Of a stretch of DNA of 44,073 nt, positions 1-44,073 are shown one piece after another (positions within the stretch are counted from its first letter, which is position 1; the number at the start of each line of letters is the position of its first letter). The notes below the pieces were generated by a model, which did not search any database, was not told the DNA's origin, and worked only from the letters and a program-made list of their open reading frames with translations. Source of the stretch: Flavobacteriaceae bacterium (GTDB lineage: Bacteria; Bacteroidota; Bacteroidia; Flavobacteriales; Flavobacteriaceae); the NCBI GenBank assembly GCA_002400885.1, contig NVRM01000004.1:2511-46583 (forward strand), in the 5' to 3' direction. Both the position numbers and the translations under genes were made by a program.

Positions 1-2
1 TG

Positions 3-32
3 CAAATATAAGCCCCTTTTCCCTATCCACAA
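3..32 (-). promoter_or_regulatory. Consensus flavobacterial promoter reading out of the left edge
   Basis: On the minus strand there is a -7 element TATATTTG (plus-strand complement at 3-10) and a -33 TTG (complement at 30-32) separated by exactly 19 nt. This matches the Bacteroidota promoter consensus TTG-N19-TAnnTTTG. It points left, so the gene it drives lies outside the window. Confidence 0.75.
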
Positions 33-661
33 AGTTTTTTTAGACTTATTTTTTTGTTTTTATTCGATTCTAAATCTTGAAAAACAAAAGCGTCTCATAG
101 ACACTACTTTAAGAAATATCTAGCCCTAAATTTTATAGAAAAAATAATGTAGCTATTCATGCCAACTGTAACATTTAAGCATTCCCAACACTAAAAAATA
201 AAACTTTTGTAAAAAATTACATGATTATTTTACACTAGACAAAATTTGGAATGCTTTTTTAGTACCTAAAAAAAGAGGCCTTGATATAAAATACGGAAAA
301 CTACAGGAAATTAGAGGGCTAAAAAAAAAGAGCTGAGTACTAAGAAAATCGTAGAAATTATACCCCCATATAAATTCGATCTACTAATGAAGTAATTCTA
401 ATAGTACGTCAACTCTTATTTACTATAAAAGAATGTAAAAACACACTTTTAATACTATCGGCTTTTCAAAAAAAAATAAGCATTTAAAAAACCACTACGG
501 TTGCAATTAAAGGCAGTACGCCTTTTCTGAAATACACCATTCTTTAAGAAAGAAAAGAAAACCGCTTTGTGTGTTACAAAGAAACGATGTTTATTAAACT
601 ACCCCTTGTTCAATTCGGACAATCGATAGTTCAAAATGGACATTCCCTATATATCTATGGG
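33..661. other. Non-coding stretch, nothing recognised
   Basis: About 630 bases of AT-rich sequence between the outward promoter at the left edge and the terminator of the acyltransferase gene. I see no convincing reading frame, tRNA, repeat array or transposon end. It may carry upstream control for the gene left of the window. Confidence 0.5.
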
Positions 662-693
662 TAAAAGCGACAAAGTAACTAGTGTTTTGTCAC
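661..693 (-). terminator. Probable terminator overlapping the acyltransferase stop codon
   Basis: Read on the minus strand, arm GTGACAAA (686-693) pairs with TTTGTCGC (667-674) with one G-U pair, followed by TTTTAC. The stop codon (679-681) lies in the loop. The T-run is short, so this is a moderate call. Confidence 0.45.
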
Positions 694-1248
694 TTTATCG
701 TTTTCTAATTTATAAGTAATATGACTTTCTTCACATGTTGCAAAGCCGTTTTCGTCAAAATTTAAGCGATGGCCATACTCGCTAATCCAACCAATTTGTA
801 CGGATGGATTCCCGACGACCAATGCATAAGGCTTCACCTCTTTGGTTACGACTGCACCGGCTCCTACAAAGGCGTATTCACCAATGTCGTTACCACATAC
901 AATGGTCGCATTTGCACCGATACTGGCACCACGTTTAACGGTCGTCTTTTTATATTCATCTTTACGGATAATGGCACTTCTAGGATTAATGACATTGGTA
1001 AAGACCATGGATGGCCCTAAAAAAACATCATCTTCACACACAACGCCTGTATAAATAGAGACATTGTTTTGGACTTTTACATTATTCCCCAAGACAACTT
1101 TGGGAGAAACCACTACATTTTGTCCAATATTACACTGTTCTCCAATGATACAATGAGGCATAATATGACTGAAATGCCAGATTTTAGTTCCTTTACCGAT
1201 CGTACAATCAGCATCAATTACTGCTAATTCGTGTGCAAAATAGTCCAT
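679..1248 (-). CDS. Left-handed beta-helix (hexapeptide) acyltransferase, WbpD/WlbB-like
   Basis: A 189-aa protein built almost entirely of hexapeptide repeats of the type [LIV]-G-x4 (for example IGKGTK, IGEQCN, IGQNVV, LGNNVK), the left-handed beta-helix fold of trimeric acyltransferases. The order of motifs (HFSHIM near the N-terminus, then VFTNVINPR, then VKRGASIGANATIVCG and the VVGNP turn) resembles the N-acetyltransferases that acetylate UDP-3-amino-hexuronic acids for O-antigen or capsule (WbpD/WlbB group). The substrate is inferred. The frame could start upstream at 1296, but that would overlap deoC by 35 bases. The ATG at 1248 begins at the conserved family N-terminus and lies 13 bases after the deoC stop, so I chose it. 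No polysaccharide genes are visible next to it inside the window. Confidence 0.8.
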   Translation of the reverse strand: MDYFAHELAVIDADCTIGKGTKIWHFSHIMPHCIIGEQCNIGQNVVVSPKVVLGNNVKVQNNVSIYTGVVCEDDVFLGPSMVFTNVINPRSAIIRKDEYKKTTVKRGASIGANATIVCGNDIGEYAFVGAGAVVTKEVKPYALVVGNPSVQIGWISEYGHRLNFDENGFATCEESHITYKLENDKVTKH

Positions 1249-1261
1249 AGTTTGTTGTTTT

Positions 1262-2005
1262 TTAATACCCTCCTTCAGTTGGTTTCCCACTGGCAATGGC
1301 CAATGCAGATGACGTTCCGATTCTACTGACTCCCATGTCTACCATTTTCACAGCATCCTCAAAGCTTTTCACTCCACCTGCTGCTTTTGCTTGTAGTGGT
1401 TTAGAATTTTCCACAATCAATTTCATTCCTTCGAAAGTCGCTCCTACGGGCTTACCTTCTGCAGCTTTAAAGAAACCTGTTGAAGATTTTACAAAAACAT
1501 AAGGTGCTTTTTCAGGACCAAAGTTTTCCAATACAACATCGCGTATCAAGGCAGAAATATCAACAATTTCTTCGTTTGTCAATGCGGCTATTTCAATAAT
1601 CCATTTACAAATTTTGTCATTATCTAAGGCTATTTTAGTCCCCTTAAACACTTCGGCCTTTACTAAATTAATTTTTCCTTCTTTAAAAGCTTCGTAATTA
1701 ATTACGTAATCCAATTCATCTACCCCTCTATCGATGGCAACTTGAGCTTCTGCCAACTTCTCTTCGGTAGTATAGGTTCCTTCATGAAACCCAATCACTG
1801 TTCCTACTACGGTTGCTCCGTCCGCATCGGCGATCATTTTTTGGGCCATTTCAATATATTCTGAACGTATCATTGCTAATTTAAAATTATGGGCAATACA
1901 TTCATTCACCAAATCCACCACCTTTTGTTGGGTTTCGTCTGCTGATATATTGGCCTGATCTGCCAATTTTAAATACGTACTATCTAAATGTTGTTCTATA
2001 TTCAT
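1262..2005 (-). CDS. deoC: Deoxyribose-phosphate aldolase
   Basis: Class I aldolase that cleaves 2-deoxyribose-5-phosphate to glyceraldehyde-3-phosphate and acetaldehyde in deoxynucleoside breakdown; cytosolic. A TIM-barrel protein of 247 aa from the chosen start. The Schiff-base lysine lies in FVKSSTGF (about K173), the proton-relay lysine in KAAGGVK (about K207), and the conserved Asp in DELDYVIN (about D99). An ATG also exists at 2047, which would add 14 residues with no family counterpart (AIIYYFYRINTVV), so the start at 2005 is preferred. The gene ends 13 bases before the acyltransferase and probably shares its transcript. There is no other nucleoside-catabolism gene nearby. Confidence 0.93.
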   Translation of the reverse strand: MNIEQHLDSTYLKLADQANISADETQQKVVDLVNECIAHNFKLAMIRSEYIEMAQKMIADADGATVVGTVIGFHEGTYTTEEKLAEAQVAIDRGVDELDYVINYEAFKEGKINLVKAEVFKGTKIALDNDKICKWIIEIAALTNEEIVDISALIRDVVLENFGPEKAPYVFVKSSTGFFKAAEGKPVGATFEGMKLIVENSKPLQAKAAGGVKSFEDAVKMVDMGVSRIGTSSALAIASGKPTEGGY

Positions 2006-2136
2006 CACTACTGTGTTTATTCGGTAAAAATAATAAATAATAGCCATTAATGAAGCACCCCAGCTCAGGAGTTATTAACGCTTTCTATCAACGGCTATTA
2101 GATAATGGGCTTATCGGGGTGGCTGGTTACAGCTCC

Positions 2137-2865
2137 TTATTCTACCCGAAACAAAATCGGCAATACGTATGTTACATTTACCGGTCTTCCCTGCATTTTC
2201 CCAGGAGTCATTTTAGGAAATAACTTCACGACTCTCATCGCTTCTATTTCGAGTGCTCTATGAGGTGCTCTAGCTTTCATCTCTACAATATTTCCATGTG
2301 TATCGATTTTAAAAATAACGGTAATTCTTTTCTTTCCGGGTGCCAAGCCTAATTCCATCGCCAAGTCCCCATTAAATTTTCTACTGACGAGCTTTTGTAC
2401 CATCTTAGAGAAACACGCTTTTTTTTCTTCGTTTGACCCTGTACATCCAGGGTATGTAGGCGCTTCCTCTACCGAGATAAAAGAGACCTCATCCACGATG
2501 ATATCATCCAAGCCTTCTTCATCGCCTAGCTGCTTTAACACTGGTACAGGAGCATCTATATCATCTGGCTTTAAAACAGTCTCTAAAAAGGTAGTATCAT
2601 CGTCTTCTATGATGGTTGGGCTGTCTATAATTACAGTCGGAGCAACCGTTTTCTCTACAGGAGGTTTTTCTACCGTTATTTCGACCACTTGATCTGGATT
2701 TTCCACAAATTGATTGAAGGCAACGTCCTCGTGAAAAAGGCTAGTTTTTTCAGTTTTATTCTCTATCCCTACATAAGAGATAAACAATGCAAATACAAGT
2801 CCTAGTTGCATAAACAGGACAGAAAATTTCTCTAAATTGGCTTTTGGGTGTTTTTTTGGTTTCAT
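2137..2865 (-). CDS. TonB-family energy-transducer-like protein (paralogue 1)
   Basis: A 242-aa inner-membrane protein: short basic N-terminus, one membrane segment at about residues 15-34, an acidic periplasmic linker at about 40-135, and a C-terminal TonB-type domain at about 160-242 (FKIDTHGNI, EAMRVVKLFPKMTPGKMQGR, VTYVLPI). Two cysteines, C141 in YPGC and C151, precede that domain and are kept in the neighbour, so they may form a disulfide. The role inferred from the family is coupling of proton-motive force to outer-membrane transporters, or a structural role in the periplasm; no exbB/exbD or receptor gene is adjacent. The linker has few prolines compared with classical TonB. It lies 104 bases after its paralogue, with a terminator between them, so it may have its own promoter. 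Confidence 0.82.
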   Translation of the reverse strand: MKPKKHPKANLEKFSVLFMQLGLVFALFISYVGIENKTEKTSLFHEDVAFNQFVENPDQVVEITVEKPPVEKTVAPTVIIDSPTIIEDDDTTFLETVLKPDDIDAPVPVLKQLGDEEGLDDIIVDEVSFISVEEAPTYPGCTGSNEEKKACFSKMVQKLVSRKFNGDLAMELGLAPGKKRITVIFKIDTHGNIVEMKARAPHRALEIEAMRVVKLFPKMTPGKMQGRPVNVTYVLPILFRVE

Positions 2866-2913
2866 AATAAAAGGTTTTAGTATGTTAAAATTATGTTAAT
2901 TTCAAAAAACATG

Positions 2914-2948
2914 CCAAAAAAAAATCCCAATCGATATGATTGGGATTT
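2914..2948 (-). terminator. Strong intrinsic terminator between the two TonB-like genes
   Basis: Perfect 11-bp stem (aaatcccaatc at 2922-2932 and gattgggattt at 2938-2948) with a 5-nt loop. On the minus strand it is followed by a run of about nine T. It ends transcription of the gene at 2970-3692. Confidence 0.85.
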
Positions 2949-2969
2949 ATATATATTATAAACGTTTAG

Positions 2970-3692
2970 TTACTCAACTTTAAATACAATAGGTAAACTG
3001 TATTTTACACCTACTGCACGTCCACGTTGTTTCCCTGGCGTCATTTTAGGCAATAACTTAATAACTCTGATAGCTTCTGCTTGTAATCTCTTGTGCGGTG
3101 CACGCGCTCTTACATCAGCAATGTTACCACGTTTATCGATTTTAAACATTACAAAAATTCTTTTGATTCCTGGCGATAAACCTAAATCTCCGGCTAAATC
3201 TCCGTTGAATTTTCTTTTTACATGCTTGTCAATTTTTTTAGATAAACATGTTTTTAATTCTGATTTACTTCCTTTACATCCTGGATAAACTGGAACATCT
3301 TCAATAATTGCAAATGGAACATCCTCAATTACTTCTTCCTCTTCTTCTTCCTCAACTATTTCTTCAACCTCAACAGCTTCTGTTTCATCAGTTTCAGTAG
3401 ATTCGATAATGGTTTCTTCAACCTCTTTCTCGTCTTCTACTACTTCGATTTTATCTGGTGCTGGTGGTGGTGGTGCTTTTTCTTGTTGTTGTTCTACATG
3501 CTGTTCTATTTCAACAACTTGTTCATCTTCTTCTTGATTAAGCATTGCAGGTCCTAAATCTGCAAAGGTACGATCATAAGTCTTACGTTCTATGGCTAAA
3601 TAGGTAATTAACAATGCTAATACCAATCCAAGTTGCATAAAAAGTTTACTGTAATTCTCCAAATTCGCCTTTGGACTTTTTTTAATCTCCAT
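2970..3692 (-). CDS. TonB-family energy-transducer-like protein (paralogue 2)
   Basis: A 240-aa paralogue of the next gene downstream, with the same layout: basic N-terminus including SPKANLE, a membrane segment at about residues 15-34, a periplasmic linker, the YPGC...CL cysteine pair (C139 and C149) and a C-terminal TonB-type domain (FKIDKRGNI, EAIRVIKLLPKMTPGKQRGR). The linker differs: it holds PPPP at 74-77 and is extremely acidic at about 83-124, including a run of seven Glu. The N-terminal 30 residues and the C-terminal domain are nearly identical in pattern to the neighbour while the linker has diverged, as expected after tandem duplication. It lies 65 bases downstream of the VanZ gene, so it could be the last gene of the ruvA-sprA-gcvH unit. 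Confidence 0.83.
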   Translation of the reverse strand: MEIKKSPKANLENYSKLFMQLGLVLALLITYLAIERKTYDRTFADLGPAMLNQEEDEQVVEIEQHVEQQQEKAPPPPAPDKIEVVEDEKEVEETIIESTETDETEAVEVEEIVEEEEEEEVIEDVPFAIIEDVPVYPGCKGSKSELKTCLSKKIDKHVKRKFNGDLAGDLGLSPGIKRIFVMFKIDKRGNIADVRARAPHKRLQAEAIRVIKLLPKMTPGKQRGRAVGVKYSLPIVFKVE

Positions 3693-3757
3693 CTGATAAA
3701 AATTTTATAGGTTGCTAATTTAATAATTTTAAAACGACTTTTGCAAGTATATCTACA

Positions 3758-4147
3758 TTAATACTGTTTATTTTTTAAAACCAACTTAAATAGTAAATAG
3801 GCTAAAAACACCCCAATACTATTGGCTAGTATATCATAAACGTCTGCTTCTCTATAACTCGTTAAGCCTCCTTGTAAAGCCTCAACAATCATACCAAAAG
3901 CTATTACACTAAAGGCTACCACAGGAAGAGAAACACGAATCCTACGGCTATTATGCATGGCAAAAAACCAGCAAAGAGCCAACAAAAAATAAGCCATTGC
4001 GTGCAATGACTTATCTGATAATTTTACTGGAATCGTAGCGACTAATGTATTAATAGAGGCCAAACTTCCTACCAAAATAGTTACGGTACAAAGCAGGGCT
4101 ATTACCAATGCATTATCCTTCAATAAGGTTTTTATAGCCTTCAGCAT
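3758..4147 (-). CDS. VanZ-family small membrane protein
   Basis: A 129-aa integral membrane protein with about four hydrophobic segments (residues about 13-35, 48-64, 72-92, 104-125). The motif KLSDKSLHAMAYFLLA and the later EALQGGLTSYREADVYDILANSIGVFLAYLLF are the VanZ-like family signature (D-K-x2-H in the second helix, then R-x2-D-x2-D-x3-N). VanZ itself gives low-level teicoplanin resistance, but the function of the short relatives in Bacteroidota is unknown. The start ATG lies 35 bases inside gcvH, which suggests translational coupling. The gcvH-vanZ pair is common in flavobacteria, to my knowledge. Confidence 0.8.
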   Translation of the reverse strand: MLKAIKTLLKDNALVIALLCTVTILVGSLASINTLVATIPVKLSDKSLHAMAYFLLALCWFFAMHNSRRIRVSLPVVAFSVIAFGMIVEALQGGLTSYREADVYDILANSIGVFLAYLLFKLVLKNKQY

Positions 4148-4493
4148 CTAATAATTCTTCAATTTGACTAGCATCTGCTATCTTAATTTTAATCATCCAT
4201 CCGTCTCCAAAAGCATCCTTGTTTACCATTTCTGGTGCATCTTCAAGGGCTTCGTTGAACTCAATAACTTCACCTGATAAAGGCATTAATAGGTCTGAAA
4301 CTGTTTTTACCGCTTCTACGGATCCAAATACCTCGTCTCTTTCTACTGAATCATCTAATGTATCTACATCTACATATACGATATCTCCTAACTCGCCTTG
4401 AGCAAATTCAGTGATACCTACCGTTGCGATATCTCCTTCTATTTTAATCCACTCGTGGTCTTTTGTAAACTTTAAATCTGCAGGAATATTCAT
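4113..4493 (-). CDS. gcvH: Glycine cleavage system H protein
   Basis: The 126-aa lipoyl carrier of the glycine cleavage complex, which shuttles the aminomethyl group between the P, T and L proteins in the cytosol. The lipoylated lysine is K63 in GSVEAVKTVSDLLMPLSGEV. The N-terminal FTKDHEWI and the later GDGWMIKIK complete the signature, and the length is normal. It starts 23 bases after the sprA stop codon and its 3' end overlaps the VanZ gene. gcvT and gcvP are not in the window. Confidence 0.97.
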   Translation of the reverse strand: MNIPADLKFTKDHEWIKIEGDIATVGITEFAQGELGDIVYVDVDTLDDSVERDEVFGSVEAVKTVSDLLMPLSGEVIEFNEALEDAPEMVNKDAFGDGWMIKIKIADASQIEELLDAEGYKNLIEG

Positions 4494-4516
4494 TTTATTT
4501 TATTTAGTGTTTATAG

Positions 4517-7500
4517 TTAATTTCCTAATAAATATCGGATACTTAAACCAGAACTAATCGACTGCCTAGGGAAGGTCGTAGAAATGGCGTAACGCGATGA
4601 ACTTTGATCAAAATAAAACGACGCTGTTAAACTCTTTGTCAATGCGTAATCTGCAAAGAATTTAAACGACAATAATCGTTGCCCTCCAGTAATTTGGTCA
4701 TTATCCTCGTCTATGGCACGTATCATGGTCTCATTGTTTCTCAAAGATAAATCGGCACGTAGGTTTAAATCCCCTTTTAACTTGGTTTTCTTACCTCCAA
4801 AATTCACTTTCATTTTCACATCTTTAATACGATACCCCAACCCTACTACATACTCCGTTCCACGTACCTGTGTAATGGTATTATTATTAAAGTTTAATGT
4901 CAGTCCTTTATCTTTGTTTATTTGACCCGTGAAAGATACGGAATTTTTCATTTTTAAACTCAACTTTAATAAGGGTGAAAACTCCTCAATTAGATTTACG
5001 TTTGTATAAAGTGTTTTATTCTGGTAATTTCCTATAATATCCCTATTGCTATATGGGTCTTTTGCGTTATAGTTTAAATTATTTGTGAAATTCGTAATCG
5101 AATACAAGGAATTATAACGATGAGACAAAGAGAAACTTCTAAAACGTTTTTTAAACCATTTCATTTTCATAAAACCTTTATAAGTCAATTGCCAACTAGG
5201 AATAGGCAGGTTTCTAAAGGGGCTTGTTTTTACTTTATTTACGTCCTGTCCACTGTATGCCGCCAAAAAAGCAGGCAATGCCACTTGCTGACTCGTAGGC
5301 CCATAACCCGCGACAGATTGCCCAGATTTAGCAGCCAATCGTCGTGCAATAACCATTCTATTACTTTTAAATGTCTCAAAAGTTTTATCCGTATCTTCAA
5401 ATGCCGTACGCAACATATTAAAACTGATACTGTAACTTCCATACTCTGTTATCGGAGCATCACTACTTAAAACTCCATCTACAACATCCAATTGCTGTGC
5501 TGTTCTACTGGTATATAATTTATTTGCAGACAATTCTATATTCAAATTCTTAAATGGTTTAATATCGATGCTAAAATCGAGTTTTTCCATATGTGTTTGG
5601 GTATAGGTTTTATTGTAATAAGGATCATCCACTCCCCTAGAGACCAACCAACCGTTTTCTATGGCTGCATTCCGAATGTCTATCTGACTTCCGAATACGT
5701 AGCCAAAAGTTGGCGCTAAGCTCCCACTATACCTATCACGTCCTAAAAATCCTACTTCTGGAATATAGCCAGGTAACAAGGTTCCGTTATTTTCCGAGTA
5801 ACTCAACCTCGCTTTTTTCACAGAAGTGATTAAATCATAAAATGTTTGACCTACTTTAGCTCCAATAGATTTGGCTTTACTCTTTCCTTTTTTACCTCTT
5901 CTGGATGTTGGTTTACGTTTGTTTAACAACTTGGTAAGTCCTATGGTTTTATAAAACTTTTTAAAATCCATGTCCATATTAAAGGTATGCGTATTGGAAT
6001 TTTGAATCGTATTTCCAATTTCATCTACATAGGATTGAGAAGCGGATTGCCAGTCAAAATCTGCTGTATAGGCATAATCTGCTCTCATAAATTTAAATAA
6101 AGGAATTTTATCTAAAGGCAATTTATACGAAGCACTTAAAGATTGATGATACCTATCTGGTCTACCTATTTCAAAGAAATTATCGAATAAATCTACCTCA
6201 TCCTTAGGTCTAAAACTATCGTATACATAGTTATTGGTAGCCCTAAAATTAAATTGTAATGATTTCGTAATGTTGTATCCTATATTATAATCCCAATCAA
6301 ATAAATAATGTCGTTTTTTTAAGGTTGGTAATTTAGGCAAGCCTTCTACCAAACTCCGCGATGTTTGTTCATTAAAAGAACGTACAATATTTGAATTGAC
6401 CGCAAATGAAGAAGGCAGGAAATTGATGTTAAAATCTTTGATCAAATCAAAATACTTACTCTTTTTAAGAAAACTCCAATTCTTAAAAGGTTCGAGTACT
6501 TTAGGTTCGAACGCATAGTTGTAATTTGCAGAAGCCCTCACCGATCTGTCCAAGAATTTTTCTACATTATAATCTTTATGATAGGTTTCATTATAGGCAT
6601 AAGAAATCGACACATTTTCTACTGCATAGAACTGTTGTTTTCTAGTACTTTCTGGCGACCTATTTTTACGCACATTTAACATACTAATACTACGTCGTTT
6701 TGTATAATCCCTTGCTTTATTACTGTTAGGATTAATGTCTTTTGCATCGACAAACAACACATCCTGATACTGAGGATCATATTTAGGATCGCTCACCTCT
6801 TCGGATTGACTCACATTCAAGGGAAGTTGAATCCCCCATCGCTTAGGAAGTAGTTGCCCTAGATTCACATTGGCCACCACATCATAGGCTTTTTTATCGT
6901 GTTTACTACGTTCGTTTACGCGCTGTTCAATACTTCCAAACCCTTGAGTTTCTATACGTCCAGATGCAGAAACCGAAGCGAAATCTGCAAAATTAGCGTC
7001 TGCACTCACCACCGTAGCCCAACCACCTTCATTGTCAAAACCTGCAATACGCAATTCATTAAACCACACCTCTCCTGTTTTTGCAAATCGGTTATCGTTA
7101 TTGCGAACTCCAAGCATAATGGTTTTAATTTTCGCCAAGTTTGGATTTCCTTTTACCCGTAATGTATATCCCGAAATACTGTCATAGGGAAATTCTTCCG
7201 AAGATGGGAATAATATATTTGGAGCCACACCTTCCTTAAATCGTTGTAATTTTAATTTCCCAAAACGCTCCAGTATCACTTCAATATTATTTTCTGGTAG
7301 CCAAACATCTGTATTTGATGTCGCATCAAAATCAGATACATCTAATTTCTTTTCAATTTGATAATAGTTATCATTCAAATCACTCCCTAATCGTATAATA
7401 GCACTTAGGTCTTCGTGATGTAAAACATCCTGTCCTAACACCCCTTCTGTATGTAAAAACATTTTCAGTTTTTTATACATCCGCAGGTCTATTCGAACAT

Positions 7501-10500
7501 TCTTATAAACGGCCCTGGTTTCTTTAGATTGTAACTCCGTTACTTTTATAGATAGTGACTGTTCGTTTTGCTCTTGTAAGGTTGTACTTCCACGTAAAAT
7601 TTCTCTACGAATCCCTGGAGGTAATACATAAGGTATTGGATTTCTGTTTTCGTTTTCTTGGATATTCACTACACCTACCTCAAAGTTTTGCAATGCCGTA
7701 TTCCCTAAATCTCCTGGAGGGTTTATAGATTCTTTTAATGTTTTTGTATAACGTCTCCAATCCCCACGTACCAATTGTAATTCACCAAAACGCAACACTA
7801 CTGGCATTTTAAATTTGGTCAAAAACATTCGCATAAATCGAATAGAATAAAAGCCTTCCATATTATTAACTACTTCATCAGGAGCACTTACTTGAATTCT
7901 GAATTGATACCAAGTGGAAGTACTTTCTGTCCCATTAGCCAATCTTACTGTCACCTTTTTTTCGTCTACAATATGATTTTTACCCACCTTCAAATCACTT
8001 TGATTTAAAGAAACTCTATATTGATAATAGCTCTCTACAGAATTCATGGTTTGATCCTTATTGATGTCTTCCGTATCTGGATACGTAGTTGCAGAAGTAG
8101 GATAGGATTCTGGAGATAAATTATTCGTAGGAGAATTTCCTTGGGTGTTATTATAGCGTTTATACCTACTTAATATAGACGCTTGTTCATTGTCATATTT
8201 TCCACTTCGAAAATACATATAATTGTCATTCGCAGGATCCTCTAGGTCTGCAAAAGCAGGGAAGGATTTTTTCTCTTCTTCATCATTCAAACCGTCAAAA
8301 CCAACATCCTGACTTAATCGTTCACTGTCTTTATCACTAAAGGCATATAAAATAGATTGCTTTTTAGGAACTCGTCCCCAAGGAGTCACGTCAAAATTAG
8401 TATCCATTGCATTTACAGGCAATCCATTTTCATACATTTTACGTCCATCTTTTAATACATCCTCCGAGATATTTCCTAAGTTAAAATACAACTCTCCTAC
8501 CTGATTCGAAAGGTCGTTTGGATTTAAACCTACAGGTAAACCTTCTGCCTGGGTAATGGAATAATTTTCAAAAGGATCCATCATCCAAAACTGAATATAC
8601 TCTACGTTTGACTGTTCAAAATTGGTGGTTGTCAACGGACGCGTAATTCCCGCCCATCTATCTTCTGGGTTTGTAAACTGCCCTTGTGCATTTACATTAT
8701 CTGTATCGTAATTATAACTTCCACGTTCGTTTGGATAATAAGCTAAATCTAAGGTTCTTACGATCGTAGATTCTGTAATATCTAAATCCTGTTCTGGAAA
8801 TAATTCTTCATAACGCACACGTCTTACCTCTGCTCTGGATAACTCATCATTATCCACACCGTCTGGTTTTAAAGACCCTCCTCCATAAAACAAGGGATCA
8901 ATAATATACCAAGCTAGTCTCGCTCGTTTATACCCATAAGCCAAATCAGCAGAATTCCCTCCCAAATCAAATTGAGTTTGATACTGAGGTGTACTTGCCA
9001 TGTGCCATTGTAGGGTAGATTTTATTTCTAAAGGAATTTGTGAACCCTCAAAATCATCGATATAAGAAGTCGCCTCTCCACCTTGCTCAACTCTCTTTGG
9101 AGAACCTGGTATCAAATACGCAAAATCTCCGCGAATGGAAAAATTAGAGATCACGTCTGTATCTATATTCGGTAAGTAATTCACCCATTTTGTAAATTTC
9201 GGAACCTCTGTAGCAAAACTGGCATTCAAACCAAACATGGTATTATTTATTGGTTCTTGCCCAAACACAGATTTCTGAGTGATTGGTTTTTCGTTCAAAT
9301 TTAAAATAGTAGCTCCTACCAATAAATTTTCTGAAAATTTATGTTCTATGTCTATTCCTAAAAAACGTTTTGTTTGTAAATTAAATACCGCATTATTTTC
9401 TACGGAAACATTGATAGGTGTATTCGAGGCTTCCAAAGCCGGATCTATAATTTGAACACGTCCTATTTGGTAATCCACTACATAATCTATTCCTTCTACC
9501 AATGTTCTACCACCTGCAGTTACATTTACCGATCCTTTGGGTACATTAAATGCGTTTAGAGGAATCCCGTTGGATGTTTCTGATTTATGGTATCCCTTAA
9601 TAAGGTATTTATCCTTGCTTTGATAATTGTTTTTTGCTTCTGATTTGGTTTCCCGATACAACTCCTTAAAAATATAAATTTCATCTTTTGCATCTGTTAA
9701 TTTTAAGGCTAAATCTTCTCCAAAAGGCTCCACAACAGGAAAAATAATATAACCTTTCTCCGAATTCACCGTAGCTCCTTCCACGTAATCAAAATAACCA
9801 TCACCGTCTGGGGTATCAAAAAGACTTTGATCCAATCGATCCACCCCTATAAGGTTTAGTAAGGTTTTATCCTGAACACCTGTAGTACTTGCATTTTGCA
9901 AAATATTCACGGGCACTCCCGTTTCAGGATCTTCGTACATTAACTCCAATCTAAAACCATCAGAATTCATACGGTACGCATTTAAGGCATACACGTTTTT
10001 CATCATTAAGTCCCACATAGGGATCGAAGTACTTAGAATTTCACTTCTCAATAATTTTACAACAATGTTATTTGGATTTACAATACCATCACTGGTAAAT
10101 TCCCCCACTTTATACACTTTGGACTCTCCACTTATCGTGTATTCAAAAGCAACAGCTAACACATCAGAATCACTCAATCTCCTGTTTAAAGAGATAAACC
10201 CTAATTGTGGATTAATTTCGTATTCGTTTGGTAATAATTTACGTGCATTTTCCAATACGGAGAAATCACGTCCCTGCTGCATAGAAAATGAAGCTTTTAA
10301 ACCTCCACTTACAGTAGAAATATTACGTACTGGCCCCGTCTCTGTCAATATACTCTGTATACTATTTGCTTGATTTGACGGATATCTTTCTCCAGGTACA
10401 GGAACGACTGTTGCAGGCCCAATATTAACTTGTTTAAACTCCCCTATATCTGCCAATGCCACGATATTTCTAACATCGATGGTCGAAGAGTTACGGTTGG

Positions 10501-11518
10501 TCACCCAAACTTCTACTCTAGTAATACTAATAGGACTATTGACTAATGGATATCTTTCGAGTGCTGTATTGTACTGATCTCTAAAATAATGTGACAAAAA
10601 GAAATGGCGATTATCATCGTAATCTGTGGTTTGCAATTCAAATTCATTCAGGGTAGCTCCTCCCTGGGCAGTGACCGATCTCGTTTGTGATTTTTGTTCT
10701 GCAAAAACCCCTGTTATGGATGTATTTCCAAATTTAAGCCGTGTTTTCACTCCAAAAAGACTTTGGGCACCTGTAATTAATGAATTTTTAATAGGCATGC
10801 TTATATTCCCGACTTCGACTGCTTGTAAAATATCGTCTTCAGTAGGGGTATATTCTAGCTTTATTAAATTTTGAAAGTTAAAGGTAGACTGGGTATCGTA
10901 ATTGGCATTTACTTTTAAACGGGTCCCAATTTTTGCCCGAATACTAGCGCTTATTTGCTGATCAAAATCAAACGTTAAACTACTCCTATTACGTTCTGAC
11001 AATTGAGGATTGTCTACCTTTTGGTAGAGCATCCCCATTTTAATATTAACAGACCCCGTAGGCTGCACTTCTATTTCATTACCTCCAAAAAGGTTTTCAA
11101 AAAAGCTCGAATTCACATAGTATTTAGGCAATAGATTCTTTTGTGCATCTACACTTCCTTTTTTCTTACTATTTAAAGCGCTTAATTTTTCTTTGTTATA
11201 AAGCAGCATATCCTTTTTAAGGCGGTATTTCTTATACTCCTCTAAAGTCATGTATACAGGGCGCTTCACTTCTATCCCTCCAATTTTTTCGATGATGAGA
11301 TACTTCCCTAAAACAGGATCGTAAATAATCTCTTTCTTAAATGGATTCTTTAGAAATAACCCTCCTTCTTTTTCGCTGTTAAATTTGTATTTTAACTCTG
11401 GAATAGAATCCTTAGCACTTGCTTTTTTTGGAGTGTCTTGAGCATGTAAGGTCGCTACAGAGAACACCCATAAAAAACAACCTAATAAAAGACCTGTTTT
11501 TAGCTGATATTTTTTCAA
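4517..11518 (-). CDS. sprA: SprA, outer-membrane translocon of the type IX secretion system
   Basis: A 2333-aa protein with an N-terminal signal peptide (hydrophobic LLLGCFLWVFSVATLHAQ, cleavage after AQ). In F. johnsoniae SprA is the giant single-chain outer-membrane barrel through which T9SS cargo passes, and it is needed for gliding. Length, the early repeated regions rich in amphipathic strands (e.g. LTFDFDQQISASIRAKIGTR), the DDFEGSQIPLEI region near residue 830, and the C-terminal barrel strand ending SSGLSIRYLLGN fit SprA/Sov; the family also carries the motility-type SprA N-terminal domain. The first codon is TTG, three bases after the ruvA stop (TAA-AAA-TTG). There is no in-frame ATG that would keep the signal peptide. 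The close spacing implies co-transcription with ruvA. Confidence 0.96.
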   Translation of the reverse strand: MKKYQLKTGLLLGCFLWVFSVATLHAQDTPKKASAKDSIPELKYKFNSEKEGGLFLKNPFKKEIIYDPVLGKYLIIEKIGGIEVKRPVYMTLEEYKKYRLKKDMLLYNKEKLSALNSKKKGSVDAQKNLLPKYYVNSSFFENLFGGNEIEVQPTGSVNIKMGMLYQKVDNPQLSERNRSSLTFDFDQQISASIRAKIGTRLKVNANYDTQSTFNFQNLIKLEYTPTEDDILQAVEVGNISMPIKNSLITGAQSLFGVKTRLKFGNTSITGVFAEQKSQTRSVTAQGGATLNEFELQTTDYDDNRHFFLSHYFRDQYNTALERYPLVNSPISITRVEVWVTNRNSSTIDVRNIVALADIGEFKQVNIGPATVVPVPGERYPSNQANSIQSILTETGPVRNISTVSGGLKASFSMQQGRDFSVLENARKLLPNEYEINPQLGFISLNRRLSDSDVLAVAFEYTISGESKVYKVGEFTSDGIVNPNNIVVKLLRSEILSTSIPMWDLMMKNVYALNAYRMNSDGFRLELMYEDPETGVPVNILQNASTTGVQDKTLLNLIGVDRLDQSLFDTPDGDGYFDYVEGATVNSEKGYIIFPVVEPFGEDLALKLTDAKDEIYIFKELYRETKSEAKNNYQSKDKYLIKGYHKSETSNGIPLNAFNVPKGSVNVTAGGRTLVEGIDYVVDYQIGRVQIIDPALEASNTPINVSVENNAVFNLQTKRFLGIDIEHKFSENLLVGATILNLNEKPITQKSVFGQEPINNTMFGLNASFATEVPKFTKWVNYLPNIDTDVISNFSIRGDFAYLIPGSPKRVEQGGEATSYIDDFEGSQIPLEIKSTLQWHMASTPQYQTQFDLGGNSADLAYGYKRARLAWYIIDPLFYGGGSLKPDGVDNDELSRAEVRRVRYEELFPEQDLDITESTIVRTLDLAYYPNERGSYNYDTDNVNAQGQFTNPEDRWAGITRPLTTTNFEQSNVEYIQFWMMDPFENYSITQAEGLPVGLNPNDLSNQVGELYFNLGNISEDVLKDGRKMYENGLPVNAMDTNFDVTPWGRVPKKQSILYAFSDKDSERLSQDVGFDGLNDEEEKKSFPAFADLEDPANDNYMYFRSGKYDNEQASILSRYKRYNNTQGNSPTNNLSPESYPTSATTYPDTEDINKDQTMNSVESYYQYRVSLNQSDLKVGKNHIVDEKKVTVRLANGTESTSTWYQFRIQVSAPDEVVNNMEGFYSIRFMRMFLTKFKMPVVLRFGELQLVRGDWRRYTKTLKESINPPGDLGNTALQNFEVGVVNIQENENRNPIPYVLPPGIRREILRGSTTLQEQNEQSLSIKVTELQSKETRAVYKNVRIDLRMYKKLKMFLHTEGVLGQDVLHHEDLSAIIRLGSDLNDNYYQIEKKLDVSDFDATSNTDVWLPENNIEVILERFGKLKLQRFKEGVAPNILFPSSEEFPYDSISGYTLRVKGNPNLAKIKTIMLGVRNNDNRFAKTGEVWFNELRIAGFDNEGGWATVVSADANFADFASVSASGRIETQGFGSIEQRVNERSKHDKKAYDVVANVNLGQLLPKRWGIQLPLNVSQSEEVSDPKYDPQYQDVLFVDAKDINPNSNKARDYTKRRSISMLNVRKNRSPESTRKQQFYAVENVSISYAYNETYHKDYNVEKFLDRSVRASANYNYAFEPKVLEPFKNWSFLKKSKYFDLIKDFNINFLPSSFAVNSNIVRSFNEQTSRSLVEGLPKLPTLKKRHYLFDWDYNIGYNITKSLQFNFRATNNYVYDSFRPKDEVDLFDNFFEIGRPDRYHQSLSASYKLPLDKIPLFKFMRADYAYTADFDWQSASQSYVDEIGNTIQNSNTHTFNMDMDFKKFYKTIGLTKLLNKRKPTSRRGKKGKSKAKSIGAKVGQTFYDLITSVKKARLSYSENNGTLLPGYIPEVGFLGRDRYSGSLAPTFGYVFGSQIDIRNAAIENGWLVSRGVDDPYYNKTYTQTHMEKLDFSIDIKPFKNLNIELSANKLYTSRTAQQLDVVDGVLSSDAPITEYGSYSISFNMLRTAFEDTDKTFETFKSNRMVIARRLAAKSGQSVAGYGPTSQQVALPAFLAAYSGQDVNKVKTSPFRNLPIPSWQLTYKGFMKMKWFKKRFRSFSLSHRYNSLYSITNFTNNLNYNAKDPYSNRDIIGNYQNKTLYTNVNLIEEFSPLLKLSLKMKNSVSFTGQINKDKGLTLNFNNNTITQVRGTEYVVGLGYRIKDVKMKVNFGGKKTKLKGDLNLRADLSLRNNETMIRAIDEDNDQITGGQRLLSFKFFADYALTKSLTASFYFDQSSSRYAISTTFPRQSISSGLSIRYLLGN

Positions 11519-11521
11519 TTT

Positions 11522-12103
11522 TTACAATTTTTTAAGCGCCATTTTAATCAGTTGTTCCACCTTTAAATTGGCATCTGATACTAGTATTTTATCAATTACT
11601 CTTTCTGCTTGTTTATGTACAAAGCCTAAAACCTCTAATGCTGATAACGCTTCTTCTTTAGTTGTATTGCTTAGTGGTAAAGAAACTTCGTCTATGGTAT
11701 ATGATTTTAAGATTTTATCCTTTAAGTCAATAATTACTCTTTGAGCTGTTTTCACTCCAATTCCTTTTACGGATTGTATGATGTCTGCATTTCCAGATGC
11801 AATGGCATGTTTAATCTCGTCTGTAGACATTGAGGACAGCATGGTACGTGCAATACTAGGTCCAACACCCGATACCGAAATCAATAATTTAAACAATTCT
11901 CGTTCTATTTTTGTAGTAAACCCAAACAAGGTTTGAGAATCTTCTTTTACGGATAAATAGGTATATATAAATATGGATTCGTCGTCTGGTAATTGGGAAA
12001 ATGTATTGAGTGATATGTTTAAAAAATAACCTAATCCTCCTGCCTCAACCACAACGTATGTTGGGTTTTTCTCTACTAACTTTCCTCGTATATGGGTAAT
12101 CAT
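11522..12103 (-). CDS. ruvA: Holliday junction branch migration protein RuvA
   Basis: A 193-aa DNA-binding subunit of the RuvAB branch-migration motor. The N-terminal OB-fold domain (MITHIRGKLVEKNPTYVVVEAGGLGYFLNI pattern, residues 1-63) is followed by two helix-hairpin-helix motifs (LLISVSGVGPSIA at about 72-84 and SVKGIGVKTAQRVIIDLKDK at about 109-128) and the small C-terminal RuvB-binding three-helix domain (about 145-193). Length is normal. ruvB and ruvC are not nearby. It begins the minus-strand unit ruvA-sprA-gcvH-vanZ, being separated from maeB by a terminator at 12293-12329. Confidence 0.97.
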   Translation of the reverse strand: MITHIRGKLVEKNPTYVVVEAGGLGYFLNISLNTFSQLPDDESIFIYTYLSVKEDSQTLFGFTTKIERELFKLLISVSGVGPSIARTMLSSMSTDEIKHAIASGNADIIQSVKGIGVKTAQRVIIDLKDKILKSYTIDEVSLPLSNTTKEEALSALEVLGFVHKQAERVIDKILVSDANLKVEQLIKMALKKL

Positions 12104-12284
12104 TTTGCTTCTTTTTTAAAATTATCTAGACTGTTAAAAAGTCTCTAATAGGCTAATGTAAAAAATTTGTTTCAAATATCGGACTTAATAAGATATAATT
12201 GCAAATTGCCTAATTATCTGCTGAAATTATACCAGTCCGATTCATTTTTACCACTGAAATAGCAGCAATATTATATTGTTTAAA

Positions 12285-12329
12285 TCATAAAAAACTGCTG
12301 TTACTTCCTTTTTAAAAGTAACAGCAGTT
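12285..12329 (-). terminator. Intrinsic terminator after maeB
   Basis: A perfect 13-bp stem (aactgctgttact at 12293-12305; agtaacagcagtt at 12317-12329) with an 11-nt loop, followed on the minus strand by TTTTATGATTTA. It separates the maeB transcript from ruvA. Confidence 0.82.
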
Positions 12330-12366
12330 CATCTCGTTAAACACTGGGTTTAATACGTAAATTATA

Positions 12367-14646
12367 TTATTTCATAATGGTGTTTTCCTGAGCGTGTACA
12401 ATGGCAACACTAGCGATGTTTACAATCTCGTCTACACTCGCTCCAAACTGAATTAAATGCACTGGTTTTTTCAATCCCATAACGATAGGACCAATAGATT
12501 CCATATCGGCAAATTCCTTCATCAATTTATAACTAATATTCGCAGATTCTAAATTCGGAAAAATAAGTCCATTTACTTTTTTACCCACTAACTTAGAAAA
12601 AGGGAATTTATCTTTTAGCATTCTTGGATTCAAAGCAAAATCGGCCTGTAATTCACCATCTACTGAAATGTCTGGAAAATGCTTGTGCATATATGCTACT
12701 GCATCAGACACTTTTACTGTTTCTTCCACATTGGTAGACCCAAAATTAGAAAAGGACAACATGGCTAAATTAGGTTCAAAACCAAACATTCTCATGGTTT
12801 TGGCCATCATTACACCGATCAATGCCAACTCCTTAGCTGTAGGATTAATATTCATGGTGGTATCTGCAAAAAAGATAGGTCCACGCTTAGTCATCATAAT
12901 GTTTGTAGCTGCCGCACGTTTCACTCCTTTTTGAATTCCGATTAATTCAATAATAGGCTTGGCTACTGTTGGATAAGACCTAGAATAACCTGTCACCAAA
13001 CAATCTGCTTCTCCTTCGTTTACCATCATCGCTGCGAAATAATTACGTTCTCGCATCCATTTCTGAGCATCTAAATAAGCAATTCCTTTTCGCTGTCTCT
13101 TCTTCCAATATGCTTTTGCAAAACGATTTCTACGGTCTGTTTCTTGTGCACATTTCGGATCGATAATTTCAATTTCGTCAGCTTCAAAATTAATCTCCGC
13201 CATGAGTGATTTTATCTCCTCCTCATCACCTAATAGGATCGGAATCCCAATCTCATCATCATAAACAATCTGAGCTGCTTTTAGCACATCTAAGTGATCT
13301 GCTTCTGCAAAAATGATACGTTTAGGATCCGATTTAGCCTTAGAAACTAGTGTTCTCATAAGCTTACTTCCAGTCCCTAACCTTTCTGCTAATTCATCTC
13401 TATATTTATCCCAATCTGTAATCGGCTCTTTGGCGACTCCAGATTCCATTGCTGCTTTTGCTACAGCTGGTGGTACTTCTGTAATTAATCTATGATCAAA
13501 TGGCTTCGGAATTATATAATGTTTTCCAAACTGTAAATTGGTTTCACCATAGGTAATATTCACTTGCTCTGGCACAGATTCCTTTGCCAAATCGGCTAAG
13601 GCATGTACTGCCGCCATTTTCATTTCTTCATTAATTTTTGTAGCTCTAACATCCAAAGCCCCTCTAAATATAAAAGGAAAACCTAGTACATTATTTACTT
13701 GGTTTGGATAATCGGATCTACCGGTAGCAAAAATTAAATCGTCGCGTGATTCGATGGCAATTTTATAGGCAATTTCTGGATCGGGATTTGCCATTGCAAA
13801 CACAATAGGATCCTTAGCCATGGTACGTAACATATCGGCTGTCAAACAATCTTTTACGGAAAGACCAATAAACACATCGGCATTATTAATTGCCTCAGAC
13901 AAGGTATACATATCTAAATCCGTTGCAAACTCTGCCTTCTGTGGGTTTAAGTTTTCAATATCAGTACGGATCACACCTTTACTGTCACACATGACTACAT
14001 TTTTACGCTGTACCCCTAAACGAAGGTATAAACGCGTACAAGAAATAGCTGCTGCTCCCGCACCATTAACTACTACTTTTACTTTAGTGATATCTTTCCC
14101 TGTAATTTCAATCGCATTTTTTAATGCAGCTGCCGAAATAATGGCAGTCCCATGCTGATCGTCATGCATTACAGGAATATCCAATTCTTCTTTTAACCTG
14201 CGTTCTATTTCAAAAGCCTCAGGCGCTTTGATATCCTCTAAATTAATCCCACCAAAAGTAGGCGCGATTGCCTTTACTGTATTTACAAATAAGTCTACAT
14301 CTTTTGCATCTACTTCTATATCAAAAACATCAATATCTGCAAAAATCTTGAATAACAGTCCTTTCCCTTCCATTACAGGCTTGGATGCTTCTGGTCCAAT
14401 ATCTCCTAATCCTAATACTGCTGTTCCGTTGGTAATAACAGCTACTAAATTACTTTTAGCCGTATATTTATATACGTTATTAACGTCTTTTACTATTTCT
14501 AAACAAGGCTCCGCGACACCTGGAGAGTATGCCAATGATAAATCACGTTTAGTGGCGTGTTTTGTTGTTGGAATTACTTCTATCTTCCCTGGTTTGGGTT
14601 TGGCATGGTATAATAATGCCTCTCTTCTTAGTTTTTTTTTATCCAT
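12367..14646 (-). CDS. maeB: NADP-dependent malic enzyme with C-terminal phosphotransacetylase-like domain
   Basis: A 759-aa MaeB-type fusion. Residues 1 to about 430 are malic enzyme: LAYSPGVAEPC with catalytic Y40, the catalytic lysine around K95 in VMEGKGLLFK, the metal-binding EDIKAPEAFEIE, HDDQHGTAI, and the NADP-binding VVNGAGAAAISC. Residues about 430-759 resemble phosphate acetyltransferase; in E. coli MaeB this part acts in regulation and assembly, not catalysis. The enzyme oxidatively decarboxylates malate to pyruvate with NADPH production. It is a single-gene unit with a -7 promoter box at 14671-14678 and a terminator at 12285-12329. maeB next to ruvA-sprA is a familiar flavobacterial arrangement. 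Confidence 0.95.
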   Translation of the reverse strand: MDKKKLRREALLYHAKPKPGKIEVIPTTKHATKRDLSLAYSPGVAEPCLEIVKDVNNVYKYTAKSNLVAVITNGTAVLGLGDIGPEASKPVMEGKGLLFKIFADIDVFDIEVDAKDVDLFVNTVKAIAPTFGGINLEDIKAPEAFEIERRLKEELDIPVMHDDQHGTAIISAAALKNAIEITGKDITKVKVVVNGAGAAAISCTRLYLRLGVQRKNVVMCDSKGVIRTDIENLNPQKAEFATDLDMYTLSEAINNADVFIGLSVKDCLTADMLRTMAKDPIVFAMANPDPEIAYKIAIESRDDLIFATGRSDYPNQVNNVLGFPFIFRGALDVRATKINEEMKMAAVHALADLAKESVPEQVNITYGETNLQFGKHYIIPKPFDHRLITEVPPAVAKAAMESGVAKEPITDWDKYRDELAERLGTGSKLMRTLVSKAKSDPKRIIFAEADHLDVLKAAQIVYDDEIGIPILLGDEEEIKSLMAEINFEADEIEIIDPKCAQETDRRNRFAKAYWKKRQRKGIAYLDAQKWMRERNYFAAMMVNEGEADCLVTGYSRSYPTVAKPIIELIGIQKGVKRAAATNIMMTKRGPIFFADTTMNINPTAKELALIGVMMAKTMRMFGFEPNLAMLSFSNFGSTNVEETVKVSDAVAYMHKHFPDISVDGELQADFALNPRMLKDKFPFSKLVGKKVNGLIFPNLESANISYKLMKEFADMESIGPIVMGLKKPVHLIQFGASVDEIVNIASVAIVHAQENTIMK

Positions 14647-14670
14647 AACACTGAGTTAAGTATGAGGGAT

Positions 14671-14678
14671 CAAATATA
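14671..14678 (-). promoter_or_regulatory. -7 promoter element for maeB
   Basis: TATATTTG on the minus strand, a perfect TAnnTTTG match, 24 bases upstream of the maeB start. No TTG is present at the ideal 19-nt spacing, so the -33 part is weak. Confidence 0.55.
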
Positions 14679-15215
14679 TGGATATAATTAAGAGTAGACC
14701 CCATCAATACATATTTATAAATCTACAAGAGGTTTCATTGCATTATATTCAAACAACCATAACTTTCAACTTGACTTTTATCATATTACCTATGGATATA
14801 TTGCTACAATTTCGATTAGTACGCTTTAAAAGTATAAAAAATTAAAACAAGACACCTGGAACTTCTAACACCTATAATTCACCTCGAAACTCATCATTTA
14901 ACTACTTCAATCCGATGAGGATTTATAAAAACACAGGGAATGGTATCTTTAGAAACCTGTCAAATGACACCCCGAAAGCCCCCTCCTTAACGATAATAAT
15001 TCACAAGGACATTGTCGTGATTGATTCATCTCTTCTGTGATGAATCCTCGCTTATCCACAATAGTGCAGCATCATTTGAAACGGGAAGAAAAGCAACAAC
15101 CATTTACTCCGTAAAACACATAAGAATAGCAGAATACTCCTACTTAATTCACACGTTTAATACTGCCAATATCACTGGCACTTAGTCCCTCTAAATAGAG
15201 CTAGTATAAAAACTG
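14679..15215. other. Non-coding stretch between maeB and moaD
   Basis: About 540 bases between divergent maeB and moaD with no reading frame I can support. It contains a small hairpin (aatcc/ggatt, 14909-14923) and a perfect 8-bp stem (gattcatc 15024-15031, gatgaatc 15040-15047, 8-nt loop) without a T-run. I do not recognise a riboswitch, in particular not a Moco-type element. Confidence 0.45.
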
Positions 15216-15223
15216 TATGTTTG
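15216..15223 (+). promoter_or_regulatory. -7 promoter element for moaD
   Basis: TATGTTTG fits the flavobacterial -7 consensus TAnnTTTG and lies 38 bases before the moaD ATG. No TTG is found at the 19-nt spacing. Confidence 0.45.
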
Positions 15224-15261
15224 TAATAACTTAACTAACCTTCAAAAACGAACGATACCTC

Positions 15262-15504
15262 ATGAAATGTAACCTCCTCCTTTTTGGAATTGCCGCAGAA
15301 ATTGTTGGCACTAACGAATTAACGATTGATATCGTAAAAGACAGTAATGTTCTTGGTCTAAAGAAAATTTTAATTGACACTTATGTTGGTTTTAAAAACG
15401 TAGATCAGTTTGCCATTGCTGTAAATGAATCTTATGCTAGTGACGAAACTGTAATCGAAAAAAATGACATTATAGCTATCATCCCTCCTGTTAGCGGTGG
15501 GTAA
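15262..15504 (+). CDS. moaD: Molybdopterin synthase small (sulfur carrier) subunit MoaD
   Basis: An 80-aa beta-grasp ubiquitin-like protein ending in the required Gly-Gly (IIPPVSGG). In the family the C-terminal glycine is adenylated by MoeB and turned into a thiocarboxylate that gives its sulfur to cPMP in the MoaD/MoaE complex. The N-terminal strand (CNLLLFGIAAEIVG) and the late IEKNDIIAIIPP are typical. The matching moaE lies 2.6 kb downstream, with an outer-membrane-protein gene inserted between them; the MoeB partner is at 22223-23305 on the other strand. Confidence 0.93.
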   Translation: MKCNLLLFGIAAEIVGTNELTIDIVKDSNVLGLKKILIDTYVGFKNVDQFAIAVNESYASDETVIEKNDIIAIIPPVSGG

Positions 15505-15606
15505 ACACCTGTTTTCAACAACTATACACCTATACCTTTTGAAGTTTTAACATTTTTAACTGTTACAAATAACAAAATTTTTCGTCTTTTTACTAAACAG
15601 AATATC

Positions 15607-15614
15607 TACGTTTG
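15607..15614 (+). promoter_or_regulatory. -7 promoter element upstream of the DUF5686 gene
   Basis: TACGTTTG matches TAnnTTTG, 19 bases before the ATG. It suggests that the inserted gene has its own promoter and does not rely on moaD transcription. No ideal -33 TTG is seen. Confidence 0.4.
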
Positions 15615-15633
15615 ATATTACAAACAAAATACG

Positions 15634-18099
15634 ATGCTTCAAAAAATCACATTTGTATTATTTCTTTGCTTTTTTTCAGTGCTCACCGCACAGATAAAAG
15701 GGACGGTTACCAACAGTAAAAATGAACCCTTGCCTTTTGTGAGTGTTTATTTTCAAGGAACATATACTGGAACCACCACAAACGAGCTTGGGTATTTTGA
15801 ATTCCCCAAGTTAAAAAAAAACACCACAACATTAGTCTTTCAATTTTTGGGTTACAAAACCTTGCAAAAGAAAATTATTTCTAATAATAATAATAACACT
15901 ACACTACGTATAACTTTAATAGAAGAAAGTGTACAATTAAATGAAGTGTCTATTAGTTCTAAGATAAACCCAGCACATCGGATTATTAGAAATGCAATCA
16001 AAAACAGAAAACATTACCTAGACAAAATAGATGCATTTACGTGTGATTTTTACTCCAAAGGTGTTTTTGGAATAAAAAATGCCCCTAAAAAATTATTCGG
16101 ACAAAAAGTCGGAAACTTCGGAGGCGCTTTGGACTCCACCCGAAGCGGAGTGGTATACTTGTCAGAAACCGTTTCTAAAATTGCCTATAAACGACCAAAC
16201 TTGTTTAAAGAAACAATCATCGCTTCTAAGGTAAGTGGAAACGATAATGGGTTTAGTTACAATCAAGCGTCTCAGGTAGATTTTAATTTTTACAAAAACA
16301 CGGTAGAACTAGAATCAAAAGTAATTTCGCCCATTGCTAGTTATGCGTTTAATTATTACACATACAAACTGCTTGGAAGCTTTTATGAAAATGAGTTATT
16401 AATCAATAAAATTGAAGTGACTCCTAAACATAAAACAGACAATGCTTTTACGGGAATTATTTATATAGTCGAGGATCAATGGGCCATTTACGGATTGGAT
16501 TTGAAGATAAAAGGAGCACAAATGAACGCCCCCATGTTAACTTCTATTTCCTTAAAACAAACCTGTAGTTACAATGCCGAATTTAAATATTGGCCCGTAA
16601 TACAGCAAGTCATTCATTTTAAATTTGGCATGTTTGGCTTTAAGGTTGGCGGCAACATGACGGCTGTTTATAGTAATTATGAGTTTAACCCGGATTTTGA
16701 TAAAAACACCTTTAGTAACGAAATTATGTCTTTCGAAAAAGGCTCTAATAAAAAGGATTCTATTTATTGGAAAACCAATAGACCTATAAAACTAACCTAC
16801 TCAGAAAAGTACGATTACAAAAGAAAAGACAGTATCCAACTCTTAAAAAAATCAAAAACATATTTAGACTCTATAGACACCCAACGTAATAAATTTAGTT
16901 ATGGGAACTTATTCTTTGGACATACCCGATCCAACACTTACAAAGAAGAATTTATTACCCTATCCGCACCTCTTTTATCACTACAATTTAACACGGTACA
17001 GGGATGGAATTTAAATAGTACCATATCGTTTTCTAAACGAGACAAAGAAGCAGGATCTCGGTTTTATTCTTCCGCAACCCTAGGCTATGGTTTTTCAGAG
17101 AAAACATTCAGAGGAAGTGGACGCATCAGTTATCTTTTTAATAGTATAAGTAAGCCTTATATAGAAATTTCTGGAGGAAAAAAGCTCCATCAATTTAACG
17201 GTAACAACCCAATATCTCCTTTGGTAAACACGGTGGCGACCTTATTTTTCGAAGACAACTATGCAAAGTATTATGACAATACTTTTGTGAAATTAAAATT
17301 GTCAGATGAAATATACAATGGACTTCGTTTTCAAAGTTCCATTGGCTATGAAAAACGAACTGCTGTCCTAAATACAAGCGATTATGTAACGATCGATAAA
17401 AAGAACAAAACATACACTTCTAACGCCCCCTTACGACCGGAACTACAAGGAACTCCCTCCTTTGACACCCATCACGTATACACATTTACAACGGCTTTAC
17501 GGTATGTTTTTGCACAGAAATACATTTCGTACCCGAACAAAAAAGTAAATTTAGGCTACGACAAACAGCCCACTTTAATACTTTCTTATGAACAAAAATT
17601 TGATGGAAGTCATAATGATTACAACTTTGGAGCCGTCCGTGTAAAACTAAGTCAGCATTTTGATGTAGATAATAAAGGGCATTTTTACTACGCTTTAAAA
17701 GGAGGAGCCTTTATAGATGCCGAAAACATTTCTTTTGTGGACTACCAACATTTTAATGGAAACCAAACGCATTACACTTCTAAAAGTGTGAACACGGATA
17801 CTTTTAACCTCATGCCCTATTATGACTTCAGCACCAATAATTCTTATGCAGAATTACATGCCGAACATCATTTTAAAGGCTATTTATTTAAGAAACTCCC
17901 TTTATTAAAAAACACAGGTTTTCAGTTTATACTAGGAGGACATACATTATTTAGTAAAAATAAGAAACCCTATTCCGAACTCAGCTTTGGGATAGATAAT
18001 ATTGGGTTTGGGAAAATGCGCTTTTTAAAAGTAAGTTATGTAAAAGCGTTTCACGACGGAATTACAGAAAACGGGTTTGTTTTTGGATTTAATTTTTAA
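15634..18099 (+). CDS. CarboxypepD_reg-like / DUF5686 outer-membrane protein
   Basis: An 821-aa exported protein. Residues 1-20 form a signal peptide ending TAQ. Residues about 21-105 are a carboxypeptidase-regulatory-like (CarboxypepD_reg) beta domain (KGTVTNSKNEPLPFVSVYF, ELGYFEFPKL), ending LNEVSISSK, as in the N-terminus of SusC-type proteins. The rest matches my memory of the DUF5686 family: AHRIIRNAIKNRKHYLDKI, FTCDFYSKGVF, then long amphipathic strands ending in aromatic FVFGFNF, as expected for an outer-membrane barrel. Its function is unknown. There is no TonB-box or plug signature, so I do not call it a TonB-dependent receptor. It sits between moaD and moaE (129 bases after moaD, 38 before moaE), though nothing in it suggests a Moco role. 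Confidence 0.82.
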   Translation: MLQKITFVLFLCFFSVLTAQIKGTVTNSKNEPLPFVSVYFQGTYTGTTTNELGYFEFPKLKKNTTTLVFQFLGYKTLQKKIISNNNNNTTLRITLIEESVQLNEVSISSKINPAHRIIRNAIKNRKHYLDKIDAFTCDFYSKGVFGIKNAPKKLFGQKVGNFGGALDSTRSGVVYLSETVSKIAYKRPNLFKETIIASKVSGNDNGFSYNQASQVDFNFYKNTVELESKVISPIASYAFNYYTYKLLGSFYENELLINKIEVTPKHKTDNAFTGIIYIVEDQWAIYGLDLKIKGAQMNAPMLTSISLKQTCSYNAEFKYWPVIQQVIHFKFGMFGFKVGGNMTAVYSNYEFNPDFDKNTFSNEIMSFEKGSNKKDSIYWKTNRPIKLTYSEKYDYKRKDSIQLLKKSKTYLDSIDTQRNKFSYGNLFFGHTRSNTYKEEFITLSAPLLSLQFNTVQGWNLNSTISFSKRDKEAGSRFYSSATLGYGFSEKTFRGSGRISYLFNSISKPYIEISGGKKLHQFNGNNPISPLVNTVATLFFEDNYAKYYDNTFVKLKLSDEIYNGLRFQSSIGYEKRTAVLNTSDYVTIDKKNKTYTSNAPLRPELQGTPSFDTHHVYTFTTALRYVFAQKYISYPNKKVNLGYDKQPTLILSYEQKFDGSHNDYNFGAVRVKLSQHFDVDNKGHFYYALKGGAFIDAENISFVDYQHFNGNQTHYTSKSVNTDTFNLMPYYDFSTNNSYAELHAEHHFKGYLFKKLPLLKNTGFQFILGGHTLFSKNKKPYSELSFGIDNIGFGKMRFLKVSYVKAFHDGITENGFVFGFNF

Positions 18100-18137
18100 G
18101 GTGTAACCCAAAGTTTTGATGTATTTTCGCTTTTACT

Positions 18138-18560
18138 ATGAAACGTATTTCCACAAAAATAACAAACGATGTATTGAGTTTAGACAGCTGCTATAAATTT
18201 GTACAAGCACCTGAATGCGGTGCTATATCCCTTTTTGTAGGAACGGTACGTAACCTTACGAAAGGAAAAACAGTACATCAATTAGATTTCTCAAGCTATA
18301 GAACAATGGCTCTTAAGGAAATTAATAAAATTGCACAAAAGGCCTTGGAGAGCCACCCCATTCATAAAATAGCCATTCATCACGCAGAGGGCATTTTAAA
18401 AGTAGGAGATATCCCTGTTATTATTGCCGTTTCCTCAGCCCATAGAACGGCTGCTTTTGACGCCTGCCAATTTGCTATAGATACGTTAAAAAAAACGGTT
18501 CCTATTTGGAAAAAAGAACATTTCGATGATGGCGAAATTTGGGTAAGTCCTCAGCCCTAA
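18138..18560 (+). CDS. moaE: Molybdopterin synthase catalytic (large) subunit MoaE
   Basis: A 140-aa protein that with MoaD inserts two sulfurs into cPMP to make molybdopterin. Conserved features: CGAISLFVGTVRN (residues 27-39), the histidine/arginine motif VSSAHRTAAFDAC (98-110), and the active-site lysine region LKKTVPIWKKE (117-127). Length is normal, and no MoaD domain is fused. It starts 38 bases after the DUF5686 gene and ends 9 bases before the ATPase gene, so it probably shares a transcript with the latter. Confidence 0.95.
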   Translation: MKRISTKITNDVLSLDSCYKFVQAPECGAISLFVGTVRNLTKGKTVHQLDFSSYRTMALKEINKIAQKALESHPIHKIAIHHAEGILKVGDIPVIIAVSSAHRTAAFDACQFAIDTLKKTVPIWKKEHFDDGEIWVSPQP

Positions 18561-18569
18561 AAACTACTT

Positions 18570-19058
18570 ATGATACATTTAATTGTGGGAAATACAGGTG
18601 CAGGAAAAACCACCTATTCACAAAACCTAAAAAAAAGTACTCAAGGAATTATATTTTCTATTGACACTTGGAATAACACCTTGTTTATGCCGGATAAAAC
18701 AGATTCTGACGGCTTGGACTGGTTTTTAGAACGCATAGAACGTGCAGAAACACTTATCCAACAAATCTGCCTTCAATTAAATGACTCGGGCATGGACGCA
18801 ATCTTAGACTTAGGGCTTTCCAAATACGAACACAGAGAAAAATTTAGACAATTTGCTTTAAAAAACAACATCTCACTTCAATTGCATTTTTTAGATGTTG
18901 CAAAAAACATTCGGAAAAATCGTATTTCACAACGAAACATAGAAAAAGGAAATACTTTTGAATTTGAAGTAAGCGACGCTAATTTTGAATTTATGGAAAC
19001 CTGGTTTGAAAAACCATCGGATAGAGAACTTGAACAAGCAATCATAACAACATCATGA
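18570..19058 (+). CDS. Small P-loop ATPase/kinase-like protein (AAA_33 type)
   Basis: A 162-aa single-domain P-loop protein. Walker A is GNTGAGKTT at residues 7-15. A conserved Asp follows strand 2 (SIDTW, D32), a second acidic strand is DAILDLG (D80), and an arginine-rich lid follows (R115, R118, R122). This is the layout of small kinases such as gluconate kinase, polynucleotide kinase and zeta-toxin-like proteins. The substrate is unknown; no toxin-specific motif is clear to me. It starts 9 bases after moaE and overlaps the next gene by 4 bases (ATGA), so the two products are probably made together and may interact. Confidence 0.72.
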   Translation: MIHLIVGNTGAGKTTYSQNLKKSTQGIIFSIDTWNNTLFMPDKTDSDGLDWFLERIERAETLIQQICLQLNDSGMDAILDLGLSKYEHREKFRQFALKNNISLQLHFLDVAKNIRKNRISQRNIEKGNTFEFEVSDANFEFMETWFEKPSDRELEQAIITTS

Positions 19059-19528
19059 AAACAGCGAGCGTAAAAGAAATAAAAACAGCTTTAAAAGAGG
19101 TTCCTAACAGCGAACTGATCCAACTATGCTTAGAGCTGTCAAAATTCAAAAAAGAGAACAAGGAACTACTTACCTATCTCTTATTTGAATCCACCAGTGA
19201 AGCGTCTTTTATCGCAGACATTAAAACAGAAACGATCGCACAGTTTGCTTGTATTAATACGAGTTCTTATTTCTATATCAAAAAAAGTGTTCGAAAGATA
19301 TTGAGACGTATAAAGACGTATATTAGGTATTCAAAAAATAAAGAAACGGAAATAGAACTACTCCTCTTTTTTTGTCAGCAAATGAACTCCTTTAAACCCT
19401 CCATTAAAGGGAGTGATGCCCTGTATAACATTTACAAACGGGAAACGATAAACATCCGAAAAAAGCTATTAAAACTTCACGAAGATTTACAATTTGATTA
19501 CCTACAAGAACTAGAACGACTTGGCTAA
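19055..19528 (+). CDS. Small helical protein of unknown function, coupled to the ATPase
   Basis: A 157-aa, lysine-rich, mostly alpha-helical cytosolic protein with no signal peptide or membrane segment. The N-terminus (VKEIKTALKEVPNSELIQLCLELSK) has the look of short flavobacterial helical proteins such as DUF6155, but the match is only an impression and I do not assign it. A central basic stretch (KKSVRKILRRIKTYIRY, about residues 75-92) could bind nucleic acid or an acidic partner. The start overlaps the ATPase stop by 4 bases, which argues for coupled translation and a shared role. Confidence 0.65.
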   Translation: MKTASVKEIKTALKEVPNSELIQLCLELSKFKKENKELLTYLLFESTSEASFIADIKTETIAQFACINTSSYFYIKKSVRKILRRIKTYIRYSKNKETEIELLLFFCQQMNSFKPSIKGSDALYNIYKRETINIRKKLLKLHEDLQFDYLQELERLG

Positions 19529-19764
19529 CTCGCTTACACTGTACCGTTATTGCTTCTAAAAACCTTCTATTCCATAAAAACCAAAAACATAGCTAAAAAA
19601 CAATTCATTATCAATTGATTTAATGTATTTTAGCTGCTCGAACCATACCTCAGTATTTCTAATCATGTGTTTTTATACATCCTTATCGCAGTACTTTTTT
19701 AATTTTAAATCATTTTAAAAAAAAGGTCTCGCTCGAAACTTAACCTCAAATTAAAAACACAACT

Positions 19765-20928
19765 ATGCTTTTAGAAGCAACAACTGAATCTCTGCATCGA
19801 AGGATTCTTGATTTAGAACACGAAAACAAGTCCTTAAGACAGGAAGTAAATAACTCTCAAATTTTTTTAGAAAACTCTCCTACATTTATCAGTTTTTTAT
19901 CCCCTGATAAAGAAATAAAATTCATTAACAAACAACTAGCCTCTTTTAGCGGTAAAAACGCTATTGAATTCAACAATACGTATTTATCAGATGACATCCA
20001 CCCAGAATACCGGTCTTATTTGTCTGATAATTTGGATATCGCCTATAAGACACACACTATTTTAGATGTAAAATTTCAGATCAAAAGCAAAAACAATCAA
20101 TATGTTTGGTTTCACAGCATAGGCAACCCAATATATAATAACAATAACGTGTTTATTGGCTACATCTGTACGAGTTATGATATCACCCAAAACGAGGAAG
20201 ACCACCTTAAACTTACCGAGTTAATTGATTCCAATCACAGACTTTTTTCTATCATTGGCCATGACCTTAGAAATTCATTTAATAGTATTCTAGGTTTCAG
20301 CGAATTACTCGCTGAAAACGCACAGGATTTTGAAACATCTAAAATTAAATCCATTGGTAAACACCTACAAAATGCCTCTAAAAAGACATTAGACCTATTA
20401 GAAGACCTTTTGGAATGGGGCCAATTACAAAGCACTTTAAACACATTCACCCCCGAAACCCTCGTGCTTAAAAAAGTATGTAAAAAAGTTATTTCAACTA
20501 TAATCCAATTAGACAAAAACAATACAGAACGCATAAAAATAGTATTTAAATCAGATATTATAGTATTCGCCGATGTAAATATGCTTCGGACAGTATTTCG
20601 TAATTTACTCAGTAATGCTCTTAAATACTCAACCTGTTCAAGTCCTATCACTATTACTGCTTATACGACCCAAAACAACGTGGTTATTAACATACTTGAT
20701 CAAGGACTAGGCATCGATCCATCAGGAATATCTAAGCTTTTTAACAGTAAGGAAAAACACACTTCTTTAGGTGTTCTAGGTGAAAAAGGAACAGGTATTG
20801 GACTTCTTTTATGCAAAGAGTTTGTCGAAAAAAATGGTGGTGAAATTTGGGTTAAAAGTACGCTTGGTAAAGGCAGTGAGTTTTCTTTTAGCCTTCCTTT
20901 AGGTAAAAATAACAAGCGTAATAATTAA
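19765..20928 (+). CDS. Orphan PAS-domain sensor histidine kinase
   Basis: A 387-aa cytosolic sensor kinase. Residues about 5-35 form a short coiled coil. A PAS domain follows at about 36-143 (SPTFISFLSPDKEIKFINK ... GYICTSYDIT), then a HisKA dimerisation domain with the phosphorylated His at H166 in FSIIGHDLRNS, and a HATPase_c domain with N-box FRNLLSNALKYS (278-289), G1 box DQGLGI (312-317) and G2 box GTGIGLLLCKEF (342-353). There is no membrane segment, receiver domain or adjacent response regulator, so its signal and partner are unknown; a PAS ligand or redox cofactor in the cytosol is likely by family. It is flanked by gaps of 236 bases upstream and 204 downstream, so it is probably transcribed alone. 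Confidence 0.9.
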   Translation: MLLEATTESLHRRILDLEHENKSLRQEVNNSQIFLENSPTFISFLSPDKEIKFINKQLASFSGKNAIEFNNTYLSDDIHPEYRSYLSDNLDIAYKTHTILDVKFQIKSKNNQYVWFHSIGNPIYNNNNVFIGYICTSYDITQNEEDHLKLTELIDSNHRLFSIIGHDLRNSFNSILGFSELLAENAQDFETSKIKSIGKHLQNASKKTLDLLEDLLEWGQLQSTLNTFTPETLVLKKVCKKVISTIIQLDKNNTERIKIVFKSDIIVFADVNMLRTVFRNLLSNALKYSTCSSPITITAYTTQNNVVINILDQGLGIDPSGISKLFNSKEKHTSLGVLGEKGTGIGLLLCKEFVEKNGGEIWVKSTLGKGSEFSFSLPLGKNNKRNN

Positions 20929-20964
20929 TCTACGTTTAGTAGTTTCTTCGTTCCATATACATCC

Positions 20965-21021
20965 CTCGTTTAAATCAAGCAATTCTAATTTTTAAGCAAT
21001 TAAAAATTAGAAAAAAACGAG
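20965..21021. other. Two-tier stem-loop between the sensor kinase and the tail-anchored protein gene
   Basis: A perfect inner stem (ctaatttttaa 20985-20995, ttaaaaattag 21000-21010, loop gcaa) is enclosed by an outer 7-bp stem (ctcgttt 20965-20971, aaacgag 21015-21021). There is no T-run after it on either strand, so it is not a standard terminator. It may be an RNA structure in the leader of the next gene or a DNA site. Confidence 0.4.
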
Positions 21022-21097
21022 TAATTTAAATAACTTCACATTAAAAAAAGCACATCCAAGGATTCCGATACAAGAGTCCAATTCCACTTGTACTTTA

Positions 21098-21121
21098 ATA
21101 AGTTATATACTACTAACTTAT
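21098..21121. promoter_or_regulatory. Inverted repeat just upstream of the tail-anchored protein gene
   Basis: Arms ataagtta (21098-21105) and taacttat (21114-21121) with an 8-nt spacer, ending 11 bases before the ATG. This is the size and position of an operator for a dimeric regulator, but the sequence is simple and AT-rich. Confidence 0.25.
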
Positions 21122-21132
21122 AAGCAAAAATC

Positions 21133-22221
21133 ATGTCTAAAAACAGTCTCAATAATCATCTTTACACACTCGCTAAATCCGTTTTAAACGAAGGGCTATA
21201 CAAAAGACACGACACTGATAAAATGCTTATTCCTTTTATATTTTTAAAAACCAACACAACAGAGGTCATAAAAAATTTAGCTTCAGACAAAGACCCTCTA
21301 GCTTTGTCTCAAAAAATAAGTACTAGCGACCAGCAAGATTATACACATATAATTATTACGCACGAAGGCTTTTTAAAGGATGAAAACGGGAATAGAGTAG
21401 ATGCTATCATTGTACACGCTTTTAACTTGAGCCAGAAAAAAGGACTACAAATCGCGCAAAAATTTAATCCAAAAAACACTGGGGAATTTAAAAAAATAGG
21501 AAGCATTGAAACTTTAGGGACTCCAGATTTAATATTTAAACTAAAGAATTTCTTCGCTAAAATTGATCTTAAAAAAGAGGCTCACTTTAAAACGGAGGTA
21601 AAAACAGACCACGAGGAACTAGAAGCCATTCACACGATATTAACACATGATGATCCTAGTATTATAAGTGAAGCTATCACAAACTTCATACTCGAGAAAC
21701 TATCCAACAACGAAAATGAGAGGTACAACGGCCTCTTTGAAATTAACATCCTTAAAAATGAATCTTTAAAAAACATAGGGCTATTACGATTTTTATGCAG
21801 CAATGCTATCAATGAAGTAATTGGCTCAGAAACAAGTAACATTTGGATGGAAAAAACCAAGAGGAAGATTCATATTACTTGTCACTATAATAACTCATTA
21901 TTACACGAGGCAAGAAGGAGTAAAAACACTCCTGAAAAATTTCAATTGGATGCTAATAATTATGCCGACTACAACCTAAAACAACTAGACAAAGAGTTTA
22001 AATCCCTGCTATTGGAAGCTGAAAAAAACTCCAACATTAAGGCGCTAATGAAACTTTCTACATTAAACTTTGAATATAATCGCAGAGGAGTTGTACAACC
22101 TAAAACAATGGCTAAAACTCACATAAATACAGACAACATATCCCTCTTCAGAACTTTAATCATTGGAAGTACGGTTATTTTGTTTGCCTTTTTAGCTTGG
22201 CTATTTTTAATGAAAATGTAA
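21133..22221 (+). CDS. Unrecognised cytosolic protein with C-terminal membrane anchor
   Basis: A 362-aa protein I do not recognise. There is no N-terminal signal. The region at about residues 1-140 looks like a small alpha/beta domain with hydrophobic strands (LIPFIFLKT, THIIITHEGFL, RVDAIIVHAFNL). The region at about 150-335 is helical and charged. A single strongly hydrophobic segment at about 341-360 ends two residues before the stop, so the protein should be tail-anchored with its bulk in the cytosol. Its stop is one base from the stop of the convergent moeB gene. Position after an orphan sensor kinase hints at a signalling or stress role, but this is only context. Confidence 0.65.
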   Translation: MSKNSLNNHLYTLAKSVLNEGLYKRHDTDKMLIPFIFLKTNTTEVIKNLASDKDPLALSQKISTSDQQDYTHIIITHEGFLKDENGNRVDAIIVHAFNLSQKKGLQIAQKFNPKNTGEFKKIGSIETLGTPDLIFKLKNFFAKIDLKKEAHFKTEVKTDHEELEAIHTILTHDDPSIISEAITNFILEKLSNNENERYNGLFEINILKNESLKNIGLLRFLCSNAINEVIGSETSNIWMEKTKRKIHITCHYNNSLLHEARRSKNTPEKFQLDANNYADYNLKQLDKEFKSLLLEAEKNSNIKALMKLSTLNFEYNRRGVVQPKTMAKTHINTDNISLFRTLIIGSTVILFAFLAWLFLMKM

Positions 22222-22222
22222 T

Positions 22223-23305
22223 TTAAAACTTGTCTATTCCTCCGATAAGACTACATACCCTGAGCGTTGGATACTGTTTCTTAATTCTAACGGTTGCCAT
22301 ATAACTTGAAATCCCTTTATGACATATCACAATGTATTTCTTACGACTATCTAAGTGCATTAATTCAGGGTCTAAGGTACTTAAAGGATGTGTCTCGTGA
22401 ATTTTAAAAGGATACTTTGTAGTCATCATCTCTATAACTGACAGTATACGAACTCCCTCTTTAGCTATTTCTTTTTTTAAATCGCTCGCGCTTATTAACA
22501 ATGACGGATCCTGAATGTCACAAGGAAGACCCAAATATTTTTCCTCTTTAAAAATGGCTAAAACAGCCTCTTCCGTTTGTGTTTTCTCTAATTTAAGTAT
22601 AAAATTAGAATTCCTAAGACTGTTATAAATCAACAGCTTATCAATAAGTAATTCTCCCGTCTCTGTGGCAATTTTCAGCACTTCATTTACCTGTAACATC
22701 GCTATAATTCCCACAATGGAATTCAATGTACCTACCGTTTCACAAGTAGGAATGTCTGTCGCTATTTTAGGAAAAGCATCCCTTAAATTAGTACTATACC
22801 TCCCTTGTTCTGACATGTGGTTAAAAGTAGCCACATAGCCCTCAAACTTATATAATGACCCATACACCATGGGTTTCCCCAACACCACACAGGCATCGTT
22901 TATTAGGTATTTAATCGCTAAATTATCCGTAGCATCAACGATGATATCGTAGTCTTTAAAGCTTTGTATAACATTGGTCTTCTCTAAAGCATGCTTAGTA
23001 TATGTCACCTTTGTAAAAGGAGCTCTCGCCTTTATAAAAACAGCCAATGTTTCTGATTTTGAAGCCCCCACATCATCCAAACAATAATAGACTTGCCTGT
23101 GTAGGTTACTCAAGGCTACCACATCAAAATCCATCAAATGAATGGCTCCAATACCACTTGCTGCTACATGCACAGCAATTGTACTTCCCAAGCCTCCACA
23201 TCCCACAATTAACACCTTGGTTTGTCCTAGCTTCTTTTGGCCTTCTAGCCCTATTTCATCAAGGGTGATTTGCCGTTTAAAAAAAGTATTATAGTCCCTA
23301 TTCAT
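22223..23305 (-). CDS. moeB: MoeB/ThiF-family adenylyltransferase fused to a rhodanese domain
   Basis: A 360-aa two-domain protein expected to adenylate the MoaD C-terminus and supply sulfur. Residues 1-240 are the E1-like domain: arginine finger KRQ (10-12), nucleotide loop VGCGGLGS (34-41), NLHRQ (67-71), VDATDN (123-128), and PTCETVGTLNSIVG (186-199) with C188 at the place of the family cysteine. Residues about 268-360 are a rhodanese domain with active-site loop CHKGISS (C328-S334). The two CxxC pairs that bind structural zinc in E. coli MoeB are absent: the stretch before C188 reads GRYSTNLRDAFP. Last gene of the minus-strand Moco run, 11 bases after mobA. ThiF or HesA functions are alternatives, but the neighbours favour MoeB. 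Confidence 0.88.
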   Translation of the reverse strand: MNRDYNTFFKRQITLDEIGLEGQKKLGQTKVLIVGCGGLGSTIAVHVAASGIGAIHLMDFDVVALSNLHRQVYYCLDDVGASKSETLAVFIKARAPFTKVTYTKHALEKTNVIQSFKDYDIIVDATDNLAIKYLINDACVVLGKPMVYGSLYKFEGYVATFNHMSEQGRYSTNLRDAFPKIATDIPTCETVGTLNSIVGIIAMLQVNEVLKIATETGELLIDKLLIYNSLRNSNFILKLEKTQTEEAVLAIFKEEKYLGLPCDIQDPSLLISASDLKKEIAKEGVRILSVIEMMTTKYPFKIHETHPLSTLDPELMHLDSRKKYIVICHKGISSYMATVRIKKQYPTLRVCSLIGGIDKF

Positions 23306-23316
23306 GCTCTTAAATA

Positions 23317-24429
23317 CTAATGTCCAATTTCATTTTTAGCAGCGTCAAATTCTTCAGGAGTATTTATATTTCTAATAAAATCATCTTCTACCTCTACAAT
23401 AGCCACCTCCGAATTAATCAAGACTTTTCTTGGACATGAAATCCCTTGGCTTAAATAATTTAATAATATAGGATAACTCCTAGGCTCCCAAATAGTCACC
23501 AATGGCTCCATAAACTGTTTCGTTTTCCCTTTAATTGCCGTTGCTATTTTTGAAGGGTCTCGTTTTTTTAACAATAACTGAATTAGTTCATCTGTTATAA
23601 AAGGAAGGTCTGTTGCTAGCACTAACCAAGCCGTATTTGGATCCTTTTGAAAAGCAGAACAAATAGCTCCAAAGGGTCCTAAATTGGTAAATACATCTGT
23701 AATTACCGCAGGTCTTAATACCTCCTGTTCCGATCTAATAGATAAAAATGTTTGTAAATGTTGTTTTTCTAAAAGTGCAATTGCCACGGTACGTTGTGCC
23801 TTTCCATAAAACTCTAACAAGCCTTTATCACTCCCCATACGTACACTTTTCCCTCCGGCAAGGACCAACCCTTTTACAGGTGCTATTTTTTCTTCTATCA
23901 ATGCACTTATATGACTAGAAATTCCTTTGGTATCCGAGAAATGGTAGCATTTTAAGTTTTTGATCTGAGGATATTTCGCTTCTAAAAAGTCAAAATATAC
24001 AGCATCTTCATTCAATTTAATTACAAACTGAAGTTGGTCTAATTCTTCCAATCGTTTTAATACAGAAGCCTCTTTGTTTGGATCCAATATTAAAATTTGC
24101 TTACTACCTTTATAATGATTTCCATTGATAAAAGTGAAGTCATAATTTGAAAAATCAATCACCTGATTAAATGTATTCAATCCTTTATTCACAGAAGTCA
24201 CAAGGCTACCTTTAGGATGAAACACAAAACGATCCACAAGGACTACTTCTTGATCCTTTTTATGAGAGGCATCCAAATAAGCCATCTTAAAACGCTTTAA
24301 ATACTTAGACACCTCGGAAACTAGTGCTGCAATATTTTCACAATTAGTCCCCAAAATTGCAATTTCGTTCGGTGCGTAGTTATCGTTATTTCTACGTGTT
24401 AATCTACTGTGTTTGGAATGTTTTTTCAA
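23317..24429 (-). CDS. mobA: MobA molybdenum cofactor guanylyltransferase fused to a degenerate MobB-like domain
   Basis: A 370-aa protein. Residues about 185-370 are MobA: LVLAGGKSVRMGSDKG (188-203), LGPFGAI (250-256), the metal-binding region LATDLPF (271-277) and NINTPEEF (354-361). It transfers GMP (or CMP) to Mo-molybdopterin. Residues about 20-184 are an extra domain starting with a strand-loop-helix (EIAILGTNCENIAALVSEV) placed where MobB has its P-loop, but without the GKT/S lysine, so it cannot be a normal GTPase. The first codon of this frame is TTG; the next Met is at residue 49, inside the extra domain, so TTG is the likely start. It lies 26 bases after moaC and 11 before moeB. 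Confidence 0.87.
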   Translation of the reverse strand: MKKHSKHSRLTRRNNDNYAPNEIAILGTNCENIAALVSEVSKYLKRFKMAYLDASHKKDQEVVLVDRFVFHPKGSLVTSVNKGLNTFNQVIDFSNYDFTFINGNHYKGSKQILILDPNKEASVLKRLEELDQLQFVIKLNEDAVYFDFLEAKYPQIKNLKCYHFSDTKGISSHISALIEEKIAPVKGLVLAGGKSVRMGSDKGLLEFYGKAQRTVAIALLEKQHLQTFLSIRSEQEVLRPAVITDVFTNLGPFGAICSAFQKDPNTAWLVLATDLPFITDELIQLLLKKRDPSKIATAIKGKTKQFMEPLVTIWEPRSYPILLNYLSQGISCPRKVLINSEVAIVEVEDDFIRNINTPEEFDAAKNEIGH

Positions 24430-24455
24430 AATAACTTTTTTTTAATACCCTCTAT

Positions 24456-24932
24456 TTATATCCGATTAATATCTGACTTTCCTCCTGTTTTTTTTAGTAG
24501 CTTCACTTCCTTTATTACCATTTCTTGGGAAATAGCCTTACACATATCATACACGGTAAGTGCTGCAATATTTACTCCTGTTAAGGCCTCCATCTCCACA
24601 CCTGTCTTCCCTTCTATATAAACAGAACATCTAATTTCTATATGTGTTTCGTTTGTGATCGCTATCGTTATATCCACTCCATTTATAAGTAATGGGTGGC
24701 ACATAGGAATTAAGTCCGACGTTTTCTTAACCGCCTGAATCCCCGCAATAATAGCGGTTTGAAATACAGGACCTTTTTTTGTCTGTAATTCATCTCCTTC
24801 AAAATTACTAATAATTTCAGCACCCAAAAACATCGTCGCTAGAGCTGTAGCACTTCGTTTAGTACTTTTCTTATCGCCAACATTCACCATTTTCGGTTGA
24901 TTATTGTTGCCTATATGTGTAAATTTACTCAT
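24456..24932 (-). CDS. moaC: Cyclic pyranopterin monophosphate synthase MoaC
   Basis: A 158-aa enzyme that converts the MoaA product (3',8-cyclo-GTP) into cPMP, the first stable Moco intermediate. The substrate-site motifs KKGPVFQTAIIAGIQAVKKT (52-71), LIPMCHPLLINGVDI (74-88) and GVEMEALTGVNIAALTVYDMCKA (111-133, with D129) are intact. There is no fused MoaB domain. It sits 10 bases after moeA and 26 bases before mobA in the same run. Confidence 0.96.
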   Translation of the reverse strand: MSKFTHIGNNNQPKMVNVGDKKSTKRSATALATMFLGAEIISNFEGDELQTKKGPVFQTAIIAGIQAVKKTSDLIPMCHPLLINGVDITIAITNETHIEIRCSVYIEGKTGVEMEALTGVNIAALTVYDMCKAISQEMVIKEVKLLKKTGGKSDINRI

Positions 24933-24942
24933 ATTTTTTTAT

Positions 24943-26151
24943 TTAAAACGATACATTTCGGTATAAAATAACTGGATAAACTGCTCCTTTTTTAAATTCA
25001 TCTACCTCCGCAGGAAGTTCCATAAAGGCATCTGATTTCACTAAATTCACTAGATCTCCCGACCCATTTCCCTTTTGAGGATAGGCGACCAGCACCCCTT
25101 CTTGGTTCCTTAAAGCAACTTGTAAAAAATACGTCATGGCAGGTTTGAAACTTACATTTTCTCCTAACACTGCTTTCATTGTATTTACCGAAGGTAATCC
25201 CATGGATTTCTGAAACCAAGGCGTAAAATATTTTAAGCAACTTGCGTAGGTAGAAACAGGATTTCCTGGAAAGGCAAAAACAGTAGTCTGGTTTTTCTTC
25301 CCAAACCAGAATGGTTTCCCTGGGCGTTGCTTGACTTTATGAAAGAGTTTATCCACTCCTAAAGTATCCAAAACATCTGGGATAAAATCAAATTTACCTT
25401 TGGAGACAGCTCCACTAAACAACAACACATCATAATTATTTAAAAAACCATCAATAAGTGTTGTTAATTTATCTTTATCATCCGAAATATGTATGGTCGT
25501 TGCAGCGATGGTCATCACCTTTAAAATAGACACTACTGCGTGTACATTACTTCTTCTAATTTGATGATCAGCCGGAATTTTATCAACTGACACCAACTCA
25601 TCCCCTGTAGAAATAACCAATATTTTAGGACATTTAGCTACTTTTACCATTGACTTTCCAACGGTGGCAAGCACCCCTATTTCGGCAGGTGATATCACGG
25701 TGTTCATTGGAATCAACACATCATTTATTAAATGATCAGCACCTTGTTTATGTACATTTTTAAAATAGTGCACTCCATACTCTTCCACAGTAGCAATACC
25801 GTTTTCTATACGTAGCAGTTCATAAGGAATTACGGCATCCGCATTTACAGGAAGTACTGCACCTGTCATTGCTTCTATACAATTATTCGTATTGTGCAAT
25901 GTTAATTGTGGGCTACCAGCCGCTTGAACACTTTCTATCTTAAAAGAACGTATACCTTGTTCATAGGCCGTAGTACAAATGGCAATACCGTCCATACTAA
26001 CCCTATTAAACGGAGGCAAGTCTCGATCTGAAACAATGGTGTTTTTTAATACGCGACCTTCAGACTCCTGAAAAGGAATGCTTTCAACACCCCAATCTTC
26101 CGTATTTTGAAGTATTATTTCTAAAGCTTTTTGGCTAGTAATTAATCCCAT
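24943..26151 (-). CDS. moeA: Molybdopterin molybdenumtransferase MoeA
   Basis: A 402-aa protein that inserts molybdate into (adenylated) molybdopterin. Visible motifs: PPFNRVSMDGIAI near residue 45, AGAVLP-type MTGAVLPVNADAVIPYE at about 94-111, VISTGDELV at about 177-185, the FSGAVSKGKFDFIPDVL loop at about 243-259, QRPGKPFWFG at about 282-291 and FAFPGNPVSTYA at about 300-311. The domains run in the normal order and the length is normal. The adenylylating partner MogA/MoaB is not in the window. It is separated by 11 bases from moaA and by 10 from moaC. Confidence 0.96.
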   Translation of the reverse strand: MGLITSQKALEIILQNTEDWGVESIPFQESEGRVLKNTIVSDRDLPPFNRVSMDGIAICTTAYEQGIRSFKIESVQAAGSPQLTLHNTNNCIEAMTGAVLPVNADAVIPYELLRIENGIATVEEYGVHYFKNVHKQGADHLINDVLIPMNTVISPAEIGVLATVGKSMVKVAKCPKILVISTGDELVSVDKIPADHQIRRSNVHAVVSILKVMTIAATTIHISDDKDKLTTLIDGFLNNYDVLLFSGAVSKGKFDFIPDVLDTLGVDKLFHKVKQRPGKPFWFGKKNQTTVFAFPGNPVSTYASCLKYFTPWFQKSMGLPSVNTMKAVLGENVSFKPAMTYFLQVALRNQEGVLVAYPQKGNGSGDLVNLVKSDAFMELPAEVDEFKKGAVYPVILYRNVSF

Positions 26152-26162
26152 ATCCTTTACTT

Positions 26163-27155
26163 TTAACCACCAATGGTAGACATACTTTCAGAAACGATAT
26201 TGGTTCCTCGCATTTTTTCTGCTACAAATCCATTTTTTGGTTTATGGTGTACTGTGTTTATAAATAACTGCTTTAAGTCCTTATCACTGGCCCCTTTCCG
26301 AATAAAATCACGCACATTAAACACGCCTTGATCAAACAAGCAGTTTTTAAATAAGCCTGTGGCAGTAATTCTAATTCTATTACAATCACCACAAATAGTC
26401 CGTGTGAATGCCGGAATAATTCCAAAAGTACCTTTACTCCCTTTGACTCTAAAATTATGTGATGTTGAAGATTTACCATCGTTCATTTTTTCAATTTCTT
26501 GAAAATGGCTACTGATATGATGGTATATTTTATCGTAGTCCCACAGTTCACCTGTAGCTCTTAATCCTTTGCCATTAAAAGGCATTTCCTCAATAAATCG
26601 TACTGCAATATCCCTGTGTTTTGTCAAGGCTACAAAATCTAAAATCTCATCTGTATTCACGCCAGAAAGCGTCACGATATTCAATTTTAAACGAATACTA
26701 CTCGCTGTTAAATCATCCAGTACTTTCCGTACTTCCCGAAATGATTTTCTTCGAACAATTGTATTAAATTTCTCTTCTTTTAAACTATCAATACTTAAAT
26801 TAACTGCATTGATATTCATTTTTTCCAAGGCAGCGATATGTGCTCCAATCAATGCACCGTTTGTCGTAATATTAATCTGTTCCAATCGCTTATTATAAGA
26901 TAGCGATTCTAAAAACTTTATAAAATCTTTCCTTACAAAAGGTTCCCCTCCAGTCAAACGCACTTTATTCACCCCTAGTTCCGAAAGCACCCGTGTAATA
27001 CGATACATTTCCTTAAAGGTTAACAAGTCTGATCGCTCCACAATTTGGATTCCTTCCGCGGGCATACAATACTGGCAGCGAAAATTACATCGATCCGTAA
27101 CAGCTAATCTCAAATAAGAGATTTTTCGTCCAAATTTATCTAGTAATTGATCCAT
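26163..27155 (-). CDS. moaA: GTP 3',8-cyclase MoaA (radical SAM)
   Basis: A 330-aa radical SAM enzyme that starts Moco synthesis by rearranging GTP. The N-terminal [4Fe-4S] motif is CNFRCQYC (C23, C27, C30). The C-terminal GTP-binding [4Fe-4S] cluster is held by C255 and C258 (ICGDCNR) and C272 (KNCLF). The SAM-binding LTGGEPFVRKD (68-77) and the C-terminal Gly-Gly tail (STIGG), which is required for activity in the family, are present. It follows the DUF6691 gene by 33 bases and heads the biosynthetic part of the run. Confidence 0.97.
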   Translation of the reverse strand: MDQLLDKFGRKISYLRLAVTDRCNFRCQYCMPAEGIQIVERSDLLTFKEMYRITRVLSELGVNKVRLTGGEPFVRKDFIKFLESLSYNKRLEQINITTNGALIGAHIAALEKMNINAVNLSIDSLKEEKFNTIVRRKSFREVRKVLDDLTASSIRLKLNIVTLSGVNTDEILDFVALTKHRDIAVRFIEEMPFNGKGLRATGELWDYDKIYHHISSHFQEIEKMNDGKSSTSHNFRVKGSKGTFGIIPAFTRTICGDCNRIRITATGLFKNCLFDQGVFNVRDFIRKGASDKDLKQLFINTVHHKPKNGFVAEKMRGTNIVSESMSTIGG

Positions 27156-27188
27156 ATCTCTTTTCCTTAATTAAGCATTTATTTTTTT

Positions 27189-27605
27189 CTAATGAGGTAA
27201 ATGTTTTTGAAATTTACCATATAAAAACGTTCCTAGTAAGGCCCCAAAAATTACGATTAAAATAGAAAATACACCATTTCCAATTAATACAAACATAGGT
27301 CCTGGGCAGGCACCGGCTAAAGCCCATCCCAATCCGAAAATTATACCTCCAAACAAGGCTCGCTTCCATTTAAAATCTTTGGCAGGAACAATGATTTTAT
27401 CCCCGTACACATTTTTTATAATTCCTTTTCTAAATAACAACATTAAAATAGCTCCCAGTCCAACGGCTGATCCAATTACTCCATACATATGGAACGATTG
27501 AAATTTGAACATTTCATAAATTCTAAACCAGGAAATCAATTCTCCTTTAGTCATGATAATTCCGAAAACTATTCCGAGCAATCCAAATTTTATATATTTC
27601 ATCAT
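27189..27605 (-). CDS. DUF6691 / YeeE-YedE-type membrane protein, second half of a split sulfur importer
   Basis: A 138-aa protein with about four membrane segments. The motif GLGWALAGACPGPMFVLIGNG (residues about 98-118) is one of the two cysteine-containing pore motifs of the YeeE/YedE (TsuA) thiosulfate-transporter fold. In many bacteria this fold is split over two proteins, the YeeE/YedE partner (here the gene 4 bases upstream) and a DUF6691 protein. The transported compound (thiosulfate or another reduced sulfur species) is inferred from the family. It is followed 33 bases later by moaA. Confidence 0.85.
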   Translation of the reverse strand: MMKYIKFGLLGIVFGIIMTKGELISWFRIYEMFKFQSFHMYGVIGSAVGLGAILMLLFRKGIIKNVYGDKIIVPAKDFKWKRALFGGIIFGLGWALAGACPGPMFVLIGNGVFSILIVIFGALLGTFLYGKFQKHLPH

Positions 27606-27609
27606 CTTC

Positions 27610-28170
27610 TTAAAATATTAGCGGGAATAAGACCCAAGTCATAATAATACCACCCGTAAAAAAACCTACAACGGCTATTAAAGATGGAATTTGAAGATTA
27701 CTCATTCCTACGATGGCATGTCCTGAAGTGCAACCTCCAGCCCATCGGGCTCCAAAACCAATACAAAGCCCCCCCATTAAGAGCAGCCCTATTCCTTTTA
27801 CACTTCCTATAGCTTCCATTCCAAATAATTCACTTGGAACCACTGTATCTCCAGCATTTTCAAAACCTAACACACTCAAATCACTGATGGTTTGAGGGTT
27901 CAAATTTATGGGAAGATCTACCGACAAATAGTTAGAAGCTATAAATCCACCAATTACAGCACCCATTAGAAATACAATATTCCACAAATTTACTTTCCAA
28001 TCTTTTTTAAAATAATCACTAAATCTACCTGCACCTCCCATGGTACAAAGTGTTTCTAAATTGGAAGATACTCCAAAACTCTTTCCAAAAAAATACAGTA
28101 AAAACATTACAGCAACAATACTTGGACCTGCCACGTACCACTGCCATGGTTGAGAAATAATCTCTATCAT
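27610..28170 (-). CDS. YeeE/YedE-family membrane protein, first half of a split sulfur importer
   Basis: A 186-aa protein with about five membrane segments (residues about 12-27, 60-79, 125-141, 150-165, 168-185). The hallmark GFGARWAGGCTSGHAIVGMS (about 138-157) contains the pore cysteine of the YeeE/YedE family, which moves thiosulfate-like compounds through cysteine relays. Together with the next gene (4 bases away) it should make a full transporter. A -7 promoter box and an inverted repeat lie just upstream, and a Crp/Fnr gene precedes it, which suggests regulation by that protein. Confidence 0.87.
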   Translation of the reverse strand: MIEIISQPWQWYVAGPSIVAVMFLLYFFGKSFGVSSNLETLCTMGGAGRFSDYFKKDWKVNLWNIVFLMGAVIGGFIASNYLSVDLPINLNPQTISDLSVLGFENAGDTVVPSELFGMEAIGSVKGIGLLLMGGLCIGFGARWAGGCTSGHAIVGMSNLQIPSLIAVVGFFTGGIIMTWVLFPLIF

Positions 28171-28191
28171 CTTATTTTATTTTGTTAATTT

Positions 28192-28211
28192 AAAGGTAAA
28201 CATACACCTTT
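28192..28211. promoter_or_regulatory. Candidate operator upstream of the sulfur importer
   Basis: Inverted repeat AAAGGT (28192-28197) and ACCTTT (28206-28211) with an 8-nt spacer. It lies between the -7 box at 28225-28232 and the ATG at 28170, so a bound regulator would block transcription near its start. The adjacent Crp/Fnr protein is the obvious candidate, by inference only. Confidence 0.35.
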
Positions 28212-28224
28212 TTTAATTCGGTAT

Positions 28225-28232
28225 CAAATTTA
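28225..28232 (-). promoter_or_regulatory. -7 promoter element for the importer/Moco run
   Basis: TAAATTTG on the minus strand fits TAnnTTTG, 54 bases before the yeeE start and overlapping the space after crp. A TTG complement is found at 28248-28250, but the spacing is 15 rather than 19. Confidence 0.45.
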
Positions 28233-28239
28233 GTGAATT

Positions 28240-28872
28240 TTAAAACACAAGGACATCTACCCTATTTCTAAACAACTTAATTTTACCTTCCACCTCTAAT
28301 TTTTTCAACAACCTAGACACCACTACTCTAGACGTGTTTAGGTCATAGGCTATTTCTTGATGCGTGGTATTAAGAGAGGTTTCTCTAAGAATCAAGGCTT
28401 TATCGCATAAATATTTATACAAACGCTGATCCATTTTCATAAAAGCAAGGGCATCAATGGTTTCCATCATCTCATTCATACGAACATTGTAACTATCTAT
28501 CACAAAATTACGCCAAGACTTATACTTGATTAACCACTCGTCCAATTTCTCTAAAGGAATAAAAATAATTTCAGATTCCTTTTCCGTAGTGGCTCTTATT
28601 CTACTTTTGACCTTTGCAAAACCACTTGCAAAAGAAATCGCACAGGTATCTCCTCTCTCTAAAAAATACAGTAAAATTTCATCTCCATTTTTATCTTCTC
28701 TTACAATTTTAATAGCTCCGTTTAACAACAAAGGAATCGCGTTCATCGTCCCCCCTAAATCGATTAATAATTCGTTTTCTTTTATTTTTTTAAAAGTACC
28801 AACTTTAATTATTTCTTCAAGAAGCTCTGGCTCAAATACGACTGAGTAATAATCGTTTAATTTTTCTCGCAT
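28240..28872 (-). CDS. Crp/Fnr-family transcriptional regulator
   Basis: A 210-aa regulator. The N-terminal cNMP-binding-like beta-roll spans about residues 20-130 (LIDLGGTMNAIPLLLNGAIKIVREDKNGDEILLYFL, then GDTCAISFASG). A long dimer helix (MNEMMETIDALAFMKMDQRLYKYL) leads to a Crp-type winged HTH at about 160-205 (TTHQEIAYDLNTSRVVVSRLLKKLEVEGKI). The N-terminus has no cysteine cluster, so an Fnr-type iron-sulfur sensor is unlikely. Its start overlaps the 3' end of waaA by 16 bases. Genes of this kind are often found next to YeeE/YedE sulfur transporters in Flavobacteriia, so control of the importer is a reasonable inference. Confidence 0.9.
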   Translation of the reverse strand: MREKLNDYYSVVFEPELLEEIIKVGTFKKIKENELLIDLGGTMNAIPLLLNGAIKIVREDKNGDEILLYFLERGDTCAISFASGFAKVKSRIRATTEKESEIIFIPLEKLDEWLIKYKSWRNFVIDSYNVRMNEMMETIDALAFMKMDQRLYKYLCDKALILRETSLNTTHQEIAYDLNTSRVVVSRLLKKLEVEGKIKLFRNRVDVLVF

Positions 28873-30104
28873 AATTGTAGGCTATTTATAGTGATTTGGG
28901 TTGCCCCTATATTTTTAATTACGTAATTTAAAGACTTTTCTCCTGTTGATTTCCGATAGGTATCATCTGTATAAAATCGAGTTAATAAGGGATTCAATTC
29001 CTCTGAATTCCGAATAGAAAAGCAGCCTTTCTCTCGGAGTAGTGCAATGGCTTCATTAAACTTAGCGTAATTAGGGCCGATGATCAACGGTAAACCGAAG
29101 GTTGCTGGTTCTAGTACATTGTGCACGCCAGACTTAGTAAATCCACCTCCAATATACGCCACAGAAGCCCTGCTGTATATTTTTGTTAAGATCCCAATCG
29201 TGTCTACGATAAAGACCTGATACTCTTTCAAATCCTTTCCTTCTTTCTCTGAAAACAATACTACTTTTTTCTGAATAGTCTCTTGAAGTCTTTTAATATC
29301 ATCCGGCTTCATATTATGAGGAGCTATGATAAATTTCTCTTTATCCGTCGCTTTATTATTGATGTAATTCACTAAAAGTTCCTCGTCTTCTTTCCAGGTA
29401 CTCCCGGCCACAAGTACGTAGCTATCATTTATAAAATCGGCAATAAAATCAATGTAATTATCTTGTTTAGTAATCTCAAACACACGATCAAACCGTGTAT
29501 CACCTGCCACAATCACCTTGTCTATCCCTATATTATTTAGCAATAACTTGGAAGTAGTATCTTGAACAAAAAAGGTATCCATCCCTTGTAATACTTTTCG
29601 CATCCAGGTTCCATACCATTTAAAAAACACTTGTTTTTCTCTAAAGATTCCAGAAACTAGCACTGTTTTCACTTGTTGTTTTTTCAGTTGTAACAAGTAA
29701 TTAGGCCAGAACTCATATTTGACAAAGATCGCCAATTCTAGATTTAAAAAACTCACAAACTGTTTGGCATTTGTAGCAGTATCAAAAGGGAGGTAACAAA
29801 TAAAATCCGCTCCCTCGTAATTCTTTCGCACTTCATAACCCGAAGGAGAAAAAAAGGTAAGGAGTATTTTCAACTGCGGACAATCCTTTTTTATTTGCTC
29901 CATAATAGGCCTTCCTTGTTCAAACTCTCCGAGAGAGGCACAATGAAACCATACAATTTTATCGCTTGGAGAAAATGCTTTTTTTAGATCCTCAAAAACC
30001 GTAGTCCTCCCTTTTACAAAGAGTTTGATTTTGGGACTAAACAAGGCGGCAATTTTAAGTATTTGCCAAGCCATGTTACTTATTATATTATAGATTATAC
30101 TCAT
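28857..30104 (-). CDS. waaA: 3-deoxy-D-manno-octulosonic acid (Kdo) transferase
   Basis: A 415-aa inner-membrane-associated GT30 glycosyltransferase that adds Kdo to lipid A precursors. The N-terminal anchor and KIAALFSPKIKLFVKGR are followed by IVWFHCASLGEFEQGRPI (about 50-67, with the family's catalytic-base Glu), LTFFSPSGYEVRK, and the donor-binding C-terminal half with VAGSTWKEDEELL, IAPHNMKPDDI and YIGGGFTKSGVHNVLEPATFGLPLIIGP. Length is normal. It follows the rpmA terminator. A -7 box at 30111-30118 lies so close to the ATG that the message would be nearly leaderless. Confidence 0.95.
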   Translation of the reverse strand: MSIIYNIISNMAWQILKIAALFSPKIKLFVKGRTTVFEDLKKAFSPSDKIVWFHCASLGEFEQGRPIMEQIKKDCPQLKILLTFFSPSGYEVRKNYEGADFICYLPFDTATNAKQFVSFLNLELAIFVKYEFWPNYLLQLKKQQVKTVLVSGIFREKQVFFKWYGTWMRKVLQGMDTFFVQDTTSKLLLNNIGIDKVIVAGDTRFDRVFEITKQDNYIDFIADFINDSYVLVAGSTWKEDEELLVNYINNKATDKEKFIIAPHNMKPDDIKRLQETIQKKVVLFSEKEGKDLKEYQVFIVDTIGILTKIYSRASVAYIGGGFTKSGVHNVLEPATFGLPLIIGPNYAKFNEAIALLREKGCFSIRNSEELNPLLTRFYTDDTYRKSTGEKSLNYVIKNIGATQITINSLQLCEKN

Positions 30105-30110
30105 ACCTTA

Positions 30111-30118
30111 CAAAGGTA
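30111..30118 (-). promoter_or_regulatory. -7 promoter element immediately upstream of waaA
   Basis: TACCTTTG on the minus strand is a perfect TAnnTTTG, only 6 bases before the waaA ATG. If used, transcription would start at or within a few bases of the start codon. There is no TTG at the 19-nt spacing, where the rpmA terminator lies. Confidence 0.35.
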
Positions 30119-30130
30119 CAAAATAAGGGC

Positions 30131-30166
30131 ATAAAAAAGCTCCTAAACCAATTGGTTTAGGAGCTT
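30131..30166 (-). terminator. Intrinsic terminator of rplU-rpmA
   Basis: A perfect 30-base palindrome (30137-30166; arms aagctcctaaaccaa and ttggtttaggagctt), followed on the minus strand by TTTTAT. It closes the ribosomal-protein operon ahead of waaA. Confidence 0.88.
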
Positions 30167-30193
30167 AATATTGTATAGTGTAACAAATGTTTC

Positions 30194-30454
30194 TTAAACC
30201 TCAAATGGCTCAATAGAAACATAAGATCTGTTGTTTCTTTTCTTTTGAAATTTAACAACACCATCTACTTTTGCATGTAATGTATGGTCTTTTCCCATAT
30301 ATACATTTTCACCTGGATGATGTGCCGTTCCTCTTTGACGAAGAAGAATGTTTCCTGCTAATGCAGCTTGTCCTCCAAATATTTTTACTCCTAGTCTTTT
30401 CGATTCTGATTCTCTACCATTCTTCGAACTACCTACTCCTTTTTTATGTGCCAT
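30194..30454 (-). CDS. rpmA: 50S ribosomal protein L27
   Basis: An 86-aa large-subunit protein near the peptidyl-transferase centre. It has the typical N-terminus [20 protein letters not shown] (no Firmicutes-type cleavable extension), [18 protein letters not shown] and [16 protein letters not shown]. It lies 26 bases after rplU in the usual L21-L27 operon, transcribed from the promoter at 30998-31027. Confidence 0.98.
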
Positions 30455-30480
30455 GACGTTATGGTTTTAAAATTGAATTA

Positions 30481-30960
30481 TTATTTAGTTAAAGCTTCGA
30501 TTAATTCAGCTTTCTTTAAAGAAGTATATCCAGAGATACCTTGTTCTTTAGCTAAAGCTTTTAACTCAGCTACAGTTTTTGAAGATAAATCAGCTGAACC
30601 AGCTTCTTTTTTTACTTCAACTGCTTTTTTTACTGGTGCTTTTTTAGCTCCAGATACAGTAATTCCTTCAATTACAATTTCAGTTAACGCTTGACGGTGA
30701 CCATTTTTTACACGGTATCCCTTTCTACGTTTCTTTTTGAAAACGATTACTTTATCACCTTGTAAGTGATTTAAAATTTTTGCCGTTACAGCGGCTCCTT
30801 CTACAGCCGGGGCGCCAATAGTTACAGTACCATTATCTACTAAAAGAACATTAGAAAACGTTAAGTTATCTCCTGCTTCTCCTTGTAAACGGTGTACATA
30901 AACTTTTTGATCTTTAACAACTTTAAATTGCTGCCCTGCTATCTCTACAATTGCGTACAT
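30481..30960 (-). CDS. rplU: 50S ribosomal protein L21 with C-terminal SAP/Rho-N-like extension
   Basis: A 159-aa protein. Residues 1-103 are a standard L21 ([35 protein letters not shown]), the usual full length of the family. Residues about 104-120 are a Lys/Ala/Val linker, and about 123-159 form a small helical module ([18 protein letters not shown] then [13 protein letters not shown]) that looks like the SAP/HeH or Rho N-terminal fold, which binds nucleic acid in other proteins. The extension is in frame and unbroken. I believe similar tails occur in some flavobacterial L21 proteins, but their role is not known to me. Confidence 0.95.
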
Positions 30961-30997
30961 AGTTTATATTTTAATTCCGTCTTTAATAAAACGAGTG

Positions 30998-31027
30998 CAA
31001 ATATAACACTTTTGAACGAATACACAA
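30998..31027 (-). promoter_or_regulatory. Consensus promoter of rplU-rpmA
   Basis: Minus strand -7 TATATTTG (complement at 30998-31005) and -33 TTG (complement at 31025-31027) with exactly 19 nt between them, 38 bases upstream of rplU. A perfect flavobacterial promoter. Confidence 0.85.
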
Positions 31028-31271
31028 GTCTCTTTTGGAGATTTAATTAACGAAAACTATTCGTAGTCGCCTTAAAAATTAGTTCTTTAGAGTCCATTTC
31101 CCCCTTTATTTAAAACCACTCTCATCTAAAGATACGATAACTGCCACGAACTCCTTAATCCACACAGTACCTTCATTCTAAGATTTTTAATTATTATTTT
31201 CAAAAAGATGTAACAATTCCTTAAAAAATGCGCCTTATACCATTATATATTAATCAAGTAAATTAACTCAT
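31028..31271. other. Non-coding stretch before the M16 peptidase genes
   Basis: About 240 bases of AT-rich sequence between the rplU promoter and the peptidase gene. It must contain the promoter of the plus-strand peptidase pair, but I see no clear TAnnTTTG box. Confidence 0.4.
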
Positions 31272-32591
31272 ATGAAAAAAATCTATTATTTATCCTTTTT
31301 ATCGATGCTACTAGGAGCTAGCTTATGCGCCCAGCAAGTAGCATTTGAGGAGTACAAACTAGAGAATGGACTGCATGTAATTTTACACCAAGACAACACC
31401 GCTCCAATTGTTACAACAGGAGTCATGTACAATGTTGGAGGTAAAGATGGAGACAGAGATCGTACCGGATTTGCCCACTTTTTTGAGCATTTATTATTTG
31501 AAGGAACAAAAAACATTGCAAGAGGAGATTTCTTTAAAATTGTAAGCTCTAATGGAGGTCGAAATAATGCAAACACATCTCAGGATAGAACTTATTACTA
31601 CGAAACTTTCCCTTCTAACAACCTAGAGCTAGGACTATGGCTAGAATCTGAAAGAATGTTACACCCTGTGATTAATCAAGAAGGAGTTGACACCCAAAAC
31701 GAAGTAATAAAAGAAGAGAAAAGGTCTAGTATGGACAACAGACCCTACGGAAAATTACTTTCTACCATCAGTGAAAATCTTTTTAAAGTACATCCTTATA
31801 AAGACAAGAACATCGGAGAGATGGAACACTTAGACAATGCCAAGCTAGAAGAATTTCAAGCCTACCACAAAAAATACTACGGACCAAACAATGCCGTTCT
31901 AGTGATCGCAGGAGATATTTCTATTGAAAAAACAAAAAAAATGGTTTCTGACTATTTTAAGGACATTCCCAAAAAAGAAACAATTACCAGAAACTTCCCA
32001 AAGGAAACACCTATCACTGAAGCAATAAAAGTAAAAGCTTACGACGCAAACATTCAAATACCTGCAATCATTGCGGCGTATAGAACTCCAGGATTTAAAG
32101 AGAGAGACACCTATGTTTTAAACATGGTATCCTCTTACTTAAGCAGTGGAAAAAGCTCGAAACTTTACAAAAAAATGGTGGACGAAAAAAAACAAGCAAT
32201 GACGGTTCAAGCTGTCAACATTCCACAAATGGATTATAGCATTTACGCGTTATTTGCAATTCCACTTGGCGATGTCTCTTTGGCTACCTTATTAAGTGAA
32301 ATAGATGAAGAAATACTTAAATTACAAGAAGAATTGATTTCAGAAAAAGACTATCAAAAACTTCAAAATAAATTTGAGAATCAATTTGTAAATTCCAATT
32401 CAGGAGTTGAAAATATCGCGCATACTTTAGCTGATAATTACCTGCTTAAAAACAATACAAATTTAATTAATGACGAATTAAATATTTATCGTTCAATTAC
32501 TAGAGAAGAAATTCAAGCAGTTGTAAAAAAATACCTAAACAGCAATCAACGTGTTGAAATCGAATACCTAAAAAAGGACTCAAAAAACTAA
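31272..32591 (+). CDS. M16-family zinc metallopeptidase, active subunit
   Basis: A 439-aa exported peptidase of the insulinase/processing-peptidase family. A signal peptide spans residues 1-20 (ending LGASLCAQ). The inverted zinc motif HxxEH is HFFEH at 69-73, and the third ligand should be a Glu in NEVIKEEKRSS near residue 145. The second half has the related but inactive M16_C fold (YYGPNNAVLVIAGDI, then LSSGKSSKLYKKMVDEK). It is probably periplasmic. The gene is followed after 13 bases by a second M16 protein without the zinc motif, the usual pairing of a catalytic and a substrate-binding subunit. Confidence 0.92.
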   Translation: MKKIYYLSFLSMLLGASLCAQQVAFEEYKLENGLHVILHQDNTAPIVTTGVMYNVGGKDGDRDRTGFAHFFEHLLFEGTKNIARGDFFKIVSSNGGRNNANTSQDRTYYYETFPSNNLELGLWLESERMLHPVINQEGVDTQNEVIKEEKRSSMDNRPYGKLLSTISENLFKVHPYKDKNIGEMEHLDNAKLEEFQAYHKKYYGPNNAVLVIAGDISIEKTKKMVSDYFKDIPKKETITRNFPKETPITEAIKVKAYDANIQIPAIIAAYRTPGFKERDTYVLNMVSSYLSSGKSSKLYKKMVDEKKQAMTVQAVNIPQMDYSIYALFAIPLGDVSLATLLSEIDEEILKLQEELISEKDYQKLQNKFENQFVNSNSGVENIAHTLADNYLLKNNTNLINDELNIYRSITREEIQAVVKKYLNSNQRVEIEYLKKDSKN

Positions 32592-32604
32592 GATAAAAAG
32601 ACAT

Positions 32605-34656
32605 ATGAAAACAACAATAACCACCATAATCACACTGTTTCTTCTATCTTTAGGAATGACAGCACAAATAGACAGAACAAAGCAACCTAAACCAGGGCCT
32701 GCACCTACCATACATTTAGGAAAAACAGCATCGTTTGAACTAAAAAACGGACTAAAAGTAATTGTAGTAGAAAACCACAAATTACCAAAAGTAAGTGCTA
32801 GCTTAAGACTCGACAACGGTCCAATATTAGAAGGTGACAAAGTAGGTGTATCAAGCATTTTTGGAAAAATGATTGGAAACGGTACTACTTCTATTTCTAA
32901 AGACGCCTTTAATGAACGCTTAGATTTCCTAGGTGCCTCTTTTAATATTGGCAGTCAAAGTGCTGGAATAAACACATTATCTAAATATTTTCCAGAAGTT
33001 TTAGGATTAATTGCAGACGCAATAAAAAACCCCTTATTAACTCAGGAAGATTTCGAAAAACAACAAGAACTTACAATTCAAGAATTGGGTGCTGACGAAA
33101 ACAGTGTAGAAGCGATCTCTAGAAGAGTTCAGAATACATTATCATATGGAGCAAATCATCCTTATGGAGAGTTCGCTACTAAAGCCTCTGTTAAAAGTGT
33201 AAAATTAGAAGACGTAAAATTGTTTTACAACACCTATTTCATTCCAAACAACGCCTATTTGGTAATCATTGGAGACGTTAATTATAAGGATGTAAAAAAA
33301 CTTGTAAAAAAACAATTTGGAAAATGGAAAAAAGGGACACTACCTGCGTATACAATCCCAACTGTAGAAAACGTTGCAAAAACGGAGATTAACTTTATTA
33401 ACATGCCTAATGCTGTACAATCTAGTATTGCGGTTATAAACGCTGTTGATTTAAAAATGGGAGACCCAGATTATTTCGCAACAAGATTAGCCAGTAAAAT
33501 ATTTGGAGGAGGCGGAGACGCACGATTATTCCTTAATTTAAGAGAAGATAAAGGATATACATACGGTGCCTACTCTAGATTTGGAAATAACGAAAGAACC
33601 GCGACTATGGTTACATCGTATGCTTCTGTTAGAAATATGGTAACAGATAGTGCTGTCGTAGAATTCATTAAAGAAATAAAAATATTTAGAGACACAAAAG
33701 TAAGCCCTGAGGAACTACGCAACGCAAAAGCATCCTATGTAGGTAACTTTGTAATGGCCATTGAAAAACCATCTACTGCCGCTGGATATGCCTATAATAT
33801 TGTCACTAAGAATTTACCGAAAAACTTTTATGAAACATTTTTACAAAACATAAATGGAGTTACCATCGATGACATTCAACGTGTTGCAAAAAAATATTAC
33901 AGTGCAGACAAAACACGAATTGTTATTGTAGGAAAAGCAATAGATGTACTTCCAAACCTTGAAAAACTACCCTACACTATCAACTATTTTGACAAGCAAG
34001 GAAACAGCGCAGACAAGCCAGAAATGACCAAGCCTATCCCTGCAGGAATCACAAAAGAAACGGTAATTAACAGCTATTTTGACGCCATCGGCGGAAAAGA
34101 TAAGGTTGCAGCTATCACTTCTACCATGACCGTTTATGAAACGGAAATGAACGGAACTAAAGTAAGTATCACCGAAAAAAGAACCGCTACGAACTACCTA
34201 GCAAGCACCGCTATGAATGGCGCTACAGTAATGAAAATTACCGCAAACAACGAAGGAGTTTATATGAATGGACAAGCACTTCCTCCGGCCCTAGCCAACG
34301 AGATGAAGATACTTGGAACTTTTTCCGAATTCGCGCTATTAAACAATGCCAAGACAACCTTAACCGGTATTGAAATGATAGACGGAAAAGAAGCTTTTGT
34401 AATCCAAACTAAAGGCGAAATCGTGAATTCTTCTGTTTATTATGACGTTAAAACAGGGCTTAAATTAAAAGAAGTTCAATCCACAAAAATGGGAGGTCGT
34501 ACACAAAACCAAGAAGCAACATTTAGTGACTATAAAGAATATAACGGTATTAAGTTTCCTACTAAAAAAACAGGAAGTATGGGACCTCAAAAAATGTCTT
34601 TTACACTTTCCGAAGCATCTATAAACGAAAATGTAAACGACGCTGATTTTAAATAA
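32605..34656 (+). CDS. M16-family non-catalytic subunit with C-terminal LolA-like domain
   Basis: A 683-aa exported protein with a signal peptide (residues 1-20, ending GMTAQ). Residues about 35-455 are two M16 repeats. At the place of HxxEH it reads SSIFGKMIG, so there is no zinc site. The substrate-binding R/Y motif LREDKGYTYGAYSRF is kept in the second repeat. Residues about 470-683 form an added all-beta domain (INSYFDAIGGKDKVAAI at its start, FVIQTKG, YYDVKTGLKLKEVQS, FSDYKEYNGIKFPTK) that resembles the outer-membrane lipoprotein-sorting (LolA/LolB-like) fold. It should pair with the preceding active subunit. A terminator follows at 34677-34711. Confidence 0.9.
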   Translation: MKTTITTIITLFLLSLGMTAQIDRTKQPKPGPAPTIHLGKTASFELKNGLKVIVVENHKLPKVSASLRLDNGPILEGDKVGVSSIFGKMIGNGTTSISKDAFNERLDFLGASFNIGSQSAGINTLSKYFPEVLGLIADAIKNPLLTQEDFEKQQELTIQELGADENSVEAISRRVQNTLSYGANHPYGEFATKASVKSVKLEDVKLFYNTYFIPNNAYLVIIGDVNYKDVKKLVKKQFGKWKKGTLPAYTIPTVENVAKTEINFINMPNAVQSSIAVINAVDLKMGDPDYFATRLASKIFGGGGDARLFLNLREDKGYTYGAYSRFGNNERTATMVTSYASVRNMVTDSAVVEFIKEIKIFRDTKVSPEELRNAKASYVGNFVMAIEKPSTAAGYAYNIVTKNLPKNFYETFLQNINGVTIDDIQRVAKKYYSADKTRIVIVGKAIDVLPNLEKLPYTINYFDKQGNSADKPEMTKPIPAGITKETVINSYFDAIGGKDKVAAITSTMTVYETEMNGTKVSITEKRTATNYLASTAMNGATVMKITANNEGVYMNGQALPPALANEMKILGTFSEFALLNNAKTTLTGIEMIDGKEAFVIQTKGEIVNSSVYYDVKTGLKLKEVQSTKMGGRTQNQEATFSDYKEYNGIKFPTKKTGSMGPQKMSFTLSEASINENVNDADFK

Positions 34657-34676
34657 AAAGGCGTTTAACATCTCTA

Positions 34677-34711
34677 AAGTGCATCTATTTATTTAGATGC
34701 GCTTTTTTTTT
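34677..34711 (+). terminator. Intrinsic terminator of the M16 pair
   Basis: Stem of 11 bp (34677-34687 with 34694-34704, one G-U pair), 6-nt loop and about nine T (34703-34711). It overlaps the last codons and stop of the convergent DMT transporter gene. Confidence 0.82.
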
Positions 34712-35579
34712 GCTTTCCATTCACCAAGTACACTCCAAACATAATTAAAGCTGCAGATGCTATTTGAACAATACTCAAACGCTCTCCATCCCATATCCCC
34801 CAAATAATGGCTACTATGGGGATTAAATAAGTGACAGAAGACGAAAAAACTGGACTAGCTATTTTCACCAAACTATTAAACAATATCTTAGCGACACCAG
34901 TCCCTAGCAATGCTAAAACAGCTACATAGCCAAAACTCTCCACGCTAGCTGGTCCCCAATTAAAACTTGTAAAAAACCCAGAGAAGTACACCACTAACAT
35001 TGCTGGAATAATCAACAAAACAAATTGCCCCACTGTAACAGTCATCGCAGACAAATCACCCAAATGTCTTTTTAAAATATTTACATTAAACGCATAGCCA
35101 ATAGAAGAAACAATTACAAACACCGCGTAAGAATAATCCTGACTTGGATGTAACTCCGCTCCTTTTAATATCAGAAATACAGTTCCTACCAATCCAATTA
35201 ACACCCCTAAGTACTGTCGTCTTCCAAAAACAAAGCCATACAAAACCGCACCTATTACTAACGTATTTAACGGGGTTAAAGAATTTAATATAGCCGCTAC
35301 AGAACTGTCGATTTTTTGAACTGCAAAAGCAAATAAAAATGCAGGAAAAAAAGTCCCTAAAAAAGAAGTTACTACAATGTGTTTCCATTGCCTATTCGTT
35401 ATGTTTTTTAAACTTTTAAAACCAATAAGCACCAATACAACCGCTGCTATTAACACCCTAAACGCACCTACTTGAATTGGTGTCAAACCAAGCAACGCTC
35501 TTTTCATTAAAATAAAAGAACTCCCCCATATAAAGGCCAGTATTATCAAATACAGCCACTTCTTTTTACGATTATCCAT
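34689..35579 (-). CDS. EamA-family (DMT) permease
   Basis: A 296-aa inner-membrane protein with ten hydrophobic segments in two EamA repeats. The first helix carries LAFIWGSSFILMKRALLGLTPIQVGAFRVLIAA, typical of the family, and the second repeat holds ALLGTGVAKILFNSLVKIASPVFSSSVTYLIPIVAIIWGI. The substrate is unknown; family members export amino acids or metabolites. The frame is open further upstream to 35678, but the ATG at 35579 (MDNRKKKW) starts at the family N-terminus and leaves 85 bases for the divergent lipoprotein gene, so it is preferred. Confidence 0.9.
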   Translation of the reverse strand: MDNRKKKWLYLIILAFIWGSSFILMKRALLGLTPIQVGAFRVLIAAVVLVLIGFKSLKNITNRQWKHIVVTSFLGTFFPAFLFAFAVQKIDSSVAAILNSLTPLNTLVIGAVLYGFVFGRRQYLGVLIGLVGTVFLILKGAELHPSQDYSYAVFVIVSSIGYAFNVNILKRHLGDLSAMTVTVGQFVLLIIPAMLVVYFSGFFTSFNWGPASVESFGYVAVLALLGTGVAKILFNSLVKIASPVFSSSVTYLIPIVAIIWGIWDGERLSIVQIASAALIMFGVYLVNGKQKKSASK

Positions 35580-35664
35580 ACCTTGTTCTAAATCACAAAA
35601 TTCTACTTTTTTTTCCAAACGGCTCCACTTTTTAGTACTTTCGTTGTTAAAACACAAAAACATC

Positions 35665-36045
35665 ATGAAAAAAATCACCTATATTATCGCTTTATTTACG
35701 GTACTGCTTGCTGTTTCCTGCAACTGCTCTAAGGATATAAAAACAGAAACAAACACAGCCACAACAGGAATAACGGAAAAAAAAATAGTCCATGTAGCCA
35801 TGAATATTGAAGGAATGACCTGTGAAATTGGCTGCGCAAAAATTATCGAATCTAAAGTTTCAAAACTTAAAGGGATTCAGTTTTCTCAAGTAAACTTCGA
35901 AGCAAAAAAAGGTATATTCTCCTTTGATGCAAATCAAATATCCAAAGAGGATATTAGTGCGAAAATTAATGGAATTGCAGGTGGTGATTTATACAAAGTC
36001 ACTCATACAAAAACACTTGACAGCATCCCAAATCAAGTCTTATAG
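35665..36045 (+). CDS. Lipoprotein with heavy-metal-associated (HMA) domain
   Basis: A 126-aa lipoprotein. The lipobox is LAVSC, and the modified Cys at residue 19 of MKKITYIIALFTVLLAVSC is followed by NCSKD. Residues about 45-115 form an HMA/ferredoxin-like domain (HVAMNIEGMTCEIGCAKIIES ... VNFEAKKGIFSFD). The metal motif is CxxxC (MTCEIGC) and not the classical CxxC. This form is known to me in Bacteroidota periplasmic HMA proteins; the metal is not certain. A TTG codon 21 bases upstream would add LKHKNI, but the ATG at 35665 gives the proper signal. No P-type ATPase or other copper gene is adjacent. Confidence 0.85.
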   Translation: MKKITYIIALFTVLLAVSCNCSKDIKTETNTATTGITEKKIVHVAMNIEGMTCEIGCAKIIESKVSKLKGIQFSQVNFEAKKGIFSFDANQISKEDISAKINGIAGGDLYKVTHTKTLDSIPNQVL

Positions 36046-36145
36046 CCTTACAATTGATCGACTTAAGTGATATTTATCATGGAAAACATATCAATTTCCA
36101 AAATTTATTTGTTTATTTGTCAAATAAAAATCAATCTATAGAAAA

Positions 36146-36592
36146 ATGAAAGTACTAAAAACCATTGCTATCATCGCTTTTTTAAGTGTTTTAGCTATCT
36201 CTTGTAAAGAGGAAGTAAAAGGAGCAAAAGATGCAACTAAATCTGCTATTGAAGCAACAAAAGACGCTGCTACATCTGCTGCAGACAAAACTAAAAATGC
36301 TGCTGCATCCGCTGTAGATAAAACAAAAAATGCTGCTACATCTGCAAGTGACGCAGTAAAAGGAGCTACTTCTAAAGCAGGAAATGCAATTGACAGTGCT
36401 GCCGCAAGAGTAAAAGAAGCCTCTAAATCAGCTCAAGATGCTGCTAATTCAGCAGTAAACAAAGCAAAACAAACTGTAGGAGATGCAAAAGACACTGCTA
36501 CTGATGCTGCTAAAAAAGCTGCAGATGCGGCTAAATCTACAAAAGAAGATGTAAAAAAAGGATTTAATTCTTTAAAGAAATCAATCAACTAA
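36146..36592 (+). CDS. Ala/Lys-rich LEA-like lipoprotein
   Basis: A 148-aa lipoprotein. The signal peptide ends LAISC (Cys at about residue 20), followed by KEE, which resembles the K-(D/E)2 surface-export signal described for Bacteroidota lipoproteins, so it may face outward. Residues about 25-140 are almost only Ala, Lys, Asp, Thr and Ser, in about 11-residue repeats such as DKTKNAAASAV, DKTKNAATSAS, like plant LEA group 3/4 or apolipoprotein-like amphipathic helices. DNA repeats underlie this (gctgctacatctgc twice). The family is linked to desiccation or stress tolerance in other organisms; the role here is inferred. Confidence 0.82.
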   Translation: MKVLKTIAIIAFLSVLAISCKEEVKGAKDATKSAIEATKDAATSAADKTKNAAASAVDKTKNAATSASDAVKGATSKAGNAIDSAAARVKEASKSAQDAANSAVNKAKQTVGDAKDTATDAAKKAADAAKSTKEDVKKGFNSLKKSIN

Positions 36593-36616
36593 ACATATTT
36601 TTACAAAATAAAAGAG

Positions 36617-36641
36617 CTCTAACTTTGGTTGGAGTTTTTTT
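36617..36641 (+). terminator. Intrinsic terminator after the LEA-like gene
   Basis: Stem ctctaac (36617-36623) with gttggag (36628-36634), one G-U pair, loop tttg, then seven T (36635-36641), touching the last bases of the convergent COX15 gene. Confidence 0.75.
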
Positions 36642-37686
36642 ATGCCTTTTTTTGAGTACTGTAGTCATAAAACAACAGGCTAATAAAAAACAACAAGCCC
36701 ACTAACTGATGTAAGACTCCGTAAACTAAAGGGATTTTACCTTGTACATTGAGTACCGTCAACACTCCTAACACTAATTGTATTACCACCAAGCCAATCA
36801 TTGCCCTTAACCAAAACAAGGAAATTCCTTTCCAACTTTTATAACAGCGAATAAACAATACCGTAACCAAGAACACCAGTAGATACGCCAACATACGATG
36901 GACAAACTGAATAAGTGCTGGTGCAAACACATTGGAATCATAGTTCGTCATATTTAACCAATGCCAATTTTCTGTACTCAATAAAACTTTAGGCACAAAT
37001 GTACCATTCATAGATGGCCATGAAGGATAATACAACCCCGCTTTCATTCCTGCCATTAATCCAGCAATCATCATTTGCACTACGGTGACTCCCAATACCC
37101 ATTTTACAAGAGGTTTCTTTTCTGTTTTTTCACCACCATAACAGTACGCATAAGTTATCGTTTTTACCATGGCCCAAATTACAAAAATAGCCAGTATGAA
37201 ATGTAAAGCCAACTTATATGCATTTACCCAAGGCCTGTCTACCAAACCACTTTTTACCATGATCCAACCCGCAGACGCCGTAAGTATTGTCAATACAACG
37301 ACTAGTAATAAATGCTTAACAAGGGTTTTGTCTATTTTTTTTCTAAGGACAAAAATCACAAAAGGTATGAGAAAAATAAGCCCGAGAGAACGTACCCATA
37401 ATCTGTGAAAGTACTCCCAGAAATAGATGAATTTAAAATCCGCTAAGGTAAAAGTTGCATTAATTTTAGAAAACTGAGGGGTCTGCTTATACAAAGAAAA
37501 GGCAGCCTCCCATTGTAATGAATTCAACGGAGGGATGACACCACTAATAATATCCCATCTGGTAATGGACAACCCCGAACCTGTCAAACGTGTAATACCT
37601 CCTAATATCACTTGACCTATCAACATGATTAAACCTATTAATAACCAATAACGAACCGTTTTTGAATACTTATAATCTTGTCTCAT
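36640..37686 (-). CDS. COX15/CtaA heme A synthase
   Basis: A 348-aa inner-membrane enzyme with eight hydrophobic segments that oxidises heme O to heme A for cytochrome c oxidase. The four heme/substrate histidines are visible in EYFHRLWVRSLG, ALHFILAIFV, FVHRMLAYLL and LHQLVGLLF. GGITRLTGSGLSITRWD in the first loop is the COX15 signature, and NYDSN/FAPALIQ lies before the third His. The frame is open to a TTG at 37701 inside gldD; the ATG at 37686 is 5 bases after the gldD stop and is preferred. No other cytochrome oxidase gene is in the window; it appears to be co-transcribed with gldD. Confidence 0.93.
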   Translation of the reverse strand: MRQDYKYSKTVRYWLLIGLIMLIGQVILGGITRLTGSGLSITRWDIISGVIPPLNSLQWEAAFSLYKQTPQFSKINATFTLADFKFIYFWEYFHRLWVRSLGLIFLIPFVIFVLRKKIDKTLVKHLLLVVVLTILTASAGWIMVKSGLVDRPWVNAYKLALHFILAIFVIWAMVKTITYAYCYGGEKTEKKPLVKWVLGVTVVQMMIAGLMAGMKAGLYYPSWPSMNGTFVPKVLLSTENWHWLNMTNYDSNVFAPALIQFVHRMLAYLLVFLVTVLFIRCYKSWKGISLFWLRAMIGLVVIQLVLGVLTVLNVQGKIPLVYGVLHQLVGLLFFISLLFYDYSTQKKA

Positions 37687-37691
37687 ATCAG

Positions 37692-38264
37692 TTATTTCCA
37701 ATGTGTTGTTTCCATTAAATGATGAATGTCTTTTTCTATGTATTTTACTGCAGGCAAAATAGAATCATAATTGGGTCTCACCTTGAAATACAAGGCTCCC
37801 GAAAGCATGTGCTGTACACTATCTGTAAGTCTAAACTGAATATTAGAAGCTGCATTCCCTACAACTCGATACAACCTACCGTACACTTTTTCCTCCGTAT
37901 TTTCAAAATCTTTACGCGCTGGACTGATCATATCTGCCTTCACAGAATGCTCATAAGTTAACTTTTCCACCTCTCTTAAAATTTCCTCTAAATTTCCATT
38001 CACTTCTCTGTAAGTAATATGGATGGTTGCTTTTAATTTCGGATAATTAATTTTTACCCAACATCTACCTTCATCAAACTGGACATTTGCCTGCTCAGAT
38101 ATTTCGAAAGAATAATCGCAGGGAGAATCCACTTTTTTATAACTAACTTCAGGATAAGACAAGCTCAAATAAGACACTGGCTTCGGCTGCGTTTCAGAAG
38201 TACATCCTGCTAAAAGACAGCCGAAAATCAACATGAAAAATACTCTTTTTATAAAATCCACCAT
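37692..38264 (-). CDS. gldD: Gliding motility lipoprotein GldD
   Basis: A 190-aa lipoprotein with lipobox LLAGC (Cys at about residue 21). In F. johnsoniae GldD is needed for gliding and chitin use and is encoded with gldE. The sequence YLSLSYPEVSYKKVDSPCDYSFEIS, the basic VKINYPKLKATIHITYREV and the late GALYFKVRPNYDSILPAVKYIEKDI fit GldD in length and order. The ATG begins directly next to the gldE stop codon (no gap), so the two are translated from one message. Confidence 0.93.
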   Translation of the reverse strand: MVDFIKRVFFMLIFGCLLAGCTSETQPKPVSYLSLSYPEVSYKKVDSPCDYSFEISEQANVQFDEGRCWVKINYPKLKATIHITYREVNGNLEEILREVEKLTYEHSVKADMISPARKDFENTEEKVYGRLYRVVGNAASNIQFRLTDSVQHMLSGALYFKVRPNYDSILPAVKYIEKDIHHLMETTHWK

Positions 38265-39572
38265 CTATCTTGAAATTGTAATTTTTACTTGTTTAATCCT
38301 TCTCTTATCCATAGCCTCTATCAAGAAAGTACAATTCTTAAAAAACAATTGATCATTTTTTTTAGGAAACCTTCCTGATATTTCTAGTATAAATCCGGCA
38401 ATCGTCTCTGACTCTCCTTTCTCCTCTTCAAAATCTTCTAAATTTTCCAAAGAAACTATTTTATAAAAATCTTTGAGTGCTGTTTTTCCCTCAAACACAT
38501 AATTATTTGCATCTAACTTAGAATAAAATACATCATCATCGTCAAACTCGTCAATGATATCACCTACAATCTCCTCGATCACATCATCTAAGGTTACAAT
38601 TCCGCTAGTACCACCGTACTCGTCTACTACCACCGCCAAATGACTTTTTAACTCCTGAAACTCCACGAGTAAATCATCCAGTTTTTTATTCTCAGGCACA
38701 AAATATGGCGTCCTAATTAACGCTTGCCAATTAAACTCTTTTTTATCTATATGAGGTAATAAATCCTTCGTGTACAACACCCCTATAATTTCATCGATAG
38801 ATTCTTTATACACTGGGTTTCTCGAAAACCCTTTTTTAATGATTTTCTTCAAGACCTTCGTATAAGACTCCTCTATAGACAAGGCAAAAATATCGATACG
38901 CGGCGTCATAATCTGATTGGTTTCCGTTGCCCCAAAGCTCACAATACCTTCTAGAATTTTTTTCTCTCCTTCGGAAGTAGCATCCGTTGCTGTTAGTTCC
39001 AGCGCTTGTGACAGACTTTCTACAGAGATATTTGTTTGTTTTTTAGACAATCTATTTTCTACAAGCGATGTCAATCCAATCATAGGAACACTTAAAACAG
39101 ACAATAAGGTTTTTAACAACTTAATAGGAAACGCCATAAACGAGGCGAATTTCAAGGCATTTCTAGTCGCGTACACTTTTGGCAACACCTCACCGAAAAG
39201 AACGATTAAAAAGGTTACAAGCACTACTTCTATCACAAATTTAAGCGTTTCGGAATGCAAGGAAGCTAAAAATATTTCGCCTAAATAAGCAAAAATAAGC
39301 ACGACTAAAATGTTGATGAAATTATTGGCAATTAAGATGGTAGCCAATAATTTTTCAGGAGTCCCAAGCAGCTCAGCTACTACATTTTGTTTTCTAGAGG
39401 GATTTTCAGCAGCTTCTTCTATATGTATTCTAGTCAAAGAAAAGAAAGCTACTTCCGCACCAGACACTAAGGCAGAACAAATTAAAAGAGCAAATAACAC
39501 CACGCAAATCACGAGGGTCCAAATATTTAAATCAGCGAAGAACGATATTGACAATATGGGTTCAGGGTCCAA
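38265..39572 (-). CDS. gldE: Gliding motility-associated protein GldE (CNNM/CBS family)
   Basis: A 435-aa membrane protein of the TlyC/CorC hemolysin-like group. An N-terminal CNNM/DUF21 domain with about four membrane segments (residues about 15-185) includes SALVSGAEVAFFSLTRIH. Two CBS domains follow at about 205-330 (MTPRIDIFAL, DEIIGVLYTKDL, VVDEYGGTSGIVTLDDVIEEIVGDI), then a transporter-associated C-terminal domain (about 345-435). GldE works with GldD in gliding; the biochemical role is not settled. The first usable codon is TTG at 39572: the frame is blocked by a stop eight codons upstream, and no ATG precedes the first helix. It lies 21 bases after ssb. Confidence 0.93.
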   Translation of the reverse strand: MDPEPILSISFFADLNIWTLVICVVLFALLICSALVSGAEVAFFSLTRIHIEEAAENPSRKQNVVAELLGTPEKLLATILIANNFINILVVLIFAYLGEIFLASLHSETLKFVIEVVLVTFLIVLFGEVLPKVYATRNALKFASFMAFPIKLLKTLLSVLSVPMIGLTSLVENRLSKKQTNISVESLSQALELTATDATSEGEKKILEGIVSFGATETNQIMTPRIDIFALSIEESYTKVLKKIIKKGFSRNPVYKESIDEIIGVLYTKDLLPHIDKKEFNWQALIRTPYFVPENKKLDDLLVEFQELKSHLAVVVDEYGGTSGIVTLDDVIEEIVGDIIDEFDDDDVFYSKLDANNYVFEGKTALKDFYKIVSLENLEDFEEEKGESETIAGFILEISGRFPKKNDQLFFKNCTFLIEAMDKRRIKQVKITISR

Positions 39573-39593
39573 ATAAAGAGCGTTTAGATTTTA

Positions 39594-40028
39594 TTAAAAT
39601 GGTAAATCATCTGCATCCTCTTCCTTAGAAGATTTTGATGTAATAGGATTCGTAGTTGGTACGTTTTCTGTAGTCGGAGGAACCGAAGTATCCTTTTTTG
39701 TTTTAATAAAGGTCATTTCCCTAACATGAATTTCAGTCATATAATGCGTGGTTCCTTCTTGCTCCCATTTACGAGATTTGATACGACCTTCACAGTATAT
39801 TTTATCACCTTTACTCAAGTATTTTTCACATATTTCAGCTAACTTATTGCGAACTACCACATTATGCCATTCGGTATTTGTAATTCGTTCACCCGTTTCT
39901 TTACTTGTAAAGGTCTCATTAGTAGCCAAAGAGAAACGCCCAATTGAGTTTCCTCCTTCAAAATAATGCATTTTCACATCATCACCTAGATGACCTATAA
40001 GTATCACTTTATTAACTGTACTCGCCAT
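39594..40028 (-). CDS. ssb: Single-stranded DNA-binding protein
   Basis: A 144-aa OB-fold protein (residues about 4-105: VNKVILIGHLGDDVKMHYF, FSLATNETF, EWHNVVVRNKLAEICEKYLSKGDKIYCEGRI) with a flexible tail ending in the acidic tip EEDADDLPF, which binds partner proteins. The frame is open to a TTG five codons upstream, but MASTVNK at 40028 is the family start. It lies between mutY and gldE, the order known from F. johnsoniae. Confidence 0.97.
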   Translation of the reverse strand: MASTVNKVILIGHLGDDVKMHYFEGGNSIGRFSLATNETFTSKETGERITNTEWHNVVVRNKLAEICEKYLSKGDKIYCEGRIKSRKWEQEGTTHYMTEIHVREMTFIKTKKDTSVPPTTENVPTTNPITSKSSKEEDADDLPF

Positions 40029-40065
40029 AATCCTATGAATCAATTTGAATCAAATATACAAAAAA

Positions 40066-41103
40066 TTACTCCGATAAATACTCTTTTAAAAAATTATGAA
40101 TCAATACAGGCACCGGATACTCCAACACCTCTTCCCAAGGGGTTTTATAATTTTGATGTCCCTGCGTAGTCAGTAGCCAAAATTTCGTATAAATATGTTG
40201 ATGGGACAATTTATGGACCACCATCTTAGGACGAAACAACTTTAAGCGAACATCGCCCTTAACAATAGCATTAAAATCTTCAGAATTCATCAAGTCTTTT
40301 TCATCAATTTCCCCAGTACTTTCTACGCAAGGAAATTCATAAAGACCTTGCCAAATACCTTTCCCTGTTCTCAAATTCAACTGGGTATACCCATCGGCTT
40401 GCATGACTAAATAATTAAAATAGCGTTTTCTTACTTTCACTTTTTTATCCTTGACAGGTAGTACACTCACCTTATTTTCTGCCAATGCTACACATTTATT
40501 GTTGACAGGACATACTGTGCAATTAGGGTTTTGAGGTTTGCATTGTACGGCACCAAATTCCATCATCGCCTGATTGTGATCACCGGGATTCTTCACGTCT
40601 AATAATTCTTGGGCAAGTAATTTAAACTCCTTAATACCTTTCGTACTATTAATAGGGGTATCCACTCCGAAAATTCGACTGAGCACTCGGTACACATTTC
40701 CATCTACTACAGCCATAGGCTCGTCAAAGCATATAGACGACACCGCAGAGGCTGTATAATCCCCTACTCCTTTTAAACTTAACAAGTCTTTATAGGTCTT
40801 TGGGAACTGGCCTTCCAACTGGTTTACGATGTATTTGGCACTAAAATGCAAGTTCCGAGCCCTTGAATAATAGCCCAAACCTTGCCAAAGCTTTAACACC
40901 CTGGATTCCTCGCTGTTAGCAAGATCATTCACTGTTGGAAAATTCTCGACAAAAGAGAGATAATAAGCCATCCCTTGATCCACACGAGTCTGCTGAAGGA
41001 TGATTTCTGAAAGCCAAATATAATAAGGGTTGGAAGTTTTGCGCCATGGTAATTCTCTTTTATTCTCTAAATACCACGGCACTAAGATGTTAGTAAGCCA
41101 CAT
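40066..41103 (-). CDS. mutY: A/G-specific adenine DNA glycosylase MutY
   Basis: A 345-aa repair enzyme that removes A paired with 8-oxoG. From the ATG at 41103: catalytic Glu in LSEIILQQTRV (about E33), HhH motif LLSLKGVGDYTASA (about 108-121), catalytic Asp in AVVDGNVYRVLSR (about D134), the [4Fe-4S] ligands in CKPQNPNCTVCPVNNKC (C188, C195, C198, C204), and a C-terminal NUDIX-like 8-oxoG recognition domain (about 225-345). A TTG three codons upstream is the alternative start. It is divergent from the HU gene and is the first gene of mutY-ssb-gldE-gldD-COX15. Confidence 0.97.
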   Translation of the reverse strand: MWLTNILVPWYLENKRELPWRKTSNPYYIWLSEIILQQTRVDQGMAYYLSFVENFPTVNDLANSEESRVLKLWQGLGYYSRARNLHFSAKYIVNQLEGQFPKTYKDLLSLKGVGDYTASAVSSICFDEPMAVVDGNVYRVLSRIFGVDTPINSTKGIKEFKLLAQELLDVKNPGDHNQAMMEFGAVQCKPQNPNCTVCPVNNKCVALAENKVSVLPVKDKKVKVRKRYFNYLVMQADGYTQLNLRTGKGIWQGLYEFPCVESTGEIDEKDLMNSEDFNAIVKGDVRLKLFRPKMVVHKLSHQHIYTKFWLLTTQGHQNYKTPWEEVLEYPVPVLIHNFLKEYLSE

Positions 41104-41185
41104 GTAATTCAATATATTTGCAATAATACACTTTTTATTTCATTAATTTTTAGCAAATTAACTTTTACGAATTGATTAAATATCA

Positions 41186-41193
41186 TATATTTG
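41186..41193 (+). promoter_or_regulatory. -7 promoter element of the HU gene
   Basis: TATATTTG followed by CACC, a typical flavobacterial start region, 42 bases before the ATG. The triplet at the ideal -33 position is TTT, not TTG. A second TATATTTG on the same strand lies at 41113-41120. Confidence 0.65.
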
Positions 41194-41235
41194 CACCCTC
41201 AAAAATAATATTAATACATATAATTATATCAAAAA

Positions 41236-41526
41236 ATGACGAAAGCAGATATCGTATCGAAAATTGCAGAGAAGTCTGGGATAGAAAAGGCAGATGTTTT
41301 GGCGACAGTTGAAGCGTTCATGAATGAAGTAAAGGAGTCTTTGGAAAGTGGAGATAACGTTTATTTAAGAGGATTTGGTAGTTTTATTATTAAGAAAAGA
41401 GCCGAAAAAACTGGAAGAAACATTTCAAAAAACACAACTATCAAGATTCCTGCACACAATATACCTGCTTTTAAGCCTTCAAAAGTATTTTCTGAAGGAG
41501 TAAAAAGTAAAGTTGCAGTAAAATAG
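41236..41526 (+). CDS. HU/IHF-family DNA-binding protein
   Basis: A 96-aa nucleoid protein. It has the HU fold: helical N-terminus (MTKADIVSKIAEKSGIEKADVLATVEAFM pattern), the conserved turn LRGFGSFIIKKRAEKTGRN (about 54-72), the DNA-binding beta arm with IPAHNIPAFKPSK containing the minor-groove proline, and a short Lys-rich end. It bends and compacts DNA without sequence preference in most members. It is followed after 34 bases by the 29-aa ribosomal-protein-like gene. Confidence 0.96.
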   Translation: MTKADIVSKIAEKSGIEKADVLATVEAFMNEVKESLESGDNVYLRGFGSFIIKKRAEKTGRNISKNTTIKIPAHNIPAFKPSKVFSEGVKSKVAVK

Positions 41527-41560
41527 TTAACACATTTATTAATTTAAAATAATTTTCATT

Positions 41561-41650
41561 ATGCCAAGTGGTAAGAAAAGAAAGAGAACTAAGATCTCTA
41601 CGCACAAACGTAAGAAGAGACGTAGACAAAATAGACATAAGAAAAAGTAA
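41561..41650 (+). CDS. 29-aa very basic peptide, bS22/mS38-like (AURKAIP1/COX24 type)
   Basis: A tiny frame below usual length cut-offs: ATG at 41561, TAA at 41648-41650. It starts MPSGKKRKRTK, continues ISTHKRKKRRRQ and ends NRHKKK; 20 of 29 residues are Lys, Arg or His. This matches my memory of a short protein found throughout the Bacteroidota, annotated as an AURKAIP1/COX24 domain protein and related to mitochondrial mS38 and mycobacterial bS22 of the small ribosomal subunit. Position between HU and RNase G and the terminator fused to its stop codon support a real, separately ended gene. Confidence 0.85.
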   Translation: MPSGKKRKRTKISTHKRKKRRRQNRHKKK

Positions 41651-41671
41651 GCTCAGCTTACTTTTTCTTTT
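41641..41671 (+). terminator. Intrinsic terminator overlapping the 29-aa gene's stop codon
   Basis: Perfect inverted repeat gaaaaagtaagct (41641-41653) and agcttactttttc (41655-41667) followed by TTTT. The 5' arm contains the last Lys codons and the TAA, so coding and terminator sequence are shared. It would limit HU/bS22-like transcription from running into RNase G. Confidence 0.78.
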
Positions 41672-41789
41672 CGTTTAACGATCATTGAAATAGAAATTTA
41701 TTCGTAAATTTCGATAGGGCTTAAAAACCCTGTGAACTTAACATAACCAGCATGTATAATATACTATACGTGCACAAAAACAATACAGA

Positions 41790-43334
41790 GTGAAATCAGA
41801 ATTAGTAATAAGATCGAGCAACTCTGGTATTGATTTTGCCTTATTAAGAGATGGCAAATTGATTGCATTAAACAAAGAAGTATCTGACAACAAATTTTCT
41901 GTTGGGGATATCTTTTTAGCGAAAACCGGGAAAGTTTTAACGGGTTTAAATGCATCGTTTGTAAATGTTGGCTTTGAAAAAGATGGTTTTTTACACTATC
42001 ATGATTTAGGAGCTCAACTCATATCTCTACAGAAGTATATAAATAGAGTAAGCACAGGTAAATTAAAAGAATTCACTTTAAATAATTTCCATTTAGAGAA
42101 AGATATTGACAAAAATGGAAGTATTAAAGACGTACTAAGATCAGGTCAAAACCTATTAGTACAAATAGTAAAAGAACCAATTTCTACCAAGGGACCCCGA
42201 ATGAGTTCGGAATTATCCATCGCCGGTAGATATTTAGTTTTGGTCCCTTTTTCTGACCGAGTTTCTGTATCGCAAAAGATACTAAACACAAAGGAAAAAG
42301 AACGACTAAAGCGATTGGTAAAAAGCATTAAACCCAAAGGATTTGGTGTAATTATTAGAACAGTAGCCGAAAACAAAAAGGTCGCTGATCTAGATAAAGA
42401 TCTTGAATCATCCTTAGAACGATGGGTAGCCATGAGTCGCAAAATTAAGCAGGCTCAATCTCAAAAAGGCCCCGTAAAAGTTTTAAGTGAACTTAACAGA
42501 GCATCCTCCATCTTACGGGATATCTTTAATGATTCATTTTCAGGGATTACTACCAATGACGAATCATTGTTTAAAGAAATTAGACAATATCTCCAGGAAA
42601 TTGCTCCTGATAAAGAAAAGATTGTGAAATTATATAAAAATGAAGTCCCAATCTTTGAAAAGTTTGGTATTGAACGCCAAATTAAAACTTCGTTCGGTAA
42701 AACTGTTTCGATGAGTAAAGGTGCCTATTTAGTAATTGAGCACACAGAAGCATTACATGTTATAGATGTAAATAGCGGAAATCGATCTAATAAATCGTCT
42801 TCACAAGCTAATACAGCATATGAAGTAAATATAATTGCAGCTACAGAAATTGCGCGACAATTACGCTTACGAGACATGGGAGGCATCATAGTGGTCGATT
42901 TTATAGACATGCACACTGCGGATCATCGCCACAAGTTATTTGAACATTTAAAGGAGGAAATGTCTTCGGACAGAACTAAACATAAAATATTACCTCCTAG
43001 TAAATTTGGTCTTGTACAAATTACAAGACAGCGGGTAAGACCCGAATTGGTGATAAAAACCAAAGAACCGAACCCTAATACTGGTGGTGAGGTAGAAGCT
43101 CCGATAGTTCAAATGGAAAAACTTGAACTAGAATTGGAACGATTAGTTTCAAAAAATCGAAGTAGTATCAAATTAAACGTACATCCGTTTATTGCATCCT
43201 ACTTAACCAAAGGGCTTTTATCCATTCAAGTAAAATGGTTTATCAAATATAAAAAGTGGATTAAAATTATACCTAGAGACGCTTATCAATATTTATATTT
43301 TCGTTTTTATTACAACGGAAATAAAAAACAATAA
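41790..43334 (+). CDS. rng: Ribonuclease G/E family endoribonuclease
   Basis: A 514-aa endoribonuclease for rRNA and mRNA processing. An S1-type RNA-binding domain lies at about 35-125 (GDIFLAKTGKVLTGLNASFVNVGFEKDGFLH), the 5'-sensor/RNase H-like part follows, and the two catalytic aspartates are D326 (HVIDVNSGNR) and D370 (IIVVDFIDM), both present. After ITRQRVRPEL the sequence reads VIKTKEPNPNTGG; the zinc-link CPxC motif of E. coli RNase E/G is absent. The start codon is GTG at 41790, giving MKSELVIRSS, the usual N-terminus in this phylum. There is no long C-terminal degradosome scaffold. Confidence 0.95.
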   Translation: MKSELVIRSSNSGIDFALLRDGKLIALNKEVSDNKFSVGDIFLAKTGKVLTGLNASFVNVGFEKDGFLHYHDLGAQLISLQKYINRVSTGKLKEFTLNNFHLEKDIDKNGSIKDVLRSGQNLLVQIVKEPISTKGPRMSSELSIAGRYLVLVPFSDRVSVSQKILNTKEKERLKRLVKSIKPKGFGVIIRTVAENKKVADLDKDLESSLERWVAMSRKIKQAQSQKGPVKVLSELNRASSILRDIFNDSFSGITTNDESLFKEIRQYLQEIAPDKEKIVKLYKNEVPIFEKFGIERQIKTSFGKTVSMSKGAYLVIEHTEALHVIDVNSGNRSNKSSSQANTAYEVNIIAATEIARQLRLRDMGGIIVVDFIDMHTADHRHKLFEHLKEEMSSDRTKHKILPPSKFGLVQITRQRVRPELVIKTKEPNPNTGGEVEAPIVQMEKLELELERLVSKNRSSIKLNVHPFIASYLTKGLLSIQVKWFIKYKKWIKIIPRDAYQYLYFRFYYNGNKKQ

Positions 43335-43350
43335 GGCTTACAATATCATA

Positions 43351-43384
43351 AATCCCGCTACAAAAGTAGCGGGATTTTTTTTGC
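43351..43384 (+). terminator. Intrinsic terminator of the RNase G gene
   Basis: Perfect 11-bp stem aatcccgctac (43351-43361) and gtagcgggatt (43366-43376), tetraloop aaaa, then a run of T to about 43380, just before the end of the convergent gene. Confidence 0.88.
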
Positions 43385-43390
43385 TTTTTT

Positions 43391-44073
43391 TTAAAACCAA
43401 AAGCCTAGATTTATATAATAAATACTGCCCGTATGATCTGGAGACCATGAATAATGAAATTCTATCGGTCCCAAAAAGGAATTGAGTCCATAGCTTAACC
43501 CATAGCCATCATTTGTAGCTTTAAATACACCTTTCCCTTTGTATAAATCATGCCTTACATTTGCAATGTTCTTTACAAAAGATATGTAATTGTCCTTAAA
43601 GATTTCCACTTGAATTTTAGCGGTACTCAGCAAATAGGAATTCGCAGAAAGCTCTCCAATCTCATAGCCGTAAAAAGGAGTAAACTGGGACAGGTAATTT
43701 TCTCCATGTCCTCCTATAAAAAAATTGAGTGGCTGCCTCGCACCGGCACCTATACTCACACCAGCACCAGTAGATAGCTGTAAAGTGAATTTATCGTAAA
43801 AGGTATGTGTATAGCCCAACTTCCCATATAATTTTGAGGTAGGAATAAAACGGTCTGGTGCTTCATTTTCATATAAATTAAAATCAGATATATGATCTGT
43901 AGAATACGTATGCCAAACAAATCTAGCGTCAAACTGCCAACCATTTTTCACAAAGTAATCTCGATCATACGTGTCATAACTAATATAACTATAGACATTT
44001 AAATAAAAATTATCGTCAAAATATGATTTATCACTATTGGCTCCTGGCTTAATTAAAGTTTCCGTATAGGCTT
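43391..44073 (-). CDS. 3' part of a probable patatin-like phospholipase / outer-membrane barrel protein (cut by window edge)
   Basis: The reading frame is open from the right edge (first full codon at 44071) to the stop at 43391, giving 226 residues; the start lies outside the window. An internal GTG at 43951 is not a real start, since the frame continues upstream with barrel-like sequence (NFYLNVYSYISYDTYDRDYF). All visible sequence consists of alternating amphipathic strands and ends IEFHYSWSPDHTGSIYYINLGFWF, with a C-terminal Phe typical of outer-membrane barrels. The ending resembles the C-terminal barrel of flavobacterial patatin-family proteins (PlpD-like), but the lipase domain is not visible. 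A different BamA/TamA-type surface antigen is possible. Confidence 0.7.
   Translation of the reverse strand, partial: AYTETLIKPGANSDKSYFDDNFYLNVYSYISYDTYDRDYFVKNGWQFDARFVWHTYSTDHISDFNLYENEAPDRFIPTSKLYGKLGYTHTFYDKFTLQLSTGAGVSIGAGARQPLNFFIGGHGENYLSQFTPFYGYEIGELSANSYLLSTAKIQVEIFKDNYISFVKNIANVRHDLYKGKGVFKATNDGYGLSYGLNSFLGPIEFHYSWSPDHTGSIYYINLGFWF

Follow-up and report, generated by a model that had tools for sequence, protein, structure and literature searches.

PmpA/PmpB and the BigR operon yeeE-yedE-pdo2, described in Serratia and Acinetobacter, combine two half-size YeeE/YedE proteins, a persulfide dioxygenase and a regulator (PMC7315123, PMC11582611). In Flavobacterium IR1, and in other flavobacteria, moaA, moaC, moeA, mobA and a moeZ-like gene are clustered in a Moco operon. 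The published operon also contains sumT, moaD and moaE but no sulfur importer, and YeeE is unmentioned in that description (PMC12758843). The published motif of HcpR2, a regulator of the Bacteroidota, is GTAACN4GTTAC (PMC1274295). Our literature search, with most subscription journals outside its coverage, returned no account of yeeE beside Moco genes.

We analysed a 44,073-nucleotide stretch of DNA from a Flavobacteriaceae bacterium (contig NVRM01000004.1), hereafter called the window. Open reading frame calls and family assignments confirmed an earlier, sequence-only reading that eight minus-strand genes follow each other between positions 28872 and 22223 with intergenic gaps of 4 to 69 bases. 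From crp to moeB, the consecutive gaps are 69, 4, 33, 11, 10, 26 and 11 bases. That reading missed moaD and did not mention moaE. The genes of interest are as follows.

28857–30104, minus strand: waaA (Kdo transferase), an upstream anchor kept in relatives
28240–28872, minus strand: crp, Crp/Fnr-family regulator (Pfam assignment)
27610–28170, minus strand: yeeE half (profile match to the C-terminal part of PF04143; PmpA-like)
27189–27605, minus strand: DUF6691/PF04143 half (profile match to the N-terminal part; PmpB-like)
26163–27155, minus strand: moaA, GTP 3',8-cyclase, above the TIGR02666 cut-off and in a divergent family-level clade
24943–26151, minus strand: moeA, molybdopterin molybdotransferase (family assignment)
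24456–24932, minus strand: moaC, cyclic pyranopterin monophosphate synthase (family assignment)
23317–24429, minus strand: mobA (family assignment), with a TTG start and an N-terminal extension of ~180 residues
22223–23305, minus strand: moeB, adenylyltransferase of the MoeB/ThiF type whose C-terminal domain is rhodanese-like but divergent (C328)
15262–15504, plus strand: moaD, 80 amino acids with a Gly-Gly C-terminal end
18138–18560, plus strand: moaE, molybdopterin synthase large subunit (family assignment)

The Moco pathway is thus complete in the window (moaA, moaC, moaD, moaE, moeA, moeB and mobA). Because crp overlaps waaA by 16 bases, the run may begin before crp. The 33-base gap between the DUF6691 gene and moaA has no space for a terminator or a clear promoter. 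Scans of the window for σ70 promoters and terminators gave no signal above shuffle level. A scan against Rfam gave no matches; hence, there is no known Moco or other riboswitch in the window.

Both importer halves exceed the PF04143 gathering cut-off (41.2 and 48.8 bits versus 27), and between them they match its two opposite ends (12–104 and 264–310). Their GGCTSG and GACPGP motifs may correspond in position to Cys293 and Cys91 in TsuA (PMC11582611) and so supply one conserved cysteine per half. The proposal that thiosulfate is imported was founded on full-length YeeE; the window instead encodes a split pair resembling PmpA and PmpB, for which thiosulfate is a candidate substrate. The first protein, at 186 amino acids, is longer than the ~130 stated for PmpA. 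Across the family, the context crp-yeeE-yeeE-TauE-MBL/rhodanese has the make-up of the BigR operon. However, BigR is of the ArsR type, whereas the regulator here is of the Crp/Fnr type. In the window, Moco genes replace pdo and tauE as neighbours.

The window MoeB model has the ThiF/MoeB adenylyltransferase fold (Z 32.2, rmsd 2.0 over 233 residues against MoeB 1jw9). Pfam detected no rhodanese domain in this protein, but found one at E ≤ 0.01 in 4 of 13 relatives. Conversely, a C-terminal profile built from the 13 relatives matched rhodanese domains with a best E of 1.1e-6, and C328, the putative active-site cysteine, is invariant in the relatives compared. Because of the profile match and this cysteine, the name MoeB-rhodanese (MoeZ/MOCS3-like) is acceptable, albeit for a divergent, Pfam-negative domain. 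The N-terminal extension of MobA looks like the MobB portion of a MobA/MobB fusion. Structure searches with the MoeB and MobA models matched catalytic domains only, so they bear on those domains alone and not on the rhodanese-like and MobB-like parts.

The predicted conservation of the neighbourhood was borne out by related genomes. The importer pair adjoins moaA in nine genomes of six genera (G000, G001, G003, G027, G254, G206, G270, G121 and G133), a recurrence that rules out chance adjacency. This adjacency is limited to moaA of the window type; the importer is next to no other type. The fullest arrangement is in G027, where a contiguous block reads waaA-crp-yeeE-yeeE-moaA-moeA-moaC-mobA-moeB, a MutS_V protein gene, moaE and moaD on the opposite strand, then SoeBC-SoeA-SulP-SulP-PDO. 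In other relatives one junction or another is broken: waaA-moaA occurs without yeeE in G060, G115, G239 and G005, waaA-crp-yeeE without moaA in G049 and G226, waaA-yeeE without moaA in G035 and G260, and waaA-crp-moaA without yeeE in G148. In a yeeE tree, copies adjacent to moa genes, waaA or SoeA form a single clade (support 99/96), separate from 75 others.

The clade that adjoins moaA also adjoins an operon for a SoeABC-like (sulfite dehydrogenase-like) molybdoenzyme. Of 299 genomes searched, 13 have SoeA, and every one of these also has yeeE. Outside the window-type moaA clade, yeeE lies within ~5 kb of SoeA in 7 of 8 SoeA genomes. SoeA is near moaD/moaE in G027, G270 and G049, and ~10 kb or less from moaA in G254. 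In the stretches fetched from G202, G085, G050 and G064, the importer-Soe run has no moa genes; hence, importer/Soe and moa are not obligatorily linked. In the relatives, the enzyme resembles SoeABC and PsrABC of the CISM family in having a CISM-type molybdenum subunit (963–970 amino acids) with no Tat signal or twin-arginine start, a 4Fe-4S subunit and an NrfD subunit; the name SoeABC-like is given by layout, as the proteins score to DMSO/Phs/Ttr models under their cut-offs. Unlike in SoeABC, the FeS and NrfD parts are fused in one 538-amino-acid protein, and sulfite oxidation is putative. The genes for these subunits lie next to either importers of this clade or the moa genes. The PsrA proteins of relatives are clearly homologous to Thermus PsrA, a polysulfide reductase (E 2e-173), and the psr operon additionally encodes a separate YeeE/YedE pair as well as two rhodanese proteins. 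The PsrABC operon occurs, with an upstream GTAACN4GTTAC palindrome, in two of four species of the window's genus (G001 and G002).

Neither SoeA nor PsrA was found in the window genome, which is 75% complete, and SoeA was not found in G002 or G003. PDO was likewise not found in the window genome but is present in the other three species of the genus. SQR, searched with the G202 protein in 19 genomes, was found in G115 only and was rejected as a general part of the unit. The molybdoenzymes of the window genome include the nitrate enzymes NapA and NasA.

The window Crp has a cNMP-binding-type domain (PF00027) and a Crp helix-turn-helix (PF13545), both over cut-off. It is the sole copy at E ≤ 1e-20 in its genome, and identity within the genus is 93–96%. 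Upstream of crp-adjacent yeeE genes, GTAACN4GTTAC occurs with two mismatches or fewer in 27 of 33 cases (8 exact), compared with 8 of 89 shuffled sequences. In relatives, exact palindromes precede SoeBC (8/10), PsrA (6/10), PDO (5/13) and yeeE (4/8), with no exact match in shuffled DNA. The palindrome also precedes SQR. In the relatives examined, none with two mismatches or fewer precedes moaA. The corresponding elements of the window are listed below.

30180–30193, minus strand: GAAACATTTGTTAC, candidate Crp operator with 1 mismatch to GTAACN4GTTAC, between the rpmA stop codon and the rpmA terminator, before waaA
30137–30166, minus strand: intrinsic terminator-like hairpin after rpmA
30111–30118, minus strand: TACCTTTG, Bacteroidota-type −7 box immediately before waaA and a candidate promoter for the entire run
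28212–28228, minus strand: TTTGATACCGAATTAAA, eroded counterpart of the GTAACN4GTTAC operator that other genera have at this place
28197–28204, minus strand: TATGTTTA, −7-box-like element, possible internal yeeE promoter

We take TACCTTTG to be a −7 box on an assumed Bacteroidota consensus. Three species of the genus keep the GAAACATTTGTTAC site with 1–2 mismatches; it is not conserved outside the genus. Within the genus, the yeeE operator is degenerate. In G027 and G254, a TAAATTTA box lies in the gap between yeeE and moaA; hence, moaA may have its own promoter in these genomes. The proposal of one regulator and a shared transcript is partly supported: a predicted operator precedes yeeE in most crp-adjacent relatives and the gap before moaA is 33 bases, but the yeeE site of the window is degenerate.

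Taken together, gene order, clades, operators and co-localisation, all read directly from the DNA, suggest that the importer and Moco genes may be linked through a sulfur-burning molybdenum enzyme, rather than by imported sulfur entering the cofactor. The run is probably a pared-down version of a sulfur-redox unit that is under Crp control and carries its own Moco supply. More tentatively, with the balance slightly against it, a Crp-controlled sulfur-oxidation unit in this flavobacterium-like family would have absorbed a whole Moco operon and a dedicated clade of PmpAB-like importers, such that sulfur signals set the Moco supply of sulfur molybdoenzymes; the window would be the block left after loss of the sulfite dehydrogenase. 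We infer that Crp binds the palindromes and would switch on the split PmpAB-like importer. Read-through from the importer genes, if the run is co-transcribed, would raise Moco synthesis. In relatives, the partner needing the cofactor would be a sulfur molybdoenzyme (SoeABC-like or PsrABC). The presumed substrates, zero-valent sulfur or thiosulfate, would flow inwards and be converted to sulfite via the persulfide dioxygenase/rhodanese protein, which the molybdenum enzyme would oxidise and SulP would export. In the window's genus, where SoeA was not found and the yeeE operator is eroded, Moco would be used by NapA, NasA and an FdhF/YdeP-type enzyme, and also by PsrABC in two sister species. Counting against the unit are the failure to find SoeA or PsrA in the window genome, the degenerate yeeE operator, the use of Moco by nitrate enzymes, the importer-Soe runs without moa and the TAAATTTA box before moaA.

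The sequence-only reading suggested a direct use of imported sulfur in Moco synthesis, with the sulfur passing from the YeeE pair through the rhodanese domain of MoeB to the dithiolene sulfur. Adjacency across six genera, the invariant cysteine of the rhodanese-like domain and gaps short enough for a single transcript agree with this. However, each occurs without the other: moaA gave no match in 82 of the 231 family genomes that carry the importer, and the importer is missing from 24 of the 173 that carry moaA, both counts being blurred by thresholds and incomplete genomes. The moa cluster persists without an adjoining yeeE in G060, G115, G183, G239 and G005, the first three of which retain the MoeB cysteine, and the importer clade sits with SoeA in place of moa. 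Direct feeding is thus quite unlikely; the conserved neighbourhood and short gaps of that interpretation stand. Inherited gene order around waaA, with crp-yeeE-yeeE and moaA-moeB as independent, functionally uncoupled blocks, is somewhat easier to credit, though still improbable. Every junction is broken in some relatives and the yeeE operator is eroded in the genus. Conversely, the importer clade lies beside SoeABC in other genera too, Soe or PDO genes adjoin moa genes in several lineages and, in G063, a Moco cluster of unrelated type lies directly beside a PsrABC-YeeE/YedE operon.

Crp could instead be an HcpR2-like regulator of nitrogen-oxide or anaerobic responses, with Moco serving nitrate respiration and the importer incidental. 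The operator consensus is identical to that of HcpR2 (PMC1274295), NapA and NasA are present, and sites in the genus also precede cytochrome c and thioredoxin genes. However, the sites in relatives precede the sulfur genes yeeE, SoeBC, PDO, SQR and PsrA. We consider this unlikely. The recognition helix, SRVVVSR, has Val where HcpR2 reportedly has Pro. Since the YeeE pair heads a Moco operon, it might import molybdate or thiomolybdate. This is very improbable, and was rejected, because all of modABC is encoded at one locus of the window genome; ModB is also present in G003, G027, G254 and G270, and yeeE is common in genomes with no moaA match.

Gene order is no proof of metabolic flow. The adjacency in the window resembled sulfur supplying a cofactor; the relatives point to the cofactor serving sulfur metabolism. 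With its importer clade and operator, the proposed sulfur-redox unit is directly testable. If it is correct, sulfur oxidation and Moco supply would be under Crp-type control in marine-type Bacteroidota, a group in which the enzymes of sulfite oxidation are still poorly characterised.

The eight genes form a compact run on the minus strand (28872-22223), as the sequence-only reading had described, with gaps of 69, 4, 33, 11, 10, 26 and 11 bases. Family scans assigned the products to Crp/Fnr, two PF04143 half-proteins (the second also DUF6691), MoaA, MoeA, MoaC, MobA and ThiF/MoeB. The crp gene overlaps waaA, itself located after rplU-rpmA, by 16 bases. The Moco set is complete inside the window because two genes absent from the initial gene list are present on the plus strand:

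15262-15504, plus strand, moaD
18138-18560, plus strand, moaE

Another plus-strand gene (21133-22221) stops one base short of the convergent moeB stop (window 21133-22223); it is split into several frames in G001, a species of the same genus. In many relatives, though not in the window, the gene 3' of moeB encodes a protein of 592 aa that has a MutS_V domain and what look like membrane segments (L066:3476-5254 and others).

The first importer half aligns with the C-terminal end of the PF04143 profile, the second with its N-terminal end. Judged by sequence, the importer has the split arrangement known as PmpA and PmpB, for which the substrate is not settled (PMC11582611). As a split pair it differs from the full-length thiosulfate transporter YeeE/TsuA, the form behind the earlier thiosulfate assignment. 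The label MoeB-rhodanese is acceptable for what is a divergent domain. A C-terminal profile from 13 relatives matches rhodanese domains and C328 is invariant, but Pfam detects no such domain in the window's own MoeB. The remainder aligns to MoeB (Z 32.2). Within the genus, moeB (22223-23305) changes faster than the other seven genes of the run (67-69% identity versus 76-96%), and its product lacks the CXXC pairs seen in zinc-binding MoeB proteins. The N-terminal domain of MobA (window 23890-24429; ~180 residues) resembles MobB of fused MobA/MobB proteins, has no recognisable P-loop GxxxxGK[ST] and is kept in 14 relatives.

At E-value thresholds of 0.001 and 1e-50, yeeE was present in 231 and moaA in 173 of 299 family genomes, counts that depend on these thresholds and on genome completeness. 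The moaA matches split in two: one group is close, at 63-71% identity outside the genus, and the other distant, at 37-48%. Adjacency of importer and moaA was limited to the close group, where the neighbourhood is conserved in nine genomes of six genera (G000, G001, G003, G027, G254, G206, G270, G121 and G133). The fetched regions share the order waaA-crp-yeeE-yeeE-moaA-moeA-moaC-mobA-moeB with small changes: G121 has a small ORF between crp and yeeE, G133 lacks crp, and G270 has a second, distant Crp-family gene between DUF6691 and moaA (L071:9356-9988). A second, distant Crp-family gene is also found 3' of DUF6691 in G049 (L065:1947-2579); the identity of these distant copies is 31-32%. Other genomes have waaA-moaA without yeeE (G060, G115, G239, G005), waaA-crp-moaA (G148), or, without moaA, waaA-crp-yeeE (G049, G226) or waaA-yeeE (G035, G260).

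The usual yeeE context, in ~80 further loci, is crp-yeeE-yeeE-TauE-MBL/rhodanese protein, resembling the Acinetobacter yeeE-yedE-pdo2 operon (PMC7315123). In a tree of 90 proteins encoded by the first yeeE, every moa-, waaA- and SoeA-adjacent copy fell in one 15-row clade (99/96), apart from the other 75. The moa-adjacent Crp proteins likewise group in a clade (100/99), joined there by Crp paralogues whose genes lie near PsrABC.

In six genomes (G202, G279, G085, G064, G050, G223), downstream of an importer of the moa-adjacent clade come a 538-aa FeS+NrfD protein (SoeBC) and a 963-970 aa molybdopterin subunit (SoeA) with no twin-arginine start. This putative enzyme is here called SoeABC-like. 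Longer stretches continue with SulP permeases and the MBL/rhodanese protein, and the runs of G202 and G085 also include SQR. Importer, SoeABC-like set and moa cluster are all contiguous in G027; the SoeABC-like enzyme lies near the moa cluster in G254, G270 and G049, and SulP and MBL/rhodanese genes adjoin moa genes in G206 and G121. SoeA occurs in 13 of 299 genomes, all 13 with yeeE. Two species of the window's genus, G001 and G002, encode a second sulfur molybdoenzyme, PsrABC, whose PsrA matches Thermus polysulfide reductase (E 2e-173). The operon continues with a second PF04143 (YeeE/YedE) pair and two rhodanese proteins, and is divergent from an ExtM-like multihaem cytochrome (L238:13921-16370, L239, L240, L241, L242). 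In G063 it lies immediately 5' of a Moco cluster of the other type. A Crp paralogue gene lies near the operon in G027, G254 and G270.

A blind search upstream of yeeE returned the palindrome GTAAC-N4-GTTAC, the published HcpR2 motif (PMC1274295). With up to two mismatches it precedes 27 of 33 crp-adjacent yeeE genes (8 exactly), versus 8 of 89 shuffled regions. Exact copies lie 5' of SoeBC (8/10), PsrA (6/10) and the persulfide dioxygenase gene PDO, encoding the MBL/rhodanese protein (5/13), and in no shuffled region. Upstream of moaA there was none with up to two mismatches at any locus examined. In the window's genus the position before yeeE reads TTTGATACCGAATTAAA and similar, a predicted eroded operator. 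A site with 1-2 mismatches precedes waaA in three species of the genus; as the single window-wide match at one mismatch it could be due to chance. Its conservation within the genus lends mild support; the sequence may just change slowly. Within the genus, conserved sites of similar sequence also lie 5' of genes for a thioredoxin and a cytochrome c (L218, L226, L234, L221, L235).

The window genome encodes modABC and, as Moco enzymes, NapA, a NasA-type enzyme and an FdhF/YdeP-type enzyme. SoeA, PsrA and the MBL/rhodanese protein were not found in this 75% complete assembly; the last was found in three other species of the genus. In another Moco cluster type (L193-L199; L317) a TauE/TSUP-family transporter adjoins moeA and a ModE-like-looking HTH protein. 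Among 19 Moco genomes, true ModB occurs in 8 and a TSUP relative in 9, never both; two incomplete genomes have neither. The TSUP copies are only 33-41% identical and mostly away from Moco genes. The TSUP protein may be a molybdate importer in place of ModABC.

The gene run of the sequence-only reading and its conservation are upheld. The proposal that imported sulfur feeds Moco synthesis directly is not upheld, because importer and Moco genes often occur one without the other, MoeB is unchanged where the importer is missing, and a sulfur molybdoenzyme can take the place of Moco genes as partner of the importer clade. All parts of the importer-Moco-Soe block belong to known families, and no description of the block was found in the literature searched. 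Gene order and the predicted operators suggest, as the simplest account, that Moco would be required by sulfur metabolism.
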